A DNA stretch of 64,000 bases from Marinobacterium aestuarii (GTDB taxonomy: Bacteria > Pseudomonadota > Gammaproteobacteria > Pseudomonadales > Balneatricaceae). Location: positions 1,364,001 through 1,428,000 of the forward strand of contig NZ_CP015839.1 in assembly GCF_001651805.1 (NCBI RefSeq), in the 5' to 3' direction. The notes beneath the pieces were generated by a model. It was not told the origin of the DNA and ran no database searches. It saw only the letters and a program-made list of their open reading frames with translations. The translations under genes and the position numbers were made by a program. How positions within the stretch are numbered: position 1 is the first letter of the stretch; the number at the start of each line of letters is the position of its first letter. Below, in pieces: positions 1 to 64,000 of the stretch.

Positions 1-54
1 CCCGGGGATATCGATCAATTTGTACATCACATAGACCGCTTGTCCCGTCGTTAA
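1..54 (+). CDS. Possible 3' end of a truncated upstream gene
   Basis: An open frame enters from the left edge and ends at TAA 52-54, giving a 17-residue tail ending DRLSRR. It could be the C-terminus of a gene upstream of the aldehyde dehydrogenase, but so short a stretch may be open by chance. No function can be assigned. Confidence 0.3.
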   Translation, partial: PGDIDQFVHHIDRLSRR

Positions 55-162
55 GGGCTTATGCCGCATTACTGACAGACACAGGGATCGGTCAGCGAGG
101 CTCCCGTCAAACCAGACCATCTTTACCCGCAAAGGATTCATAGCAGACCAGGAGGCACGTCC

Positions 163-1590
163 ATGAGCCAGATCGAAGTCCATAACCCCTTTACCGGGGA
201 GCAGGTGTTCTCGCAGCCATCGCAAAGCATCGAGGCTATCAGCATGCATATTGATGCAGCCCAGGGGGCGTCCCGTGCCTGGCAGGTGATCAGTCCGGCG
301 GAGCGGGCGCGCCATGTACTGACAGCGCTGGATTATTTTCGTAACCACTGCGATGCGATCGCCGCAGGCATCACGCGGGAAGTCGGCAAGCCGCTGGCGG
401 CGGCGAAGGAGGAGCTGACGTTCATGCTGGAACGGGCCCAGTACCTGTGCCGCTTTGCCACCGACGGCGCGCTCGAGGCCAGGCGATATCCTGAGTACGA
501 GGACGAGGGGTTCGAAGGGCGCATCGAGTGCCGGGCCAAGGGCGTGGTCTATATCATCACGCCCTGGAATTACCCGCTGTTCTGCGCCATTAACGGCACC
601 GTCTGCGCCTTGCTGAGCGGCAACGCGGTGCTGCTCAAGCACAGCACAGCGCCCTCGGTCGGCGGCCATTTCGAGCAAGCCTTCGGGTCGATGGCCGGAA
701 TCGATCATTTGCTGATTCACGCGGTGGTGGATTATGAGGTCTCGGCACGCATTATCGAAGAAACTGATATCAACCATCTGGTCTTTACCGGGTCGGTGCA
801 GGGCGGTCGTGTGGTGCAGCAGAGCGTTGCCAAGCGTGCTTTTAATGCGGTGCCGGAGCCCTTTATTCAGTGTTCTCTGGAACTGGGTGGCAGCGATGCC
901 GCCTATATCGCCGAGGATGCCGATCTCGAACAGGCGGCTTTCTGGGCGGTGAAGATCGGTCGGCTGCATAACTCCGGACAGTCCTGCTGTGCGGTAAAGC
1001 GGGTGTTTGTCCACGCCAGCCGTTACGACGATTTTCTGGCCCGGGCCCAGGCAATCATGGAGAGTGAAAAAAGCGGTGACCCAATGGCGCCCGACACAAC
1101 TCTGGGGCCACTGCATGGCGGCGAGCGGGCGGTTACAGGGCTGCTCGATATGGTGCGTCAGGCACAGCACGGTGGCGCCCGGGTCTGCACCGGCGGCGAG
1201 ACCGAGCAGATCGGTGGTGTGACCTTTCTGAAGCCGACGCTGCTGGCCGAGGTGACGCCGACAATGCAGGTGCTGCAGGAGGAAACCTTCGGACCGGTAC
1301 TGCCGGTCATGCAGGTGGCCAATGACGAGGAAGCGGTACGGCAGGTGTGCAACAGCCGCTATGGCCTGACGGCATCGATTTTCACCCGGTCGCGGGAACG
1401 GGCCGAACGCTTTGTGGCGGCCGTCGATACCGGCACGGTTTATGTCAATCGCTGCAATTTTGTCGATGCCAGGCTCTGCTGGATCGGTCAGCGCGCCTCA
1501 GGTAACGGCTCCCTGGCGCTGGCCCCCGAGGGGCTGCAGGCTTTCAGTGCGCGCAAATCGGTGAATCTGGATCCCAGCCAGCTGAAATAG
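163..1590 (+). CDS. NAD(P)-dependent aldehyde dehydrogenase
   Basis: A 475-residue member of the aldehyde dehydrogenase superfamily, which oxidises an aldehyde to the acid with NAD(P)+. Visible motifs are the oxyanion Asn in PWNYP (about N136), the general base in LELGG (about E240) and the nucleophile in GQSCC (about C275). The length is normal for the family and a strong AGGAGG site lies 7 bases before the ATG. The substrate is not evident; a semialdehyde is possible. The next gene, an M20 amidohydrolase, starts 43 bases downstream on the same strand, so the two probably form a catabolic operon releasing and oxidising a small amide- or amine-derived compound. That last point is inference. 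Confidence 0.9.
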   Translation: MSQIEVHNPFTGEQVFSQPSQSIEAISMHIDAAQGASRAWQVISPAERARHVLTALDYFRNHCDAIAAGITREVGKPLAAAKEELTFMLERAQYLCRFATDGALEARRYPEYEDEGFEGRIECRAKGVVYIITPWNYPLFCAINGTVCALLSGNAVLLKHSTAPSVGGHFEQAFGSMAGIDHLLIHAVVDYEVSARIIEETDINHLVFTGSVQGGRVVQQSVAKRAFNAVPEPFIQCSLELGGSDAAYIAEDADLEQAAFWAVKIGRLHNSGQSCCAVKRVFVHASRYDDFLARAQAIMESEKSGDPMAPDTTLGPLHGGERAVTGLLDMVRQAQHGGARVCTGGETEQIGGVTFLKPTLLAEVTPTMQVLQEETFGPVLPVMQVANDEEAVRQVCNSRYGLTASIFTRSRERAERFVAAVDTGTVYVNRCNFVDARLCWIGQRASGNGSLALAPEGLQAFSARKSVNLDPSQLK

Positions 1591-1633
1591 AACTGTTTGC
1601 GGGCGTCAGCAGATGGCGCCCCGGGAGTCTGAC

Positions 1634-2947
1634 ATGGCACTACTACCCCCCTGCCCGGATACCGCGCTGATGCGGGAGCTGAGCGAAACGCGGCGCGGTT
1701 TTCACCGTATTCCCGAGCTGTCCTGGACCGAATACCTGACCACGGCACGGCTCTGTACCGAGCTCGAAGCCCTGGGCTTTGCCGTGGCATGGGGACAGGC
1801 GCTTTACGGCACGCAACAGCCCCCCAATCCGCCGGATGTGGAAACGGATCGTATCGCCTATGCACGAGCCGAACAGGTACTCGGCGTCGGCAACCGCTAT
1901 CTGCCGTCGATGCAGGGCAATCGCACCGGGCTGGTTGCGACGCTTGAAGGCTCCTTGGCGGCAACGGAACCAGGGCCTGTGTTCGGCTTTCGCTTTGATA
2001 TCGATGCGCTGCCGGTCACGGAAAGCCAGGACGCCGAGCATCAGCCTGCGGCCGAGGGCTTTGCCTCGGAACATGCCGGCATTATGCATGCGTGCGGGCA
2101 TGACGGCCATCTGACCATCGGTCTTGGGCTGGCGCGTCGGCTGGCGGCGAGCCGCGCGCGCTGGGCCGGCAAGGTGCATTTCTTTTTCCAGCCGGCCGAG
2201 GAGGTGGCCGGCGGTGGTCTGCTGTTCGCCGGGCTGCCACAGATGGCCGAGGTGGAACGTTTCCTGACGCTGCACCTGGGGATTGTCGATCGCTACCGCA
2301 TCATTTTCGATGCCACCTGGATTGCGGCGCGTATCTACGATGTCGTATTCCACGGCCGCGCCAGTCATGCCGGTAATGCGCCCCAGGATGGCCGCAATGC
2401 GCTGCTGGCGGCGTGCCAGGCGGTGCAGGGCCTCTATGCACTGCCGCGTCACAGCGCCGGCATGTCGCGGGTCAATGTCGGGCGCTTTGTTTCCGACAAT
2501 GCCCACAATGTGATCGCCGACGAGGTGCGTTTTCGTTACGAGGTGCGAGGCGCCGATAATGAAATCTGCGACTTTATGGCCGCGGCGGCCGAGCAGGTGC
2601 TTGAGGGCGCGGCCCGCATGAACGGCGTGACCTGGGAGCGCCAGGTGTTTGCTGAATTCTCCAGCTACCCCAACAGCCGGGCGCTGGCTGAAGAGGTCGC
2701 GGTGACGGCGCTGGAAATAGGTTTGCCCGAGGCGCTGCTGCAGGACAGTTTTCTGGTTTCGGCCAGTGAGGATGCGGGATTTCTGATCCAGAAGGTACGC
2801 GAGCAGGGCGGCGAGGCGACCCATCTGATCCTGGGTTCGCCGGTCGGTGGCGGTCACCACTGCGGCACCTTTGATTTTGACGAACAGATGCTGGGCTGGG
2901 GCGTGCTGCTGTTTGAGCGCCTGGTACTGAATAGCACCCAGACATGA
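1634..2947 (+). CDS. M20-family amidohydrolase (IAA-amino-acid hydrolase type)
   Basis: A 437-residue metal-dependent amidohydrolase/peptidase of family M20D, which hydrolyses N-acyl amino acids or related amides in the cytoplasm. Metal-binding motifs are ACGHDGH near residue 153, QPAEE near 187 and GGGHHCG near the C-terminus. GRASHAG marks the start of the lid/dimerisation domain. An ATG at 1613 is also in frame, but the one at 1634 has a GGGAG site (1623-1627) six bases upstream, so 1634 is preferred. It probably shares an operon with the preceding aldehyde dehydrogenase. The substrate is unknown. An unusual insertion rich in Pro and Asn follows residue 50, before the first metal ligand. 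Confidence 0.87.
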   Translation: MALLPPCPDTALMRELSETRRGFHRIPELSWTEYLTTARLCTELEALGFAVAWGQALYGTQQPPNPPDVETDRIAYARAEQVLGVGNRYLPSMQGNRTGLVATLEGSLAATEPGPVFGFRFDIDALPVTESQDAEHQPAAEGFASEHAGIMHACGHDGHLTIGLGLARRLAASRARWAGKVHFFFQPAEEVAGGGLLFAGLPQMAEVERFLTLHLGIVDRYRIIFDATWIAARIYDVVFHGRASHAGNAPQDGRNALLAACQAVQGLYALPRHSAGMSRVNVGRFVSDNAHNVIADEVRFRYEVRGADNEICDFMAAAAEQVLEGAARMNGVTWERQVFAEFSSYPNSRALAEEVAVTALEIGLPEALLQDSFLVSASEDAGFLIQKVREQGGEATHLILGSPVGGGHHCGTFDFDEQMLGWGVLLFERLVLNSTQT

Positions 2948-3065
2948 TCTTGCCTCCTAACCTGACCTGCCCGGAGTCGGCTGGAGGTCAGAGGGCTTCA
3001 CCCTGATCCCGCGCCCCGGTGTACGCGCTTGTCGGCTCACAACTCTCGTCTTTGGCTAATTGGTG

Positions 3066-3071
3066 TATAAT
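3066..3071 (+). promoter_or_regulatory. Candidate -10 box upstream of fumarase
   Basis: A perfect TATAAT lies about 120 bases before the fumarase ATG in an otherwise gene-free stretch (2948-3190). No good -35 hexamer is seen at the right distance, so this is a candidate only. A 7-bp inverted repeat CTGACCT/AGGTCAG near 2960-2990 follows the amidohydrolase gene and lacks a U-tract. Confidence 0.4.
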
Positions 3072-3190
3072 CGCGCCGCGATACGATAAAGCAGGCCCGG
3101 GGCCAGACCCCGTGAGCCCAAGCAGCCGAGAGGGATTCGCCCTGTAATAGAGCTGCAAACCAATGACCCTGAGCCAGACGGAGAGTCTCA

Positions 3191-4696
3191 ATGAGCGTGA
3201 TTCGCCAAGACGATTTCATCAGCAGCGTCGCAGACGCGCTGCAATTCATCTCCTACTATCACCCGATCGACTTTGTTCAGGGCGTGCATGAGGCCTATCT
3301 GAAGGAACAAAACCCGGCCGCCAAAGATGCCATGGCGCAGATTTTGATCAATTCCCGCATGAGTGCGGAAGGTCGTCGGCCGATTTGCCAGGACACCGGT
3401 ATTGTAACCGTGTTCGTCAAGGTGGGCATGAATGTCACCTGGGACGCCACCATGGGCGTCACCGACATGATCAACGAAGGCGTGCGCCGTGCCTACACGC
3501 ACCCGGACAACGTGCTGCGCGCTTCCATTCTGGCGGACCCCGCCGGCAAGCGTCAGAACACCAAGGACAACACGCCGGCGGTTATCCACTACGAAATCGT
3601 TGAAGGCGATGAGGTGGATGTACAGATCGCCGCCAAGGGCGGTGGTTCCGAGAACAAGTCCAAGATGGTGATGCTTAACCCGTCCGACAGCATTGTCGAC
3701 TGGGTCGTCAAGACAGTTCCTACCATGGGGGCTGGCTGGTGCCCGCCGGGCATGCTGGGTCTGGGCATTGGCGGCACGGCCGAGAAGGCCGCGGTACTGG
3801 CCAAGGAATCACTGATGGATTCCATCGACATCCATGAGCTGCGCGAGCGTGGCCCGCAGAACCGGGTTGAAGAGCTGCGTCTGGAAATCATGGATGCGGT
3901 CAATGCGCTGGGCATCGGTGCCCAGGGTCTGGGTGGCCTGACCACGGTGCTGGACGTCAAGATCAAGGATTATCCGACCCACGCGGCCTCCCTGCCGGTG
4001 TGCATGATCCCCAACTGTGCCGCCACTCGTCACACGCATTTCACCCTCAATGGTAATGGCCCGGCCATTCTGACGCCGCCGAGCCTGGAAGACTGGCCGC
4101 AGGTTACCGCCGAAGTCGGTGCCAACACGCGCCGGGTCAACCTCGATGGCATTACGCCTGAAGACGTTGCCACCTGGAAGGTCGGTGAAACTGTGCTGTT
4201 GAACGGCAAGATGCTGACCGGACGTGATGCGGCGCACAAGCGCATGATTGAAATGCTCAACAGGGGTGAAGAGCTGCCGGTCGACCTGAAGGGACGCTTT
4301 ATCTACTACGTAGGCCCGGTTGATCCGGTGCGTGACGAAGTGGTGGGTCCGGCAGGCCCCACCACGGCAACCCGCATGGACAAGTTCACCCGTCAGATCC
4401 TGGACCAGACCGGTCTGCTGGGCATGATCGGCAAGTCCGAGCGTGGCCCCGTGGCTATCGAAGCGATCAAGGACTACAAGGCGGTCTACCTGATGGCTGT
4501 TGGTGGCGCAGCTTACCTCGTGTCCAAGGCGATTGTCGGCGCCAAGGTGCTGGCCTTCGAGGAAATGGGCATGGAAGCGATCTACGAGTTTGACGTCAAG
4601 GACATGCCGGTTACGGTGGCGGTGGATGTGAACGGCGAGTCGGTGCACAACACCGGCCCCGCCAAGTGGAAAGAAATCATCGCCCGTTCCGCCTGA
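3191..4696 (+). CDS. fumA: Fumarate hydratase class I (Fe-S)
   Basis: Class I fumarase, which interconverts fumarate and L-malate in the TCA cycle using an oxygen-sensitive [4Fe-4S] cluster. The protein has 501 residues, like the Pseudomonas-type enzyme and shorter than E. coli FumA. The N-terminal alpha-type domain carries three candidate cluster cysteines: RRPICQDTG (C66), GAGWCPPG (about 183) and PNCAATRHTHF (about 276). The C-terminal beta domain starts near residue 320 and includes the YVGPVDPV and GPTTATRMD segments. The gene is monocistronic: a TATAAT lies upstream and an intrinsic terminator follows at 4751-4786. The Isc machinery in this window would supply its cluster. Confidence 0.95.
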   Translation: MSVIRQDDFISSVADALQFISYYHPIDFVQGVHEAYLKEQNPAAKDAMAQILINSRMSAEGRRPICQDTGIVTVFVKVGMNVTWDATMGVTDMINEGVRRAYTHPDNVLRASILADPAGKRQNTKDNTPAVIHYEIVEGDEVDVQIAAKGGGSENKSKMVMLNPSDSIVDWVVKTVPTMGAGWCPPGMLGLGIGGTAEKAAVLAKESLMDSIDIHELRERGPQNRVEELRLEIMDAVNALGIGAQGLGGLTTVLDVKIKDYPTHAASLPVCMIPNCAATRHTHFTLNGNGPAILTPPSLEDWPQVTAEVGANTRRVNLDGITPEDVATWKVGETVLLNGKMLTGRDAAHKRMIEMLNRGEELPVDLKGRFIYYVGPVDPVRDEVVGPAGPTTATRMDKFTRQILDQTGLLGMIGKSERGPVAIEAIKDYKAVYLMAVGGAAYLVSKAIVGAKVLAFEEMGMEAIYEFDVKDMPVTVAVDVNGESVHNTGPAKWKEIIARSA

Positions 4697-4750
4697 TCCT
4701 GGCGGCACAGATCAGACAGAGCTGCATTGGCGCGCTGATCAGACCATAAA

Positions 4751-4786
4751 AAAATCCGGAGTCCTGTTGAGGGGCTCCGGATTTTT
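4751..4786 (+). terminator. Intrinsic terminator after fumarase
   Basis: The arms AAAATCCGGAG (4751-4761) and CTCCGGATTTT (4775-4785) form an 11-bp stem, and the run of T continues to 4786. The A-tract on the left could let it work in both directions, serving the convergent small gene at 4881-5210 as well. Confidence 0.9.
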
Positions 4787-4880
4787 ACATTTAGCTTTTA
4801 TAGCTGTCTTTTGTCATTGCCCTTTGAGTCAGCCTTATATGCCTGCGATCTTTGCCGTGCATGCTTGTGCTGGGTGTTGC

Positions 4881-5210
4881 TCAGGCGCAATCGAGCTCCT
4901 TTTCAATTTTGCGTTTGGCATCAAGATAGCGGGGCATGGGGCCTATATCCTCGTAAATCGGGTCGCCGTCTTCGATGCGGATGATCTTGGGGCCCGGGCG
5001 ATAGGGCATTTTTTCTTCGACTTCCATCAGAATGGTATGCAGAAGCGATGTGCAGACTTCTTCCCGGGTCAGGCCGAAAGCGCTGGCCATGGCTTCTATT
5101 CTGACGAGGTCCTCGCGGGCAAGGGTGACATTTAGATCGGTCAGGCTGCTCTCATGCAGGGCTTTGCGTTCAAGCTCTTCGAGCAGGCGGGATACATGGC
5201 TGACAGGCAT
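4881..5210 (-). CDS. Small protein, possible ribbon-helix-helix fold
   Basis: A 109-residue cytoplasmic protein of unknown function. The segment from about residue 25 to 70 reads as strand (LNVTL), helix (AREDLVRIEAMASAFGL), turn and second helix (TREEVCTSLLHTIL), which fits the ribbon-helix-helix pattern of small DNA-binding proteins. The N-terminal 20 residues look like an amphipathic helix and the C-terminal tail is proline-rich and charged. An AGAGGAG site lies 7 bases before the ATG, supporting a real gene. It stands alone between convergent fumarase and the divergent flavodoxin gene. The DNA-binding role is inferred from the secondary-structure pattern only. Confidence 0.65.
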   Translation of the reverse strand: MPVSHVSRLLEELERKALHESSLTDLNVTLAREDLVRIEAMASAFGLTREEVCTSLLHTILMEVEEKMPYRPGPKIIRIEDGDPIYEDIGPMPRYLDAKRKIEKELDCA

Positions 5211-5382
5211 GGGGCATCTCCTCTGGTGACTACAGTGTAAAAGCTAGTCCAGTCACGGGGATTTGGCGAGGGGTTTTGCCAAGGCTGTGGCTGCTGCTGC
5301 CGGCAAGATGCATGGTTTATATCATCCGGCCTTTTCTCTAGAATGTTGCACTTGCGAAATATTAACGGGGACCTTGCGGGTT

Positions 5383-5829
5383 ATGGCGAATATCAAAATT
5401 CTGGTGGGATCAACTTTCGGGGCGACCCAGGAAATAGCCGAGGATTGCGCGGCGCAACTTCAGGCGCTGGGTCATGTTGCCAGGGTGTTGCGTCAGGCGC
5501 AGTTTGACGATGTGGTGGCTGAGGACACAGAGGTGTTGCTGGTGTGTTCGGCTACCATTGGCCAGGGTGAAGTGCCGGAAAATCTGCTGCCGCTGTACCT
5601 GGAACTGCGTGATCGTTTTCCGCTGCTGCCCAAGGTGGGTTTTGCCGTGCTTGCCCGGGGTGACAGTTCCTACGATGATTTCGCCGAGGGCGGTCGCCAG
5701 GTGGCTGACCTGCTGCGCGAGCTGCAGCTGCGCGAACTGGTGTCGCCGCTGTTTCTGGATGCCTGCGAAACCATGGATCCGGAAGCCGAGGTGGATGCCT
5801 GGATTCAGGGGTTGGCTGCGAAAATCTGA
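5383..5829 (+). CDS. Flavodoxin-domain protein, MioC/YqcA type
   Basis: A short-chain flavodoxin of 148 residues that should bind FMN and carry electrons. The phosphate-binding loop is the N-terminal GSTFGATQE, and the LVCSATIGQGEVPEN and ARGDSSYDDF segments match the two flavin-flanking loops of MioC/YqcA proteins. The open frame extends back to 5263, but the ATG at 5383 begins the canonical beta-strand MANIKILVG and gives the family's usual length, so it is taken as the start. It is convergent with the NfsA-like gene. The partner enzyme is not known; MioC has been linked to biotin synthase, which cannot be tested here. Confidence 0.85.
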   Translation: MANIKILVGSTFGATQEIAEDCAAQLQALGHVARVLRQAQFDDVVAEDTEVLLVCSATIGQGEVPENLLPLYLELRDRFPLLPKVGFAVLARGDSSYDDFAEGGRQVADLLRELQLRELVSPLFLDACETMDPEAEVDAWIQGLAAKI

Positions 5830-5838
5830 CCAGGCGCC

Positions 5839-5870
5839 CGCGGGAACCGGTACCCAGGCACCGGTTCGCG
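5839..5870. terminator. Possible hairpin between convergent genes
   Basis: AACCGGT (5845-5851) and ACCGGTT (5860-5866) form a 7-bp stem that can be lengthened by flanking CGCG on both sides. It sits in the 55-base gap between the convergent flavodoxin and nitroreductase genes. There is no T-run, so a terminator role is tentative. Confidence 0.35.
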
Positions 5871-5884
5871 CGAATAGGGTTGTG

Positions 5885-6622
5885 CTACTTCTTCAGGAAG
5901 CCGCAGCGCTGCAGAAATGCCAGCATGTGCGGGCGCGCTTCCTTGATCAGCATGCCGGAAATCTGTTCGCTCCAGCTCATCACCTTGGCAGCCCCGGTGC
6001 GGGTGCGGTAGTACTCGCGCACTTCCTCATCATACCGGGCGATCACCGCAGTATCCTGGCTGTCGTCATAGCGATCCTGCTTCAGTACCACTGACAGCGG
6101 CAGCCGTGGCTTGGTTTCCGGACTCTGGTCGGGGAAACCCAGGCACATGCCAAACACCGGATAGACCAGCTCCGGCAGTTCCAGCAATTCTGCGACTTCG
6201 GCGATTTCATTGCGCAGACCCCCTATATAGACAATGCCCAGCCCCAGTGACTCGGCGGCGATGGCCACGTTCTGTGCAAACAGGGCGGCGTCGGCGGTGG
6301 CGGTGATGAACTGCTCGGTGAAGCCGGACTGCATCTGGGCCTGGTGCATGTCGCAGGCCAGCTGGTGGCGCTTCATATCGGCGCAGAACACCAGAAAGGT
6401 CGGCGCTGCGGCAATATAGGCCTGGTTACCGGCGCAGGCCGCGAGGCGCTCACGCTTGGCGGGGTCCTGTACCTGAATCACGGTGCAGGCTTGCAGGAAG
6501 CTGGACGTCGCGGCGGCCTGACCGGCGCGTACCAGTTCGTCGACGGTGCTCTGGTCGATCGGCTCGGCGGTAAATTTGCGGATGGAACGGTGGGATTTAA
6601 GTAATTCGATAACCTGATTCAT
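5885..6622 (-). CDS. nfsA: Oxygen-insensitive NADPH nitroreductase / FMN reductase, NfsA family
   Basis: A 245-residue FMN-containing nitroreductase that carries out two-electron reduction of nitroaromatics and quinones with NADPH. The N-terminal LLKSHRSIRKF supplies the FMN-phosphate-binding Arg residues typical of the family. The central GLGIVYIGGLRN and FGMCLGFPDQ segments and the long C-terminal arm are characteristic of NfsA rather than NfsB. The length matches NfsA (about 240). It is a single gene convergent with the flavodoxin and reads in the same direction as the AlkB-like gene upstream of it. Physiological substrate unknown. Confidence 0.9.
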   Translation of the reverse strand: MNQVIELLKSHRSIRKFTAEPIDQSTVDELVRAGQAAATSSFLQACTVIQVQDPAKRERLAACAGNQAYIAAAPTFLVFCADMKRHQLACDMHQAQMQSGFTEQFITATADAALFAQNVAIAAESLGLGIVYIGGLRNEIAEVAELLELPELVYPVFGMCLGFPDQSPETKPRLPLSVVLKQDRYDDSQDTAVIARYDEEVREYYRTRTGAAKVMSWSEQISGMLIKEARPHMLAFLQRCGFLKK

Positions 6623-6701
6623 GTAAGCGGATCTCCTTTGCAGCGGGCATTCTAGCGCCTTGGCCCCGCTGGCGTCACTGTATGAGGCGTGTAACAGGGT
6701 T

Positions 6702-7304
6702 TCAATCGATAATGCAGCGAAATGTCAGGTTGAGGCGGGGCGTGCAGTGCCTGCGGGTGCGTGGCAGGGCGTGTTGCCAGTGATGCTGGGTGCTGCCGCG
6801 CATCAGCAGCAGAGAACCATCATCCAGCAGCAGCTCGATCTTGGGCTGCTGCCGGTCTGTGCGATGGCGCAGAACAAAGCGCCGCGGCTGGCCCAGGCTC
6901 AAAGACGCTATGACCGGATCAAGGCCGAGTTCCGGCTCATCATCGCTGTGCCAGCCCATGCTGTCTTCGCCGTCGCGATAGAGGTTGAGCAGAGCGCAGT
7001 TGAAGGGGGCGGGCTCCACCGCCGTGATGCGCCGGCGCAACTGTTCGATCAGCGGGTGCCAGGGCCTCGCTTCCAGCAACAGGCCGGAATAGCGGTAGTG
7101 CAGCCCCGGTTCACCCTGAAACTGCTGCAGGCGCGGAATGGCATGTTCACGGCCGAACAGCCGGATGCGGTCCTGGCGCCAGTCGATTTCCAGGCTCAGG
7201 CACCTGATCAGCTGCTTGCTCTGCTGCGTATCGACAAAGCCGCGCACTACCACCAGGTCGGCACCAGGGGCCTGAATTATTTGCGTGTTTTCCTCCTCGT
7301 GCAT
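6702..7304 (-). CDS. AlkB-family 2-oxoglutarate/Fe(II) DNA/RNA demethylase
   Basis: A 200-residue dioxygenase of the AlkB family that oxidatively removes alkyl groups from nucleic-acid bases. The Fe-binding HxD is in GWHSDDEPELG and the distal His in HHWQHALPR. The 2-oxoglutarate/substrate motif RLNLTFR is at the C-terminus. The NLYRDGEDSMGWHSD arrangement is closest to ALKBH2/3-like bacterial proteins rather than E. coli AlkB. An ATG at 7325 would add seven residues, but the ATG at 7304 has an AGGAG site 7 bases upstream, so it is preferred. No ada gene is adjacent, so regulation is unknown. Confidence 0.88.
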   Translation of the reverse strand: MHEEENTQIIQAPGADLVVVRGFVDTQQSKQLIRCLSLEIDWRQDRIRLFGREHAIPRLQQFQGEPGLHYRYSGLLLEARPWHPLIEQLRRRITAVEPAPFNCALLNLYRDGEDSMGWHSDDEPELGLDPVIASLSLGQPRRFVLRHRTDRQQPKIELLLDDGSLLLMRGSTQHHWQHALPRTRRHCTPRLNLTFRCIID

Positions 7305-7557
7305 GCCCGTGCTCCTGGGTGGCATTTGTAGCGTTTTTTACTTGCTTGCGGCTCTTTATGTGCTTGCGGAAGGCTCAGTGCCGACGCGCTGCTACTGTAT
7401 CAGAGCGGCTTAGCTGTTAGAATCCGGCCTGTTCCGAGCACCCGATCGTGGGGCGCCAGTCTGCCCGTTGCGACAGCCTGAGCTACTATTCAAGGGACGG
7501 CTGTGCCTGGGTTGAATGGCGGCGGCAGCCTTGATTCCCCGCACAGGAGATACGCTT

Positions 7558-7965
7558 ATGCTCAGATCCGTCAAGGCATCGGACTACATGGCTCGGGACC
7601 TGGTGACCTTTACGCCGGACACCGATCTGTTTCAGGCCATACATCAACTGTTAGCGCGCAAGATCAGCGGTGCTCCTGTGGTGAACGATGAGGGTGCGCT
7701 GGTGGGGGTGCTGTCGGAGGTCGACTGCCTGAGGGCTATCCTGACCCTGACCTATCACGAGGAGGAGTTTGGCGGTAAGGTCTCGCAGTACATGTCGCAG
7801 GATATCTGTACCATCGAGTACGATGCCGATATCATCAAGGTCGCCGAGACCTTTATCAAAAATGGCATGCGCCGTCTGCCGGTGGTTCAGCGCGGCAAGC
7901 TGATCGGACAGATCAGCCGGTGCGATGTATTGCGCGCCGTGGAAGTCTTTGCCCTGGATGGCTGA
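7558..7965 (+). CDS. Tandem CBS-domain protein
   Basis: A 135-residue protein made of two CBS motifs, a Bateman module that usually binds adenine nucleotides and acts as an energy or ligand sensor. The first repeat covers about residues 8-62 (ASDYMARDLVTFTPD ... GVLSEVDCLRAI) and the second about 76-130 (VSQYMSQDICTIEYD ... GQISRCDVLRAV). There is no attached catalytic domain. The ATG at 7558 is preceded by AGGAG at an 8-base spacing; an earlier in-frame ATG (7516) lacks such a site. It lies 86 bases before the DnaT-like gene on the same strand. Partner protein unknown. Confidence 0.88.
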   Translation: MLRSVKASDYMARDLVTFTPDTDLFQAIHQLLARKISGAPVVNDEGALVGVLSEVDCLRAILTLTYHEEEFGGKVSQYMSQDICTIEYDADIIKVAETFIKNGMRRLPVVQRGKLIGQISRCDVLRAVEVFALDG

Positions 7966-8051
7966 GCGGCGCTCTGGGCTGCGTGGGTGTCGGGACGGCA
8001 GTCGTCACCAGGCGGGCTCAAGTCTGACCACCTTTATTACACTGGAGTCTC

Positions 8052-9206
8052 ATGGGTTATCGCTTCCCGGAACAACCGATTCTGTTCTATCCCTCCCTGG
8101 CAAGGCGCATCGGCAGTGATGAGGCCTTGCTGCTGGCCATTTATCACGACCGGGCTCGCAATGGCGGGCGTGCCGAGCCCTCTGAACTGGTGCTGAGCCG
8201 TGCTCATTGGCTGAAAATCGCCGACTTCTGGGATGAGGACTACCTGCGCAGTATCACCGAGAGTCTGGTGCGCCAGGGCTGTATCCTGGCCTCGGTCGAC
8301 AGTGCACTGGTGCGGCTCAGCCTGGAGCCCCAGGACCGTCCCCAATCAGCCGAGGGTGCTATTGAGGCTGATGAGTCAGTCGATTCTGTCGCCGCCAGGG
8401 CTGCAACGGCCGCGCCTGTTACCGAGAAAACTAAGGCGGCAGGGCTGGCGGATGTAGACTCTGTGCATGGCGGGCATTCTGAGGAACAGACCCCGTCGCA
8501 GTGGCCTGAGTCTGCGCCGCAATACGCGCCAGTACCCACAGCGCGGCCCCATCGTCATCCTGATCCGGCGCGACGCTGGGATCTTCCTGCTCAAACTACT
8601 GAGCCGGTAAAAGAGCAGGTTGCAGAATCCTATGCCGAGCGGTATCCAGAGCCGAGTCGCCAGACCCCGCCCCGCCCCCAGGCTGATGCGCTCAGTCGGC
8701 TGGCTGTACACGATACGCCGCCCCGCCCGTTGACGCGCCAGGCGTTGCGCGCGACGCCGCAAACCATTCAGGCGCGCGGGCCTGCGCCAACCTTTGGCGG
8801 TGCCAGTGGCTGGCGGCGGCACAAGGATGAACTGCAGGTGCTGTTCGAGCAGCATGAAGAACGCAATCAGCAGCTTAAACCCATGCAGCTCGGCTGGCAG
8901 CCCTCGGAAACCTTCTTTGCGCTGCTGCCAAGGCACAATATTACTGTTGAGTACGCCGAGGGTCTGCTGGATGAGTTTGTGCTCTACTGGCTCGACAAGG
9001 ACCGCAAGGAAACCAACTGGGATCAAAAATTTCTCGCCTGGGTGAAACGGGAATGGGTACGCAAGCAAACCCGTGATGGCCGGGATTCCGGCGCCGACAA
9101 AGAGCGACAGACAGGTTTTAAAAATGAAAACACCCGCCGAGATACTCGGGAAAAACGCAAACAGGTTACCGCAGCAATCATGGACATCCGCGACACCGAC
9201 TGGTAA
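8052..9206 (+). CDS. DnaT-like primosomal / phage-O-like replication protein
   Basis: A 384-residue three-part protein. Residues 1-92 look folded and could be a winged-helix module like the N-terminus of phage replication proteins (inference). Residues 95-260 are a Pro/Ala/Gln-rich, low-complexity linker. Residues 278-338 match the DnaT DNA-binding domain: MQLGWQPSETFFALL, then EFVLYWLDKDRKETNWDQKF and LAWVKREW. DnaT acts with PriA/PriB/DnaC to reload DnaB at stalled forks. The next gene resembles lambda P, a DnaB loader, and overlaps this one by 83 bases. Together they look like a domesticated phage-type helicase-loading pair. The tail after residue 340 is highly basic. Confidence 0.75.
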   Translation: MGYRFPEQPILFYPSLARRIGSDEALLLAIYHDRARNGGRAEPSELVLSRAHWLKIADFWDEDYLRSITESLVRQGCILASVDSALVRLSLEPQDRPQSAEGAIEADESVDSVAARAATAAPVTEKTKAAGLADVDSVHGGHSEEQTPSQWPESAPQYAPVPTARPHRHPDPARRWDLPAQTTEPVKEQVAESYAERYPEPSRQTPPRPQADALSRLAVHDTPPRPLTRQALRATPQTIQARGPAPTFGGASGWRRHKDELQVLFEQHEERNQQLKPMQLGWQPSETFFALLPRHNITVEYAEGLLDEFVLYWLDKDRKETNWDQKFLAWVKREWVRKQTRDGRDSGADKERQTGFKNENTRRDTREKRKQVTAAIMDIRDTDW

Positions 9207-9927
9207 TCGCGGCGCCGGTGAGAAGGATGCGGGGCCTTTGCCGCTGGAAACCAAGGCGCTGGTGAACATGCTGTTTGCGCGCTTTATGGCGATCTATGGC
9301 CACAAGTTCAAGAGCTGCTTTGAAACCCAGGATGAGATCCGCATCGCCAAGCGCGAGTGGGCCTTGAGCCTGCGGGGGTACGGCGAGCGCGAACTGGTGT
9401 CGGCTATCGACCACTGCAAGGAGCAGCTGGCCTGGATGCCCACCATCTCGGAATTTCTCAAGATTCTGCACGAGCAGGAAGGGAATTTCGGTCTGCCCGG
9501 CGTGTTGCGGGCCTACGAGGAGGCGTGCATGCATGCCGATCGTCCGACGCGGCACCCGTGGTCCCATCCGGCGGTCTATCAGGCCGGGCGTGCGACCGGC
9601 TGGTTTCGGCTGCGTTCCGAAGAGCAGCGCCGGGTACTGCCCGATTTTCGCTACAACTACGAGGTGATGTCGCGCCGGGTACGCGAGGGTGAAGACCTGA
9701 GCGTGGCGGTGGCGGTGGGTCTGCCCGATGGACGCAGCAATACGCTGGTGGCCTTTATTCAGCGCTGGGGCGAGGAGCAGGAACTGGCACCTGAGGTGGC
9801 CGCGTCACTGCTGTACTACCTCACCAAGCCCAAGGGCTCGCGCGTACGAGACCTGTACCGTGATGCGTCCGAGAAGAAGGTGCAGCAGCTGGGCCTTAGC
9901 CTCGAGCTGCCGCTGGATTACCAGTAA
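9124..9927 (+). CDS. Lambda P-like replication protein (candidate helicase loader)
   Basis: A protein of about 267 residues whose central part resembles the replication protein P family. The key stretch is LFARFMAIYGHKFKSCFE, then EIRIAKREWALSLRGYGERE and WMPTISEFLKI, comparable to the lambda P region that binds the DnaB helicase. No Walker A motif is seen, so it is not a DnaC-type AAA+ protein. In-frame starts exist at GTG 9073 and ATG 9076; ATG 9124 has a short ACAGG site and is chosen tentatively. All of them lie inside the end of the DnaT-like gene, so translation is probably coupled. The C-terminal half is alpha-helical and unassigned. Confidence 0.7.
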   Translation: MKTPAEILGKNANRLPQQSWTSATPTGNRGAGEKDAGPLPLETKALVNMLFARFMAIYGHKFKSCFETQDEIRIAKREWALSLRGYGERELVSAIDHCKEQLAWMPTISEFLKILHEQEGNFGLPGVLRAYEEACMHADRPTRHPWSHPAVYQAGRATGWFRLRSEEQRRVLPDFRYNYEVMSRRVREGEDLSVAVAVGLPDGRSNTLVAFIQRWGEEQELAPEVAASLLYYLTKPKGSRVRDLYRDASEKKVQQLGLSLELPLDYQ

Positions 9928-9964
9928 CGCCTTGAGACTGGCTAGCTCAGCGCTGGCCTATGGC

Positions 9965-11008
9965 CTAGTGGCTGGAAAAATTGCTGCCAAACATGGCGCC
10001 GATCGCCGCCGACAGGGTTTCGCTGCGCTCGGGATTGCGAAACGCCTGCATGATGGGCCGGCGCAGTGCCGGCATGAACATCAGGTCGGCCATAACGCGC
10101 GAAAATCCGTTCTGACCCGTATCTCCCGCCGCCAGGCGTTCCAGAAATGCCTGCAGCAGCGCAGGATCCTTGAGGCTCTCGCAGCAGCGGGTTGCAATCG
10201 CCACCAGTACTTCCGTTTCCAGTGCACGCTCACTGGCCAGTATCCGGCTCAGCCAGGCCTGCCTGAAGGTGTCGCTGGTGCTGTTGGATAGCGCCCGTAC
10301 CAGCGCTGCCAGCATTCCCTGATCACCCCCGTGCTGTTTCAGGCACTGATCAAGGCGAGGCTGCAGCGCCTGCATCAGGCGGTGGCTCGGCTCAACATGT
10401 TCCAGTGCACAGCACAGTGCCTGCAGAGGAGCGTCGGGCAGCTGCGCCAGGGCGCCGATCAGCAGGGCCTCGTTATTGCCCTGTTCAAGGCGTACCACTA
10501 TGTCGGCGATGCCCTGCAGGCCCAGATTGGGCCACTGATCAAATCCGAGCTGGCCGGCAAAATAATGTTGCGCATATTCGTAGTGCTGGGACGCGGGCAG
10601 CCCCAGTACGACCTTGGCATGGGCATGAAAGATGGCCATTTTTTCGGCGTCGGGCTTGAACGAAAAGGGATTATCCTTGAGTGCGTCTGGGCCACCATCG
10701 AGCAGGCCGCTGATGTTCTGCAACAGGCGTTGCAGCAGATCGTCCCGCACGGCCTGAATCAGGAAGCCCTGCTCATCCAGCGGCAGCTTGAGAAACCAGA
10801 CGGCATTGCGCTGGGGTTCTTTGGGATGCCACATCAGCAGACCGACCCAGGCGTGGTGCAGATAGGGCTGGGGGTAGGCGATCTGCCCCTGTTCAACACG
10901 GCCAAAGACCTCGGCAGATACCTTGCTGACCCGTCGGCCCATGTCAAACAGGCGGCAGCGCGCACCGGTCTGGTGAATCAGGTCCAGTAACGATTGAATA
11001 GGGTCCAC
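9965..11008 (-). CDS. DUF3549 family protein
   Basis: A 347-residue cytoplasmic protein I recognise as the DUF3549 family, found in Pseudomonas and relatives and without known function. The N-terminal half has conserved segments (CRLFDMGRRV, HHAWVGLLMWHP). The second half is a string of Leu/Ala-rich helices suggestive of a HEAT-like or other alpha-solenoid fold. No signal peptide or membrane segment is seen. The start is GTG 11008 with GAGG 8 bases upstream. It lies 44 bases or so downstream of the CPA2 antiporter on the same strand, so it may be cotranscribed with it. It is convergent with the lambda-P-like gene. Confidence 0.75.
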   Translation of the reverse strand: MDPIQSLLDLIHQTGARCRLFDMGRRVSKVSAEVFGRVEQGQIAYPQPYLHHAWVGLLMWHPKEPQRNAVWFLKLPLDEQGFLIQAVRDDLLQRLLQNISGLLDGGPDALKDNPFSFKPDAEKMAIFHAHAKVVLGLPASQHYEYAQHYFAGQLGFDQWPNLGLQGIADIVVRLEQGNNEALLIGALAQLPDAPLQALCCALEHVEPSHRLMQALQPRLDQCLKQHGGDQGMLAALVRALSNSTSDTFRQAWLSRILASERALETEVLVAIATRCCESLKDPALLQAFLERLAAGDTGQNGFSRVMADLMFMPALRRPIMQAFRNPERSETLSAAIGAMFGSNFSSH

Positions 11009-11082
11009 AGTGCTGTCCTCGGGTCCGGTGCATCAAGGGGGCGGATTTTACCAGTCTGGCGCAGGCGAGGACAGCCGGGTTG

Positions 11083-13053
11083 TCAGCCCGCGAGCAGGGT
11101 CGCTTCGGCTTGCTCCACCGCACTGACGCTGCCGCGCAGAATTACGATGTCGTTGTCCTGCAGTTGTGTATCTATATCGACGGCGCTGAGTAGCTCATCG
11201 CCCCGGCGTATGGATTCCACCTCGGCCTTGATGTGCAGTTCACGCAGGCTGTGGCCGGCGCCGTGGCAACCGGGCGACAGTACCACCGGGTGCAGCACTT
11301 CGGCCTGGGCGCCACGGTGATCAAGCTTGCGGGACTGGCCGCCATGGTAGTAGCCATGCAGCAGGCGGTAGCGTTCCTCGCGCACACGGTTAATGCGTGA
11401 CTCTATGGCGTCGCGGGGAATGTCCAGCAGCGTCAGTACGTGGGAGACCAGCATCAGGCTGCCCTCCAGGGCTTCGGGAATGACCTCGGTGGCACCGGCA
11501 TCCTGCAGCTCCTGCAGGCGACTGTCATCCTGGGTGCGCACCAGCACCGGCAGGTCGGGGAAGTGGTGCTTGAGGCCATGCAGGGCGATCAGGGCATCGC
11601 TGTCGCTGGGGAAGGTGAGGATCAGCAGCCGGGCCCGGCTTGAGCCCAGGGTCTTCAGCAGGTCCGTGCGCCTGGCGTCACCATAATAGATGCGCTCGCC
11701 CGCCGCCGCGGCCTCCTGCACACGCACCGGGTCGCTGTCGATGGTGATGTAGGGGATCTGCAGCGGTTGCAGGAAGCGAGTGATGACCTGGCCGACGCGG
11801 CCATAGCCGCAAAGGATAACGTGGTCGGACAGCTCTTCCAGGTCTTCCGGCAGCGGTGCGTTGCGGGCCGGCACTGTGGCGTCCTTGGCGGGCCTGTGGA
11901 TACGTCGACTCAGGGTGGCGCTAAAGCGAATCAGCAGGGGTGTGCACAGCATGCTGAGAATAATAATGGCGACCACCTGGGCGTTCAGTTCGCTGCTGAT
12001 CAGCTGGTGGCTTGAGGCCAGGGTGAGCAGGGCGAAGCCGAATTCTCCCCCCTGGGCCAGGCAGATGCCGGCGCGCAGCGCATTGCTCATGTCCCGCTGC
12101 AACAGCCAGGCCGCCAGCGCAATCAGGCTGGCCTTGAGCAGCATAAGGCCCAGCGTCAGCAACAGTACCCAGTGTCCGTTGTGCACCAGTGCGGCCAGGT
12201 TCAGCTGCATGCCCACCGAGACAAAGAAGAGTCCGAGCAGCACATCGCGGAACGGGCGTATATCGGCTTCAAGCTGATGACGGTAGCGGCTTTCGCCCAG
12301 CATCATGCCGGCGAGGAAGCCGCCGAGCGCCATCGACAGGCCGGCGGCATGGGTGAGCCAGGCGGCGGTGAGGGCTGCTACCAGGGTGGTCAGCACAAAG
12401 AGCTCGTCCGAGCGGGACCTGGCAACCTCGTTGAGCAGGCGCGGCAGCAGGGTGCGGCCAAACAGGAGCAGGGCGACGAGAATTGCGCCTCCCTGCAGCA
12501 GCGTGGGTATCAGGCTGTGCAGGTTGATAGAGGCATGATCGCTGGCCAGTGTCGGCACCAGAATAAGGAAAAAGACCGCCGCCAGGTCCTGGAAGATGAG
12601 TATGGCCACGGATAATCGGCCGTGGGGCGCATTGATTTCGCTGCGTCGGATCAGTTCGCGGGTGACGATAGCCGTGGATGACAGCGCCAGGGCGCCGGCG
12701 ACAACCAGGCTGGCGGCGAAGGGCAGGCCGGCGAGCATGGCCAGCCCCATGATCAGCGCACTGGTGGCCAGTACCTGGATGGAGCCCAGGCCAAATACCG
12801 TGCGGCGCATGGCAATCATGCGGGGCAGGGAAAACTCCAGTCCCAGCATGAACAGCAGAAAGACGACGCCCAGCTCGCTGAGCAGGGCAATGCTGTTGTC
12901 GTTGCTGACCAGCCCCAGTGCGTAGGGACCCAATAGGCTGCCGACGCAGAGGTACGCCAGTATGGGGGGCAGGCCGATGCGGCGAAACAGGCTGATGACC
13001 ACCACGGCGGCGGCAATGATGGTCAGAAACTGATGGAAAAATCCCTGTTCCAT
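11083..13053 (-). CDS. CPA2-family monovalent cation:proton antiporter (KefB/KefC/YbaL type)
   Basis: An inner-membrane antiporter of 656 residues exchanging K+ or Na+ for protons. Residues 1-380 form about 12 hydrophobic segments of the Na+/H+ exchanger domain. A linker is followed by an NAD-binding TrkA-N (RCK) domain at about 405-525, with the Rossmann motif GYGRVGQV, and a TrkA-C domain at about 570-650. The length fits Kef/YbaL proteins. GTG 13071 is in frame but no ribosome-binding site supports it; ATG 13053 starts directly before the first membrane helix. No KefF/KefG-type ancillary subunit is next to it. A 13-bp perfect palindrome (13087-13119) lies just upstream. Confidence 0.9.
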   Translation of the reverse strand: MEQGFFHQFLTIIAAAVVVISLFRRIGLPPILAYLCVGSLLGPYALGLVSNDNSIALLSELGVVFLLFMLGLEFSLPRMIAMRRTVFGLGSIQVLATSALIMGLAMLAGLPFAASLVVAGALALSSTAIVTRELIRRSEINAPHGRLSVAILIFQDLAAVFFLILVPTLASDHASINLHSLIPTLLQGGAILVALLLFGRTLLPRLLNEVARSRSDELFVLTTLVAALTAAWLTHAAGLSMALGGFLAGMMLGESRYRHQLEADIRPFRDVLLGLFFVSVGMQLNLAALVHNGHWVLLLTLGLMLLKASLIALAAWLLQRDMSNALRAGICLAQGGEFGFALLTLASSHQLISSELNAQVVAIIILSMLCTPLLIRFSATLSRRIHRPAKDATVPARNAPLPEDLEELSDHVILCGYGRVGQVITRFLQPLQIPYITIDSDPVRVQEAAAAGERIYYGDARRTDLLKTLGSSRARLLILTFPSDSDALIALHGLKHHFPDLPVLVRTQDDSRLQELQDAGATEVIPEALEGSLMLVSHVLTLLDIPRDAIESRINRVREERYRLLHGYYHGGQSRKLDHRGAQAEVLHPVVLSPGCHGAGHSLRELHIKAEVESIRRGDELLSAVDIDTQLQDNDIVILRGSVSAVEQAEATLLAG

Positions 13054-13086
13054 GGATGGCAGTTCCGTCACTGGAAGCGAATAGGA

Positions 13087-13119
13087 GTCATATCAGGCCG
13101 GCGATAGGCCTGATATGAC
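13087..13119. repeat. 13-bp perfect inverted repeat upstream of the antiporter gene
   Basis: GTCATATCAGGCC (13087-13099) and GGCCTGATATGAC (13107-13119) are exact reverse complements around a 7-base loop. The element lies 34 bases upstream of the antiporter ATG. There is no T-run on the minus strand, so an operator or an mRNA stem-loop is as likely as a terminator. Confidence 0.7.
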
Positions 13120-13152
13120 GGCAGGTTCTGATTGAGCATCGGAGCTTGGGGG

Positions 13153-13210
13153 CTAGCAGCCTGTCGGGCTTTTCCGCAGTAGATCAGAGGTATGTCCGAC
13201 AGGCTGCTAG
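13153..13210. repeat. REP-like palindromic repeat, copy 1
   Basis: A 15-bp perfect inverted repeat: CTAGCAGCCTGTCGG (13153-13167) and CCGACAGGCTGCTAG (13196-13210). The 28-base interior contains CAGTAGATC. A second copy with nearly the same arms and interior is at 60819-60871 between nrdA and nrdB. The last four bases contain the TAG stop of yqcC. This looks like a dispersed extragenic palindrome or a small non-autonomous element. Confidence 0.8.
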
Positions 13211-13533
13211 TGCACTATGCGCAGGGTGCTGTCGATCTGACGGATCAGGTCGAGCAGCACTGCGGTATCGGCATTGATGCCGCTGAGGGCTTCTTCGGCC
13301 ATGGCGGCGATGTCACTGTTGCTGGGCAGGGCGTGCTGCTGCTGAATCATCGCATCGAAGCGTGGAATCATGACCCACTGCAGCCATTCGCTGAAGGCCA
13401 GACTGTCGACGCAGAACGGCTCTATGCTGTTCAGTGCTTCGCTGCTGGGAGCGCTTTGCTGCCAGAGCTGCAGTGTCTGCAGCTCCTGTTCGAGCTGGCG
13501 CAGCAGCAGGTTCAGTTGCTGCTGGCGTGTCAC
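13207..13533 (-). CDS. yqcC: YqcC family protein (DUF446)
   Basis: A 108-residue protein of the YqcC family, the same length as E. coli YqcC, function unknown. The conserved core reads [22 protein letters not shown]. The open frame could begin at 13620, but GTG 13533 gives the canonical length. It overlaps the stop of the DAHP synthase gene in a GTGA arrangement, indicating translational coupling. In E. coli, yqcC neighbours the tRNA pseudouridine synthase truC; no such gene is here. The stop codon is embedded in a REP-like palindrome. Confidence 0.82.
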
Positions 13534-14888
13534 CGGTTTGAACTCCGAGCGTGCTTGAGGGTATCGGCAATCATGAATGCCAGTTCCAGTGCCTGTTCGC
13601 CATTGAGGCGTGGGTCGCACTGGGTCTGGTAGCGATCTGCCAGGCCTTCTTCAGTGATCTGAAAGGCACCGCCAACACACTCGGTGACGTTCTGCCCGGT
13701 CATCTCGAAATGCACGCCGCCGGCATGGGTACCCTCGGCGTTATGCACCTCGAAGAAGCCCTTGATTTCGCGCAGTATGGCCTCGACGCTGCGGGTCTTG
13801 TAACCGCTTGATGCCGTGGTGGTGTTGCCGTGCATCGGATCCGAGCTCCAGACAACGGCGCGGCCGGCCAGTTGTACGGCACGTACCAGCGGCGGCAGTT
13901 TTTCGACGATCTTGTCTGCGCCCATGCGGGCGATCAGCGTGATGCGTCCTGGCAGGTTCAGCGGGTTGAGAATATCCAGCAGGCGCAGCAGGTCATCGGT
14001 GTTGGTGCTGGGGCCCACCTTGATGCCGATTGGGTTTTTCACGCCGCGCAGGAATTCCACGTGGGCATGATCCGGCTGGCGGGTGCGATCGCCGATCCAC
14101 AGCATGTGAGCTGAACAGTCGTACCAGTCGTTGGTTTGGCTGTCGCGCCGGGTGAGTGCCTGTTCGTACCCCAGCAGCAAGGCCTCGTGGGAGGTGTAGA
14201 GCGAGGTTTCCTTGATCTGGGGAGTGTTCTGGGCGTGGACGCCGCAGGCTTCCATAAAGGCCAGGGTCTGGTCGATCTGATCGGCGAGGTGCTGGTATTT
14301 TTCACCCAGCGGGCTTTTTTCCACGAAGCCCAGATTCCAGCGATGTACCTGGTGCAGGTCGGCAAAGCCGCCCTGGGCGAAGGCGCGCAGCAGGTTCAGG
14401 GTGGAGGACGACTGGTGATAGGCGCGCAGCAGGCGTTGTGGATCCGGAATGCGGGCTTCGGCGGTGAACTCGATATCATTGATGATATCGCCGCGATAGC
14501 TTGGCAGTTCGATGCCGCCGCGCGTTTCCATATCGGTGGAGCGGGGCTTGGCAAACTGGCCGGCCATGCGACCGATCTTGACCACCGGACAGCTGCCGGC
14601 AAAGGTCAGTACCACCGCCATTTGCAGCAGCAGCTGGAAAGTATCCCGAATCTTGTTGGCGTTGAACTCGGAAAAGCTCTCGGCACAGTCGCCGCCCTGC
14701 AGCAAAAAGGCACGGCCTTCGGCAACATTGGCCAGCTGTGCGTGCAGTGAGCGGATTTCACCGGCAAAAACCAGCGGCGGCAGCGCGTTCAGTTCGGCTT
14801 CCACGGCACTAACGGCACGAGGATCTGTGTAGGTCGGTTGCTGCACGATGGGCTTTTCGCGCCAGCTGCTGGGGCTCCAGTCTTGCAT
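13530..14888 (-). CDS. Class II 3-deoxy-7-phosphoheptulonate (DAHP) synthase
   Basis: A 452-residue class II (plant/Pseudomonas-type) DAHP synthase, which condenses phosphoenolpyruvate with erythrose 4-phosphate as the first step of the shikimate pathway. Recognisable parts are the N-terminal [23 protein letters not shown] with the metal-binding Cys, [14 protein letters not shown] and [11 protein letters not shown], and the C-terminal [15 protein letters not shown]. The size suits the class; class I AroF/G/H enzymes are about 350. It is followed by yqcC with a 4-base overlap. No trp or phz genes are nearby, so a housekeeping rather than secondary-metabolite role is likely. Confidence 0.95.
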
Positions 14889-15163
14889 GGTATTGGATTC
14901 TGTCTGATGTCAATTTAGAGGAAGGCAACAGTGTACGGGATCATCGACAAGAAACAAGGCCCGCCGTGGCTCTGGGGCCTGTACTGGCGCTGCTGGTGCG
15001 GCATTCTCAGGGGCCTTCTCCGCGTTTCTTTTGTGCTTGTAGCCGTCGCACGTGGGTGACAGTTTAACGGGGCAGAGTACCTGTCAGGCTTGAGTTGGTT
15101 TCTTGCTAGGCCTATCTTCAGGCCTTTGCTATCGAGTGTTAACAACAGTCAGGGGAGAGCGCT

Positions 15164-15553
15164 GTGTCTAGGGATGATTGGGAAAATGGCTTGCGGGTTC
15201 GCACCGAAGTCATGGGTGAAGAGTTTGTCAGCCGGGCGCTGGAGGGTGCCAGTGATTTTACCCGGCCGATGCAGGACTGGCTCAACGAGCATGCCTGGGG
15301 CTCGACCTGGCAGCGCGAGGGTTTGCCGCGCCAGACCCGCAGCCTGGTGACCATTGCGATGCTGGCGGCGCTAAAGGCGCCCACTGAGCTGAAGGGGCAT
15401 GTGCGGGGCGCGTTGCGCAATGGCTGCACTGTGGCGCAAATACAGGAAGTGCTGCTGCAATCCCTGATCTATTGCGGTGCGCCGGCGGCACAGGAGGCCT
15501 TTCGTGCGGCCCGCGAGGCGATAGAAGATTGGGAGTCGAGCGGCGGCAACTAG
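15164..15553 (+). CDS. Carboxymuconolactone decarboxylase family protein (PcaC-like)
   Basis: A 129-residue protein of the carboxymuconolactone decarboxylase family. PcaC decarboxylates 4-carboxymuconolactone in protocatechuate degradation. Family features include the EHAWG segment, LPRQTRSLVTIAMLAAL, and GHVRGALRNGCTVAQIQEVLLQ. The length matches PcaC. The CxxC pair of AhpD-type members is absent, so it is not a peroxidase of that kind. The start is GTG 15164, with AGGGGAG six bases upstream. No other pca genes are adjacent, so PcaC activity is plausible but not shown by context. It is convergent with the MetR-like regulator. Confidence 0.83.
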   Translation: MSRDDWENGLRVRTEVMGEEFVSRALEGASDFTRPMQDWLNEHAWGSTWQREGLPRQTRSLVTIAMLAALKAPTELKGHVRGALRNGCTVAQIQEVLLQSLIYCGAPAAQEAFRAAREAIEDWESSGGN

Positions 15554-15573
15554 CCCACGGGGCAGCCTCAGCC

Positions 15574-16488
15574 TCAGGCGGTCTTGATGCCGCTGAGGTT
15601 GCGGAACGAGACTTCCTTGGCGGTATTGAGGAAGTCCACCATGAACTCGGATGATTTCTGGTCTTCGCGGATGGCGGCGTAGAGGGTGCACCAGACGCCC
15701 TTGTCGCCCAGCGGACGGGCGGCGATGTAGTCGCGCTCCAGGTATTCGTGTATCGCCCAGTTGGGCAATGCCGATACACCGCGACCGCTGGCGACCAGCT
15801 GCAGGATCATCACGGTCAGTTCGGCGGTGCGAATTTCAGCCGGATCAATGCCGGCCGGATCCAGGAAGTGGTTGAAGATGTCCAGCTTGCCGTGATCCAC
15901 CGGGTAGGTGATCAGGGTTTCCTGGCTCAGGTCTTCGGCATGTATGTAGCGCCGTGCCACCAGGCGATGCTGCTTGGCGATGGCCAGCACTGATTCGTAG
16001 CTGAACAGCGGAATATAGATGATGCCGTTGCGGGTTTCGGGGTCGGAGGTGATGACCAGGTCGAGGTCGCCGCGGGCCAGGGCCGGCAGCGGCTGAAAAC
16101 TGAAGCCGCTCGACAGGTCCATTTCGACTTCCGGCCAGTGCTGGCGAAAGTGATCGATGGTGGGCATGAGCCATTCAAAACAGCTGTGACATTCGATGCA
16201 GATGTTCAGTCGCCCGGCCTCGCCACCTGCCAGGCGGGCAATATCCCGTTCGGCATTGCGAATCATGGGCAGCACATCATCGGCCAGGGCCAGCAGGCGC
16301 TGGCCCGACGAGGTAAAGCAGATGGGCTTGGTCTTGCGGATGAACAGTGAACAGCTCAGTCGCTCTTCAAGATCCTTGATCTGGTGGGAAAGGGCGGATT
16401 GGGTCAGGTGGACCCGCTCAGCGGCTTCGACCAGGCTGCCGGCGTCGCGCAGGGCCGCCAGAGTCTTGAGATGCCTTAGTTCCACCAT
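15574..16488 (-). CDS. metR: LysR-type regulator, MetR-like
   Basis: A 304-residue LysR-family regulator closely resembling MetR, the homocysteine-responsive activator of methionine biosynthesis genes. The N-terminal winged helix-turn-helix spans about residues 3-60 (LAALRDAGSLVEAAERVHLTQSALSHQI). The effector domain includes CIECHSCFEWLMP near residue 100, typical of MetR, and NWAIHEYLERDYI. No metE or metF lies next to it, so the targets must be elsewhere. It is convergent with the PcaC-like gene. The identity is fairly secure from overall similarity; the regulon is inferred from the family. Confidence 0.85.
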   Translation of the reverse strand: MVELRHLKTLAALRDAGSLVEAAERVHLTQSALSHQIKDLEERLSCSLFIRKTKPICFTSSGQRLLALADDVLPMIRNAERDIARLAGGEAGRLNICIECHSCFEWLMPTIDHFRQHWPEVEMDLSSGFSFQPLPALARGDLDLVITSDPETRNGIIYIPLFSYESVLAIAKQHRLVARRYIHAEDLSQETLITYPVDHGKLDIFNHFLDPAGIDPAEIRTAELTVMILQLVASGRGVSALPNWAIHEYLERDYIAARPLGDKGVWCTLYAAIREDQKSSEFMVDFLNTAKEVSFRNLSGIKTA

Positions 16489-16646
16489 GCCTGGTACCCA
16501 TCCTGAATGAAATAAACGAAATTATAGCGGTAAACGCGACGGCCCGTCGGGTCGCGGTAGCGAACCTGAGCCAAATAGAGGGTATCGGACGCGAAATTGC
16601 GCATCGGCGGGCACAGTGTACAGCGGCCCACTGATGCGCTTGAAAC

Positions 16647-17552
16647 CTACTTGACCAGCAGGAATTCCAGCAGCGCCTTTTGGGCGTGCAGGCGGTTTTC
16701 TGCTTCGTCGAAAACAATGGAGCGGGGATCATCCAGCATGTCTTCGCTGATTTCCTCGCCCCGGTGGGCCGGCAGGCAGTGCAGGAAGACGGCGTCGGGG
16801 TTGGCCAGGTCCATCAGTGCGGGGCTCACCTGGAAACCGACAAATTTGCGCTCGCGCATGCGCTGCTCGTCTTCCTGACCCATGGATGCCCAAACGTCAG
16901 TGGCGATCAGGTCGCTGCCGCGCACCGCTTCCTGGGGGTCGCGGAACAGCTGAATGCGGTCACCATGCTCTTGCAGCAGTGACTGCATGGGTTCAAAGCC
17001 TTCCGGACAGCAAATGTGCAGGCGGAAATCCAGCAGGGCCGCGGCATTGATATAGGAGTTGCACATGTTGTTGCCATCGCCGATCCAGACCGCAGTCTTG
17101 CCTTGAATCGAGCCGCGATGCTCGTGGTACGCCTGCATGTCAGCCAGCAGCTGGCACGGGTGATAGTCATCCGTAAGAGCGTTGATGACCGGCACCCTGG
17201 AGTACTGGGCGAAGGTTTCCACGGTTTCATGGCTGAAGGTGCGGATCATGACCACGTCGACCATGCTGGAGATAACCCGGGCACTGTCTTCGACCGGCTC
17301 GCCACGGCCAAGCTGCGTATCCCGCGAGGACAGGAACATGGCGTGGCCACCCAGTTGTGCCATGCCGGCTTCGAAAGATACGCGTGTACGCGTCGAGGCC
17401 TTTTCGAAAATCATGGCCATGACGTGGTTCTGCAGCGGCTCGTAGACGACGCCGTCATTGCGCATTTTCTTCAGTTCGCCGGCCCGTACGATGAGCTGTT
17501 TCAGCTCTTCGGAGGACAGGTCTTTAAGTGTTAAAAAATGTCTCGTGCTCAT
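16647..17552 (-). CDS. argF: Ornithine carbamoyltransferase
   Basis: Anabolic ornithine carbamoyltransferase of 301 residues, forming citrulline from ornithine and carbamoyl phosphate. The carbamoyl-phosphate motif is [11 protein letters not shown] near residue 50, and DDYHPCQ and [12 protein letters not shown] carry ornithine and transition-state contacts. It lies 45 bases downstream of argD on the same strand, and argG is about 4.5 kb away, giving an arginine-biosynthesis neighbourhood like that of Pseudomonas. Its short length and the genomic context favour the anabolic over the catabolic ArcB form. Confidence 0.95.
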
Positions 17553-17597
17553 AGGTAGTATCTGCTTAAGCAGGTCCTCTGAGAGCGGCGGTCGAGG

Positions 17598-18791
17598 TTA
17601 AATTTCCCGCTCGTCAGCCGCATATATCTGGATCAGTTTTGACAGCGTGTTAACCAGCAGGTCTGCTTCGCTATCGCTCAAAATCAGGGGGGGCAGCAGT
17701 CGTACAACGCGGCCACCGCCGGTTACATTCAGCAGGATGCCCTTGACCTTGGCCAGCACCGCAAGTTCGGTGCCTGCTTCTGTCAGCTCAATGCCGATCA
17801 TCAGGCCCTTGTTGCGGATTTCCCGAATGTAGTCCGAATCGCCCAGCTGGGCGCGAAAACCGTCGCAGATGCGCTGGCCCAGTTGCTCGGCGCGCTGGCA
17901 GAGGTTTTCGCTCTGAATGGTATCAACCACAGCCAAGGCCGCAGCGCAGGCCAGTGGGTTGCCGCCGTAGGTCGAGCCGTGGGTGCCCGGAGACAGGATA
18001 GTGGCAGCTTTGCCAGCAGCCAGACAAGCACCAATTGGCACGCCATTGCCCAGACCTTTGGCTGTTGTTACCACGTCCGGCAGGATGGCGTTGTGCTGAT
18101 ACGCAAAATATTTGCCAGTACGGCCGTTGCCGGTCTGGACTTCGTCCAGCATCAGCAGCCATTCGTGCTCATCGCAGATGTCGCGCAGCTGGTTGAGGTA
18201 GTTGTCGGCGGGAATGCGAATGCCGGCTTCGCCCTGTACCGGTTCCACCAGGATGGCAACCACATTGGGGTTGTTGGCGGCGATGGTACGAATGGCGTCG
18301 ACATCATCGTAGGGTGCACGTACGAAACCGCTGACCAGGGGTTCGAAACCCACCTGCACAGCCCGGTTGCCGGTGGCGCTCAGGGTGGCAAGGGTGCGGC
18401 CGTGAAAGGAGTTTTCCATGACAATAATGGCCGGGTTGTCGATGCCTTTCTGGTGGCCGAAGCGACGTGCCAGCTTGATGGCGGCTTCGTTTGCCTCTGC
18501 ACCTGAGTTGCCAAAGAACACGCTGTCCATGCCGGCGATGGCGCACAGGCGTTCGGCCAGGCGCTCCTGCAGCGGAATGGTGTACAGATTCGAGGTGTGA
18601 ATCAGGCGGGAGGCCTGTTCGCTGATGGCGTGGGTGACGGCCGGGTGGCTGTGACCCAGGCCGCACACGGCGATGCCGGACAGTGCATCCAGGTACTTGT
18701 TGCCGTCTGTGTCATACAGCCAGGCGCCTGCGCCATGGTCGAAGGCAACCGAGAGCCTGTTATATGTATTCATGATAGGCGTAGCTGCCAT
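17598..18791 (-). CDS. argD: Acetylornithine aminotransferase
   Basis: A 397-residue PLP-dependent class III aminotransferase that converts N-acetylglutamate semialdehyde to N-acetylornithine; homologues also serve in lysine synthesis. Motifs include the phosphate-binding FGNSGAEANEAAIKLAR near residue 100, LLMLDEVQTGNGRTG near 220 and the PLP lysine in VTTAKGLGNGVPIG near 250. It reads directly into argF (45-base gap), so an argD-argF operon is likely. Family members of this size could also be succinylornithine transaminases; the argF linkage favours ArgD. Confidence 0.94.
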   Translation of the reverse strand: MAATPIMNTYNRLSVAFDHGAGAWLYDTDGNKYLDALSGIAVCGLGHSHPAVTHAISEQASRLIHTSNLYTIPLQERLAERLCAIAGMDSVFFGNSGAEANEAAIKLARRFGHQKGIDNPAIIVMENSFHGRTLATLSATGNRAVQVGFEPLVSGFVRAPYDDVDAIRTIAANNPNVVAILVEPVQGEAGIRIPADNYLNQLRDICDEHEWLLMLDEVQTGNGRTGKYFAYQHNAILPDVVTTAKGLGNGVPIGACLAAGKAATILSPGTHGSTYGGNPLACAAALAVVDTIQSENLCQRAEQLGQRICDGFRAQLGDSDYIREIRNKGLMIGIELTEAGTELAVLAKVKGILLNVTGGGRVVRLLPPLILSDSEADLLVNTLSKLIQIYAADEREI

Positions 18792-19116
18792 GTTCGTGCT
18801 CCCTACAACGCAAAAAGGCAGCCCTGGCTGCCAAACAAAAGAAAGGCATTCTATTGACTGGCATTCATTTTGGCAATGGATGTCGTGCGGGCAGACGTTC
18901 GCGGCAGTGGCGGACGAGGGCTAATGCGTAAAAAACGCTCACGGCCGGGGTTGAAATACCGCGCCTTTGGCGCAATATACTGGCCTGTGTCAGGTGGGTA
19001 GAAGTCGGCGTGCGGGTGTTTTTTGCCTGACTCTTTTGCTCGGATATATGGTAGGCTGATACAAGGCGTTCGCGCACGGCGGACTAGAGTTTCACTGTAG
19101 TTTTAAAGGTGTATCA
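18792..19116. other. Divergent intergenic region, argD / grxD
   Basis: A 325-base gene-free stretch between the divergently transcribed argD and grxD. A candidate grxD promoter is TTGAAA at 18951-18956 with TATACT at 18976-18981; the 19-base spacer is long, so it is weak. The spacer contains GCGCCTTTGGCGC, a small palindrome. No ORF or RNA gene is evident. Confidence 0.45.
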
Positions 19117-19455
19117 ATGAGTGTGATCGATACTATCAAAGAGCAGGTCGAGAAAAATACCATCCTGCTTTATATGAAGGGCACGCCGCGTTTCCCGCAA
19201 TGTGGTTTTTCATCCCGTACAGTCGAAGCTGTGATGAATTGTGGCGAGCGCTTCGCGTTCGTGAACATCCTGGAAAACCCTGAAATTCGTGCCGAGCTGC
19301 CCAAGTATGCGAACTGGCCGACCTTCCCACAGTTGTGGGTCAATGGTGAGCTGGTGGGCGGTTGCGATATCGTCTGCGAGATGGCTGCCAATGGTGAGCT
19401 GGAAACGCTGATCAAGCAGGCCGCAGCGAACCAGGCTCCTGAAGAAGAAGCCTGA
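19117..19455 (+). CDS. grxD: Monothiol glutaredoxin, Grx4 type
   Basis: A 112-residue monothiol glutaredoxin that binds and transfers [2Fe-2S] clusters with glutathione and BolA partners. The active site is CGFS in PQCGFSSRTVE near residue 30. The WPTFPQLWVNGELVGGCDIV segment contains the glutathione-binding TVP-like loop and the GG-D motif. It is followed by an intrinsic terminator at 19476-19514. Its place beside the peroxiredoxin and RNase T genes mirrors Pseudomonas. Functionally it fits with the Isc machinery further along this window. Confidence 0.95.
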   Translation: MSVIDTIKEQVEKNTILLYMKGTPRFPQCGFSSRTVEAVMNCGERFAFVNILENPEIRAELPKYANWPTFPQLWVNGELVGGCDIVCEMAANGELETLIKQAAANQAPEEEA

Positions 19456-19475
19456 GTTAATACAGCATTTATTCT

Positions 19476-19514
19476 TTCGGCGTGATCGCGCACAGTGGTC
19501 ACGCCGAAGTTTTT
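19476..19514 (+). terminator. Intrinsic terminator after grxD
   Basis: TTCGGCGTGA (19476-19485) pairs exactly with TCACGCCGAA (19499-19508), followed by GTTTTT. It separates grxD from the peroxiredoxin gene, whose start is 38 bases further on, so the peroxiredoxin probably has its own promoter or depends on read-through. Confidence 0.85.
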
Positions 19515-19552
19515 AAGCGTTGAAATACGACGACTAACGGAGAAGAGAAGTA

Positions 19553-20155
19553 ATGGGCGTACTAGTTGGCAAGCAAGCACCGGACTTTACCGCAGCGGCT
19601 GTTCTGGGCACTGGCGAAATCGTTGATTCCTACAACCTGAAAGAAGCCATCAAGGGTAAATACGGCCTGGTTTTCTTTTACCCGCTGGATTTCACTTTCG
19701 TTTGCCCGTCTGAGCTGATCGCACTGGATCACCGTGTTGCGGCATTCAAAGAGCGTAACGTTGAGGTTATCGGTGTTTCCATCGATTCCCAGTTCTCGCA
19801 CAACGCATGGCGCAACACCCCTGTTAATCAGGGTGGTATCGGTCCTGTTAAGTACACTCTGGTGGCTGACATCAAGCACGAAGTCTGCCAGGCGTACGAC
19901 GTTGAGCACGCTGACGGTGTTGCATTCCGCGGCGCTTTCCTGATCGATCAGGAAGGTAACGTACGTGCACAGATCGTCAATGACCTGCCGCTGGGTCGCA
20001 ACATCGACGAGCTGATTCGTCTGGTTGACGCGCTGCAGTTCCACGAAGAGCATGGCGAAGTTTGCCCGGCTGGCTGGAACAAGGGTGACAAGGGTATGAA
20101 CGCTTCTCCGGAAGGCGTTGCCGCTTACCTGGCTGAAGAATCCGGCAAGCTGTAA
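19553..20155 (+). CDS. Typical 2-Cys peroxiredoxin (AhpC/Prx1 type)
   Basis: A 200-residue thiol peroxidase that reduces hydrogen peroxide and alkyl hydroperoxides. The peroxidatic cysteine is in DFTFVCPSE near residue 50 and the resolving cysteine in GEVCPAGWNKG near residue 168. The C-terminal tail after that cysteine is long, as in Prx1/AhpC proteins that can be overoxidised. No AhpF is adjacent, so thioredoxin is the probable reductant. An AGAAGAGAAG purine tract precedes the ATG. Codon use appears strongly biased, suggesting high expression. A terminator follows at 20206-20233. Confidence 0.93.
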   Translation: MGVLVGKQAPDFTAAAVLGTGEIVDSYNLKEAIKGKYGLVFFYPLDFTFVCPSELIALDHRVAAFKERNVEVIGVSIDSQFSHNAWRNTPVNQGGIGPVKYTLVADIKHEVCQAYDVEHADGVAFRGAFLIDQEGNVRAQIVNDLPLGRNIDELIRLVDALQFHEEHGEVCPAGWNKGDKGMNASPEGVAAYLAEESGKL

Positions 20156-20205
20156 GCCTGCCTGCTGTGCGGGTCGACTCCCTGGAGTTGGCCTCTGCAG
20201 ATATG

Positions 20206-20233
20206 AAAAACCCGTCTTCGTGACGGGTTTTTT
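20206..20233. terminator. Bidirectional terminator between peroxiredoxin and RNase T genes
   Basis: AAAAACCCGTC (20206-20216) and GACGGGTTTTT (20222-20232) form an 11-bp stem around a five-base loop, with a T-run on the right and an A-run on the left. It lies between two convergent genes, so it can serve both. Confidence 0.92.
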
Positions 20234-20262
20234 GCGTTTGGGCGCGGGTTGCTGTTGATGGT

Positions 20263-20919
20263 CTAGTCGTCGTACTGACGGCTTTCCAGTACCATGTCCC
20301 AGCCGCCCAGATCCTTCCAGCGGTTGATGATGGCGCAGAACAATTCGGCGGTCTTGACGGTATCGTAGAGCGCGGAGTGGGCTTTCTTGCCATCGAAATC
20401 GATGCCCGCCACGTCGCAGGCCCGTGCCAGGACGGTCTGTCCATAGGCAAGCCCTGCCAGGGTGGCGGTGTCGAAGGTGGAAAAGGGGTGGAAGGGGTTG
20501 CGTTTGGCGTCGGTGCGGCTCGCCGCAGCCTGAATAAAGCTGTGGTCAAAGGCGGCGTTATGGCCAACCAGAATCGCGCGCTTGCAGTTGTGTGCCTTGA
20601 TCGACTTGCGGATGGGCTTGAAAATATTTTCCAGCGCCAGGGTTTCGGAAATGGCGTTGCGTTCAGGGTCGAAGGGGTCGATGCCGGTGAAGTCCAGTGC
20701 GGATTGCTCCAGGTTGGCACCCTCAAACGGATCAACCGCCTCGTCGAAGCTTTGATCGATCATCAGATAGCCGTTTTCGTCCATCGTCAGAGTGACGGCT
20801 GCGACTTCCAGAAGGGCGTCGGTGCGGGAGTTGAAGCCCGCCGTTTCAACGTCAATAACGACGGGCAGAAAGCCGCGAAAACGGTCTGCCATCAGTTGCG
20901 GAATGGTGCTGTTGCTCAA
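20263..20919 (-). CDS. rnt: Ribonuclease T
   Basis: A 218-residue 3'-5' exoribonuclease that trims the CCA ends of tRNA and the 3' ends of 5S and 23S rRNA. It is a DEDDh exonuclease. The acidic residues are in [10 protein letters not shown] (Exo I), [12 protein letters not shown] (Exo II) and the H-x4-D of [13 protein letters not shown] (Exo III). Size and motifs match E. coli RNase T. It is divergent from motY. In Pseudomonas a pyrC gene sits between rnt and motY; here it is absent. Confidence 0.95.
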
Positions 20920-21084
20920 GAGGAGTCCTTAATTGCCGCGCGTGCAGTCGGTGAGTAAGGCGCTATTCTAGCAACCCAGGCGCGCAGCCTCCATTGCTGA
21001 ACGCATATTCCCGTAGAGTCGAGGCAGTTAAGGGTATATGTTTGTATCGCCGCAGGCCTTTTGTCGGGCTGGGTGTTAAAGGAA

Positions 21085-21999
21085 ATGGGGTTCGGGTCGA
21101 TACACTTGAGTGTGTTCTGGTTCCTGGTTGGGGTGATAAATTTGCTGTGCAGACTTTCGTTGCTATTGCTCGTCTGGCTGGGTGCCGAGACTGCCCTGGC
21201 GGTCACCTATCGGGCTGCGATTGACGATTCGCGCTGGGAGCTGGAGTCCTCCAAGTTCAGTTGCCGTCTGAGTCAGGCTGTGCCGGCTTACGGGCGGGCG
21301 CTGTTTGAGCGCGAGGCGGGGGAGGATGTGCGTTTCAGCCTGCGTGCGGTTGAGCAGGTGAATGCCTCGGCGCAGGCGTTGCTGGTGGCTGAGGCGCCGC
21401 CCTGGCGGCCGGGCGCGGCGCCGCAGATGATTGCGACGCTCAAGGTGGATGCCGCCAGTGGTGATATTGATGTCGCCTCGAACTACGCCCGTCAGATGCT
21501 GGCGTTTCTGTACAAGGGGCTGGTGCCCACATTTACCCGTACCGACTGGCAGGGGACCGCGGAGGCGCTGCGGGTCGGGGTGTCGGCGGCGAATTTTGGT
21601 TCGGCCTATCAGGACTACAGTGGCTGCGTCGAAGGCTTGCTGCCGGTGAACTATCGTCAGGTGGCGCGCACGGCGGTGCTGTTTCCGCCGGCAACTTATG
21701 TGCTGTCTGATTCGGCCCGGGCGCGACTCGACCTGATCGCGCTCTACGTCAAGCATGATGACAGCGTGCAGTCGGTCTATGTGGATGGTCATTCCGATAA
21801 TCTGGGGCGGCGTCTGCTGAATCGGGACCTGTCGAAGAAGCGGGCCGAGGCTGTGACCGAGTACCTGAAGGCCAAGGGCATGGATGAATCCATGATCACC
21901 ATGCGCTTTCATGGCGAGCGTTATCCGGTGGTGCCCAATAATTCGGCGGCGAATCGGGATCGCAACCGCCGCGTCACTATCCGTCTTGAGCGTGAATAG
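21085..21999 (+). CDS. motY: MotY-like flagellar T-ring protein with OmpA domain
   Basis: A secreted protein resembling MotY, which forms the periplasmic T-ring that anchors the stator around the flagellar basal body. The start is uncertain. ATG 21085 gives about 304 residues; GTG 21133 would leave a cleaner signal peptide (CRLSLLLLVWLGAETALA). The mature N-terminal domain has the MotY-type YRAAIDDSRWELESSKFSC. The C-terminal third is an OmpA peptidoglycan-binding domain (VYVDGHSDNLG ... LSKKRAEAVTEYL ... NRDRNRRVTI). Other flagellar genes are not nearby, as is usual for motY. The rnt-motY-argG neighbourhood matches Pseudomonas. Confidence 0.85.
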   Translation: MGFGSIHLSVFWFLVGVINLLCRLSLLLLVWLGAETALAVTYRAAIDDSRWELESSKFSCRLSQAVPAYGRALFEREAGEDVRFSLRAVEQVNASAQALLVAEAPPWRPGAAPQMIATLKVDAASGDIDVASNYARQMLAFLYKGLVPTFTRTDWQGTAEALRVGVSAANFGSAYQDYSGCVEGLLPVNYRQVARTAVLFPPATYVLSDSARARLDLIALYVKHDDSVQSVYVDGHSDNLGRRLLNRDLSKKRAEAVTEYLKAKGMDESMITMRFHGERYPVVPNNSAANRDRNRRVTIRLERE

Positions 22000-22001
22000 C
22001 C

Positions 22002-22030
22002 TTCTGAGTCCCGTGCTTTGCTGATATAAT
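22002..22030 (+). promoter_or_regulatory. Candidate argG promoter
   Basis: A perfect -10 TATAAT (22025-22030) lies 17 bases after a weak -35-like TTCTGA (22002-22007), directly behind the motY stop and 100 bases before argG. Confidence 0.5.
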
Positions 22031-22129
22031 ACTGCGTTTTTTCGCCAACAGATTCTTTGCCCGGTTGCTGTCGTTGTGGGTCCTTGTGCTCGCTGCCGGC
22101 TGTCGGGTGATTTCATGTGGAGCCAATAG

Positions 22130-23356
22130 ATGTCGGATATTAAAAAGGTTGTGCTGGCCTACTCCGGCGGACTTGATACGTCTGTTATCGTCCGCTGGTT
22201 GCAGGATACCTATAATTGCGAAGTGGTCACCTTTACTGCCGATCTGGGGCAGGGGGAAGAGGTTGAGCCTGCGCGTGCCAAGGCAGAGGCTCTGGGTGTA
22301 AAGGAAATTTACATCGAAGACCTGCGTGAAGAGTTCGTGCGTGACTTCGTATTCCCGATGTTTCGTGCCAATACCGTGTACGAGGGTGAGTACCTGCTGG
22401 GTACCTCCATCGCACGCCCGCTGATTGCCAAGCGACTGATTGAAATAGCCAACTCAACCGGCGCCGATGCCATTTCCCATGGCGCGACCGGCAAGGGTAA
22501 TGATCAGGTGCGTTTTGAGCTGGGTGCCTATGCGCTCAAGCCGGGCGTCAAGGTGATCGCGCCCTGGCGTGAGTGGGATCTGACGTCCCGCGAAACCCTG
22601 ATGAAATATTGTGAAGAGCGCAATATTCCGGTCGATTTCGCAGGCAAGAAGAAAAAGTCTCCGTACTCCATGGACGCCAATCTGCTGCATATCTCCTATG
22701 AAGGTGGTGTGCTGGAAGATCCCTGGGCGGAAGCGGAAGATGATATGTGGCGCTGGTCGGTGTCGCCTGAGCAGGCGCCGAATGAGGCGACCTACATTGA
22801 GCTGACCTACGCCAAGGGCGATATCGTTGCCATCGATGGCGAGGCTATGTCTCCAGCGACTGTGCTGGAAACGCTGAACCGGATCGGTGGTGCAAACGGC
22901 ATTGGTCGTCTGGATATCGTCGAGAACCGCTTTGTTGGCATGAAGTCCCGTGGCTGTTACGAGACGCCGGGTGGCACCATCATGCTGCGTGCTCACCGTG
23001 CCATTGAGTCCATTACGCTGGACCGTGAAGCTGCGCACCTGAAAGACGAACTGATGCCGCGTTATGCAGAGACCATCTATAACGGTTTCTGGTGGTCTGA
23101 AGAGCGCAAGATGATGCAGCAGTTGATCGATTACAGCCAGCGTCACGTGAACGGTGATGTGCGCCTGAAATTGTACAAGGGCAATGTCGAAGTTGTGGGT
23201 CGTCGCTCTGTCGATAGCCTGTTTGATGAAAGCATTGCGACCTTCGAGGACGATGCCGGGTCCTATGATCAGAAGGATGCAGAGGGCTTTATCAAGCTGA
23301 ATGCGTTGCGTATGCGCATTGCGGCAAGCAAGGGTCGCAATCTGCTGGAAGACTGA
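22130..23356 (+). CDS. argG: Argininosuccinate synthase
   Basis: A 408-residue enzyme joining citrulline and aspartate with ATP to form argininosuccinate. The N-type ATP-pyrophosphatase P-loop is [14 protein letters not shown] near residue 8, with [13 protein letters not shown] near 120 and [17 protein letters not shown] near 175. The length matches the bacterial type I enzyme. The gene is flanked by its own candidate promoter and by a strong terminator at 23441-23475, so it is probably monocistronic. It complements argF and argD in this window. Confidence 0.97.
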
Positions 23357-23440
23357 TCGGCGTCTGATGCTTCAAAAAGCCCGCGGCCGGGTCCAGGTGT
23401 GCGTTATCTGAGGCCTGTCGCTCGCCTGGAGTTTTGACAG

Positions 23441-23475
23441 AATCCGGAACTCACTTGGTGGGTTCCGGATTTTTT
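23441..23475 (+). terminator. Intrinsic terminator after argG
   Basis: AATCCGGAAC (23441-23450) pairs with GTTCCGGATT (23462-23471), extended by CAC/GTG inside, followed by a T-run. The stem core AATCCGG recurs in the fumarase and iscX terminators. Confidence 0.92.
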
Positions 23476-23533
23476 ATGCGTCCTGGCTGGGTGGGCTCTG
23501 TATTGATGTTGTGGCAGAGGTGGGGGTGTGGGC

Positions 23534-23576
23534 AAAAAAAATGCCAGCCGGTGAATGTTACCGGCTGGCATTTTTT
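23534..23576. terminator. Bidirectional terminator next to the suhB-like gene
   Basis: A seven-A run, then ATGCCAGCCGGT (23541-23552) pairing with ACCGGCTGGCAT (23560-23571), then six T. It is placed to stop minus-strand transcription coming out of the suhB-like gene and any read-through from argG. Confidence 0.93.
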
Positions 23577-23609
23577 GCAGCTGCGAGCTTTAAGTGTTGG
23601 CGGGCGCCC

Positions 23610-24422
23610 TTACTTCAGTGATTCGTTCAGGGTAGGGCGAATGCTTTGCAGCAGGGCCTTGAACATTTTCGGGTTGCCGGCCACCAGGTTGCCGCTGGTG
23701 CGATAGCCGGTGCCGCCGGTGAAGTCGCCGACCAGGCCGCCGGCTTCCTGCAGTAGCAGCATGCCTGCTTCGATTTCATTCTGCTGCAGGCCGATCTGGA
23801 AGAATCCGTCCAGGCGTCCTGCAGCGGTGTAGGCCAGGTTCAGGGCTGGAGAGCCGCCGTTGAAGGTCTTGCCGTCTGCCAGGATGATGTTGCGGAACAT
23901 TTCCTGAAATTCGTTCAGGTAGAGCTTGTCGCTGGTGCGGCCGATAAAGCCGGTGCCGATCAGTGAGCCCTGGATGGTTTTGCGGTTACTGACGCGCAGG
24001 CGCTTGCCGTTGAAGTGGGCGCCGTAGCCGCGGCTGCAGGTGAATTCCTCGCCGGCCATCGGGTTCAGGACTATGGCATGCTCGATTTTGCTAGTGCTGT
24101 GACCAGACATGCTGATGGCGAAAACAGGGAGGCCATTGGCGAAGTTGGTGATGCTGTCGATCGGGTTGATGTTCCAGGTGAAGGTCGGGCCTTCCTGTAG
24201 CGGAGCGTGTTCCCCTGAATATTCACCGACGATAGTGTGGCTCGGGTAAGCCTTCTGGATCGTGTGCACCATGGTCCGCTCGGCCTGTACACAGGTCTCG
24301 TTCAGGAATTCAGCGACGCCTTGCTGCTCGGATTTGATCAAATCAAGGCGCTCTACAGCACGTGCGATTTGCTCTCCTGCAAGACGCGCAGCGCGCAGGG
24401 CAATGTTTACCATCGGTTGCAT
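23610..24422 (-). CDS. suhB: SuhB homologue with altered catalytic residues (probable pseudo-enzyme)
   Basis: A 270-residue protein of the inositol-monophosphatase family in the usual suhB position, divergent from trmJ. SuhB is both a phosphatase and a NusA/NusG-associated factor in rRNA transcription antitermination. The canonical WVIDPLDGTTNF is WNINPIDSITNF here. Thus the metal ligand Asp84 (E. coli numbering) is N86, and the Gly-Thr pair that holds the catalytic water is S90-I91. The PWD ligand Asp212 is E216 (QNE). The VD of the N-terminal motif is TC (C44), EES is EYS, and the substrate Glu of EIG is Q209. Only E67 and D89 of the metal site remain. The frame is intact and full length, starting MQPMVNIALRAARLAG. 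Loss of phosphatase activity with the antitermination role kept is inferred. Confidence 0.88.
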   Translation of the reverse strand: MQPMVNIALRAARLAGEQIARAVERLDLIKSEQQGVAEFLNETCVQAERTMVHTIQKAYPSHTIVGEYSGEHAPLQEGPTFTWNINPIDSITNFANGLPVFAISMSGHSTSKIEHAIVLNPMAGEEFTCSRGYGAHFNGKRLRVSNRKTIQGSLIGTGFIGRTSDKLYLNEFQEMFRNIILADGKTFNGGSPALNLAYTAAGRLDGFFQIGLQQNEIEAGMLLLQEAGGLVGDFTGGTGYRTSGNLVAGNPKMFKALLQSIRPTLNESLK

Positions 24423-24555
24423 CAGTAGGGACCTAATATGTAGCGAGCCAAAACCCGGCATTATACAAAAACTGTGGCGCTGGAAGAACACTAATTCACC
24501 TAAAACGGCCTGTTCTGTTAAAATATCGCCCCCTTGAACCTATCAGGCGCGAAAA

Positions 24556-25293
24556 ATGCTCGAGAATATCCGCATTGTGCTGGTCAATACCTCCCATCCG
24601 GGCAACGTTGGCGGCGTGGCGAGGGCGATGAAGAATATGGGGTTGTCTGACCTCTGTCTGGTTGCCCCCAATGACTTTCCCAGTGAGGCGGCGGTGGTGC
24701 GTGCGTCCGGCGCAACCGACCTGCTGGATAATGCCCGCATCGTGCCTGAGCTCACCGATGCTGTGGCGGACTGTCATCTGGTGATCGGAGCCAGTGCCCG
24801 TGGCCGTCACATACCCTGGCCGGTAATAGACCCGCGGGAAATGGCGGCGATTGTGTCCGAAGTGCAGCCGCAGCTGCGTGTTGCCATCGTTTTCGGGCGC
24901 GAAGATCGGGGTTTGACCAACGAAGAGCTGCATTGCTGTCATCAGCATGTACATATCCCATCGGTTGAGGGTTTCAGTTCGCTTAATCTGGCGGCTGCGG
25001 TGCAGGTTATCGCCTATGAGTTGCGCATGATGGCGCTGTCGGGTGCCGCAGTCGAGAAGCCGCGCTGGGGTACGCCCTGGGATATCGATCTGGCCGACAG
25101 TGGCGAGATTGAGCGGATGTTTCAGCATCTGGAGAGCACTCTGGTTGATATCGAGTTCCTGAATCCGGACAATCCCCGTCAGTTGATGCCCCGGCTGCGT
25201 CGCCTTTTGTTGCGTGCGGTGCCGGACAAGGTCGAGGTCAATGTGCTGCGTGGCATTCTGACGGCGGTGAACAAGAAAGTCGGCGGTGGCTGA
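24556..25293 (+). CDS. trmJ: tRNA (cytidine/uridine-2'-O-)-methyltransferase TrmJ
   Basis: A 245-residue SPOUT-class enzyme that 2'-O-methylates position 32 of certain tRNAs using S-adenosylmethionine. N-terminal motif 1 is IRIVLVNTSHPGNVGGVARAMKN, split here by the GNVGG turn. The knot motifs are VAIVFGREDRGLTNEE near residue 115 and IPSVEGFSSLNLAAAVQV near 140. A C-terminal extension of about 80 residues is typical of TrmJ. It is divergent from the suhB-like gene and reads toward iscR. In Pseudomonas a cysE gene sits between trmJ and iscR; here that gene is absent. Confidence 0.93.
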   Translation: MLENIRIVLVNTSHPGNVGGVARAMKNMGLSDLCLVAPNDFPSEAAVVRASGATDLLDNARIVPELTDAVADCHLVIGASARGRHIPWPVIDPREMAAIVSEVQPQLRVAIVFGREDRGLTNEELHCCHQHVHIPSVEGFSSLNLAAAVQVIAYELRMMALSGAAVEKPRWGTPWDIDLADSGEIERMFQHLESTLVDIEFLNPDNPRQLMPRLRRLLLRAVPDKVEVNVLRGILTAVNKKVGGG

Positions 25294-25325
25294 AACGTGG
25301 TGCTGCTGTTGGCGTCGGGTTCGTA

Positions 25326-25383
25326 TTAGCCGACTGTTTTAGTAGGTTAAATAGTTGACCGTTTTTGTAGGCTATTGCATAAT
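25326..25383 (+). promoter_or_regulatory. isc promoter with two tandem IscR type 1 sites
   Basis: Two directly adjacent 25-base sites match the type 1 IscR consensus ATASYYGACTRWWWYAGTCRRSTAT. Site 1 is 25326-25350 (about 21/25) and site 2 is 25351-25375 (about 22/25). Site 2 covers a -35 TTGACC (25355-25360), which is 17 bases from a -10 CATAAT (25378-25383). The layout fits classic repression of the operon by [2Fe-2S]-IscR. Confidence 0.85.
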
Positions 25384-25418
25384 GCTTGCACGAGTCGCCC
25401 GGTGTCGAGAGGAAGCTT

Positions 25419-25919
25419 ATGCGATTGACCACCAAAGGCCGTTATGCAGTTACAGCGATGCTTGATTTGGCGTTGCACGCAGGGAAAGGCCCGATCAGTC
25501 TGGCCGATATTTCCGAGCGTCAGGGTATCTCGCTGTCCTACCTTGAGCAGCTGTTTGCCAAGCTGAGACGCAACGAGCTGGTGCGCAGTGTGCGAGGGCC
25601 CGGCGGTGGTTATCAGCTGAGTCGTGATCAGGTACACATCAATGTGGCCGAAGTGATCGACGCGGTGAATGAGTCGGTTGATGCTACGGGTTGCCACGGC
25701 AGCGGTGACTGTCAGTCGGGCCAAACCTGTCTGACGCACCATCTGTGGTGCGACCTGAGCGAACAGATTCATGCATTCCTGAGCAGTATCACTTTGCTGG
25801 ACCTGGTTCAGCGCAAAGATGTACAGCAGGTTGCCAAACGGCAGGATCGTCGTTATGTAGATCAGCTGATTATGAGTACGGGTGAAAAAACGCCTGCCGA
25901 TCGCAAGGCGGCGGTGTAA
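25419..25919 (+). CDS. iscR: Fe-S cluster regulator IscR
   Basis: A 166-residue Rrf2-family transcription factor that senses Fe-S status and represses the isc operon when it holds a [2Fe-2S] cluster. The winged helix-turn-helix is N-terminal ([20 protein letters not shown] ... [14 protein letters not shown]). The three cluster cysteines and the histidine are in [19 protein letters not shown], with the same spacing as in E. coli. The open frame extends to 25386, but ATG 25419 has AGAGGA upstream and the standard N-terminus. It heads the operon iscRSUA-hscBA-fdx-iscX; iscS starts 23 bases later. Confidence 0.97.
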
Positions 25920-25942
25920 CCGATTTGTACCGGAGATAGAGA

Positions 25943-27157
25943 ATGAAGTTGCCGATTTATCTGGATTATTCCGCCACCACCCCGGTTGACCCGCGGGTTG
26001 CGGAAAAGATGATTGAGTGTCTGACGATGGAGGGTAACTTTGGTAACCCTGCATCCCGCTCTCATCTGTTTGGCTGGAAGGCCGAAGAAGCGGTTGAAAA
26101 TGCCCGTCGCCAGGTGGCTGATCTGATCAATGCCGATCCGCGCGAGATCGTCTGGACCTCCGGTGCGACCGAGTCCGACAATCTGGCTATTAAGGGCGCG
26201 GTGCATTTCTATCAGAAGAAAGGCAAGCACATCATCACCTCGCGCATCGAGCACAAGGCGGTACTGGATACGGCCCGTCAGCTGGAGCGCGAAGGTTTCG
26301 AGGTCACCTATCTGGACCCCAACAAGGAAGGCATTATTGAGCCTTCGGTCGTTGCGGACGCCATCCGTGAAGACACCATTCTGGTGTCCCTGATGCATGT
26401 GAATAATGAAGTCGGTACCCTGACGGATATCGCCGCTATTGGTGAAATCACTCGAGCCAAAGGCATCATCTTTCATGTAGATGCCGCTCAGAGTGCGGGC
26501 AAGGTCGATATCGACATGAGCAAGCTGAAGGTCGACCTGATGTCCTTCTCGGCGCACAAGGTCTACGGCCCCAAAGGTATCGGCGCTCTATACGTCAGCC
26601 GCAAGCCGCGTGTTCGCATTGAAGCTCAGATGCACGGTGGCGGTCACGAACGTGGCATGCGCTCCGGTACTCTGGCGACGCATCAGATCGTAGGCATGGG
26701 CGAGGCGTTTCGTATCGCCAAGCTGGAAATGGCGGCTGAAAACGAGCGTCTGATCACCCTGCGTGATCGCCTGCTGGCGGGCGTCAAGGATATGGAAGAG
26801 GTTTATGTAAACGGATCTCTGACTCAGCGTGTACCGGGCAACCTGAACATCAGCTTCGCTTTTGTTGAAGGTGAGTCTCTGCTGATGTCGCTGAAGGATC
26901 TGGCGGTGTCTTCGGGATCTGCCTGCACCTCGGCGAGCCTGGAGCCTTCCTATGTACTGCGTGCTTTGGGTCTGAACGACGAAATGGCACATAGCTCAAT
27001 CCGTTTCTCCATCGGGCGCTTTACCACCGAAGACGATGTCGATCATGTGATCCAGGACATCCGCGGAGCGGTAGGCAAGCTGCGAGAGTTGTCTCCTCTG
27101 TGGGACATGTTTAAAGATGGCGTTGATTTGAGCAAGGTCGAGTGGGTTCACCACTAA
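25943..27157 (+). CDS. iscS: Cysteine desulfurase IscS
   Basis: A 404-residue PLP enzyme that takes sulfur from cysteine for Fe-S clusters and tRNA thiolation. The PLP lysine is in [12 protein letters not shown] near residue 205 and the persulfide cysteine in [14 protein letters not shown] near 328. The length is identical to E. coli IscS, and [17 protein letters not shown] at the N-terminus is diagnostic. It lies between iscR and iscU. Confidence 0.98.
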
Positions 27158-27188
27158 GGCAGCTGCGGACGAATAAGAGGATATAGTC

Positions 27189-27572
27189 ATGGCTTACAGC
27201 GAAAAAGTTATAGATCACTACGAAAATCCACGTAATGTCGGCAAAATGGACGCTGCGGATCACAGTGTGGGTACCGGCATGGTCGGCGCTCCGGCCTGTG
27301 GCGATGTAATGCGCCTGCAGATCAAGGTCAGCGATACCGGTGTTATCGAAGATGCCAAGTTCAAGACCTACGGTTGCGGCTCTGCAATCGCGTCCAGCTC
27401 CCTGGTGACCGAATGGGTCAAGGGTATGACGCTGGATCAGGCGGCTGAACTGAAAAACACCCAGATTGCTGATGAGCTGGCATTGCCGCCGGTGAAAATT
27501 CACTGCTCGGTTCTGGCTGAAGACGCCATCAAGGCTGCGGTTGCCGATTACAAGCAGAAGCAGGGCAAGTAA
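27189..27572 (+). CDS. iscU: Fe-S cluster scaffold IscU
   Basis: A 127-residue scaffold on which [2Fe-2S] clusters are assembled from IscS sulfur. The three ligand cysteines are in GAPACGDVM (about 36), YGCGSAIASSS (about 62) and VKIHCSVLAEDA (about 105). The LPPVK motif recognised by the chaperone HscA is at about residue 98. An AAGAGGA site precedes the ATG. Confidence 0.98.
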   Translation: MAYSEKVIDHYENPRNVGKMDAADHSVGTGMVGAPACGDVMRLQIKVSDTGVIEDAKFKTYGCGSAIASSSLVTEWVKGMTLDQAAELKNTQIADELALPPVKIHCSVLAEDAIKAAVADYKQKQGK

Positions 27573-27630
27573 GGCTTCATCTATTCAGCTGTGGCGCCGC
27601 GAAACATGCGGCGCGGGGAAGTATTGACCT

Positions 27631-27954
27631 ATGGCTATTACCATGACACCGGCCGCTGTCAAACATGTGGTCGGCTATCTTGAAAAACGTGGGCACGGTG
27701 AAGGCGTTCGTCTGGCCGTCCGCACGACGGGGTGTTCAGGCATGGCATACGTGCTTGAATTTGTCGATGACGTCGAGGCACAGGACGAAGTGTTCGAGGC
27801 CAGTGGTGTCAAGGTTGTAGTGGATCCAAAGAGTCTGATTTATCTGGACGGTACAGAGCTGGATTATGTACGCGAAGGGTTGAACGAAGGTTTTCAGTTC
27901 AATAACCCGAACGTGCGTAACGAATGCGGTTGTGGCGAAAGCTTTAACGTCTGA
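27631..27954 (+). CDS. iscA: A-type Fe-S carrier IscA
   Basis: A 107-residue A-type carrier that delivers iron or clusters to target proteins. The three conserved cysteines are in [13 protein letters not shown] near residue 35 and [11 protein letters not shown] at the C-terminus. The length equals E. coli IscA. It lies between iscU and hscB in the operon. Confidence 0.97.
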
Positions 27955-27974
27955 TCCAGTTCGTCCGGAGTCGC

Positions 27975-28508
27975 ATGGATATCAAGCAAAACTTCTTTGA
28001 GTTTTACGGCCTGCCCGAGGTCTTTGATATAGATCTTGGGCTGCTGTCGCAGCGTCATCTTGAACTGCAAAAGAAACTCCATCCCGATCGCTTCGCCCAC
28101 CTTTCCGACCAGGAACGCCGACTGTCTGCACAGTACACAGCCTATCTCAATGAAGGCTATGCCACCTTGCGTGCGTCCTTGTTACGGGCTCAGTACCTGC
28201 TCAAGTTGCAGGGTATTGATACCCATAACGAGAGCAGTGCACCCATGGATCCCGTGTTCCTGATGCAGCAGATGGAGCTGCGCGAGCGGCTCGAAGATGC
28301 GCCGCAGCATGCAGATCCCGAGTCGGAACTGGCTGCGCTGGGGGAGGGGGTCGAGCAGATGATGGCGCCCTTGCAGGCCGAGTTTCGCAGTCAGATTGCT
28401 ATCCCCGCCGAAGCCTCGCTCCATGCCGCTGCTGCGGCCGTCAGGAAGATGCAATTCCTGGATAAGCTGAGGCGTGAAATAGAGCGTCTCGAAGACGACT
28501 TGTACTGA
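27975..28508 (+). CDS. hscB: Co-chaperone HscB (J-protein)
   Basis: A 177-residue J-domain protein that delivers IscU to HscA and stimulates its ATPase. The J domain is at residues 1-75 with the essential HPD in KKLHPDRFAHLSD. The C-terminal half is a helical IscU-binding domain with MQQMELRERLEDA. The length fits E. coli HscB (171). hscA starts 15 bases downstream. Confidence 0.96.
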   Translation: MDIKQNFFEFYGLPEVFDIDLGLLSQRHLELQKKLHPDRFAHLSDQERRLSAQYTAYLNEGYATLRASLLRAQYLLKLQGIDTHNESSAPMDPVFLMQQMELRERLEDAPQHADPESELAALGEGVEQMMAPLQAEFRSQIAIPAEASLHAAAAAVRKMQFLDKLRREIERLEDDLY

Positions 28509-28523
28509 TTCTGAGTTGAACAA

Positions 28524-30404
28524 ATGGCCTTGTTGCAAATAGCTGAACCCGGACAGAGCCCAGATCCCCACAAGCGCAAGCTCGCGGTGGGTATTGATCT
28601 GGGTACCACAAATTCACTGGTCGCGACGGTTCGCAGTGGCGAATCCGTGACTCTGCCGGATGAGCAGGGGCGGCATACGCTGCCATCCGTCGTGCGTTAT
28701 CTTGCCGAAGGTGGGCCCGTAGTGGGTCATGACGCCCATGCCCAGGCGGTTACCGATCCCTTCAATACCATCCAGTCCGTTAAGCGCCTCATGGGGCGCG
28801 GTGTTGCTGATATCAAGAAACTGGGTGATGAGCTGCCCTACCGGTTTGAGCGTCTGGACGAGGGCATGCCCTATCTATCGACCGCCGCCGGTGTGAAGAG
28901 CCCGGTGGAGATCTCCGCGGATATTCTGCGCACGCTGCAACGCCGAGCTGAAGACTCCCTGGGTGGTGAGCTGACGGGTGCCGTAATTACGGTGCCGGCC
29001 TATTTCGATGATGCCCAGCGACAGGCGACCAAGGATGCGGCAACCCTGGCGGGGCTGAACGTACTGCGTCTGCTGAGCGAGCCGACCGCGGCGGCCGTGG
29101 CCTACGGTCTTGATGAGGCAGCGGAAGGTGTAATCGCTGTTTATGATCTGGGCGGCGGTACCTTCGATATCTCCATTCTGCGCCTCAGCAAGGGCGTGTT
29201 CGAGGTCATGGCGACCGGTGGCGACAGCGCTCTGGGCGGAGATGACCTGGATCTGGCGCTGGCCAACTGGCTGGTTGATCAGCTGGGCATCGGGGCCGGG
29301 CTGGGGTCGGCGGATGCGCGCTACCTGACCGAACAGGCGCGCAGCATCAAGGAACGCCTGACGGATGAGCCCGTGGTCGAGACACTGCTTGCCGTCGCCG
29401 GTGTCGAGAAGCGTGTCTGTATCGATCGAGACCAGTTTGGCGAACTTATCCATGACCTGGTGGCGCGTACCATTCGTGCTTGTCGTCGTGCCCTGAAGGA
29501 TGCCGGTGTCAGCGTGGCGCAGGTACAGGATATCGTCATGGTGGGGGGCTCGACGCGAGTACCCCAGGTGCGTGAAGCGGCACAGCAGTTTTTTGGCAAG
29601 GCGCTGCGGACCGATATAGATCCGGATCGCGTGGTGGCGCTGGGTGCGGCACTGCAGGCGGATGTGCTGGCCGGTAACAAGCCGGACAGCGACATGCTGC
29701 TGCTGGACGTTATTCCGCTGTCCCTGGGGCTTGAAATCATGGGTGGGCTGGTTGAAAAGCTGGTGCCTCGCAATACCGCGATTCCGGTCGCCAAGGCCCA
29801 GGAATTTACCACCTACCAGGATGGCCAGACGGCCATGGCGATTCATGTGCTGCAGGGTGAGCGCGAACTGGTTGATGATTGCCGCTCACTGGCACGTTTT
29901 GAGCTGCGCGGCATTCCGCCCATGGCGGCCGGTGCTGCCAAAATCCGCGTGACCTTTCAGGTGGACGCCGATGGCCTGTTGAATGTGGAGGCCAAGGAGC
30001 TTTCCACCGGTGTCGAGAGCCGAATCCAGGTCAAGCCGTCCTATGGTCTGAGTGATACCGAGATCGAGCGCATGCTGAAGGAATCCTACAGCTTTGCACA
30101 GGAGGATCTGGTGTTGCGCAGTCTGCGCGAACAGCAGGTGGATGCAGACCGTTTGCTGCACTCGCTGGAGCAGGCGCTGATCGAAGACGGTGCGGCGTTG
30201 CTGACGCAGGCAGAGCGTGAGGCTCTGCAGGCCGCCATGATGCAGCTGCAGGAGGTGCGTGCCGGGTCTGATCACCGTGCCATTGAGAGTGGTGTAAAAG
30301 CCTTGGCAGTCGCCAGTGACGAGTTCGCCTCGCGCCGGATGGATGCCAGTATTCAGCGTGCTCTGCAGGGGCACAATATTGATGAAATCGAGGAGAGTCG
30401 TTAA
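28524..30404 (+). CDS. hscA: Hsp70-type chaperone HscA
   Basis: A 626-residue specialised Hsp70 that binds the LPPVK motif of IscU and promotes cluster transfer. ATPase signatures are [15 protein letters not shown] near residue 24, [15 protein letters not shown] near 205 and [14 protein letters not shown] near 343. The substrate-binding domain follows from about 400. The sequence is HscA-like rather than DnaK-like in its N-terminal [10 protein letters not shown] extension and short lid. Its TAA stop overlaps the fdx ATG (TAATG). Confidence 0.97.
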
Positions 30405-30742
30405 TGCCGCAGATAATATTCCTGCCCCACGCGGATCTGTGCCCGGAAGGCAAGGTTATTCAGGTGGAACCGGGTGTGACCGTCTGTGATGCGGCTCTGG
30501 CCAATGGCCTGGAAATCGAGCATGCGTGCGAGAAATCCTGTGCCTGCACTACGTGCCATATTATTGTGCGCGAAGGTTTTGTCTCTCTGGATGAGGCTGA
30601 TGAGCTCGAAGAAGATATGCTCGACAAGGCCTGGGGGCTGGAGCCGGAGTCGCGGCTGAGCTGTCAGGCACTGGTGGGGGATGAAGACCTGGTCGTCGAA
30701 ATTCCCAAATACACCATCAATCAGGTTTCTGAACGGCACTGA
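30404..30742 (+). CDS. fdx: Isc-type [2Fe-2S] ferredoxin
   Basis: A 112-residue adrenodoxin-type ferredoxin that supplies electrons for Fe-S assembly. Cluster ligands are in CEKSCACTTCH (about residues 42-51) and SCQALVGDEDLVVEIP (about 87). The length matches E. coli Fdx (111). It overlaps hscA by one base and is followed by iscX after 14 bases. Confidence 0.97.
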   Translation: MPQIIFLPHADLCPEGKVIQVEPGVTVCDAALANGLEIEHACEKSCACTTCHIIVREGFVSLDEADELEEDMLDKAWGLEPESRLSCQALVGDEDLVVEIPKYTINQVSERH

Positions 30743-30756
30743 TCCAGGGGGCTAGC

Positions 30757-30957
30757 GTGGGAATAAAGTGGGTAGATGTTAACGATATAGCCATCGAACT
30801 GTGTGAGCGGTTCCCCGATGTAGATCCCATCACGGTCAGCTTTCCGGATTTGTATCGCTGGGTCATGGAGCTTGAAGGGTTCGATGATGACCCGAATCAT
30901 TGCGGCGAGAAGATCCTTGAAGCCATACAGATGGCCTGGATAGAAGAGCAGGACTGA
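30757..30957 (+). CDS. iscX: IscX (YfhJ) Fe-S assembly modulator
   Basis: A 66-residue acidic protein that binds IscS and iron and moderates cluster assembly. It matches the family from IKWVDVNDIAIELCERFPD to LEAIQMAWIEEQD, and its length equals E. coli IscX. The start is GTG 30757, with AGGGGG upstream. It is the last gene of the operon and is followed by a terminator. Confidence 0.96.
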   Translation: MGIKWVDVNDIAIELCERFPDVDPITVSFPDLYRWVMELEGFDDDPNHCGEKILEAIQMAWIEEQD

Positions 30958-30984
30958 GCAAGCCTGTTTTAGGCGGCTTTACAG

Positions 30985-31018
30985 AATCCGGTACCCTCAC
31001 AAGGTTGCCGGATTTTTT
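30985..31018 (+). terminator. Intrinsic terminator after the isc operon
   Basis: AATCCGG (30985-30991) pairs with CCGGATT (31008-31014), with partial GGTA/TTGCC pairing inside, then a six-T run. It stands between iscX and a convergent small gene. Confidence 0.88.
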
Positions 31019-31084
31019 GTGCCTGACTGTTTGTCTGTGTTGCTGGTGTGGCCCGGTTGTGACGCTGGAAGGGCTGGCGCAGTC

Positions 31085-31465
31085 TCAGAGCCAGGACTCG
31101 TCATCTTCGATAAGGATTGATGGGGCTTTTTGGGTGCCCGTCGTCTGGGCGTCCGGCTCCGGCGACTCTGACTGGATAATGCTGCGCGCCAGTTTGCGGC
31201 TGAGCAGCTTTTTCTGCGATGCGAGCGGGAAGTCGGTAAACAGAACCAGGTTCTTGGCGATCAGAATGTCGATTATGTCCTCAATAATGCGGACGGTGCC
31301 GACATCGGACTGGTCGAGAAAGTCTTCGGCCGAGAAGTCTTCGTCGTTGATCGACAGGAACTCAAGAACCTCCCTGTTTTTTACGTCTACGGCCTGCAAA
31401 CCGGGCCGGGCAGATTCGGTCAGGCCAATAATTCGGCCCTCCGTGTTTCTTATGGCATAGAGCAT
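31085..31465 (-). CDS. Small conserved protein ('tryptophan synthase beta-like' family)
   Basis: A 126-residue protein resembling a small family in Pseudomonas and relatives that databases often call 'tryptophan synthase subunit beta-like'. It has no resemblance to the TrpB active site, so that name is not functional. The core has a beta-rich start (LYAIRNTEGRIIGLTES), a central acidic stretch, and helices TVRIIEDIIDILIAKN and KKLLSRKLARSI. The frame is open back to 31537, but MLYAIR matches the family start. It is divergent from the type I secretion ABC gene and convergent with iscX. Confidence 0.72.
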   Translation of the reverse strand: MLYAIRNTEGRIIGLTESARPGLQAVDVKNREVLEFLSINDEDFSAEDFLDQSDVGTVRIIEDIIDILIAKNLVLFTDFPLASQKKLLSRKLARSIIQSESPEPDAQTTGTQKAPSILIEDDESWL

Positions 31466-31535
31466 CAGAGTCAGGGATATCAGGTAGTTAGGTTGCATGC
31501 TAGTATGTAGGCCGCGTTCCGAGCAGGTCAAGGAC

Positions 31536-33656
31536 ATGGATGAAATTCAAGACCCCCTCCTAAGTTGTCTAGTAGAACTCAGCAAACAGAATCACAATCC
31601 GTTGTCGGCTGCAGTGCTCAGTGCAGGGCTGCCGCTAGAGGAGAGTCGGTTGACGCCCAAGCTGTTTGTGCAGGCCGCCAAGCGTGCGGGTCTTGCGGCG
31701 CGGGTGCTGCGTCGCCCTCTGGCTGAAATCACGCCCCTGGTGCTGCCTGTGGTGCTGATACTGGACGACGGCCAGGCCTGCATCCTGCAGGAACTGGATG
31801 CAGAAGACGGCTCGGCCTTTATCATTCAGCCCGAAAGTGGCGGCAAGCATCGCATCGGTTTGAGCGAGCTTAAGCAGCACTACACCGGCTTTGCCATTTT
31901 CGTGCGGCTGGAATATCGCTACAGTGAACGCGTATCCAGGGTGCTGGCCGATCGGGAAGGGCACTGGTTCTGGGGTACGCTGAAGCGTTCAATGGCTATA
32001 TATCGGGATGTGCTACTGGCGTCTCTGATGATCAACCTGTTTGTGCTGGCCAGTCCGCTGTTCGTGATGAACGTCTATGACCGGGTCGTGCCGAACGCTG
32101 CGATCGAAACCCTGTGGGTGCTGGCGATCGGTCTGTTCGTGGTTTATATCTTCGATTTCGGCCTGAAAATGCTGCGTGCCTACTTTATAGAAGTGGCGGG
32201 CAAGAAGACCGATATTCTATTGTCGGCACTGCTGTTTGAAAAGGTGCAGGCCATCAAGTATGGCGCCATGCCGCGCTCTGTCGGCTCTTTTGCCAATAAT
32301 CTGCGTGAATTTGAAAGCATTCGCTCGATGCTCAGTTCCACCGTGAATACGGTGCTGATCGATATCCCCTTTGCGCTTATATTCCTTGCCGTCATCGGTC
32401 TTATCGGCGGCCCATTGGTTATTGTGCCGGTGGTAGCTATTCCCATTATTTATATTTTTTCGCTGATTGTGCGCCCGCGCCTGCGAGAGTCCGTCGAAAA
32501 GACCTTTGAATCGGCATCGCAGAAAAACTCGATTCTGATCGAAACCCTGACGGCCATGGAAACTGTAAAGACACAGCGAGCTGCATCACCGCTGCAGCTG
32601 CGCTGGGAGCAGGCGGGCGGTTACATAGCGCGCTGGGGTCTGCGTTCGCGCATGCTCTCGTCGTCGGTGGTCAATTTTGCTGGCCTGGTGCAGCAGCTGA
32701 CCTCCACCGCGCTGGTAATTTTCGGTGTCTACCTGATCAGTGGAAATGAGCTGACCCTCGGTGCCCTTATCGCCAGTGTTATTCTGGCCGGTCGGGTTAT
32801 CGCGCCCATGGGGCAGTTGGCGGGGCTTATCACCAATTTCCACCAGGCTTCCACGGCGCTAAAAACACTGAATCAGATCATGGATATGCCGGAGGAACGG
32901 GAGAATGATCGGCACTTCGTGCATCGCCCGGTACTCAAGGGCTCGATCGAATTCAATCAGGTATCTTTTGCCTATCCGGGTGAGCAGCAAAAAGTGCTGG
33001 ATCAGGTGTCCTTTCGCCTGCAGGCGGGCGAAAAAGTCGCGCTGATCGGTCGCATCGGCTCCGGCAAGTCCACGATCGAGAAGCTGCTGATGGGACTTTA
33101 CAGTCCGACCGAGGGCGCCATCCGCATCGATGGTATCGATATCAGTCAGATTGACCCGGTCGATCTGCGCCGTCACCTGGGCTATGTGCCGCAGGACATC
33201 ATGCTGTTTGCCGGCAAGCTGCGGGAGAATATTACCCTGGGCTCACCCCATGCCACCGACGAGCAGGTGATACGGGTGGCGGAGCTCTCGGGCGCAGACC
33301 ATTTTATCAATCGTCATCCGCTGGGCTTTGACATGCAGGTCGGCGAGCGCGGCGCGGCTCTGTCCGGCGGTCAGCGTCAGGCCGTGGCTGTCGCGCGGGC
33401 GCTGATTCATGACCCTCGTGTGCTGGTGCTTGATGAACCGTCCAATGCGATGGATAACGCCTCTGAAGAGTATCTGAAGAAACAGCTGGCCAGTTATGCC
33501 AGCGAGCGTACCCTGCTGCTGGTCACGCACAAGATGTCCCTGCTGACGCTGGTGGATCGGCTGATCGTGATTGACGGTGGCAAGGTAGTGGCAGACGGGC
33601 CCAAGCAGGCTGTGCTGGATGCGCTCAAGCAGGGCCGCCTGCAGATCCGGACCTAG
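31536..33656 (+). CDS. Type I secretion ABC transporter (LapB/RTX type)
   Basis: A 706-residue inner-membrane ABC exporter of the type I secretion class that energises export of large RTX-like proteins. Residues 1-125 are a C39-like domain that appears to lack the protease cysteine motif, as in LapB and HlyB. Six membrane segments follow (about 155-420), then the ATPase: GRIGSGKST (Walker A, about 505), LSGGQRQAVAVARAL (signature, about 608) and VLVLDEPSNAMD (Walker B). ATG 31536 is preferred over 31497 because CAGG lies 8 bases upstream. It forms an operon with the adaptor, regulator and TolC genes. The secreted substrate is not in this window. Confidence 0.93.
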   Translation: MDEIQDPLLSCLVELSKQNHNPLSAAVLSAGLPLEESRLTPKLFVQAAKRAGLAARVLRRPLAEITPLVLPVVLILDDGQACILQELDAEDGSAFIIQPESGGKHRIGLSELKQHYTGFAIFVRLEYRYSERVSRVLADREGHWFWGTLKRSMAIYRDVLLASLMINLFVLASPLFVMNVYDRVVPNAAIETLWVLAIGLFVVYIFDFGLKMLRAYFIEVAGKKTDILLSALLFEKVQAIKYGAMPRSVGSFANNLREFESIRSMLSSTVNTVLIDIPFALIFLAVIGLIGGPLVIVPVVAIPIIYIFSLIVRPRLRESVEKTFESASQKNSILIETLTAMETVKTQRAASPLQLRWEQAGGYIARWGLRSRMLSSSVVNFAGLVQQLTSTALVIFGVYLISGNELTLGALIASVILAGRVIAPMGQLAGLITNFHQASTALKTLNQIMDMPEERENDRHFVHRPVLKGSIEFNQVSFAYPGEQQKVLDQVSFRLQAGEKVALIGRIGSGKSTIEKLLMGLYSPTEGAIRIDGIDISQIDPVDLRRHLGYVPQDIMLFAGKLRENITLGSPHATDEQVIRVAELSGADHFINRHPLGFDMQVGERGAALSGGQRQAVAVARALIHDPRVLVLDEPSNAMDNASEEYLKKQLASYASERTLLLVTHKMSLLTLVDRLIVIDGGKVVADGPKQAVLDALKQGRLQIRT

Positions 33657-33665
33657 GGAGCTGAC

Positions 33666-34991
33666 ATGAAAAGGATCGCCAAACAGCAAGACACCCAGTT
33701 CATGACCAGCATCAGTGAGGCCATGCTGGAGCAGACGCCGCGCAGTGCCCGGGTTCTGCTCTGGGTGATGGCTCTGTTCGTACTGCTTGCGGTGCTCTGG
33801 GCCAACTGGGCCAAACTCGATGAGATCAGTCGGGGAGAGGGCGAAATTATCCCGTCGCGCCAGCTGCAGGTGATACAGAATCTGGAGGGCGGTATAGTAT
33901 CCGAAATTCTGGTGCGTGAAGGCGACCTGGTCGAGCGTGGGCAGATACTGCTGCGTATCGATGATACCCGCTTTGCCAGTTCCTTTAACGAGAGTCAGGT
34001 GCGGGAATTCGAACTGGTTGCCAAGGTCGTGCGGCTGCAGGCCGAAGCGGACGGTGCGCCCTTTGTTGCGCCCGAGAATTATCCGGTGCAGTTCACGCTG
34101 CAGCTGGAACGTGAGCGCAACCTGTACCAGGCGCGGGAGCAGGAACTGCGTGCGAACCTTGCCGTGACGCAGCGTCAGCTCGAGCAGCGACAGCAGGAGC
34201 TGCGTGAGGCTAGATCCAAGGAAGAGCAGATCCGCAGCAGCTACAGCCTGATGCTGCAGGAACTTGATATAATGCAGCCGCTGGTGGGTGAGGGCGTGAT
34301 TTCTGAAGTCGAGTATCTGCGTCTGCGCCGCCAGGTTAATGACATGAAGGGCGAGCTGGCCGGTATTCGCCTCAGTGTGCCTCGTATCGAAGCGGCCATT
34401 TCCGAGCATCGCAGCCGTTTAAATGAAGGCGAGTTGCAGTTTCGCTCCAAGGCCCGTGCCGAGCTGAATGAGATGAGCGGCGAGTTGGCCCGTCTGAAGG
34501 AAACGCTGCAGGGCATGCAGGATCGAATTACCCGAACCGAGGTGCGCTCTCCGGTCAAGGGTACGGTCAAGCAACTGCTGGTCAATACAGTCGCGGGTGT
34601 GGTGCAGCCCGGCGATCAGCTGCTGAATATAGTGCCCTGGGAGGATCGCCTGCTGGTCGAGGCACGGGTGCGTCCGGCCGATATTGCCCAGATTAGCGTC
34701 GGACTGCCGGCAACGGTCAAGGTTTCGGCCTATGATTTCTCTATTTATGGTGGGCTGGATGCCATCGTGGAGTTTGTTTCACCGAGCACCATCCTTGATG
34801 AGGAAAAACAGGCGTATTATCTGGTGCGTCTTGAAACGAAACAGCCCTATTTGGGTCCTGCGGACAAGAAACTTCCGCTTATTGCCGGCATGACCGTGAG
34901 TGTTGATATTCTGACAGGGAAAAAAACAGTAATGGATTACATTTTGAAGCCGATACTTAAAGCCCGGGATCGGGCCTTCACGGAACGCTGA
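33666..34991 (+). CDS. HlyD-family membrane fusion protein (LapC type)
   Basis: A 441-residue periplasmic adaptor linking the ABC exporter to TolC. It has one N-terminal membrane helix (about residues 27-47, VLLWVMALFVLLAVLWANWA). A biotinyl-lipoyl hairpin half follows (IIPSRQLQVIQNLEGGIVSE), then a long alpha-helical coiled-coil (about 110-290) and a C-terminal beta-barrel (VKVSAYDFSIYGGLDAIV), the HlyD signature. It starts nine bases after the ABC gene and ends one base before the LuxR-type gene, so the genes are cotranscribed. Confidence 0.93.
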   Translation: MKRIAKQQDTQFMTSISEAMLEQTPRSARVLLWVMALFVLLAVLWANWAKLDEISRGEGEIIPSRQLQVIQNLEGGIVSEILVREGDLVERGQILLRIDDTRFASSFNESQVREFELVAKVVRLQAEADGAPFVAPENYPVQFTLQLERERNLYQAREQELRANLAVTQRQLEQRQQELREARSKEEQIRSSYSLMLQELDIMQPLVGEGVISEVEYLRLRRQVNDMKGELAGIRLSVPRIEAAISEHRSRLNEGELQFRSKARAELNEMSGELARLKETLQGMQDRITRTEVRSPVKGTVKQLLVNTVAGVVQPGDQLLNIVPWEDRLLVEARVRPADIAQISVGLPATVKVSAYDFSIYGGLDAIVEFVSPSTILDEEKQAYYLVRLETKQPYLGPADKKLPLIAGMTVSVDILTGKKTVMDYILKPILKARDRAFTER

Positions 34992-34992
34992 C

Positions 34993-35625
34993 ATGCATCT
35001 TGGTTTTTTTTCAGTAGAGGCGAATGTCGCGAGTCGGTGGGGGCGTCTGCTCTCAGAATATCCGGTGCGCCAATTGCAGGCTGCAGAATTGGCAGAAGGG
35101 CTGTCGGGCGGTTTGATATTGTTGCATTTGGATTCAGTGGCGCCGGATCAGCGCCGTGAGCTGATACAGCGGTTTGAATCCATGCAGCAGCTGTTCGTTA
35201 TTATGGCGGACCGTCCGCAGAATGATGAAGGTATTCGGTTGCTGGCCCAGGGCGCCCGCGGCTATGCCAGTACTTTTATGACCGGCTCCCTTTTACAGCA
35301 GCTGCTTGAAACTGTATGGCGTGGTGATATCTGGGCCACGCCTTCTGTGATGCAGCAACTGGTAAAACGCCTGTTAAATGGTCATCCTTCTGCCTTATTG
35401 TCGGTTCAGTCTGAAAAGGTGGGCCTGGCCGCTAATTTGAGTGAGCGGGAGCAGCAGGTGTTGGATATACTTATGTCCGGGGCCTCTAACAAGCAGATCG
35501 CCAGGGAACTACAGATCACGGAGCGAACTGTAAAAGCGCATATAAGCGCCATATTAAGGAAAACCGGAGCCGGAGATCGGGTTTCGCTGATTTTGATGGC
35601 GCAGGAACGACATATAATTCATTGA
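34993..35625 (+). CDS. LuxR/NarL-type regulator inside the type I secretion operon
   Basis: A 210-residue transcription factor. The C-terminal 65 residues are a LuxR helix-turn-helix (LSEREQQVLDILMSGASNKQ and IARELQITERTVKAHISAIL). The first 125 residues look like a degenerate receiver: a single Asp occurs in LILLHLDSVAP, but the acidic pair expected at the N-terminus is missing. Phosphorylation is therefore doubtful. It resembles CsgD/BldM-like response regulators of matrix genes in layout. It sits between adaptor and TolC genes with a one-base gap upstream, which suggests control of the secreted adhesin or of this operon (inference). Confidence 0.85.
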   Translation: MHLGFFSVEANVASRWGRLLSEYPVRQLQAAELAEGLSGGLILLHLDSVAPDQRRELIQRFESMQQLFVIMADRPQNDEGIRLLAQGARGYASTFMTGSLLQQLLETVWRGDIWATPSVMQQLVKRLLNGHPSALLSVQSEKVGLAANLSEREQQVLDILMSGASNKQIARELQITERTVKAHISAILRKTGAGDRVSLILMAQERHIIH

Positions 35626-35662
35626 ACGGTAGGCGTAAGTCGCTGCTAGGGAGATTCGGAAG

Positions 35663-37015
35663 ATGATTAAAAGGACAGGTGTATTGTTGAGTTTGGCAAT
35701 TGCCTCGGCGATTCAGGTGGCCCAGGCGGCTCCGCTTGAACAGGTGGTGGCTGATTCCATGCTGCAGAATCCTGAAGTGGCGGCGGCGATCAATGCCAAA
35801 CGCGCCGTGGCCGAGGAAGTGCGAGAAGCTGTGGGTGGGCGTTACCCGGATATCGATCTGTTGCTGGGTGTGGGCTACGAGTGGACCGACAGCCCGACGA
35901 CCCGTAGCGCCGAAGGCGCGACAGGTGATGGCGACAAGGACATGTGGCGCAAAGAGGCGACGCTGAATTTCCGTCAGATGTTGTACGACGGGCTGGCCAC
36001 CGAGAGCGAAGTACAGCGTCAGGAAGCGAGGCTGCGTTCGGCCGATGCCCGTGTGCGTGAAGTGGCTGAACAGTTTGCGCTGGATACCACCCGTACCTAT
36101 CTAGAGCTGATTCGCCGCCAGGAGCTGTTGCGCCTGTCCAAGGAAACCCTCTACAACCACGTTCGTATCTATGACCAGATTCGCAAGCGCTCCGAATCCG
36201 GCCTTGGCAGCCTGTCTTCCATTCAGCAGGCAGAGAGCCGTCTGGCGCTGGCCGAAGTCAACGTGCTGGCCGCGGACAATAATCTGCGTGATGCCAAAGC
36301 CAACTACGTTCGCGTGGTGGGTGCAGAACCGCCGGCGCAGTTCGAAGTGCCTATGGGGGTGAATGTACCGGCAAGCCTTGATCAGGCGCTGGAGCAGGCG
36401 GCGGCGAATCAGCCCACGCTGCAGCTGGCGGCATCCGATATCGAAGCGGCCAAGGCACAGTACGAAGCGGCCTACAGCCGTCGTTTGCCCACTTTCCATT
36501 TTGAAATGGAGCGCACCCTGTTTAACGACATCGACGGTGTCGGTGGCGATAACGAAGACTTCACCGCCATGCTGCGTCTGCGCTACAACCTCTATAACGG
36601 TGGTTCAGACGATGCCCGCATCCGCAAGACCCAGTATCAGATCCACGAAGCCGAAGAGATCCGCAACAGCGCTGATCGTCAGGTGGTGCAGAGCCTGGGT
36701 CTCTCCTGGAACGCCTATGAGATTCTGGGTCAGCAGGTGAAATTCCTCGAACAGTACGTGGCCTCTGCGGAGAAAACCCGCGACTCGTACCAGAAACAGT
36801 TTGATATCGGCCAGCGCTCCCTGCTCGATTTGCTGGATACTGAAAATGAGGTTTTCTCGGCCAAGAACACCCTCACAGACTCCACCTTCGATTACCTGAT
36901 TGCTCAGTATCGGGTCATCAATGGTACCGGTCAGTTACTCAGTGCTCTTGATGTATCCCTGCCGCAGGATGGGGCCATGATGGACTCTACCGAGATGGCG
37001 GGCACCAATCCGTAG
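35663..37015 (+). CDS. TolC-family outer-membrane channel (LapE/AggA type)
   Basis: A 450-residue outer-membrane efflux protein forming the exit duct of the type I secretion system. The N-terminus is a signal peptide (MIKRTGVLLSLAIASAIQ, ending AQA). The mature protein has two OEP repeats rich in long helices: FRQMLYDGLATESEVQRQEA in the first, and LRLRYNLYNGGSDDARIRKT with DIGQRSLLDLLDTENEVFSA in the second. It is the last gene of the operon. A terminator follows at 37083-37108. Confidence 0.94.
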   Translation: MIKRTGVLLSLAIASAIQVAQAAPLEQVVADSMLQNPEVAAAINAKRAVAEEVREAVGGRYPDIDLLLGVGYEWTDSPTTRSAEGATGDGDKDMWRKEATLNFRQMLYDGLATESEVQRQEARLRSADARVREVAEQFALDTTRTYLELIRRQELLRLSKETLYNHVRIYDQIRKRSESGLGSLSSIQQAESRLALAEVNVLAADNNLRDAKANYVRVVGAEPPAQFEVPMGVNVPASLDQALEQAAANQPTLQLAASDIEAAKAQYEAAYSRRLPTFHFEMERTLFNDIDGVGGDNEDFTAMLRLRYNLYNGGSDDARIRKTQYQIHEAEEIRNSADRQVVQSLGLSWNAYEILGQQVKFLEQYVASAEKTRDSYQKQFDIGQRSLLDLLDTENEVFSAKNTLTDSTFDYLIAQYRVINGTGQLLSALDVSLPQDGAMMDSTEMAGTNP

Positions 37016-37082
37016 CCGGACGGGTTTGCATCTGCTCAGGTGGCTGGATAAAATCCGCGCTGCCTGAACATTCTTAGAGCTC

Positions 37083-37108
37083 AAGGGTTGCATGGCGCAA
37101 CCCTTTTT
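37083..37108 (+). terminator. Intrinsic terminator after the type I secretion operon
   Basis: AAGGGTTGC (37083-37091) pairs exactly with GCAACCCTT (37097-37105) around a five-base loop, followed by T. The loop contains an in-frame ATG (37092) for the next gene. This makes that ATG an unlikely start and separates the secretion operon from the mevalonate operon. Confidence 0.88.
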
Positions 37109-37130
37109 AATTGGTGCGGCATCCCCCTTT

Positions 37131-38165
37131 ATGAAAGCACACAAGATCCAACAGGCCCCCATACCGATGCGTTCGGTAGGGCCCATTCGGCTCACGGGCC
37201 ACCTGCTTGACGAGAAAGTGTGGGTGCCGCTGGCGACCTACGAAACGCCGTTGTGGCACTCGGTAGGGCGTGGTGCGCGTATTTCTGTACTGGCAGGTGG
37301 CATTAAAACGTCGGTGATTGATGAGCGTATGAGCCGCTCCATCTTGCTGGAAGCGGATGATGCCTGGGCCGCGCACCAGGCGCTGCTGTCGATCAAGAGC
37401 CGACGTGATGCCATGAATAAGGTGGTTGGCTTATCCAGCCGCTTTGCTCAGCTGATCGACATGCATTCCCAGGTCGTGGCAAACCTGATCTACCTGCGCC
37501 TCGAATTCACCACCGGTGACGCTTCGGGTCACAATATGGTCACCAATGCCGCCGACAAGCTGATACCCTGGATTCTGTCCGAGTACCCGGGGCTGCGTTA
37601 TTCCTCGATCTCGGCCAATTACTGCTCCGACAAGAAGGCGACGGCGGTCAATGGCATCCTGGGGCGCGGCAAGTATGTGGTGACCGAGATCCTGATTCCG
37701 CGGGAGCTGTGCGAGCGCAAGCTGCACACAACGCCGGAAAAAGTGGTCGACCTTAATATCAAGAAAAACCTGATCGGCACCCTGCTCGCGGGTGGCTTGC
37801 GCAGTGCCAATGCGCACTACGCCAATATGCTGCTGGCGTTCTACTTGGCCACCGGTCAGGATGCCGCCAATATCATTGAGGGTTCTCAGGGGGTGGTGCA
37901 TGCCGAAGTGCGTGACGGTGACCTGTATTTCTCCTGTACACTGCCCAACCTGATTGTCGGTACCGTGGGCAATGGTAAAGGGCTCGATTTTGTTGAGGAA
38001 AACCTGCGCCTGCTCGGCTGCAAGGAAGACCGCGACCCGGGTGCCAATGCCCGCCGGCTTGCGGCCATCTGTGGCGCGACTGTACTTTGTGGCGAGCTGT
38101 CATTGCTGGCAGCACAAACCAACCCGGGTGAGCTGATGGAAGCACATCTCAAGCTGGAGCGATAA
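37131..38165 (+). CDS. Hydroxymethylglutaryl-CoA reductase (class I-like, short form)
   Basis: A 344-residue HMG-CoA reductase that makes mevalonate from HMG-CoA using NAD(P)H. All four catalytic residues can be aligned to human HMGCR: Glu in ATYETPLW (E38), Lys in NYCSDKKATAVN (K168), Asp in GQDAAN (D244) and His in MEAHLKLER (H339). The nucleotide-binding TGDASGHNMVT replaces the usual DAMGMN. The DKK motif is class I-like, but the ENVIG motif is not present. The ATG at 37092 lies in a terminator loop, so ATG 37131 is chosen. Its stop overlaps the next start (TAATG). Confidence 0.9.
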   Translation: MKAHKIQQAPIPMRSVGPIRLTGHLLDEKVWVPLATYETPLWHSVGRGARISVLAGGIKTSVIDERMSRSILLEADDAWAAHQALLSIKSRRDAMNKVVGLSSRFAQLIDMHSQVVANLIYLRLEFTTGDASGHNMVTNAADKLIPWILSEYPGLRYSSISANYCSDKKATAVNGILGRGKYVVTEILIPRELCERKLHTTPEKVVDLNIKKNLIGTLLAGGLRSANAHYANMLLAFYLATGQDAANIIEGSQGVVHAEVRDGDLYFSCTLPNLIVGTVGNGKGLDFVEENLRLLGCKEDRDPGANARRLAAICGATVLCGELSLLAAQTNPGELMEAHLKLER

Positions 38166-39196
38166 TGTCGGACCCGACGAACGAGCGCAAGATAGAGCAT
38201 ATCAGGGCCATCGAGAAGGATCCGGCGATCGAGCGGGGTGGGGCCTGGTTTGATCGCATTCATCTGCGCCACCGGGCGCTGCCGAATCTGGACCTGGCAG
38301 CCATCGACAGCTCGACTACTTTGCTTGGCAAGACACTGAGCTTTCCGCTGCTGATTTCCTCCATGACCGGTGGTGATCATGCGCTGGTACGCACCATCAA
38401 CCGCAACCTGGCCGAAGCGGCTGAACGTTGCCAGGTTGCGCTGGCGGTGGGGTCACAGCGGGTGATGTTCACCCAGCCTGAAGCGCGCTCCAGCTTCGAG
38501 CTGCGCCACCTGGCGCCGACCACACTGCTGATGGGTAATGTCGGTGCCGTACAGCTGAACTACGGCTTTGATCAGCGCCAGTGCCAGCAGGCGGTGGATT
38601 GCCTGGAAGCCGATGCGCTCTACCTGCACCTGAACCCGCTGCAGGAAGCCATACAGCCGGAGGGCGATACCAACTTTGCAGGTCTGGGTGAGCGCATAGC
38701 GGCCCTGACGACTTCGCTGTCGGTGCCGCTGATTCTGAAGGAAGTGGGCTGCGGCCTGGCGCCTGAGGATATCGCAGCAGGACTTGCCAGCGGCGTCAGC
38801 CTGTTTGATGTGGCGGGCAGTGGCGGTACTTCATGGAGCCGGATCGAGTACCATCGCTGTTCGGGCGGGGAAGATCCAACCGGGCTGCGCTTTCAGGACT
38901 GGGGGACGCCCACGCCGCTGGCATTGCAGCTTGCCCAGCCCTATGCAGACCGTGCCACGCTGATCGCCAGTGGCGGTCTGAGGGATGGGATTGATATGGT
39001 GAAATCTGTTATACTCGGCGGCTCTTTGTGCGGCCTGGCCGCGCCCTTTCTGCGCCCTGCCATGGAGTCTGCGGATGCCGTGGTTGCTGTCATCGAACAG
39101 CTGCGCAAAGAGTTTAGAATTGCCATGTTTCTGCTGGGAACTCCGGATATCGCGTCGTTGTTCAGGAATCAAAGTCTGCTTCTTGAAGAGCGTTGA
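38165..39196 (+). CDS. fni: Type 2 isopentenyl-diphosphate delta-isomerase
   Basis: A 343-residue FMN/NADPH-dependent IPP isomerase that balances IPP and DMAPP. Family motifs include FPLLISSMTGGDHALVRTIN near residue 60, AVGSQRVMF near 95, the metal/substrate loop LNPLQEAIQPEGDTNF near 155, and the FMN phosphate sites GSGGTSWSRIE and ASGGLRDGIDMVKSVILGG. The ATG overlaps the HMG-CoA reductase stop by one base. Type 2 isomerase commonly travels with bacterial mevalonate operons. Confidence 0.95.
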   Translation: MSDPTNERKIEHIRAIEKDPAIERGGAWFDRIHLRHRALPNLDLAAIDSSTTLLGKTLSFPLLISSMTGGDHALVRTINRNLAEAAERCQVALAVGSQRVMFTQPEARSSFELRHLAPTTLLMGNVGAVQLNYGFDQRQCQQAVDCLEADALYLHLNPLQEAIQPEGDTNFAGLGERIAALTTSLSVPLILKEVGCGLAPEDIAAGLASGVSLFDVAGSGGTSWSRIEYHRCSGGEDPTGLRFQDWGTPTPLALQLAQPYADRATLIASGGLRDGIDMVKSVILGGSLCGLAAPFLRPAMESADAVVAVIEQLRKEFRIAMFLLGTPDIASLFRNQSLLLEER

Positions 39197-39211
39197 GGAA
39201 CACAACCACTT

Positions 39212-40381
39212 ATGTCAGTCGGTATTGATGAAATCAGTTTCTATACCTCGAACTATTTCCTGGATCTGCGCACTCTGGCCGAGGCCCAGCAGACGGATCC
39301 TGAGAAGTACTATGTGGGTATAGGACAGGAAAAAATGGGCATGGCGGCGCCGGACGAAGATATCGTCACCATGGCGGCCAATGCGGCTATGCCCCTGGTT
39401 GCTGAAGGCGCCGGTGAGCGCGTAACAACGCTGCTGTTTGCCACAGAAACCGGTATCGACCAGTCCAAGGCCGCAGGTGTCTATGTGCACCGGTTGCTGG
39501 GGCTGTCGTCGAACTGTCGCGTGGTTGAGCTGAAACAGGCCTGCTACAGCGCCACGGCCGCAATCCAGATGGCCTGTGCCCTGGTGGCACGCAGGCCCGA
39601 CACCAAGGTGCTGGTGGTCGCGTCCGATGTTGCGCGCTACGACCTGAATACGCCGGGTGAGGCGACCCAGGGCTGCGGCGCCGTGGCCATGATGGTCAGC
39701 GCCAATCCGCGGCTGGTGGAAATTGATCCGGAAGTCGGTAACTACACCGAGGACGTGATGGACTTCTGGCGGCCCAACTACCGCAATACGGCGCTGGTCG
39801 ATGGCAAGTATTCGACCAAGATTTATCTCAAGTCGCTGAAAAAGGCCTGGGAGAATTTCCGCACCGCCAGCTCACTGATGTTCACCGACTTCGGTCATTT
39901 CTGCTACCACCTGCCGTTTGGGCGCATGGCGCAGAAGGCGCATCAGCATCTGGCCAAATTGAACAAGTGTGCGCTCAATGCAGAACAGCTGGAGAGGCAG
40001 ATCGAGGACACGCTGTTGTATAACCGTGCCATCGGCAACAGCTATACCGCTTCCATGTACATTGGTCTGGCATCGCTGCTGGAAAACTGCCAGCAGAATC
40101 TGGCGGGTCAGCGCATCGGCTTTTTCAGCTACGGTTCTGGCTGTGTGGCTGAGTTTTTCTCCGGTCGGGTGATGGACGGGTATGAGCGCTGGCTGCACCG
40201 CGATCAGCACCGCCAGTTGCTGGATGCGCGTCAGGAACTCAGCTACGAAGAATACCTGCAGCTGTATCGTTATCCCGACCCCCGTGACGGTGAACACCAC
40301 GATATCCCGGCGACCACCACTACCGGACGCTTCCGTCTGGCGGCCATTTCCAACCACAAGCGCGAATACGTTGTGTGCTAA
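39212..40381 (+). CDS. mvaS: Hydroxymethylglutaryl-CoA synthase
   Basis: A 389-residue thiolase-fold enzyme that condenses acetyl-CoA with acetoacetyl-CoA to HMG-CoA, the entry step of the pathway. Catalytic residues are Glu in ATETGIDQSKAAG (about 78), Cys in KQACYSATAAIQMA (about 110) and His in FGHFCYHLPFGRM (about 232). Length and motifs match the bacterial MvaS type. It lies 15 bases after fni, and the next kinase gene starts inside its last codons. An acetoacetyl-CoA thiolase is not in this operon. Confidence 0.96.
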   Translation: MSVGIDEISFYTSNYFLDLRTLAEAQQTDPEKYYVGIGQEKMGMAAPDEDIVTMAANAAMPLVAEGAGERVTTLLFATETGIDQSKAAGVYVHRLLGLSSNCRVVELKQACYSATAAIQMACALVARRPDTKVLVVASDVARYDLNTPGEATQGCGAVAMMVSANPRLVEIDPEVGNYTEDVMDFWRPNYRNTALVDGKYSTKIYLKSLKKAWENFRTASSLMFTDFGHFCYHLPFGRMAQKAHQHLAKLNKCALNAEQLERQIEDTLLYNRAIGNSYTASMYIGLASLLENCQQNLAGQRIGFFSYGSGCVAEFFSGRVMDGYERWLHRDQHRQLLDARQELSYEEYLQLYRYPDPRDGEHHDIPATTTTGRFRLAAISNHKREYVVC

Positions 40382-41379
40382 AGCAGGTTTGCGCCCCCGG
40401 CAAGATCATCATCAGCGGTGAACACTCTGTCGTATACGGGGCGCCAGCGCTGGCACTGGCGGTAGATCGCCAGATGCGCGTCAGCTTCGAGCCCGACCGC
40501 CTGCCCAGGTTAAGCTGGCAGACCCATGAGAAGACCCATGTTCTGGGCTTCGACAAGTTCCATTCCCTGCGTACCCGGCTGGACTCCTACTTCGAGCGCT
40601 ATCTGCGTGGCGAGCTGTCTATCGGTCAGATCCTGAAAAAACCCGCCGAGCTGGTGTTCTATGCCGTGGATATGGCACGCCTGCTGTCGGGCCTGGAACA
40701 TCTGCATGGCGGGCGGGTGAATATCGACTCCGATATTCCCATTGGCGCCGGCATGGGCTCCTCCGCGGCGCTGATTGCCTCGCTGTTAAAACTCTTTGGC
40801 GAGTTCGACGATATTGAGGCGCTGGTGCAGCAGGTGCGTCACTGCGAGCGTCTGCAGCATGGTCAGGGCAGTGCCATTGATGCAGCGACTGTGTGTCACG
40901 GCGGGCTGGTGAAGGTGCACGGGGGGGCTGTCAGCCGCCTGCCCCTGGCCGAGCAGGGGCTGGGGGAGGGCTGGTTCTGGCTGTTTACCGGCACGCCGGC
41001 TGCCAGTACCGGCGCCTGTGTTGACCGCGTGCGCCGCAACTTTGCAGGCTCCGCCATCTGGAAGGATTTTGCCGCTGTTACCGATCATGTAGAGCAGGCC
41101 CTGTTGCAGGGGGCGTCGCTGCTTGATCCAGTGCGGGAAAATCACCGTTTGCTGACCCGTATTGGCGTAGTGCCGGCCCCTCTGGTGCGACTCGCCGAGC
41201 AGGTAGAGCAGCGCGGCGGCGCGGCCAAGGTGTGTGGCGCAGGCTCCGTATCCGGGGATCAGGGCGGCCTGATGCTGCTGTGGTTGCCGGAGGGTTCGCC
41301 GGACAGGCTGAATCTGGCGCCAGACTGGCGCTGGGGCAAACTGAAGGAAGATCGCCAGGGCGTGCGCTGGCTGCCCTGA
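40375..41379 (+). CDS. GHMP-family kinase of the mevalonate pathway (kinase 1)
   Basis: A 334-residue GHMP kinase. Motif 1 is CAPGKIIISGEHSVVYG at the N-terminus, motif 2 the ATP loop IPIGAGMGSSAAL near residue 127, and motif 3 VCGAGSVSGDQGG near 287. GQGSAIDAATVCHGG carries the probable catalytic Asp. It should phosphorylate mevalonate or phosphomevalonate. Since a second GHMP kinase follows, one of the two is mevalonate kinase and the other phosphomevalonate kinase; the sequence alone does not settle which. The start is GTG 40375, overlapping the mvaS stop by seven bases, so translation is coupled. Confidence 0.85.
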   Translation: MLKQVCAPGKIIISGEHSVVYGAPALALAVDRQMRVSFEPDRLPRLSWQTHEKTHVLGFDKFHSLRTRLDSYFERYLRGELSIGQILKKPAELVFYAVDMARLLSGLEHLHGGRVNIDSDIPIGAGMGSSAALIASLLKLFGEFDDIEALVQQVRHCERLQHGQGSAIDAATVCHGGLVKVHGGAVSRLPLAEQGLGEGWFWLFTGTPAASTGACVDRVRRNFAGSAIWKDFAAVTDHVEQALLQGASLLDPVRENHRLLTRIGVVPAPLVRLAEQVEQRGGAAKVCGAGSVSGDQGGLMLLWLPEGSPDRLNLAPDWRWGKLKEDRQGVRWLP

Positions 41380-41453
41380 GCTTGAATACAACGATCGGGC
41401 GAGCGCCGCAAATCCGTAGAAACGCAGAGCCGCAGTGGAACAGAGGCACGAAC

Positions 41454-42392
41454 ATGAGTGAATGGACAGCCATCAAGGTCAGCGCGCCCGGCAGCATTAT
41501 GGTCATGGGCGAGCACGCGGTGCTGTTCGGCCACCGGGCCATCGCCTGTGCGGTGAACCGTTTCATGCACCTGCAGCTGGTGCGCCGCAAGGACCGCCAG
41601 GTGCATGTGCGCTCTGCGCTGGGCACTGTCAGCGGTACTCTCGATGCGCTGCCCCAGGATGAAAACCTCAGCTTTGTACTGGCCACCATTGGCCTGTTCG
41701 CCGAGCGCCTGCCGTGCGGTTTCGAGCTTGATATCCAATCCGAATTTTCCCATACCGTGGGGCTTGGCTCCTCGGCGGCGGTAACCGCCGCACTGGTGGC
41801 AGCATTGCTGGCCTGTTGTAACCAGAATACTGAGCCGGACTACGTGTTTGATCACGCACTCGCGATCATTCACCAGGTGCAGGGGCGGGGCTCCGGTACC
41901 GATCTTGCCGCCAGCGTTTATGGCGGCCTGATTGGTTACACTGTGTCACCACGGCGCGTTGACCGCTTGCCGGGCCTGCCTCCTATCAGTCTGTACTACG
42001 CCGGCTACAAGACCCGCACGCCGGACGTTCTGGCGCGCGTGGCGCAACAGGCAGCCAGCGGCCTTGAGTCTTTGCACCGCGGGCTCTATGAGCTGATGCA
42101 CCGCAGCACGGTGGCGGCAGAAGAGGCTATCCGACAGCAGGACTGGCCGCAGCTGGGCAGACTGATGAATGTCTATCAGGGCCTGATGGACGCACTGGGG
42201 GTTAACGACCCGACACTGGCGCAGATGATCTATCGCCTGCGTGCCAACCCCGCCGTACTGGGCTGCAAGATATCCGGCTCCGGACTCGGTGACTGTGTAC
42301 TGGCACTGGGCAGTGATACCGAGCTTGAGCGGGATTTTCAGCGCATCGAGGTGGCGGTCAGCGGTCAGGGGCTGCGGCTGGAGCGTCACTGA
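41454..42392 (+). CDS. GHMP-family kinase of the mevalonate pathway (kinase 2, mevalonate kinase-like)
   Basis: A 312-residue GHMP kinase. Motif 1 is SAPGSIMVMGEHAVLFGHRA, with Ser in place of the usual Lys in APGK. Motif 2 is TVGLGSSAAVTAAL near residue 105 and motif 3 GCKISGSGLGDCVLAL near 277. The GVNDPTLAQMI segment before motif 3 resembles bacterial MvaK1, favouring mevalonate kinase. However, QGRGSGTDLAASVYGG also recalls phosphomevalonate kinases. The open frame extends to 41232, overlapping kinase 1, but ATG 41454 has AGAGG seven bases upstream and begins the fold correctly. Confidence 0.83.
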   Translation: MSEWTAIKVSAPGSIMVMGEHAVLFGHRAIACAVNRFMHLQLVRRKDRQVHVRSALGTVSGTLDALPQDENLSFVLATIGLFAERLPCGFELDIQSEFSHTVGLGSSAAVTAALVAALLACCNQNTEPDYVFDHALAIIHQVQGRGSGTDLAASVYGGLIGYTVSPRRVDRLPGLPPISLYYAGYKTRTPDVLARVAQQAASGLESLHRGLYELMHRSTVAAEEAIRQQDWPQLGRLMNVYQGLMDALGVNDPTLAQMIYRLRANPAVLGCKISGSGLGDCVLALGSDTELERDFQRIEVAVSGQGLRLERH

Positions 42393-42446
42393 GGCGATTC
42401 GCGGGCAGCAGAATTTTTTGAGATGGCGGCAGGAGACGTGCAGCAG

Positions 42447-43442
42447 ATGATCAGTAAACAACAGGTAGTACAGGCACATCTTGCGGCAACGCTGACGCCA
42501 GGGCTCGAAGCCGAGGCCTTTGCGCCGAGCAATATTGCATTGTGCAAATACTGGGGCAAGCGCGATGCCGAATTGAACCTGCCGATCAATGCGAGCCTGT
42601 CGGTGTCGCTGGCACACCTGGGCACCCGCACTCGCCTGACCCACGCCGACGATGGCCGTGACCGCGTCTGGCTGAACGGCTCCGAACAGGCGCCGGACAC
42701 GGCCTTCAGTCGCAAGCTGCTGGCCTTTGTCGAGCTGTTTCGCGCTGGCCGCACCCTGCCGGTGCATGTACAGACGCAGAATAATATCCCCACGGCCGCC
42801 GGCCTGGCGTCGTCGGCCTCGGGCTTTGCTGCCCTGACGCTGGCGCTGGATCAGTGGCTGGACCTGCAGCTGGAGCCGGCCGTGCTGTCGGCCTTTGCCC
42901 GCATGGGCAGTGGCAGTGCCTGTCGTTCGCTGTTCGAGGGCTTTGTGCAGTGGGATGATGGCGTCCGCGATGATGGCATGGATTCCCACGGTGTACGGCT
43001 CCAGGCGACCTGGCCCGAGTTGCGCATAGGTCTGGTGAAGGTGGCGACCGGTGCAAAGGCCGTCGACAGCCGCGCCGGTATGAAGCGCACCATCGAAACG
43101 GCCCATCTTTATCAGAGCTGGCCGTTGCAGGCCGCCGCCGATCTGACCCGGCTGCACCAGGCCATCGGCGACAAGGATTTTGCGCTGCTGGGCCAGACGG
43201 CCGAGCAAAACTCGCTATCGATGCACGCCACCATGATCGCCTCCTGGCCGCCGCTGCTGTACTGGACACCGGATTCGGTGGCGGCCATGCAGCAGGTCTG
43301 GCAGTTGCGCCAGCAGGGCCTGGCGGTCTATTTCACCATGGACGCAGGCCCCAACCTCAAGCTGCTGTTCGAGGCCGCCGATCAGGCGTCAATCGAGCAG
43401 GCATTCCCGGGGCTTGAAGTTGTGGCGCCTTTTCGCGCTTGA
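42447..43442 (+). CDS. mvaD: Diphosphomevalonate decarboxylase
   Basis: A protein of about 331 residues that converts mevalonate diphosphate to IPP with ATP. Diagnostic segments are NIALCKYWGKRD (catalytic Lys), NNIPTAAGLASSASGFAAL (ATP loop), MGSGSACRSLFEGFVQW (catalytic Arg) and TMDAGPNLKLL (catalytic Asp). With all of these present, classical decarboxylase activity is expected rather than mevalonate 3-kinase activity. Starts at ATG 42423 and 42447 are both possible; only the second has AGGAG upstream, at a long spacing. Its TGA stop overlaps the TTG start of polB. Confidence 0.93.
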   Translation: MISKQQVVQAHLAATLTPGLEAEAFAPSNIALCKYWGKRDAELNLPINASLSVSLAHLGTRTRLTHADDGRDRVWLNGSEQAPDTAFSRKLLAFVELFRAGRTLPVHVQTQNNIPTAAGLASSASGFAALTLALDQWLDLQLEPAVLSAFARMGSGSACRSLFEGFVQWDDGVRDDGMDSHGVRLQATWPELRIGLVKVATGAKAVDSRAGMKRTIETAHLYQSWPLQAAADLTRLHQAIGDKDFALLGQTAEQNSLSMHATMIASWPPLLYWTPDSVAAMQQVWQLRQQGLAVYFTMDAGPNLKLLFEAADQASIEQAFPGLEVVAPFRA

Positions 43443-45784
43443 GTGCGCTACCTGAGCTGACGGGCTTTGTACTGAGCCGGCAGCAGCGCGACACCCGCGA
43501 GGGTATCGAGCTGAGCTACTGGCTCAGCACCGACACGGGCGCGCAGGAAGTGCGCATTGCCGGGCAAAAGGCCGTCTTCTTTGTCCGTCGCAGCCAGACC
43601 GATCAGGTAGAACAGCTGCTGCAGGACCTGTCGGGCTGGACCCTGACCGAGCTTGAGCTGCAGGACCTTACCGGTGAGGCGGTGTCGGCGCTCTACAGCC
43701 AGAGCCTGAAACTGCAGCGCAGCCTGATTGAGCGCCTGACCCAGGGTGGCGTTGCACTGCTGGAGGAGGATATACGCCCGGTGGATCGCTACCTGATGGA
43801 GCGCTTCATTCAGGGCGGTGTCAGCGTGCTGAGCCGCAGTGACGCGACGCCTCTGCTGCGCCCGTCCGACTACAGTGCGCAGCTGCGCATGTTGTCCATC
43901 GATCTGGAAACGACCCTTAACGCCGACCGCATTCATTCCATCGGGCTCTATGGCGAGGGTATACGCCGGGTGCTGATGCGCGGTCAGGGCGAAGATTCCG
44001 ACTGGCTCGAGTTTTTGCCCGATGAGTGCGCTCTGCTGCAACGGCTGATGGAATTGGTGCGGGCATTCGACCCCGATATTTTTATTGGCTGGAATGTTAT
44101 CGATTTCGACTTTAAGGTGCTGTCGCAGCGCGCCCGGGCGCTGGGTGTAAAGCTCTGCCTGGGACGCGACACCAGCCCGCTAAAGCTGATTGACTCCGCC
44201 GCAGGCAAGGGTTTTGTACGCCTCACTGGACGGTTGGTGGTCGATGGCATTGATACCCTGCGCGGTGCCACCTTCAGTTTTGAAAGCTTTTCGCTGGAGC
44301 ATGTGGCGCGGGTGTTTTTGCAGCGCGGCAAGCTGGTCGACAAGGTGGATACGCGGGGGGAGGAGATTCAGCGTCTGTTCCGTGAGGATCCGCAGGCACT
44401 GGCGCGCTATAACCTGGAAGACTGCGTGCTGGTGTGGGATATCTTTGCCAAGGCACAGCTGCTGCATTATCTGGTCGAGCGCGCCCGTCTTACCGGTCTG
44501 CCACTGGACAAGATCGGTGGCTCGGCGGCGGCTTTTGATAACCAGTATCTGCCGCAGTTACACCGCCGCGGCTATGTTGCTTCCGAATATGCATCGGGCC
44601 AGTCGGGCCTGTCGATTCCCGGCGGCTTTGTGATGGAGTCGGTGCCGGGGCTCTATCGCCAGGTGCTGGTGCTCGACTTCAAGAGCCTGTATCCCAGCAT
44701 TATCCGTACCTTCTGTGTCGATCCCTACGGTATGGCCCGGGGCCTGCGCGAGGGTGCCGAGCCGGATGACCTGGTGCCGGGCTTTAACGGCGCTATTTTT
44801 TCCCGCAGCCAGACCATTCTGCCGCGCATTATCGAGCGTCTGTGGCAGGCCCGCGATGAGGCGAAGCAGGCGCGCAACGCGCCCCTGTCCCAGGCCATCA
44901 AGATCATCATGAACTCCTTCTACGGCGTGCTGGGGTCCACTGTTTGTCGTTTTTTTGATCAACGCCTGGCGGGCTCCATTACCCTGCGCGGCCACGAAAT
45001 TCTTAACCGTACCCGGGACGAAATCGAGCGGCGCTTTGGCTACAAGGTGATCTACGGTGATACCGATTCGGTGTTTGTCTGGCTGGGTGACAGCTGCAGC
45101 GATGCAGACGCCCAGCGCAGTGGCGAGGCGCTGGCGTTGCATCTGAATGGCTGGTGGCAGGATCAGCTGATGCAGCGTTTTGGCCTTGAGTGCCATCTGG
45201 AAATTGAATACGAAACCCATTACCACCGCTTTCTGATGCCGCGCATGCGCCATTCCGACAAGGGCAGCAAGAAGCGTTACGCCGGCCTCAAGCGCCTGGG
45301 GGATGGTGGCGAGGAGCTGGTGTTCAAGGGGCTGGAAAATGTGCGCACCGACTGGACGCCGCTGGCGCGGCGACTGCAGCTGGAGCTGTACGAGCGGGTC
45401 TTCCACGATCAGCCCTATGAAGACCTGATACACGATACCGTGGCCAGGGTGCTGGCCGGAGAACTGGATGAGGAGCTGGTGTATCGCAAGCGGCTGCGTC
45501 GGCCGCTGGATCAGTATCAGCGCAACCGCCCGCCCCATGTACAGGCGGCGCTGAAGGTGGAGCAGGAAATGCAGCGCCAGGGACGGCGCAGTCCGTTTCG
45601 CCCCGGCAGCCATGTGGAGTATCTGATTACGCTGAGCGGCCCGGAGCCGCTGGGCTGGGTGCGCTCACCGCTGGACTATCAGCACTACATTGATCGTCAG
45701 CTTAAGCCGGTGGTCGATACCCTGCTGCCGTTTCTGGGGCAGGACTTCGATGGCCTGGTGGCACCCCAGTTCGGGCTCTTCTGA
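43439..45784 (+). CDS. polB: DNA polymerase II (family B)
   Basis: A 781-residue family B polymerase, like E. coli Pol II (783), which acts in translesion synthesis and replication restart. Exonuclease motifs are intact: SIDLETT (about 154), WNVIDFDF and YNLEDCVLVWD. Polymerase motifs are DFKSLYPSIIRTF (about 412), KIIMNSFYGVLGS (about 487) and YGDTDSVFV (about 538). The start is TTG 43439, four bases overlapping the mvaD stop (TTGA), so it appears to be translated by coupling to the mevalonate operon. I see no LexA box nearby, unlike SOS-controlled E. coli polB. Confidence 0.95.
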   Translation: MSALPELTGFVLSRQQRDTREGIELSYWLSTDTGAQEVRIAGQKAVFFVRRSQTDQVEQLLQDLSGWTLTELELQDLTGEAVSALYSQSLKLQRSLIERLTQGGVALLEEDIRPVDRYLMERFIQGGVSVLSRSDATPLLRPSDYSAQLRMLSIDLETTLNADRIHSIGLYGEGIRRVLMRGQGEDSDWLEFLPDECALLQRLMELVRAFDPDIFIGWNVIDFDFKVLSQRARALGVKLCLGRDTSPLKLIDSAAGKGFVRLTGRLVVDGIDTLRGATFSFESFSLEHVARVFLQRGKLVDKVDTRGEEIQRLFREDPQALARYNLEDCVLVWDIFAKAQLLHYLVERARLTGLPLDKIGGSAAAFDNQYLPQLHRRGYVASEYASGQSGLSIPGGFVMESVPGLYRQVLVLDFKSLYPSIIRTFCVDPYGMARGLREGAEPDDLVPGFNGAIFSRSQTILPRIIERLWQARDEAKQARNAPLSQAIKIIMNSFYGVLGSTVCRFFDQRLAGSITLRGHEILNRTRDEIERRFGYKVIYGDTDSVFVWLGDSCSDADAQRSGEALALHLNGWWQDQLMQRFGLECHLEIEYETHYHRFLMPRMRHSDKGSKKRYAGLKRLGDGGEELVFKGLENVRTDWTPLARRLQLELYERVFHDQPYEDLIHDTVARVLAGELDEELVYRKRLRRPLDQYQRNRPPHVQAALKVEQEMQRQGRRSPFRPGSHVEYLITLSGPEPLGWVRSPLDYQHYIDRQLKPVVDTLLPFLGQDFDGLVAPQFGLF

Positions 45785-45824
45785 AGCGCCGGCTGTCTTG
45801 ATCTAATGGCTATCCTGTCGCGGG

Positions 45825-47491
<1,667 letters not shown>

Positions 47492-47642
47492 GGGTCTGTT
47501 CTCCTGATCGATTCGGGGCTGCGTGAACGCGGCGATGCGGAATCATAACCGATTAGTCAGACTTTGCTAAGTCGGGAGCGGCGGCGCCGCCCCCAGATGC
47601 CTCAGCGAATGCTACAGGCAATGTCACAGGATAAAGGAGGGT

Positions 47643-49010
47643 TTAGTGACTGGCCATGGCCTTTGCTGCCAGTCGCTTGGCGGCCTGGCGGTGCTGGGCC
47701 ATCAGCTGTTGCAGGTCCTGACCCGGCAGAGTGCCGTCGATCACTTTCCACTCGCCCGCCACCATCACACGATCGGCCTGTTGCGCGCCACACAGCAGCA
47801 GGGCCGCCAGCGGGTCATGGCTGCCGGAAAACCGCAGCTCGTCGAGGCGGAACAGGGCGACATCGGCCTGCTTGCCGATATCGAGGGTGCCTATATCATC
47901 CCGCCCCAGCACCCGGGCCGACCCGGCGGTGGCCCAGCGGTAGGCATCAAAGTGGGTCACCTTGGATGCGCCGTAGCGCAGGCGCTGCAGATAGAGGGCC
48001 TGACGGACTTCGTTGATCATGTTGGAGCCATCGTTGGAGGCCGAGCCATCGACGCCCAGACCAATGGGAGAACCCGCGGCTTCCAGCTCGCGATTACGGC
48101 AGATACCCGAGGCCAGCATCATGTTGGAGCTGGGGCAGTGGCAGATGCCAACGCCGGCCTGGCCCAGGCGCTGGATTTCCTGGTCATCGAAATGAATGCC
48201 GTGGGCCAGCCAGGTGCGCGGCGACAGCCAGCCGACGCTTTCGAGGTAATCCACGGTGCGCATGCCAAAGCGCTGCTGGCAGAAGGCTTCTTCGTCCAGG
48301 GTTTCGGCCAGGTGGGTATGCAGCCGTACATCCAGGCGCTCGGCCAGGACTGCGCTCTCGCGCATGATGTCGGTCGTGACCGAGAAGGGTGAGCAGGGCG
48401 CCAGGGCGATCTGGATTTTGGCGCCCTCGCCACGCTCGTGGTAGCGGTTTATCAGGCGTTCGCTGTCGAGCAGAATCTGTTCTTCGGTTTGTACTGTGCT
48501 CTGGGGCGGCAGGCCGCCGTCTTTTTCCCCCAGGCTCATGGAGCCGCGGGTCAGCACGGCACGGATGCCCAGCGTTTGGGCTTCCTCAACCTGGATATCG
48601 ATGGCCTGTTCCATGCCGGCGGGAAACAGATAATGGTGGTCGGCGGCGGTGGTGCAGCCCGATAGCAGCAGCTCGGTGAGGGCCAGCCGGGTGGCCAGGG
48701 CGTGCATTTCCGGTTCCAGATGCGCCCAGACGCCGTACAGGCTCTTGAGCCAGGGAAACAGCTCCTTGTTGAGGGCATCCGGATAGGCGCGGGTCAGTGT
48801 CTGGTAAAAGTGGTGGTGGGTATTGATCAGCCCGGGTATGACGACATGCTCTCGGGCGTCATAGGTATTTAGGCAGGGCTGGGCCGGTTGCTGCCCGGCG
48901 GCCAGTATTTCAACAATGCGATTGCCTTGGACGACAAGGCCGCCGCGGGCATCCTTGTCGGTGCCAGTGTAGATGGCCAGCGGAGATTTGATCCAGAGAC
49001 GCGGGTTCAT
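47643..49010 (-). CDS. 8-oxoguanine deaminase (amidohydrolase)
   Basis: A 455-residue amidohydrolase of the TrzN/8-oxoguanine deaminase group, which converts 8-oxoguanine to urate. The Zn motif HHHFYQTLTRAYPDALN (N-terminal), LHTHLAETLDEE near 245, GIHFDDQEIQRL and CHCPSSNMML near 305, and LGVDGSASNDGSNM near 335 are characteristic of the Pa0142-type enzymes. The alternative is guanine deaminase, but the SSNMML and GVDGSASND signatures favour 8-oxoguanine. It heads the purine group on the minus strand. Confidence 0.9.
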   Translation of the reverse strand: MNPRLWIKSPLAIYTGTDKDARGGLVVQGNRIVEILAAGQQPAQPCLNTYDAREHVVIPGLINTHHHFYQTLTRAYPDALNKELFPWLKSLYGVWAHLEPEMHALATRLALTELLLSGCTTAADHHYLFPAGMEQAIDIQVEEAQTLGIRAVLTRGSMSLGEKDGGLPPQSTVQTEEQILLDSERLINRYHERGEGAKIQIALAPCSPFSVTTDIMRESAVLAERLDVRLHTHLAETLDEEAFCQQRFGMRTVDYLESVGWLSPRTWLAHGIHFDDQEIQRLGQAGVGICHCPSSNMMLASGICRNRELEAAGSPIGLGVDGSASNDGSNMINEVRQALYLQRLRYGASKVTHFDAYRWATAGSARVLGRDDIGTLDIGKQADVALFRLDELRFSGSHDPLAALLLCGAQQADRVMVAGEWKVIDGTLPGQDLQQLMAQHRQAAKRLAAKAMASH

Positions 49011-49344
49011 GGTGACTTCCTCAAACAGTTAGATCGTCGACAACACGCATCGGTTGCGCTGTCGGTCCGGTCGGGTTGTTTTAGGCGTGAACCCTTCGCC
49101 ACTGCCCCGGAGCTGGCGCCAGGCGCCGCTCGGAGGCGTTGCAATACACAGAATATCTGTATACAAAAAGAAGTTTGATGGTGCGCATTATGCGATGCCG
49201 GGCGCTGGGCGGCAAGTCTGGGGTGCCGGTCGATGGGCCAGTAGAGATTCAATCAGGCTGCGTGCGGACCCTCTGTACAGATGGCTCAGGCGCCATTCAT
49301 ACTGGGGCCCCGATACTGCTGATTTTCTGCCGGAGTTGCATTCT
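49011..49344. other. Intergenic region between 8-oxoguanine deaminase and a secreted protein
   Basis: A 334-base divergent region with no convincing gene. It contains the palindrome TGTATACA (49158-49165) in an AT-rich patch, TCTGTATACAAAAAG, which could be an operator for the purine genes. An open frame through it on the plus strand is only an N-terminal extension of the next gene and has no supporting start. Confidence 0.4.
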
Positions 49345-49965
49345 ATGTTGTGCCGCTATTCACTCAAGGGTTTCACGGCGCTGGCGTCTTTGATGCTGGG
49401 CTTGTTATTGATGCCGGGCGTACCGGCCCAGGCGCAGGATTTGTCGACGCAGCAGGTCGAGGCCTATATCGCGCTCATGCCTGAGGTGAAGACCTTCGCC
49501 AACCAGATCGACCCGGCCCTGGGGCAGCGCCTGCGCACCGAGTTGCAGCCCGTGGCCGGTGAGGACTTCCGGCCCCATGCGCGGGGGCTGAGCATTCTGC
49601 AACAGCAGCAGCCGGGTCAGTTGCAGCAACTGGATCAGCTGGCGCGCGGTGGCCGTTTCGTTGATGCCCAGTCCTGGGCCTGGGTGGGGGATCGGGTACT
49701 GATAGGCTACGCGGCGCTCAAGGCCGAGGCTGCCTACCCGCAGATACTGGAACTGGCTCGCAGCATGCAGACCATGGACCCTGCCCTGCAGGCCATGATG
49801 CCGCCGCAGTTTCAGAGCCGGGTTGCCCAGATTGGCGTGATGGCGCAGGAAGTTGCCAAGGTATCGGAGGCCGACAAGCAGGTGCTGCGGCCGTTTCTGG
49901 GGCAGCTGGATGCACACTGGAAAAACGAATGGCAGGCGTATCAGTCCAGCACCACTGCGCGCTAA
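49345..49965 (+). CDS. Secreted periplasmic protein of unknown function
   Basis: A 206-residue protein with a clear signal peptide: KGFTALASLMLGLLLMPGVP followed by AQAQD. The mature part is helical and Gln/Leu-rich with no cysteine, and I cannot place it in a family with certainty; a DUF2059-like helical periplasmic protein is possible. ATG 49345 is chosen because CCGGAG lies 8 bases upstream and the signal peptide follows directly; the open frame continues upstream to 49054. It stands alone, convergent with the flavohaemoglobin gene. Confidence 0.72.
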   Translation: MLCRYSLKGFTALASLMLGLLLMPGVPAQAQDLSTQQVEAYIALMPEVKTFANQIDPALGQRLRTELQPVAGEDFRPHARGLSILQQQQPGQLQQLDQLARGGRFVDAQSWAWVGDRVLIGYAALKAEAAYPQILELARSMQTMDPALQAMMPPQFQSRVAQIGVMAQEVAKVSEADKQVLRPFLGQLDAHWKNEWQAYQSSTTAR

Positions 49966-50053
49966 CAAAGTGCGGCTTGTAGAGTACGGGCCTGAACGGG
50001 TCCTTCTTGTCGTAAAGACCCGCGACTCGGCATGCTGAGTAACTCATATCCCT

Positions 50054-50082
50054 GAAAAACCAAACCCGGCCGCTGGCCGGGT
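50054..50082 (-). terminator. Terminator after the flavohaemoglobin gene
   Basis: ACCCGGCC (50064-50071) and GGCCGGGT (50075-50082) form an 8-bp GC stem with a three-base loop. On the minus strand the stem is followed by TTTGGTTTTTCAGG, which fits termination of hmp. Confidence 0.75.
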
Positions 50083-50107
50083 CTGTCTAGTCGAGTGCTA
50101 CTGTGCG

Positions 50108-51313
50108 TCAGAGCGCCTGGTGCGGGCCAAAGAGTTCGTAGTGCAGGCGGCTGTCGGCCACACCCCAGGCTTTTAACTGGCGGTGGATGGCTTGCATAAA
50201 GGGCAGGGGACCACAGAAGTAATATTCCGTGTTGTCCCGCTCAATGGCTGCACGCAGCGGTGCCAGATCCATCAGACCGGAGGCCTGATAGTCCTGGTCG
50301 GCAATATCGCTTGTCAGCGGAGCCTGATACCAGCTGAAGCTGTGCAGTGACTCATGGCTGGCACAGAGTGCAGCCACGTGTTCTGCAAAGGCGTGCTGGC
50401 GACCATTCTCGCAGCCATGCAGATAGTACACAGGCGCGCTGTGGTCGGCCTCTGCCAGGCTGTTGAACATGCTGAGCATGGGTGTCAGGCCCACACCGCC
50501 ACTGAGCAGGACCACCGGCGTGTCGCGGGTGACGTCCAGGTAGAAGTCTCCGGCAGGCGGCAGCAGGTCAATCTCGTCACCCACCTGAAGCTCATTGTGC
50601 AGATAGGTGGACACCTCTCCGGGGACGGGCACAGCTTCACGCTTGACGCTGATACGGTAACTGCAGCCATTGGGGGCATCGGACAGCGAGTACTGTCGAT
50701 ACTCATGCTGGGCCAGGCTTGGGTGGCTGATGGAGAGCGTCAGGTACTGGCCGGGCTTGAACAGGCTGACAGGCGCACCGTCCAGTGGCTCAAACTCAAA
50801 CGAGGTAATTAAGTCGGTTTCCCTGGTTTTGCTGGCCAGGCGAAAGCGCCGCGTGCCACGCCATCCGCCATCGGCATTCGCAGCCTGATCATAGATTTCT
50901 GCCTCGCGGCCGATGAATATCTGGGCCAGCTGACCGTAGGCGAGCTCCCAGGCTTTGAGCACTTCGGGGGTGGCGGCATCGGGCGCGAGTTCACGGATGG
51001 TTTCGAGCAGGTGATGGCCGACAATGCTGTACTGTTCGGGGCGGATCAGGAAACCGGTATGTTTCTGGGCAATGCGCTCAACCGCCTGGCTCAAGACCGC
51101 CGGGTTGTTCAGATGACGCGCATAGGCAAGGATGGCGTTGAACAGCGCGACGGGCTGGGCGCCCGATGTCTGGTGGGCGAGGTTGAATACGTCCTTGAGT
51201 TCCGGGTTGTCGCGGAACATGCGGGCATAAAAGTGTTCGGTGAGGGCGGGGCCCGCCGACTCCAGCAGTGGCAGAGTGGCCTGAACGGTCGCGATGTGGT
51301 GGGGCTGCAGCAT
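50108..51313 (-). CDS. hmp: Flavohaemoprotein, nitric oxide dioxygenase
   Basis: A 401-residue flavohaemoglobin that oxidises nitric oxide to nitrate. The N-terminal globin domain (1-140) has the proximal-His region QKHTGFLIRPEQY. The FAD domain (about 150-255) has EYRQYSLSDAPNG, and the NAD domain (about 262-401) has LLSGGVGLTPMLSM and YFCGPLPFMQAI. The length matches E. coli Hmp (396). An AT-rich region upstream contains an NsrR-like half-site, suggesting NO-responsive control. It is divergent from a diguanylate cyclase gene. Confidence 0.96.
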   Translation of the reverse strand: MLQPHHIATVQATLPLLESAGPALTEHFYARMFRDNPELKDVFNLAHQTSGAQPVALFNAILAYARHLNNPAVLSQAVERIAQKHTGFLIRPEQYSIVGHHLLETIRELAPDAATPEVLKAWELAYGQLAQIFIGREAEIYDQAANADGGWRGTRRFRLASKTRETDLITSFEFEPLDGAPVSLFKPGQYLTLSISHPSLAQHEYRQYSLSDAPNGCSYRISVKREAVPVPGEVSTYLHNELQVGDEIDLLPPAGDFYLDVTRDTPVVLLSGGVGLTPMLSMFNSLAEADHSAPVYYLHGCENGRQHAFAEHVAALCASHESLHSFSWYQAPLTSDIADQDYQASGLMDLAPLRAAIERDNTEYYFCGPLPFMQAIHRQLKAWGVADSRLHYELFGPHQAL

Positions 51314-51354
51314 GGGAGGGGTTTCCTTTAAAGTGCTATTTGTTTACATGTTTA

Positions 51355-51377
51355 AAGATGTATTATCTATATATGTA
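51355..51377 (-). promoter_or_regulatory. Possible NsrR-type operator upstream of hmp
   Basis: AAGATGTATTA (51355-51365) matches one half of the NsrR consensus AAGATGYATTT in 10 of 11 positions, but the second half is poor (about 6/11). A flanking TTTACAT (51343-51349) and ATGTAAA (51373-51379) form a wider inverted repeat. The region is notably AT-rich compared with its surroundings. Confidence 0.38.
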
Positions 51378-51553
51378 AATGAAAGTCAACAGAGGTAGTC
51401 GGCCTGAGTGTTTGTCGTTCAATTTGTCGCAATAAGCTGACAGCCGTATAGATAAAGGTCTATGGTCAACAGAGCGCTCGGTCCCTGAAGATCATCTATT
51501 GTTAGACTTTGGTTTTGGGACTTTGCCCGTACCCATCCGGAGGCTAATACCCG

Positions 51554-52822
51554 ATGAGTCCGCTGGACGCCCGCTATCTGCGCAGGAAGCTACTGGAGGC
51601 TCAGCATGAGCAAACGCCGGTTGCATTGTGCGGGGGGGCTTTTGTGTCTGCCTGTGCCGGCGGTTACTACTGGTGGTTAACGCAGCAGGCGTTTTACGTC
51701 TATTGGTTGCTGGTCACCGCCCTGGTGATTCTGTCACGTCTGTCGCTGTATCTGTGTTTTGCGGCCTGGCGCCGGAGCCAGAACGGCAAGGCGCTCGAGT
51801 CTGCCAACTGGCGACACCTGCATGTCGCAGGCTTCGTTGCCGCAGCCTTGAGCTGGGCGACGATCGGCCTCTATGTTGAATACAGCCAGCCCTTTGCTGA
51901 TGCGGCCTTTATCTATGTGTGCCTGGCCGGAATGGTGGCGGGCAGCGTGGTGAGTACGGCTTCAGTATCGCCCCGCATGTTTCTGATCTTTTCTGCGATT
52001 ACCTTGCTGCCGGTGGCGCTGGTGCTGTTGATTTCGCTTGAGCCACAGAAGATGGCGATGGGGCTGGTCTGCGTGGGTTTCTTCGTCTTTTCATTGCGTT
52101 CTATTTACCGTATCGCGGATATTTTTGAGGGCTTCGTGGCCAGTGGTGTAGTCAATGAGCAGCTGTTGCGTGAACTGCGTCAGGAGCAGCGTCAGGTGCT
52201 CAAGCTGAATGAGCAGTTGCGTGAGGACATCGAGATACGCAGCCAGACCGAGTTGCAGCTAAGGGCGCAAAAGCAGCGCGCAGAGTCGCTGGCTGAAAAA
52301 CTGTACGCGCTTTCGTCGATCGACGGTCTGACGGAAATCCCGAATCGGCGCTATTTTGATGAGCACTTTGCCGAAGAGTGGAGCCGCGCCCTGCGTGCGC
52401 AATCGGTGCTGTCGCTGATCATATGTGATATCGACTACTTCAAGGATTTTAATGACAGCTACGGTCACCTGATGGGCGACGATTGCCTGCGGGCGGTCGC
52501 CAGCACCCTGGATCTGCATGCGCGGCGGGCGGGGGATGCCGTGACCCGGTTTGGGGGCGAGGAGTTTGCGATCATTCTGCCCGGTATTGGGCTGAAGGAG
52601 GCGTGCCTGCTGGCCGAGCAGATGCGCGAGGCGGTATTGGCGCTGGGCATTATGCATGCCGCGTCAAAGGTCAGTGAGCGGGTGACTATCAGTATGGGGG
52701 TGGCCTGTACTATCCCGAGTCAGGAGGCCCAGGCCGAGGGGCTACTGCGCCACGCGGATGAAGCGCTCTATAGGGCCAAGCACCAGGGGCGCAACCAGGT
52801 GGTCAGCGCTGGTGCCGTTTAA
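51554..52822 (+). CDS. Membrane diguanylate cyclase (GGDEF)
   Basis: A 422-residue protein that should make cyclic di-GMP. The N-terminal half holds about six membrane segments (residues 20-200, e.g. VYWLLVTALVILSRLSLYL). A coiled-coil follows (RELRQEQRQVLKLNEQLRED), then the GGDEF domain from about residue 258. The active site is RFGGEEFAIILP near 335, with the inhibitory RxxD site (RAGD) five residues before it, so product feedback is expected. No EAL domain. GGAGG lies ten bases before the ATG. It is divergent from hmp, which raises a possible NO/c-di-GMP connection (inference). Confidence 0.92.
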   Translation: MSPLDARYLRRKLLEAQHEQTPVALCGGAFVSACAGGYYWWLTQQAFYVYWLLVTALVILSRLSLYLCFAAWRRSQNGKALESANWRHLHVAGFVAAALSWATIGLYVEYSQPFADAAFIYVCLAGMVAGSVVSTASVSPRMFLIFSAITLLPVALVLLISLEPQKMAMGLVCVGFFVFSLRSIYRIADIFEGFVASGVVNEQLLRELRQEQRQVLKLNEQLREDIEIRSQTELQLRAQKQRAESLAEKLYALSSIDGLTEIPNRRYFDEHFAEEWSRALRAQSVLSLIICDIDYFKDFNDSYGHLMGDDCLRAVASTLDLHARRAGDAVTRFGGEEFAIILPGIGLKEACLLAEQMREAVLALGIMHAASKVSERVTISMGVACTIPSQEAQAEGLLRHADEALYRAKHQGRNQVVSAGAV

Positions 52823-52852
52823 TGCCTGGCTTGCCGGTGGGGCCGCGCCGGG

Positions 52853-53503
52853 TTAGTCGACGGCGATGCCACAGCCGCGCAGAATAATGTCGGTTAGGGT
52901 TCGGGTTGCCGTGTCGTACACTTCTTGCCCCAGTGATTCTTCCCCGAGAGCGGCTTCAATCTGAACGGCGAAATCGGCATAGTGCTGGGTGGAGCCCCAG
53001 AGCAGGAAGATCAGATGGGCCGGATCAACGGCTTTCATCTTGCCAGCGGCAATCCAGTGCTCGAACACCGCGGCCCTTTGCTTGAACCAGCTGCGATAAT
53101 CCTGTTTGAAAAATTTGCTCAGATGCGGGCCGCCGCTCAGTATTTCCATGGCAAAAATGCGTGAGGCCAGGGGGTACTGACGGGAGAATTCGATTTTGGC
53201 GGCGATATAGCGCGGCAATACGATGGCCGGGTCATCTTCTGCGCTTAGCTCATTGAAGGTACTGTCCCAGAGGTCGATAATGTTCGCCAGCACCGCGTAG
53301 TAGAGGCCAAGTTTGTTGCTGAAGTAGTAGTGGATATTGGCTTTTGGCAGGCCGGCGCGATCAGCGACCCGCTGCATGCTGGTACCCTTGAAGCCATGAC
53401 AGGAAAACTCCTGCTCAGCTGCGCTGATAATCAGCTTTTCGTTTTGCTGCCGAATGCGACCGGCGGGTTTGTCTGCGCTGTGAGCATTGACTTCAAACTG
53501 CAT
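52853..53503 (-). CDS. TetR-family regulator, RutR-like
   Basis: A 216-residue TetR-family repressor. The helix-turn-helix is at residues 22-70 (ISAAEQEFSCHGFKGTSMQR followed by VADRAGLPKANIHYYFSNK). The C-terminal domain resembles RutR/YcdC: YPLASRIFAMEILSGGPHL and LIFLLWGSTQHYADF align closely. RutR senses uracil/thymine in E. coli; relatives in other proteobacteria control purine or pyrimidine catabolism. The purine cluster lies about 4 kb away, so a link is possible but unproven. It is divergent from the DMT transporter, a plausible target. Confidence 0.88.
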   Translation of the reverse strand: MQFEVNAHSADKPAGRIRQQNEKLIISAAEQEFSCHGFKGTSMQRVADRAGLPKANIHYYFSNKLGLYYAVLANIIDLWDSTFNELSAEDDPAIVLPRYIAAKIEFSRQYPLASRIFAMEILSGGPHLSKFFKQDYRSWFKQRAAVFEHWIAAGKMKAVDPAHLIFLLWGSTQHYADFAVQIEAALGEESLGQEVYDTATRTLTDIILRGCGIAVD

Positions 53504-53654
53504 GCCTGCGAACTCTTGTGACCTGAACGATGGGCTTATTATAAGGGATCAAGTGTCGTTGCGGGCGTCTCACTTTGAGTGATAGCGCTATCGGTACGGG
53601 ACGCGAGTGCTTTAAATATAGTGAACGAGGTAACGGGTCAGGGATGGACATTCA

Positions 53655-54527
53655 ATGATGGCGAAGAACCTGCAGGCTGACCTGCTGATGCTGCTGGTCA
53701 CCTTTCTGGCAGCCATGGGCTGGATGTTTTCCCACGAAGCGTTGAACGAGATGCCGCCGCTGGGGTTTATTGGTGTGCGATTTCTACTGGCAGGATTGCT
53801 GGTGGGAGCTCTGGGCTGGCATCAGGTACGGCCTTTGCATCGGCAGGCCTGGCGGCGCGCCTGTGCCACCGGTGTGGTGATGGGGCTGGCCATGCTGTGC
53901 TGGATACTGGGGCTGTCCAAGGCCACTCAGCTGGGGGTTGGTGCCTTTATTTCCAGTTTGAGTGTGGTGCTGGTACCGGTGGTGGGATGGCTGTTTTTTC
54001 GTCAGACGCCCTCGACCAGCACCTGGATCGCCCTGCTGGTGGCGACCCTGGGCCTTGGCAGTTTGTCGCTGGAGACGGGGCTGAATTTTGCACCCTCCGA
54101 TGGCTATTTTGCGGCGGCAGCGGTGATACTGGCGTTGCATTTCAATCTTAACAGTCGCTATGCGCTGAGTATTCCGCCGGTGGCGCTGACCGGGATTCAG
54201 CTCGGCGTCGTTGGCCTGATGGCGTTACTGGCGTCCGGCTTGACCGAGACCTGGGCTGTGCCCATCAGCGGGGTCGGGATTGGCTGGTTGCTGGCGAGCA
54301 TTCTGATCGCGACCAGCCTGCGGTTTTTCCTGCAGATCAAGGCCCAGGGCATGGCATCTGCCAGTCATGCGGCCATCATCATGACACTTGAGCCAGTGTG
54401 GACCGCTGTGCTGGCCATGCTCTGGCTGGATGAGACGATGAGCCTGCAGCAGCTGATCGGCTGCTCGCTGATCTTTCTGTCTCTGCTGATCAACCGCTGG
54501 CGCTGGCTGTTGCACCGGCCAGGCTAG
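53655..54527 (+). CDS. EamA/DMT-family transporter
   Basis: A 290-residue inner-membrane protein with ten hydrophobic segments in two EamA repeats (about residues 8-140 and 150-285), typical of the drug/metabolite transporter family that exports amino acids or other metabolites. N-terminal features are FLAAMGWMFSHEALNEMPPLGFIGVRF; the second repeat carries IIMTLEPVWTAVLAMLWLDE. The first of two consecutive ATGs is used. It is divergent from a RutR-like regulator. Substrate unknown. Confidence 0.9.
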   Translation: MMAKNLQADLLMLLVTFLAAMGWMFSHEALNEMPPLGFIGVRFLLAGLLVGALGWHQVRPLHRQAWRRACATGVVMGLAMLCWILGLSKATQLGVGAFISSLSVVLVPVVGWLFFRQTPSTSTWIALLVATLGLGSLSLETGLNFAPSDGYFAAAAVILALHFNLNSRYALSIPPVALTGIQLGVVGLMALLASGLTETWAVPISGVGIGWLLASILIATSLRFFLQIKAQGMASASHAAIIMTLEPVWTAVLAMLWLDETMSLQQLIGCSLIFLSLLINRWRWLLHRPG

Positions 54528-54546
54528 GAGGCTGGCCGGCGCTCGT

Positions 54547-55158
54547 TCAGGATGGGCGGGCTATGGCAAACAGCTCACCCAGACTTGCGTACTGAGCGCC
54601 CCCCAGGCGTGCCAGCGGATCCAGTGCGGCGGCATCGATGCTGTGGCGACCGTTGGTCTCGCTCAGAATGTCGTCACTGACATAGAACTGGCGTACGCGG
54701 GCGTAGACGATTGCCTGTTCGGCCGGGCCCAGATAATGCACCTCGTGGAATTCACAGTGCATGGCAATGCCACTATCACTGATGCGCGGCACGCTGCAGC
54801 CGGGAAAGTCCGCCAGTGCCAGATTCAGCGATGCCAGTTCAGACTCGCCGTACTCGAGGCTGGCTGCGCTGGCGGTCACGGCGGCGGCGTGGTGGCGGGA
54901 CGGTATCTGGATGACAAAATCGCGCTTGCTGAGGATGTTGCGGCGCGAGTCCTTGATCTCGCCGCCCTCCTTGCGCCCGATCGACAGCATCAGCAGGGGC
55001 GGGTCGGAGCAGACAGCATTGAAAAACGAAAACGGGGCCAGGTTCAGGCTGTCGTTGTCGTTGCGGCTCAGAATCCAGGCGATGGGACGCGGTACCAGAC
55101 TCTGCGTTATCAGGTGATAGCGGCGGTTGGGCGACAGGGTGTCGAAGTCAAAGATCAT
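54547..55158 (-). CDS. Flavin reductase-like FMN-binding split-barrel protein
   Basis: A 203-residue protein of the flavin-reductase-like (DIM6/NTAB) family with an FMN-binding split beta-barrel. The N-terminal YHLITQSLVPRPIAWILSRN and NLAPFSFFNAVCSDPPLLML carry the conserved flavin contacts. Members reduce flavin or act directly as oxidoreductases; the partner is unknown. It is convergent with the DMT transporter gene and separated from the anti-sigma gene by about 100 bases. Confidence 0.85.
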   Translation of the reverse strand: MIFDFDTLSPNRRYHLITQSLVPRPIAWILSRNDNDSLNLAPFSFFNAVCSDPPLLMLSIGRKEGGEIKDSRRNILSKRDFVIQIPSRHHAAAVTASAASLEYGESELASLNLALADFPGCSVPRISDSGIAMHCEFHEVHYLGPAEQAIVYARVRQFYVSDDILSETNGRHSIDAAALDPLARLGGAQYASLGELFAIARPS

Positions 55159-55257
55159 GGGACGACTCGGTGCTGTTGGCGGTTGAGGTGGCGGGGGCTG
55201 CCCCCGCCATCGGCAAGTGCCAGCTTAGGGGCTTTGAGAAGTGTCGGCAACCGGCTG

Positions 55258-56052
55258 CTAGAGCACCAGTGCCTGGTACACCTGGCTTGATAGCTGTGAC
55301 AGGCGAGCCTGATCGATGCGCCCGCTCAGGCTGTAGCCCCAGTGTCCGTCCACCCAGTAGAAGGTCGAGACGCCCCGGTGTTCACTGAACAGGAAGCTGC
55401 TGGGCTGGCTGTCGGCCGCCGCGGCAATGTACAGGGTAATGCGTTCACCCCCGGTATCCTGATACATCAACTGGGCCGCAGGGCCGTCCGGGGCGGGTAG
55501 CAGGCGCCCGCCGAGCAACTGAAAGCCAAGACCGCTTAGGTCAGGTGCTGCCAGCGGGCGGTCCAGTCGTTTGGAAAGCCATTTGAGCAGGTGCGCCTGC
55601 TCCTGCTCGCCGACCTCGACGGGGTGGCGTACCTCCACGCTGTAAAGCGCATGGGCCTGCAGGGCGCTCTGCACAAAGGCGGGCCGATTTGCAGGCTCAG
55701 TGGGAACGGTCGTCCAGAGGGGGATCAGCAGCGCGCTGCAGAGTGAACCCAGGGCAAAGGCTGCCAGGGTGGGCAGTGCTGGCCAGCGCCGCCAGGGCCG
55801 GGCAGGCTGCGTGTGACGGGACGCCAGCGCGTAGTCGTCGAGGTTGCGCTCATCGTGCACCGGGTCGAGCTGCGCCAGCAGCCGTTGATCCTGTTGCAGT
55901 GCCTGCCAGTAGGCCGCCTGCTGCGGATGCTGGCTCAGCCAGTCATCGATCCTGCGCTTTTGTGCCTCTGGCAGGCGTGCCGTCAGCCAGAGCTCCATTT
56001 GATCGGCATCGAAGGGCAGGCCAGTGCGCGGGCTTTCATTTGAGGTACTCAT
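55258..56052 (-). CDS. Membrane anti-sigma factor
   Basis: A 264-residue single-pass membrane protein encoded directly downstream of an ECF sigma factor, overlapping it by four bases (ATGA). The cytoplasmic N-terminus (about 1-95) has ELWLTARLPEAQKRRIDDWL, similar to the sigma-binding part of transmembrane anti-sigma factors. There is no HxxxCxxC zinc motif. One membrane helix follows (about 98-115, TLAAFALGSLCSALLIPL), then a periplasmic domain of about 145 residues. The membrane form suggests control by an envelope signal. Confidence 0.85.
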   Translation of the reverse strand: MSTSNESPRTGLPFDADQMELWLTARLPEAQKRRIDDWLSQHPQQAAYWQALQQDQRLLAQLDPVHDERNLDDYALASRHTQPARPWRRWPALPTLAAFALGSLCSALLIPLWTTVPTEPANRPAFVQSALQAHALYSVEVRHPVEVGEQEQAHLLKWLSKRLDRPLAAPDLSGLGFQLLGGRLLPAPDGPAAQLMYQDTGGERITLYIAAAADSQPSSFLFSEHRGVSTFYWVDGHWGYSLSGRIDQARLSQLSSQVYQALVL

Positions 56053-56546
56053 TGCTGTTCCCGGTAACGGTGGTCGTCGGCCTGCTCGAGCAGTTTTCGC
56101 AGTTTTTGGCGTGCCCGATGCAGCCGGGACATCAGGGTGCCCAGCGGCAGGTCCAGAATCTGGGCAACCTGCGCGTAACTGAAGCCCGCCTGGGCCACGA
56201 GCAGCAGTAGTGAACGATCATCCACCGACAGGTATTGCAGTGCCCGGTGCAGACCGGCGCAGGGCTCGGCGGGGGGCTGCTCCACCGGGTCGCCATAGAG
56301 TGAAACCAGGCTTGGGAAGTGCTTCTCACGGGTTTTGCCCTGCTGCACCAAGTTGATGAAATTGTTGTGCATAATGCTGAAAAGCCAGGGGCGGCGCTTG
56401 CTGCGCCGCAGCCACAGCGGCATGTTGCTCAGGGCCGACAGCAGGGTTTCCTGCACCAGATCCTCGGCATCGCTGGGGGCGTAGAGCAGCGAGCGGGCGT
56501 AGCGGCGCAGGTCTGGCAAATGTTCTACAAGGTCATTCTTGTTCAC
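56049..56546 (-). CDS. ECF-type RNA polymerase sigma factor
   Basis: A 165-residue extracytoplasmic-function sigma factor. Region 2 spans about residues 8-75 (YARSLLYAPSDAEDLVQETL, then RRPWLFSIMHNNFIN) and region 4 about 100-155 (LQYLSVDDRSLLLLVAQAGF, then SYAQVAQILDLPLGTLMSRL). The anti-sigma gene follows with an ATGA overlap, so the two are cotranscribed and translationally coupled. Likely targets are its own operon and the nearby COG4315 protein or desaturase genes (inference). Confidence 0.93.
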   Translation of the reverse strand: MNKNDLVEHLPDLRRYARSLLYAPSDAEDLVQETLLSALSNMPLWLRRSKRRPWLFSIMHNNFINLVQQGKTREKHFPSLVSLYGDPVEQPPAEPCAGLHRALQYLSVDDRSLLLLVAQAGFSYAQVAQILDLPLGTLMSRLHRARQKLRKLLEQADDHRYREQQ

Positions 56547-56631
56547 GCAGTACGGTCCTTGGAGCGGCAGGTCGCCAGTGTCGCCGGAACCTGCCGCTGG
56601 CGCGATCAGTCAGGCACTGTAGGCCGACGGA

Positions 56632-57003
56632 TCAGGGGCGAGCCAGGTGCCAGACATCCTTGACGCCGTCACCGGTGATGTCGCCGGCCTGCTGATCCTT
56701 GACGAAACCATACAGGGGGGCGCCTTTGTAGGTCCACTGCAAGCCGCCGTCGCTACGTTCGCTAATGGCGAAGTCGCCGTCCGCTTCGGCGCCGGCTTCA
56801 GCCAGCAGCGGCGGCCAGTTCTGGGCGCAGGCGTCATAGCAGGCAGACAGGCCGTTGCTGTCCTTGTCAAAGGTATAGAGGCTCATGCCCTGCGCATCGG
56901 TGAGGATCTCGCCCTTGGTGCTGTCGCCGGTCATGGCAGGTGCCGCGAACAGGGGGGCGCTGATGAGCATGGAGAGTACAGTCGCCAGTGTGAGTTTACG
57001 CAT
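56632..57003 (-). CDS. Secreted COG4315 / 'Lipoprotein_15'-type repeat protein
   Basis: A 123-residue exported protein. A signal peptide (KLTLATVLSMLISAPLFA) is followed by two copies of a short repeat. The first is MSLYTFDKDSNGLSACYDAC with AQNWPPLLAEAG, and the second is APLYGFVKDQQAGDITGDG. This pattern is the PF03640/COG4315 family of secreted proteins often found beside ECF sigma genes; function unknown. ATG 57003 is chosen, with AAGGA upstream; the frame is open to 57165 without a better start. It is immediately upstream of the sigma factor gene on the same strand. Confidence 0.85.
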   Translation of the reverse strand: MRKLTLATVLSMLISAPLFAAPAMTGDSTKGEILTDAQGMSLYTFDKDSNGLSACYDACAQNWPPLLAEAGAEADGDFAISERSDGGLQWTYKGAPLYGFVKDQQAGDITGDGVKDVWHLARP

Positions 57004-57183
57004 GTTGAACGATTCCTTCAGTGGTTGGGTCTTCACTTTCATAAACAGCTGAACGATGTTTTTATTCCCAGGGGCCGCAATTATTTTTTCAAGCCGTTGC
57101 ATCGGCGTGCGTGAGTTTGCGAGACTGGCGCGGTTCAGTGGCAGGCCTGCGGGGCTGAGTATCACTTTAAAGGGAGAAACCCT

Positions 57184-58011
57184 ATGCCCGAGTCAGGGCT
57201 GCGTCTGCTGATTTTTGTGGCTGTCTTTGCGCTGGTGGCACTGTGTGAACATGCCTGGCCCAGGCGCGCCCGGCGACAGTCCAGAGGTACACGCTGGGGC
57301 ATCAACCTGGGCCTCCTGGGCATCGATATACTGGCGCAGCGCCTTACTCTGGGGGCTGCAGCCCTGGGGATGGCCGTCTACGCCCAGGCCCAGGGCTGCG
57401 GGCTGTTCAATTTGCAGGCCTGGCCCGCCTGGCTGAGCGCGGTGGCGGGCTTCCTGTTGCTGGATCTGGCGATCTATCTGCAGCACAGGCTGTTTCATGT
57501 CGTCCCCCTGTTCTGGCGCCTGCACCGTGTACACCACACGGATCTGGACCTTGACCTGTCCAGCGGTTTTCGGTTCCACCCGCTGGAAATCCTGCTGTCG
57601 CTGCTGTACAAGGTCGCGCTGGTGGCGGTGCTGGGGATCAGCCCGGTTGTGGTGCTGGTGTTCGAGGCGACGCTTAGTGCCGCGGCGCTGTTTAATCATG
57701 CCAACCTGCGTTTGCCCACGAAACTGGATGCGGCTCTGCGCTGGCTGCTGGTGACACCGGATATGCATCGGGTTCACCATTCGGTGATTCCAGCAGAAAC
57801 CAACAGCAACTACGGCTTCTTTATATCGCTGTGGGATCGTCTGCTGGGTAGCTACTGCGGTCAACCCTCTGCCGGGCACCTGGGCATGACAATTGGTCTG
57901 CGTGAATATCAGCGAGAAGACCAGATCGGTCTGATGCAGCTGGTGCTGATTCCGTTCAGACAGCCCGAGGCGGATCACTCGCAATTGGCTGGCAAGGTGG
58001 ACAGGCGCTAA
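57184..58011 (+). CDS. Fatty-acid hydroxylase / sterol-desaturase family membrane enzyme
   Basis: A 275-residue membrane di-iron oxygenase with about five hydrophobic segments. Histidine boxes are HRLFH and HRVHHTD (about residues 103-120) and HRVHHS with flanking H (about 198-203), matching the family that hydroxylates or desaturates lipids, carotenoids or sterols. The substrate is unknown. AAAGGGAG precedes the ATG. It is divergent from the COG4315 gene and so may share regulation with the sigma-factor unit. Confidence 0.9.
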   Translation: MPESGLRLLIFVAVFALVALCEHAWPRRARRQSRGTRWGINLGLLGIDILAQRLTLGAAALGMAVYAQAQGCGLFNLQAWPAWLSAVAGFLLLDLAIYLQHRLFHVVPLFWRLHRVHHTDLDLDLSSGFRFHPLEILLSLLYKVALVAVLGISPVVVLVFEATLSAAALFNHANLRLPTKLDAALRWLLVTPDMHRVHHSVIPAETNSNYGFFISLWDRLLGSYCGQPSAGHLGMTIGLREYQREDQIGLMQLVLIPFRQPEADHSQLAGKVDRR

Positions 58012-58533
58012 CCGCCTTGGGCTGTATTTTTTGTACAGAGGGCACGGCGAATATTTATGCCGGCGGTGACCTTTAACGGGTGGGTTCTGGTTGTTATTTG
58101 TACAGTTTTGGCCGCGGCGCGAATTGTGCAAATGCGTAATCTTTGAGTGTTATTTGACCAGTCGTTCATTGGGCCGGTGAGCTGCATAACTGGCCGTATT
58201 GTAAAGCAGTTTTTTTATATAAATTTACCGACTCGGCAATTTGAGCACAGCTCCCGGAGTAGCGGCTTTTGGGGCCTTCAGCGGCCCCGGCTACACAGAA
58301 TACTGGGCTAAATCAAGAGTTGAAAAAAAACGGTTTGTATCTATATTTAGTGCCAATTAATCCAGCGTCCACTATATGTAGTGTTTCATCTGCGGCGATC
58401 CCACAGTTGAAACTGGCTTTGCTGTTGCCTGAATTCACCTTTGAGGCTTGTCCTCCAGGTTGTATTGGCAGTGGCTTTTGTGCGACGAACTGGCGCTCAG
58501 ACGACAGACATAACATCCAGGAGTAGGCGACGG
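58012..58533. other. Long upstream region of the nrd operon
   Basis: A 522-base stretch without a convincing gene. The nrd promoter and NrdR boxes occupy 58320-58384. Further upstream TTTGTACAG occurs twice (58030-58038 approximately, and 58097-58105), and a 6-bp hairpin GGGGCC/GGCCCC lies at 58271-58288. The 150 bases between the second NrdR box and the nrdA start form a long 5' leader with an open frame in phase with nrdA but no supported start. Confidence 0.5.
58320..58384 (+). promoter_or_regulatory. nrd promoter with two NrdR boxes
   Basis: Box 2 at 58369-58384 (CCACTATATGTAGTGT) matches the NrdR consensus ACACTATATATAGTGT in 14 of 16 positions. Box 1 at 58338-58353 (TATCTATATTTAGTGC) matches 11 of 16. 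Their starts are 31 bases apart, the three-helical-turn spacing typical of NrdR. Box 1 covers a -10 TATATT (58342-58347), which is 16 bases from a -35 TTGAAA (58320-58325). Confidence 0.8.
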
Positions 58534-60795
58534 ATGCAGCAAGATTTGATGGTTACAAAACGGGATGGTCGACGTGAAAAAATCGATCTTGAGAAAATTC
58601 ACCGTGTCGTAATCTGGGCTGCCCAGGGCCTGGACAATGTGTCTCCGTCCGAAGTCGAGCTCAAGGCCCATCTGCAGTTTTATGATGGCATCAAAACCTC
58701 CGATATTCACGAGACGCTGATCAAGTCGGCGGCCGATCTTATTTCGGAAACGGCTCCGGACTATCAGTATCTGGCGGCACGCCTGGCCATCTTCCATCTG
58801 CGCAAGCGCGCCTTTGGCGTTTTCGAACCGCCGCACCTGCAAGAACATGTTGCCCGCATGGTGGACAGCAAGCGCTACGACCGTCACCTGCTGGAAGACT
58901 ACAGTGCAGAAGACTGGGATACGCTGAACGGCTACCTGGTGCACGACCGTGATATGAACTTCAGCTACGTGGCTGTCAAGCAGCTGGAAGGCAAGTACCT
59001 GGTGCAGAATCGTGTCACCGGCGATATCTACGAAAGCCCGCAGATTCTGTACATGCTGGTGGCCGCCTGCCTGTTCGCCAACTACCCGGCAGAAACACGC
59101 CTGGACTACGTGCGTCGTTTCTATGATGCCACCTCGCTGTTCAAGCTGTCCCTGCCGACGCCGATCATGGCCGGTGTGCGCACCCCCACGCGCCAGTTCA
59201 GCTCCTGTGTACTGATCGAGTGCGATGACAGCCTGGACTCGATCAACGCCACGGCCGGTGCCATCGTCAAGTATGTCTCCCAGCGTGCCGGGATCGGTAT
59301 CAACGCCGGTCAGATTCGCGCCATTGGCAGCCCGATTCGCAACGGTGAAGCTTTCCACACCGGCTGCATTCCGTTCTACAAGCATTTCCAGACTGCGGTG
59401 AAGTCCTGCTCCCAGGGTGGCGTCCGCGGCGGCGCGGCGACGCTGTTCTACCCGCTGTGGCACCTGGAAGTGGAGTCCCTGCTGGTTCTCAAGAACAACC
59501 GTGGCGTGGAAGAGAACCGCGTGCGTCATATCGACTACGGCGTGCAGCTCAACAAGCTGATGTATCAGCGCCTGATCAAGGGTGAAAATCTGACCCTGTT
59601 CAGCCCGCACGAAGTGCCTGGCCTGTACGATGCCTTCTTTGCCGACCAGGTCGAATTTGAACGTCTGTACGTGCAGTACGAGCAGGACCCGTCGATCCGC
59701 AAGAAGACCATCAAGGCGGTCGAGCTGTTTGGTCTGCTGGCATCGGAGCGTGCCTCCACCGGCCGCATCTATATCCAGAACGTCGATCACTGCAATACCC
59801 ACAGCCCGTTTGATCCCAAGGTTGCCCCTGTCAAGCAGTCCAACCTCTGTCTGGAAATTGCGCTGCCCACCAAGCCGTTGCGTGATGTGAACGATCCGAA
59901 TGGCGAGATTGCGCTCTGCACCCTGTCGGCCTTCAACCTCGGTGCCCTGGCCAACCTCGACGAGCTGGAAAACCTGTCCGATCTGATCGTGCGGGCGCTG
60001 GATAACCTGCTGGATTACCAGGACTACCCGATTCTGGCGGCCCACAATGCCACCAACTGGCGCCGTACCCTGGGTGTGGGCGTCACCAACTTTGCCTACT
60101 ATCTGGCCAAGAACGGTGTGCGCTATTCCGATGGCTCGGCCAATGGTCTGGTACACCGTACTTTTGAGGCGATCCAGTACTACCTGCTCAAGGCTTCCAA
60201 TCAGCTGGCCAAGGAGCGTGGCGCCTGCCCGAAATTCGATGAGACGACCTATTCCAAGGGTCTGCTGCCGATCGACACCTACAAGCGCGAAATCGACGAG
60301 TTCTGCGACGAGCCGCTGCACTATTTCTGGGAAACGCTGCGCGAAGACATCAAGGAATTCGGTCTGCGCAACAGCACCCTGACGGCGCTGATGCCCTGCG
60401 AAACCTCGTCACAGATCACCAACTCCACCAACGGCATTGAGCCGCCCCGTGGCTATGTGTCGGTGAAGGCGAGCAAGGACGGCATCATGAAGCAGGTGGT
60501 GCCGGAGTATCTGGAGCTCAAGCAGCACTATGAGCTGCTCTGGACCATCCCGAACAACGAAGGCTACCTGCAGCTGGTGGGTATCATGCAGAAGTTCGTC
60601 GACCAGGCGATTTCATCCAACACCAACTACGACCCCGGCAAGTTCCCGGGTGACAAGGTGCCGATGAAACAGCTGCTCAAGGATCTGCTCACCGCGTACA
60701 AATACGGCGTCAAGACGCTCTACTACCACAACACCCGTGATGGTGCCTCCGACGGCCAGGATGATGGCTGTGAAGGCGGCGCCTGCAAGCTGTAA
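58534..60795 (+). CDS. nrdA: Class Ia ribonucleotide reductase large subunit
   Basis: A 753-residue catalytic subunit that reduces ribonucleoside diphosphates to deoxy forms. The N-terminal ATP-cone starts LMVTKRDGRREKIDLEKIHR. Catalytic cysteines are in FSSCVLIECDD and SNLCLEIALP, the radical-transfer Tyr pair in TLYYHNTRDG, and the shuttle cysteines in the C-terminal DDGCEGGACKL. The sequence is very close to E. coli NrdA along its length. ATG 58534, preceded by CAGGAG, gives the canonical start; the open frame reaches 58441. NrdR repression is indicated by two boxes upstream. Confidence 0.97.
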   Translation: MQQDLMVTKRDGRREKIDLEKIHRVVIWAAQGLDNVSPSEVELKAHLQFYDGIKTSDIHETLIKSAADLISETAPDYQYLAARLAIFHLRKRAFGVFEPPHLQEHVARMVDSKRYDRHLLEDYSAEDWDTLNGYLVHDRDMNFSYVAVKQLEGKYLVQNRVTGDIYESPQILYMLVAACLFANYPAETRLDYVRRFYDATSLFKLSLPTPIMAGVRTPTRQFSSCVLIECDDSLDSINATAGAIVKYVSQRAGIGINAGQIRAIGSPIRNGEAFHTGCIPFYKHFQTAVKSCSQGGVRGGAATLFYPLWHLEVESLLVLKNNRGVEENRVRHIDYGVQLNKLMYQRLIKGENLTLFSPHEVPGLYDAFFADQVEFERLYVQYEQDPSIRKKTIKAVELFGLLASERASTGRIYIQNVDHCNTHSPFDPKVAPVKQSNLCLEIALPTKPLRDVNDPNGEIALCTLSAFNLGALANLDELENLSDLIVRALDNLLDYQDYPILAAHNATNWRRTLGVGVTNFAYYLAKNGVRYSDGSANGLVHRTFEAIQYYLLKASNQLAKERGACPKFDETTYSKGLLPIDTYKREIDEFCDEPLHYFWETLREDIKEFGLRNSTLTALMPCETSSQITNSTNGIEPPRGYVSVKASKDGIMKQVVPEYLELKQHYELLWTIPNNEGYLQLVGIMQKFVDQAISSNTNYDPGKFPGDKVPMKQLLKDLLTAYKYGVKTLYYHNTRDGASDGQDDGCEGGACKL

Positions 60796-60818
60796 CAACA
60801 GCGTTCAGATAATTCGGG

Positions 60819-60871
60819 CTAGCAGCCTGTCGGGCTTTCCACAGTAGATCGTGTTAAGTCCGACAGGCTGC
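60819..60871. repeat. REP-like palindromic repeat, copy 2 (nrdA-nrdB spacer)
   Basis: CTAGCAGCCTGTCGG (60819-60833) and CCGACAGGCTGC (60860-60871) form a 12-bp stem. The interior contains CAGTAGATC as in copy 1 at 13153-13210. The two copies share most of their sequence although they lie 47 kb apart next to unrelated genes. Confidence 0.8.
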
Positions 60872-60874
60872 AAG

Positions 60875-60896
60875 GCCGCCGTCCCCTGACGGCGGC
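60875..60896 (+). repeat. GC-rich stem-loop between nrdA and nrdB
   Basis: GCCGCCGTC (60875-60883) and GACGGCGGC (60888-60896) form a perfect 9-bp stem with a CCCT loop, three bases after the REP-like element and about 40 bases before nrdB. No T-run follows, so it is more likely an mRNA-stability or partial attenuation structure than a full terminator. Confidence 0.7.
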
Positions 60897-60938
60897 TTCG
60901 CCTGTCCGGTTGCAGTTTTTCGGAGCTTTAAGGAATTA

Positions 60939-62069
60939 ATGGCTTATTCCACGTTCAACCCGTCTACCCATGATGCCACGCTCGAACCCATGTTCTTCGG
61001 TCGCAGTGTTAACGTTGCCCGTTACGACAAGCAGAAGTTTCCCATCTTCGAAAAACTGATTGAGAAGCAGCTGTCGTTTTTCTGGCGTCCCGAGGAAGTC
61101 GACCTGTCGTCTGACCGCAAGGACTTCATGGCGATGCCGGAGCATGAGAAGCATATCTTCCTGAGTAACCTGAAATACCAGACGCTGCTGGATTCGGTAC
61201 AGGGGCGTTCACCCAACATCGCCTTCCTGCCGGTGGTGTCCTTGCCGGAGCTGGAGACCTGGTTCGAAACCTGGGCCTTCAGTGAAACCATTCACAGCCG
61301 CTCCTACACCCATATCATCCGTAATATCATCACCGAGCCGTCCCTGGTGTTCGATCAGATCGTCACCAACCAGGAGATCGTCAAGCGCGCCGAGTCTGTT
61401 ACCCGGCTGTACGACCAGTTCATCGCCCTGGTGCAGGTCTATGGCATTTATGGCCCAGGTGAGCATGAGATCAACGGCAAGAAGGTGGATGCCACGCTGC
61501 GCAACCTCAAGCGCACCCTGTACCTGACACTGGTGTCTGTCAACGTGCTGGAGGCGATCCGCTTCTACGTCAGCTTTGCCTGCTCCTTCGCCTTTGCCGA
61601 GCGGGCTATCATGGAAGGCAACGCCAAGATCATCAAGCTGATCGCACGGGATGAGGCGCTGCACCTGACAGGCACTCAGCATATGCTGAACCTGATGGCC
61701 AGTGGCGCCGATGATCCGGAAATGAAGATAGTGGCGGCCGAGTGTCGTGAAGAAGCGCTGAAAATCTTCGCAGAAGCGGCGCAGCAGGAGAAAGACTGGG
61801 CGCAGTATCTGTTCCGTGACGGTTCCATGATTGGTTTGAACGCCAAGATTCTCAGCGACTATGTCGAGTACATCACCAATGTGCGGATGAAAGCGCTGGG
61901 CTTTGAGGAAATGTTCAAGACTCAGCAGAACCCGTTGCCCTGGATGAATGCCTGGCTGGTGAGTGACAACGTACAGGTAGCGCCTCAGGAGTCGGAAATC
62001 AGCTCCTACCTGGTCGGTCAGATTGACAATGAGGTGGGAGACGGCGATTTCGACGACTTTGACTTCTAA
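60939..62069 (+). CDS. nrdB: Class Ia ribonucleotide reductase small subunit
   Basis: A 376-residue di-iron subunit that carries the tyrosyl radical. The radical Tyr and two metal ligands are in [19 protein letters not shown] near residue 115-125. The other ligands are in the [18 protein letters not shown] and [16 protein letters not shown] segments. The C-terminal tail [14 protein letters not shown] matches the NrdA-binding tail of E. coli NrdB. It is 143 bases downstream of nrdA, separated by two stem-loops, and is followed by a ferredoxin gene. Confidence 0.97.
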
Positions 62070-62100
62070 CCGCGTTATGCCTGCAGACAAGGAGCAAGCC

Positions 62101-62367
62101 ATGGCCGGGATTCCACGCATCAAGGTCAGCAACTATCCCACCTTCTATTTCCAGTACGAGTTTTCGCTGCTGGATGCACTGGAGGCGCAGGCGATCCCGG
62201 CGCCGTACAGCTGCAGGGGCGGGTACTGCGGAACCTGCAAGGTGCGTCTGCTCGATGGCGAAGTGGAAACGGTACAGGATTGTTTGGTCGATCTGCACGA
62301 CGATGAAATCCTCACCTGCTGCTGCAAGCCCAAAACGCATATCGAGATAGAGCTTCCGTCGGAATAG
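62101..62367 (+). CDS. yfaE: YfaE-type [2Fe-2S] ferredoxin for NrdB maintenance
   Basis: An 88-residue plant-type ferredoxin. Ligands are in SCRGGYCGTCK (about residues 38-46) and ILTCCCKPKTHIEIE (about 75). In E. coli YfaE is encoded right after nrdB and supplies electrons to regenerate its di-iron-tyrosyl cofactor; the same position here supports that role. The ATG at 62101 has AAGGAG seven bases upstream. The open frame extending back into nrdB (to 62023) has no support. It is the last gene of the operon. Confidence 0.9.
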   Translation: MAGIPRIKVSNYPTFYFQYEFSLLDALEAQAIPAPYSCRGGYCGTCKVRLLDGEVETVQDCLVDLHDDEILTCCCKPKTHIEIELPSE

Positions 62368-62454
62368 GCAGTGGAAAGTTGCGAGATGCAAGGTACAAGG
62401 GAGCGTCAGTGGCGAGGTGCAGGTGCAACGCCGCTGAGCATCTGTTAAAAAGCC

Positions 62455-62475
62455 GTTATTCGTTATTCGTTATTC
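62455..62475. repeat. Heptanucleotide array GTTATTC x3
   Basis: Three exact tandem copies of GTTATTC, followed at once by the CGCGAGC hairpin. The period is seven bases, as in the second array nearby. Confidence 0.85.
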
Positions 62476-62477
62476 GT

Positions 62478-62497
62478 CGCGAGCATCAGCGCTCGCG
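62478..62497. repeat. CGCGAGC / GCTCGCG hairpin
   Basis: CGCGAGC (62478-62484) and GCTCGCG (62491-62497) form a perfect 7-bp stem around a six-base loop. It may stabilise or terminate the nrd transcript, but no T-run follows. Confidence 0.6.
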
Positions 62498-62637
62498 CCT
62501 TTGAACTGTCCTCCACAGTCCGCTGCGGATGTCGGAATTCGCTACGGGTAACCTGTGAATTCCGGGAAGCAGGGTAAAGCTGTGGTGTTCGAGCAGGCGA
62601 TCTAACCCTGTGTCCACTTTTGTAGGGTCACATCATG

Positions 62638-62672
62638 CCTTTCACCTTTCACCTTTCACCTTTCACCTTTCA
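62638..62672. repeat. Heptanucleotide array CCTTTCA x5
   Basis: Five exact tandem copies of CCTTTCA (62638-62672). The sequence is strongly strand-asymmetric (pyrimidine plus A, no G within the array). Copy number could vary by slippage, but the array is outside any coding frame. Confidence 0.9.
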
Positions 62673-63042
62673 CGTCGCACCTCGCCCTTTTTTCTGCTTT
62701 TTAGATCCCTCAATTCGGCGTCATAAAAATCTTTTGCACAGCTGAAGATAGTGATCTGTCAATATTGACTTTGGCTCTCCAAGCTAAAGTTTATGGTTTT
62801 TTGTGTGGTATAACTTACTGAAAAATAACACTTATCCTGAGTTGTTCGAATATTGTGCGACTTTCTGAAAGCCGCGCAGGCGCTGCTTTTCAGCTATATA
62901 CGCAATAGTTATGCAGTAACTTATGCACAGATTGTGTGAGTAAGCCCCAGGCGATCAATGCACCCCTATAAGCGCCTGTATAAGCGACGGTTCGCAGCCG
63001 TTACTGCCATACTTTTGGCAATAACGGATTCGGAGAATCGTC

Positions 63043-64000
63043 ATGTTTGAGCATCAACCCGCGCTGGTCTCCCTGATAGGCAATACGCCGCTGATCGAGT
63101 TGCGTCAGGTGTCGGAGCTGACCGGCTGTACCATTCTTGGCAAGGCCGAGTTTCTTAACCCCGGCGGCTCGGTGAAAGACCGTACAGCACTGGGCATTAT
63201 CCGGGATGCAGAACGCAGAGGCCTGCTTGAGCCCGGCGGTACCGTCGTCGAGGGCACCGCCGGCAATACCGGTATCGGTCTCTGCCTGGTGGCCAATGCG
63301 CTGGGGTATCGCACTATCATCGTTATGCCAGAGACCCAGAGCCAGGAGAAGAAGGATCTTTTGCGTCTCTATGGTGCCGATTTGCGCCTGGTGCCCGCGG
63401 TGCCCTATGCCGATGAAAATCATTACACCCGTGTCTCGAGCCGTATCGCAATGGAGATGCAGCAGCAGGGTCGCAGTGCCATCTGGGCCAATCAGTTCGA
63501 CAATACTGCCAATCGCGAGATTCATTATCAGACCACAGGGGCTGAAATCTGGCGCCAGTGTGGCGGGCAGCTCGATGCTTTCTGCTGCGCGGTTGGCACG
63601 GGCGGCACTTTGGCGGGGGTCGCCAGAGCGCTGCGCGAGCAGGATAAAAGCGTGAGCATTGTGCTGTCGGACGCGCAGGGGGCTTCGTTGTGCAATTACT
63701 ATCGCGGGGGTGAGCTGCGCGCCCAGGGATCCTCGGTGATGGAGGGGATTGGGCAGAGCCGCATTACCGCTAACCTGGAAGGGCTGAAAGTGGATGATGC
63801 GCTGGAGATCAGTGATGGCGAAGCCTTGCCCTATCTGTATGACCTGTTGCAGTACGAGGGGCTTTGCCTCGGGGGCTCCAGCGCCATCAATGTGGCGGGT
63901 GCGGTACAGATTGCCCGCACCCTGGGGCCGGGTCATACGGTGGTGACGATTCTGTGTGATGTTGGCTCGCGCTATCAAAGCAAGCTGTTCAATCCGGCTT
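63043..64000 (+). CDS. Cysteine synthase (O-acetylserine sulfhydrylase) family, 3' end cut by window
   Basis: The first 319 residues of a PLP enzyme of the cysteine synthase family. The PLP lysine is in NPGGSVKDRTALGI near residue 46. The phosphate-contact loop is EGTAGNTGIGLCL near 75, and VGTGGTLAGVARAL near 193 is the second glycine loop. IGNTPLIELRQVSEL begins the fold. It most likely makes cysteine from O-acetylserine and sulfide; cystathionine beta-synthase-like activity cannot be excluded without the end of the gene. CGGAGA lies before the ATG at 63043. No stop occurs before the window edge. An antisense open frame covers the region but is an artefact of the coding strand. Confidence 0.9.
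   Translation, partial: MFEHQPALVSLIGNTPLIELRQVSELTGCTILGKAEFLNPGGSVKDRTALGIIRDAERRGLLEPGGTVVEGTAGNTGIGLCLVANALGYRTIIVMPETQSQEKKDLLRLYGADLRLVPAVPYADENHYTRVSSRIAMEMQQQGRSAIWANQFDNTANREIHYQTTGAEIWRQCGGQLDAFCCAVGTGGTLAGVARALREQDKSVSIVLSDAQGASLCNYYRGGELRAQGSSVMEGIGQSRITANLEGLKVDDALEISDGEALPYLYDLLQYEGLCLGGSSAINVAGAVQIARTLGPGHTVVTILCDVGSRYQSKLFNPA

Follow-up and report, generated by a model that had tools for sequence, protein, structure and literature searches.

Two overlapping genes on the forward strand of the window, a 64,000-nucleotide stretch of the Marinobacterium aestuarii chromosome, were found to form a pair of the DopC/DopE type. The reading preferred here, with a probability of about 0.8, is that dopC-dopE is a phage replication module (a DnaT-class O-type protein, then a P-type loader) that was turned into the replicative-helicase loader of the host and replaced DciA. 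The pair is real, chromosomal and conserved, and that it is the helicase loader of its lineage is very probable. Established here are its domain content and homology and the overlap of the two genes, as well as its vertical conservation, a distribution complementary to that of DciA, and constraint on the C-terminal tail of DopC. The loading of DnaB onto DNA is a need of every bacterium, and DopC/DopE has been proposed as a third way of achieving it, next to DciA and DnaC/I. The pair is reportedly a chromosomal derivative of lambda O/P in Gammaproteobacteria lacking dciA and dnaC/I, and DopC in that account is said to derive from lambda O. The idea was already proposed in 2017 and is thus not new (Brezellec et al. 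2017, GBE, doi 10.1093/gbe/evx111, as cited in PMC13326638 and PMC9912922), and a 2016 paper had listed the Cellvibrionales and three Oceanospirillales species as lacking both dciA and dnaC/I (PMC5109545). New here are an independent test of the exclusion, covering about 200 genomes, the position of the true dopE start with the resulting overlap, the DnaT identity of DopC with its variation in copy number, and a docking hypothesis. No experiments on DopC or DopE were found in the literature searched; Marinobacterium, which is cultivable and has a complete genome, offers a convenient test bed.

Domain Content of DopC and DopE

The features of the pair are as follows.

8052..9206, forward strand: dopC, 384 aa; Pfam DnaT match (E = 1.7e-23), AlphaFold model, kept in relatives
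8079..8327, forward strand: N-terminal winged-helix-like domain of DopC, aa ~10-92, predicted order H-H-E-H-H-E-E
8880..9074, forward strand: DnaT domain of DopC, single copy, aa 277-341; PF17948, 82.6 bits
9124..9206, forward strand: dopC/dopE overlap, 83 bases read in two frames, giving the DopC tail ...VTAAIMDIRDTDW and the DopE start MKTPAEILGKNANRLPQQSWTSATPTG
9192..9203, forward strand: codons of the DopC C-terminal DTDW, proposed DopE-docking tail ([DN]xxW motif, likeness to lambda O)
9124..9927, forward strand: dopE, 267 aa, putative lambda P-type helicase loader by Pfam, PHROG 109, PDB profile and Foldseek
9256..9702, forward strand: DopE core homologous to lambda P, matching positions 1-160 of the 162 in the PF06992 profile
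9703..9924, forward strand: C-terminal helical extension of DopE, from the alignment of relatives and AlphaFold (helices 206-255 at high confidence)

DopC consists of an N-terminal winged-helix-like domain, a disordered linker, a DnaT domain and a C-terminal D-T-D-W tail. The initial annotation had recognised a C-terminal DnaT-type domain in the first protein, correctly, and had named DnaT_2 as the model to be searched; the model matched was instead PF17948, the DnaT DNA-binding domain (82.6 bits against a cut-off of 25), which is also matched by E. coli DnaT. In the AlphaFold model the DnaT domain is helical, with pLDDT values of 93-96 over the cores of both domains and below 50 across most of the linker. 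The best Foldseek matches of DopC were initiator N-terminal domains (4pt7, 4pql and 5kbj), which were weak (E = 0.013 and above), and a profile search against PDB sequences gave no match. The Phage_rep_O model PF04492 did not match DopC at E values up to 1, whereas it does match lambda O; thus, what DopC has in common with lambda O is its position, its inferred role and its tail, and not the Phage_rep_O domain. A search of the whole genome found no DnaT domain other than that of DopC.

The number of DnaT domains was observed to vary, from one in Nitrincolaceae to three, and once four, in tandem in the DopC of many other families (L036, L013, L006, L031 and L035). DnaT reportedly assembles into trimers and filaments on single-stranded DNA, and the tandem forms may represent covalent oligomers. 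Short DopC proteins of about 150-180 aa, with the DnaT domain and the tail and without the N-terminal winged helix, were also observed at five loci (L028, L033, L139, L141 and L147), each beside a normal DopE.

The resemblance of the second gene to phage replication protein P, noted initially for its centre, was borne out by both profile and fold. DopE matched nearly the whole of the Phage_lambda_P model PF06992 (E = 1.2e-11, 45.1 bits against a cut-off of 26) as well as PHROG 109, the P-like helicase loader (E = 4.1e-25), and a DopE sequence profile run against the PDB returned lambda P first (E = 2.4e-4). Similarly, the AlphaFold model of DopE (mean pLDDT 84.7) found lambda P bound to E. coli DnaB (9oa1, E = 1.7e-4) as its sole Foldseek matches below E = 0.001, with low TM-scores (0.31-0.39) and large rmsd values, as would be expected of an elongated multi-part chain whose parts are differently placed. 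DopE is 99% identical to its counterpart in Marinobacterium profundum and 96% to that in M. rhizophilum; going by the names of these nearest records, the window belongs to Marinobacterium in the family Nitrincolaceae. Additionally, 3 to 10 DopE-like genes per genome were seen in one family, f217 (G437, G471, G498, G525 and G549; genomes of 5.8-6.9 Mb), where at least some of the extra copies have no dopC neighbour and lie near phage P in the tree.

Exclusion of DciA and the Inventory of Loaders

The genome of M. aestuarii (5.19 Mb, one contig) was searched for the known loaders and restart proteins, as the initial annotation had advised for dciA, dnaC, priB and priC, and none of the four was found. 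The search for DciA gave no match, nor did that for PriC, and no protein scored above the cut-off for PriB, the highest match (22 bits) being at the level of SSB; PriA is present. Among the genomes searched, PriB scores above the cut-off were confined to two genomes with DciA (G051 and G056), with a weaker score in a third genome with DciA (G053). The search for DnaC yielded only IstB of the insertion sequence IS21 and DnaA. The AAA+ proteins of IstB type were rejected as DnaC candidates, being four near-identical IS21 copies (at 1278728, 2706217, 3700919 and 5151005 of contig C1), with IstA adjoining the one examined, together with DnaA.

The replacement of DciA by DopC/DopE in this lineage is supported by an almost complete lack of overlap between the two. 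Within a set of 57 relatives, 49 carry a DnaT-domain gene and exactly the other 8 carry DciA (Fisher P = 6e-10, not corrected for kinship); nine of the genomes with the DnaT gene were missed by the Pfam lambda P model, and a search with a relative placed a P-like gene beside dopC in all nine. Loss of dopE, suspected in the five family members without a Pfam lambda P match (G010, G015, G019, G023 and G030), was rejected in the same way, all five having the gene. Across 156 genomes of the order, DopE was found in 97, DciA in 49, both in 2 and neither in 12 (Fisher P = 5e-26, again uncorrected for kinship), counts in which absence depends on the sensitivity of the profiles and DciA is fast-evolving. 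The DopE matches in the two genomes with both loaders (G460 and G542) are weak and prophage-like (E = 6e-24 and 8e-10), whereas matches elsewhere in the order reach about 1e-43 or better, one split-contig case apart. Sampling across the class added 19 genomes with a P-like match, 11 of which also have DciA, as is expected for prophages. This near-perfect exclusion across the order strengthens the DopC/DopE proposal. Of the initial suggestion that the pair acts alongside or instead of DciA or DnaC, the second alternative therefore stands and the first does not, neither protein being present in the genome itself.

The same inventory bears on two other roles. The pair might serve only restart, acting like DnaT at stalled forks while an unrecognised loader initiates at oriC, and the presence of the genome's sole DnaT domain in DopC, with PriB and PriC missing and PriA present, fits this role. 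It is DciA, however, that the pair complements in its distribution, and DciA acts in initiation and not at forks alone; in phage initiation, moreover, DnaB is loaded by lambda P. Together these points make a purely restart-bound module unlikely. A share in restart, also suggested initially, is consistent with the same observations and may belong to the function of the pair. Alternatively, DopE might block or regulate DnaB, in phage defence or in the control of initiation, with loading carried out by DnaB itself or by an unknown factor; lambda P by itself is toxic and sequesters DnaB (PMC3640518, PMC4926192). Against such a blocker, DopE is near-universal, mostly single-copy and exclusive of DciA, which argues for a housekeeping substitute and not an accessory inhibitor and renders the blocking role quite improbable.

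Outside the order, four genomes of 1.2-3.2 Mb with no detectable DciA, namely G231 (L042/L133), G338 (L043/L134), G059 (L047) and G102 (L046), have a DopC with several DnaT domains and a Trp-containing tail as well as a DopE-like gene, indicating a possible wider spread of the system.

Genomic Context, Inheritance and Origin

The neighbours of dopC and dopE are ordinary chromosomal genes, encoding a flavodoxin, a nitroreductase, an AlkB-type oxygenase, a CBS-pair protein, a DUF3549 protein and a Na/H-exchanger/TrkA protein, and no phage-like gene was found among the flanking genes, in agreement with the initial annotation. Of 80 named loci, 60 have the CBS gene upstream and 56 the DUF3549 gene downstream, and the order CBS-dopC-dopE-DUF3549 is kept in most of Nitrincolaceae, a family in which all 36 genomes sampled carry the pair. 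A scan of IMG/VR for close relatives returned no viral relative of the pair, and the phage P proteins retrieved with the DopE of the window are 22-31% identical to it.

A tree built from 52 P-type proteins split the chromosomal DopE into two clades with support of 100/98 and 99/96, both apart from the phage P proteins sampled; several of the phage rows are long-branched, leaving the position of DopE relative to the phages unsure. The first clade comprises Nitrincolaceae and two other families and carries the C-terminal extension, which is missing from most of the second; the latter holds the remaining chromosomal DopE, including those of G231 and G338, two of the small genomes from beyond the order. 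The grouping of all chromosomal DopE in one clade was not rejected (p-AU = 0.585), so that a single domestication suffices and two independent ones are not required.

In the phages VW-6S, phiV10 and Tyrion, a P gene follows that of a DnaT-domain protein with a Trp in its tail, and this architecture indicates that the ancestor of dopC-dopE was most likely a phage module of the DnaT-P kind. The occurrence of this architecture in VW-6S and phiV10 might also suggest that the pair is itself a prophage replication module, remnant or resident, with no host role. Such a status of the present genes is scarcely credible given their presence in 36/36 family genomes, the conserved chromosomal synteny, the absence of flanking phage genes, the lack of a close viral relative in IMG/VR and the separation of the chromosomal clades from the phage P proteins sampled; a prophage remnant was ruled out on the flanks, the synteny, the family-wide presence and the IMG/VR result. 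Neither a surrounding prophage nor frequent loss in relatives, findings that would have spoken against the initial annotation, was seen, and its view of the genes as a domesticated lambda O/P-type pair is upheld by these results together with the exclusion of DciA.

The Overlap and the C-Terminal Tail of DopC

The coordinates, the strand and the 83-base overlap (9124-9206) given initially proved correct. The longest form of the second open reading frame starts at a GTG at 9073; in an alignment of 32 relatives the conserved start is the ATG at 9124 (MKTPAEIL...), which sets the overlap with dopC at exactly 83 bases. The same length was found at 73 Nitrincolaceae loci, and most of the order's other families have an overlap of about 74-104 bases. 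The tail of DopC is encoded inside this overlap; 102 distinct tails were compared, from within the order and outside it, and 101 of them end in [DN]-x-x-W.

The constraint on the overlap was assessed from changes per opportunity in 26 independent sequence pairs. Substitutions silent in DopC and altering DopE (31/1910) were 2.3 times as frequent per opportunity as the reverse (15/2126; P = 0.007), and those that alter both proteins formed the rarest class, indicating that both frames are constrained and that of DopC more so, by about 2.3-fold. In Aliamphritea (L108 and L111) the overlap has been lost, DopC still ends in VTAAIMDIKDTDW and the start of DopE has diverged, which suggests, from this one lineage, that the constraints on the tail and on the DopE start are separable.

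A related end is found in lambda O, which terminates in ...DLTNTDWIYGVDL (...NTDWIYGVDL), with similar ends in the proteins of HK225 and SEN34. Phage O proteins encoded beside a P gene often have a related Trp-containing tail (e.g., DTSW, DRGW or DDDW); in this small survey, the Trp was wholly absent in 2 of 18 P-adjacent O proteins, other P-adjacent tails were divergent, and 3/3 O proteins without an adjacent loader had no tail Trp. When IMG/VR was scanned with lambda O and with a loader-less phage O, only near-identical sequences came back, not usable as a diverse sample of tails. In lambda, the region of O that binds P is C-terminal and the part of P that binds O is N-terminal (cited in PMC6022878), and the amber mutant Oam205, in which O stops after residue 294 and loses only the YGVDL behind the Trp, gave no plaques on a non-suppressing host (PMC6022878).

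A second type of tail was also observed: E. coli DnaT (L151:979-1518) ends in SQIPPGFRG, and the O protein of phage PhiR29_2 (L160:1006-1947), which has no adjacent loader, ends in SQIPAGFRG. Ends of this IPxGFRG type might address the host DnaC.

The motif similarity of this short peptide suggests that the [DN]-x-x-W tail of DopC may dock DopE-DnaB. A broader proposal is offered tentatively, at somewhat under even odds, in which the tail would be a portable loader-docking peptide common to DopC and lambda O, encoded in the overlap so that the interface of adaptor and loader is co-inherited. The type of tail would then pick the loader, W for P and possibly the IPxGFRG of E. coli DnaT and loader-less phage O for the host DnaC, with DopC serving both oriC and restarted forks. 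This would turn the vague statement that DopC assists DopE into a test of one residue, and may bear on the recruitment of DnaB-DnaC by E. coli DnaT, the mechanism of which has been stated as unknown (PMC13377028).

Proposed Mechanism

In the preferred reading, that of a host helicase loader, homology and fold suggest that DopE, like lambda P, would grip DnaB and keep its ring open. DopC would be the adaptor that positions DopE, its N-terminal winged helix and DnaT domain binding DNA and single-stranded DNA and its C-terminal D-T-x-W tail, a relative of the lambda O terminus, presumably docking DopE-DnaB. Delivery would take place at an oriC opened by DnaA and at forks marked by PriA. Chaperones are needed for the removal of lambda P from DnaB.

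Comparison with Known Systems

Compared with the O-P module of lambda, the pair has the same gene order, a DopE whose profile and fold show homology to P, and a tail of DTDW against the NTDW of O; it differs in the DnaT domain of DopC in place of Phage_rep_O, in the overlap of 83 bases against 4 in lambda and in its chromosomal location. The DnaT-DnaC operon of E. coli likewise places a DnaT domain (PF17948) before a loader gene, but the loader DopE is of P type and not AAA+, the DopC tail is DTDW and not IPPGFRG, and PriB, the partner of E. coli DnaT, is absent. The phage modules with a DnaT-type O and a P (Pseudomonas phage VW-6S, phiV10 and Enterobacter phage Tyrion) resemble the pair in the DnaT domain, the tail Trp and the adjacent P, whereas their genes overlap by a few bases only and their P proteins lie outside the tree sample. 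DciA has the same inferred role and, by mutual exclusion, occupies the same genomic niche, but is unrelated to DopC/DopE in sequence and fold. The closest likeness is to the DopC/DopE type itself, with which the pair of the window agrees in its chromosomal lambda P homologue, its upstream and overlapping O-type partner and its genome without dciA and dnaC/I.

Follow-up and report, generated by a model that had tools for sequence, protein, structure and literature searches.

The suhB gene of Marinobacterium aestuarii lies in a 64,000-nucleotide stretch of its genome (henceforth the window) and encodes a protein with an extensively altered inositol monophosphatase (IMPase) active site. The locus raises the question of whether such a SuhB is still an enzyme, is retained purely for its part in the Nus complex, or is a gene in decay.

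The suhB locus and the family assignment of its product

The suhB frame is intact and full-length, comprising 270 codons from an ATG start (24422-23613, followed by the stop), and is divergently oriented with respect to trmJ, as the original prediction had it. The conserved N-terminal MQPM fits this start; a 293-residue version initiating at GTG is a mechanical extension of the frame. Next to trmJ come iscR, iscS, iscU and iscA, so that the gene sits in the standard suhB neighborhood (Table 1). The closest named relatives, M. profundum and M. sedimentorum, both encode SuhBs that are 97% identical to that of the window.

The product is a member of the PF00459 family (134.7 bits against a cutoff of 27). 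Its best NCBIfam model, NF008027, is matched below the cutoff (234 versus 332 bits), and a score of 27 bits against a cutoff of 229 with TIGR01331 indicates that it is not a CysQ. The closest solved structure is that of Pseudomonas aeruginosa SuhB, to which it is 48% identical, and an AF2 model (pLDDT 91.8) superimposes on this structure (8wip) with a TM score of 0.94; P. aeruginosa and E. coli SuhB are its top matches in both sequence and fold. We also modeled a distant degenerate SuhB from the family f27 (pLDDT 94.0), and both models have the fold of SuhB from P. aeruginosa and E. coli; their matches include the SuhB chains in 6tqn, the rrn antitermination complex, and in 6ib8, SuhB-NusA-AR2.

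Table 1. Features of the suhB locus, in window coordinates
Feature	Position	Strand	Basis
suhB, IMPase fold with degenerate catalytic site	23610..24422	-	ORF, PF00459, 48% identity to P. aeruginosa SuhB, AF2
C-terminal helix K252-x-F-K255-x-x-L258, equivalent to E. coli R248-K251-L254, NusA-AR2 contact	23649..23669	-	alignment and PMC6614801
E216 codon, in place of metal ligand D212	23775..23777	-	alignment
Q209 codon, in place of substrate-contact E205	23796..23798	-	alignment
F187-N188 codons, in place of R183-R184	23859..23864	-	alignment
N86-P-I-D89-S-I91 codons, in place of the D84-P-L-D87-G-T metal/phosphate motif, D87 kept	24150..24167	-	alignment
E67-Y68 codons, in place of E67-E68	24219..24224	-	alignment
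C44 codon, in place of catalytic D44	24291..24293	-	alignment
GCTCGCTA, probably a decayed boxA, 2 mismatches to GCTCTTTA	24441..24448	-	near the boxA position of relatives
TATAAT, likely -10 element of suhB	24460..24465	-	inferred from sequence
trmJ, divergent neighbor of suhB	24556..25293	+	arrangement as in canonical suhB loci

Degeneration of the catalytic site

Residues are numbered here after E. coli SuhB; the 43% identity of this reference sequence to the window SuhB agrees with the 43% given by Foldseek against 2qfl. Five of the seven key catalytic and metal-binding residues (D44, E67, E68, D84, D87, T89 and D212) are changed in the window protein, namely D44C, E68Y, D84N, T89I and D212E, leaving only E67 and D87 (its own D89). 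The substitutions G88S and E205Q further erode the site, and the set of D44, E67, E68, D84, D87, G88-T89 and D212 by which we recognize an IMPase enzyme is thus broken. By the precedent of IMPA1, T89 activates the attacking water. The substitutions reported in the original prediction (C44, Y68, N86, S90-I91, Q209 and E216) are all recovered at the same residues in our alignment, which adds two that it missed: R183/R184 are replaced by F187/N188, and the substrate-side A188 by P192. The same prediction would have failed had such changes been common in active SuhBs, but no canonical SuhB carries them. Counted over the seven residues, the degenerate proteins carry five or six changes in 133 of 136 cases and three changes in each of the other three, whereas all 88 canonical or paralogous IMPase-fold sequences are unchanged throughout.

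The arginines R183 and R184 are present in each of 43 canonical SuhBs and mostly missing from the degenerate ones. Work on the E. coli protein reportedly discussed R184 in connection with dimerization, and the loss of both residues suggests that dimer or polymerase contacts might be altered. As for the site itself, we envisage an IMPase fold in which the metal-dependent center could no longer assemble, and because of this inositol phosphate would not be dephosphorylated. Residual weak metal binding is possible, given that E67 is kept and, in the family of the window, D87 as well.

Spread, number of losses and selection

The gene is matched in 99 of 100 genomes of this family, and each of the 69 whose sequence was read, drawn from all 16 genera, has a full-length frame with a degenerate site. 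Among the degenerate proteins are 49 named records of the Oceanospirillaceae type, from Marinobacterium, Neptuniibacter, Amphritea, Pontibacterium, Nitrincola, Aliamphritea and related MAGs. Since the substitutions are common to the whole family they do not stem from a sequencing error. At the trmJ-linked locus of seven further families of the order (f6, f7, f20, f27, f38, f39 and f45) SuhB is likewise degenerate; in these D87 is often gone too, and it is only in the family of the window that this residue is invariant among degenerate SuhBs. Canonical SuhBs are found in 25 other families of the order and in all 28 of the SuhBs taken from other gammaproteobacterial orders. A single genome (G202) of the otherwise canonical family f40 has a degenerate trmJ-linked SuhB (L298), and from this protein the AR2 helix, too, has been lost. 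The NusA of this genome is unusually divergent, with 46% identity as opposed to 60-81% for most.

To judge how often the site was lost we used trees of TrmJ and NusA. In the TrmJ tree f1, f6, f7, f38 and f39 fall in one clade (support 95/91), and a test of one clade uniting every degenerate family does not reject it (p = 0.34). The NusA tree recovers three groups, f27 with f38, f45, and the rest, with p = 0.09 for one clade, and the joint tree requires at least two changes. The number of losses accordingly ranges from one to about three, plus that in G202.

Close pairs within the degenerate set mostly have dN/dS values of 0.02-0.09, a few pairs that are less close reach 0.16-0.20, and canonical controls give similar or higher values. 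The ratio across relatives, a check that the original prediction had called for, is hence far below 1: degenerate suhB is under purifying selection, and this, along with the family-wide occurrence of the changes, also rules out a pseudogene.

A different situation is seen in the family f15, with genomes of 1.6-2.2 Mb (L299-L301). The only IMPase there is a catalytic one without the FK helix; neither a trmJ-linked nor a degenerate SuhB was found in these genomes, and SuhB may have been lost altogether in this family.

Conservation of the NusA-contact residues and the Nus context

In E. coli, K251 and L254 of SuhB have been shown to bind NusA AR2 (PMC6614801). The window protein has K255 and L258 at the equivalent positions. 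In a comparison of three sets of sequences, lysine occupies position 251 in 60/62 non-redundant degenerate SuhBs, 40/43 canonical SuhBs and 0/10 catalytically intact IMPase paralogs; at position 254, all but two of the 62 degenerate proteins have L, V or I. Conversely, neither the canonical SuhBs nor the paralogs vary at D44, E67, E68, D84, D87, G88, T89 and D212, all of which vary in the degenerate set. Degenerate SuhBs and catalytic paralogs thus display opposite patterns at K251 and at the catalytic residues. The loss is also focused: canonical SuhB has 69 conserved positions, the other degenerate families have lost 18 of them, and eight of these 18 fall within a set of 10 active-site positions based on human IMPA1 (p = 1.7e-4).

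The other gammaproteobacterial orders weaken the case for K251 marking AR2 binding universally: 11 of their 28 canonical SuhBs (L331-L358) have Q, T, H, S or A in its place, yet NusA, in those of the genomes where it was found, runs through AR2. The lysine alone therefore does not prove AR2 binding, and we read it as supportive rather than diagnostic.

The genome of the window encodes a single NusA, intact through both C-terminal acidic repeats AR1-AR2, and across the order the NusA matches cover the AR2 region to its end. The genome G229 encodes a second NusA-like protein (L387, C1:1470805-1471455), which is short and 33% identical to NusA residues 125-342. All six rrn leaders of the window's genome contain a perfect boxA, GCTCTTTAAC, 156-158 bases before the 16S gene. 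A quick look at the start codons that follow the perfect boxA matches outside rrn in this genome placed none of them before a recognizable Nus gene.

The E. coli Nus complex represses suhB itself by way of a boxA in the leader of this gene; of the 55 gammaproteobacterial genera examined in that study, 34 have a putative boxA within 50 bp of suhB (PMC5725501). Allowing up to one mismatch to GYTCTTTAA within 60 bases upstream, we detected a boxA in 24 of the 62 degenerate suhB leaders, which share ancestry and are not fully independent, compared to 1.7 expected and at most six in 300 dinucleotide shuffles. Among these matches are a perfect GCTCTTTAACA and two instances of GTTCTTTAACA in f38. Relatives carry GCTCTTTA, GCTCTTGA or GTTCTTTA where the window itself has GCTCGCTA, which looks like a decayed boxA; autoregulation of suhB may have been lost in this species. 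A feedback signal from the Nus complex that is kept elsewhere among degenerate genes makes sense if the product of suhB still acts in that complex.

Alternative explanations for the degenerate site

Taken together, these observations make it highly probable that the window SuhB is a pseudophosphatase ortholog that serves purely as a Nus factor. The first of two possibilities in the original prediction, namely that SuhB is kept only as a transcription factor, draws support from selection, the fold, the AR2-contact residues, the trmJ synteny, the boxA of relatives and the family-wide loss of the site. The C-terminal helix would bind NusA AR2 through K255 and L258, and SuhB would join NusA/B/E/G on the boxA RNA of rRNA transcripts, where it would promote processive antitermination and co-transcriptional rRNA folding. 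Complementation of E. coli suhB mutants has been reported not to require IMPase activity (PMC6614801, PMC4807359), and the natural case described here agrees with this.

The other possibility, an active suhB elsewhere, bears on an explanation that is compatible with the above: another IMPase could have replaced enzymatic SuhB, letting the canonical copy specialize. Most of the other degenerate families indeed have a separate canonical IMPase, which may have eased the loss in them. Against this, a PF00459 search of the 5.19 Mb genome of the window yields three proteins, SuhB and two CysQ that pass TIGR01331; this excludes a second SuhB, active or otherwise, and only CysQ or some unrelated phosphatase could have made up for the loss here, if anything did. 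We regard replacement as possible but unlikely. The two CysQ paralogs (L001 and L002) lie at about 238500 and 3459000 of G000:C1, with a cysN/cysC-like gene immediately upstream of the first.

Rather improbable, in our estimate, is the conversion of the former active site into a non-catalytic ligand pocket through which the Nus complex senses a metabolite or metal and tunes antitermination. It would fit the new preferred residues of the window's family (C44, Y/F68, N/S84 and S88) and the invariance there of D87 despite the loss of most of the catalytic set, but conservation at most pocket positions does not exceed the average in this family, and in the others these positions are scattered. A somewhat weaker case still can be made for a remodeled site, i.e. 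a protein that is still a hydrolase but whose metal geometry or substrate has changed, to which the retained E67 and D87, and the conservative nature of D212 to E and D84 to N as opposed to unrelated residues, would be congenial; the loss of five of the seven key residues, including T89, and the want of a shared replacement pattern in the pockets of the other seven families speak against it. That suhB is decaying or dispensable, as the lost catalytic residues and the apparent absence of a SuhB ortholog from f15 might suggest, is contradicted by the selection data, the occurrence of the gene in 99 of 100 genomes of the family, always as a full-length frame in the 69 that were read, and the conservation of the Nus-facing helix, and we give this view hardly any credence.

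Comparison with known SuhB proteins and implications

A SuhB that very probably acts as a Nus factor alone differs in distinct ways from each of its characterized relatives. E. coli SuhB (2qfl, 6ib8, 6tqn) shares with it the fold, the AR2-contacting K and L, the Nus context, the rrn boxA and synteny with trmJ; unlike the window protein, with its five changed residues and both arginines replaced, it is an active IMPase with all seven residues and R183/R184. P. aeruginosa SuhB (8wip, 8wdq, 9j90), nearly superimposable on our model and equipped with an FKALL helix, has in contrast kept every catalytic residue and has been crystallized with D-myo-inositol-1-phosphate. Human IMPA1 and the PF00459 enzymes have the same fold and Pfam family as the window SuhB, which lacks their metal site, whereas the bacterial catalytic IMPase paralogs examined are without the SuhB-type FK helix.

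Genes of this kind should not be annotated as inositol-1-monophosphatase in metabolic models, and they supply many putative phosphatase-free SuhBs for reconstituting rrn antitermination. Evidence on the need for the phosphatase in rRNA synthesis has so far come mostly from a few E. coli mutants, and our search of the open-access literature found no published description of a phosphatase-dead SuhB in nature. What is new here, in a protein already known, is the scale of the active-site loss and the apparently clean separation of function: eight families lack the active site and yet have the NusA-binding helix, the gene order and often the boxA, a natural separation that leads one to predict a Nus role independent of catalysis. 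The E. coli mutants that complement without IMPase activity (cited in PMC6614801, PMC4807359) were made in the laboratory, whereas the state seen in the window is natural and spans families.
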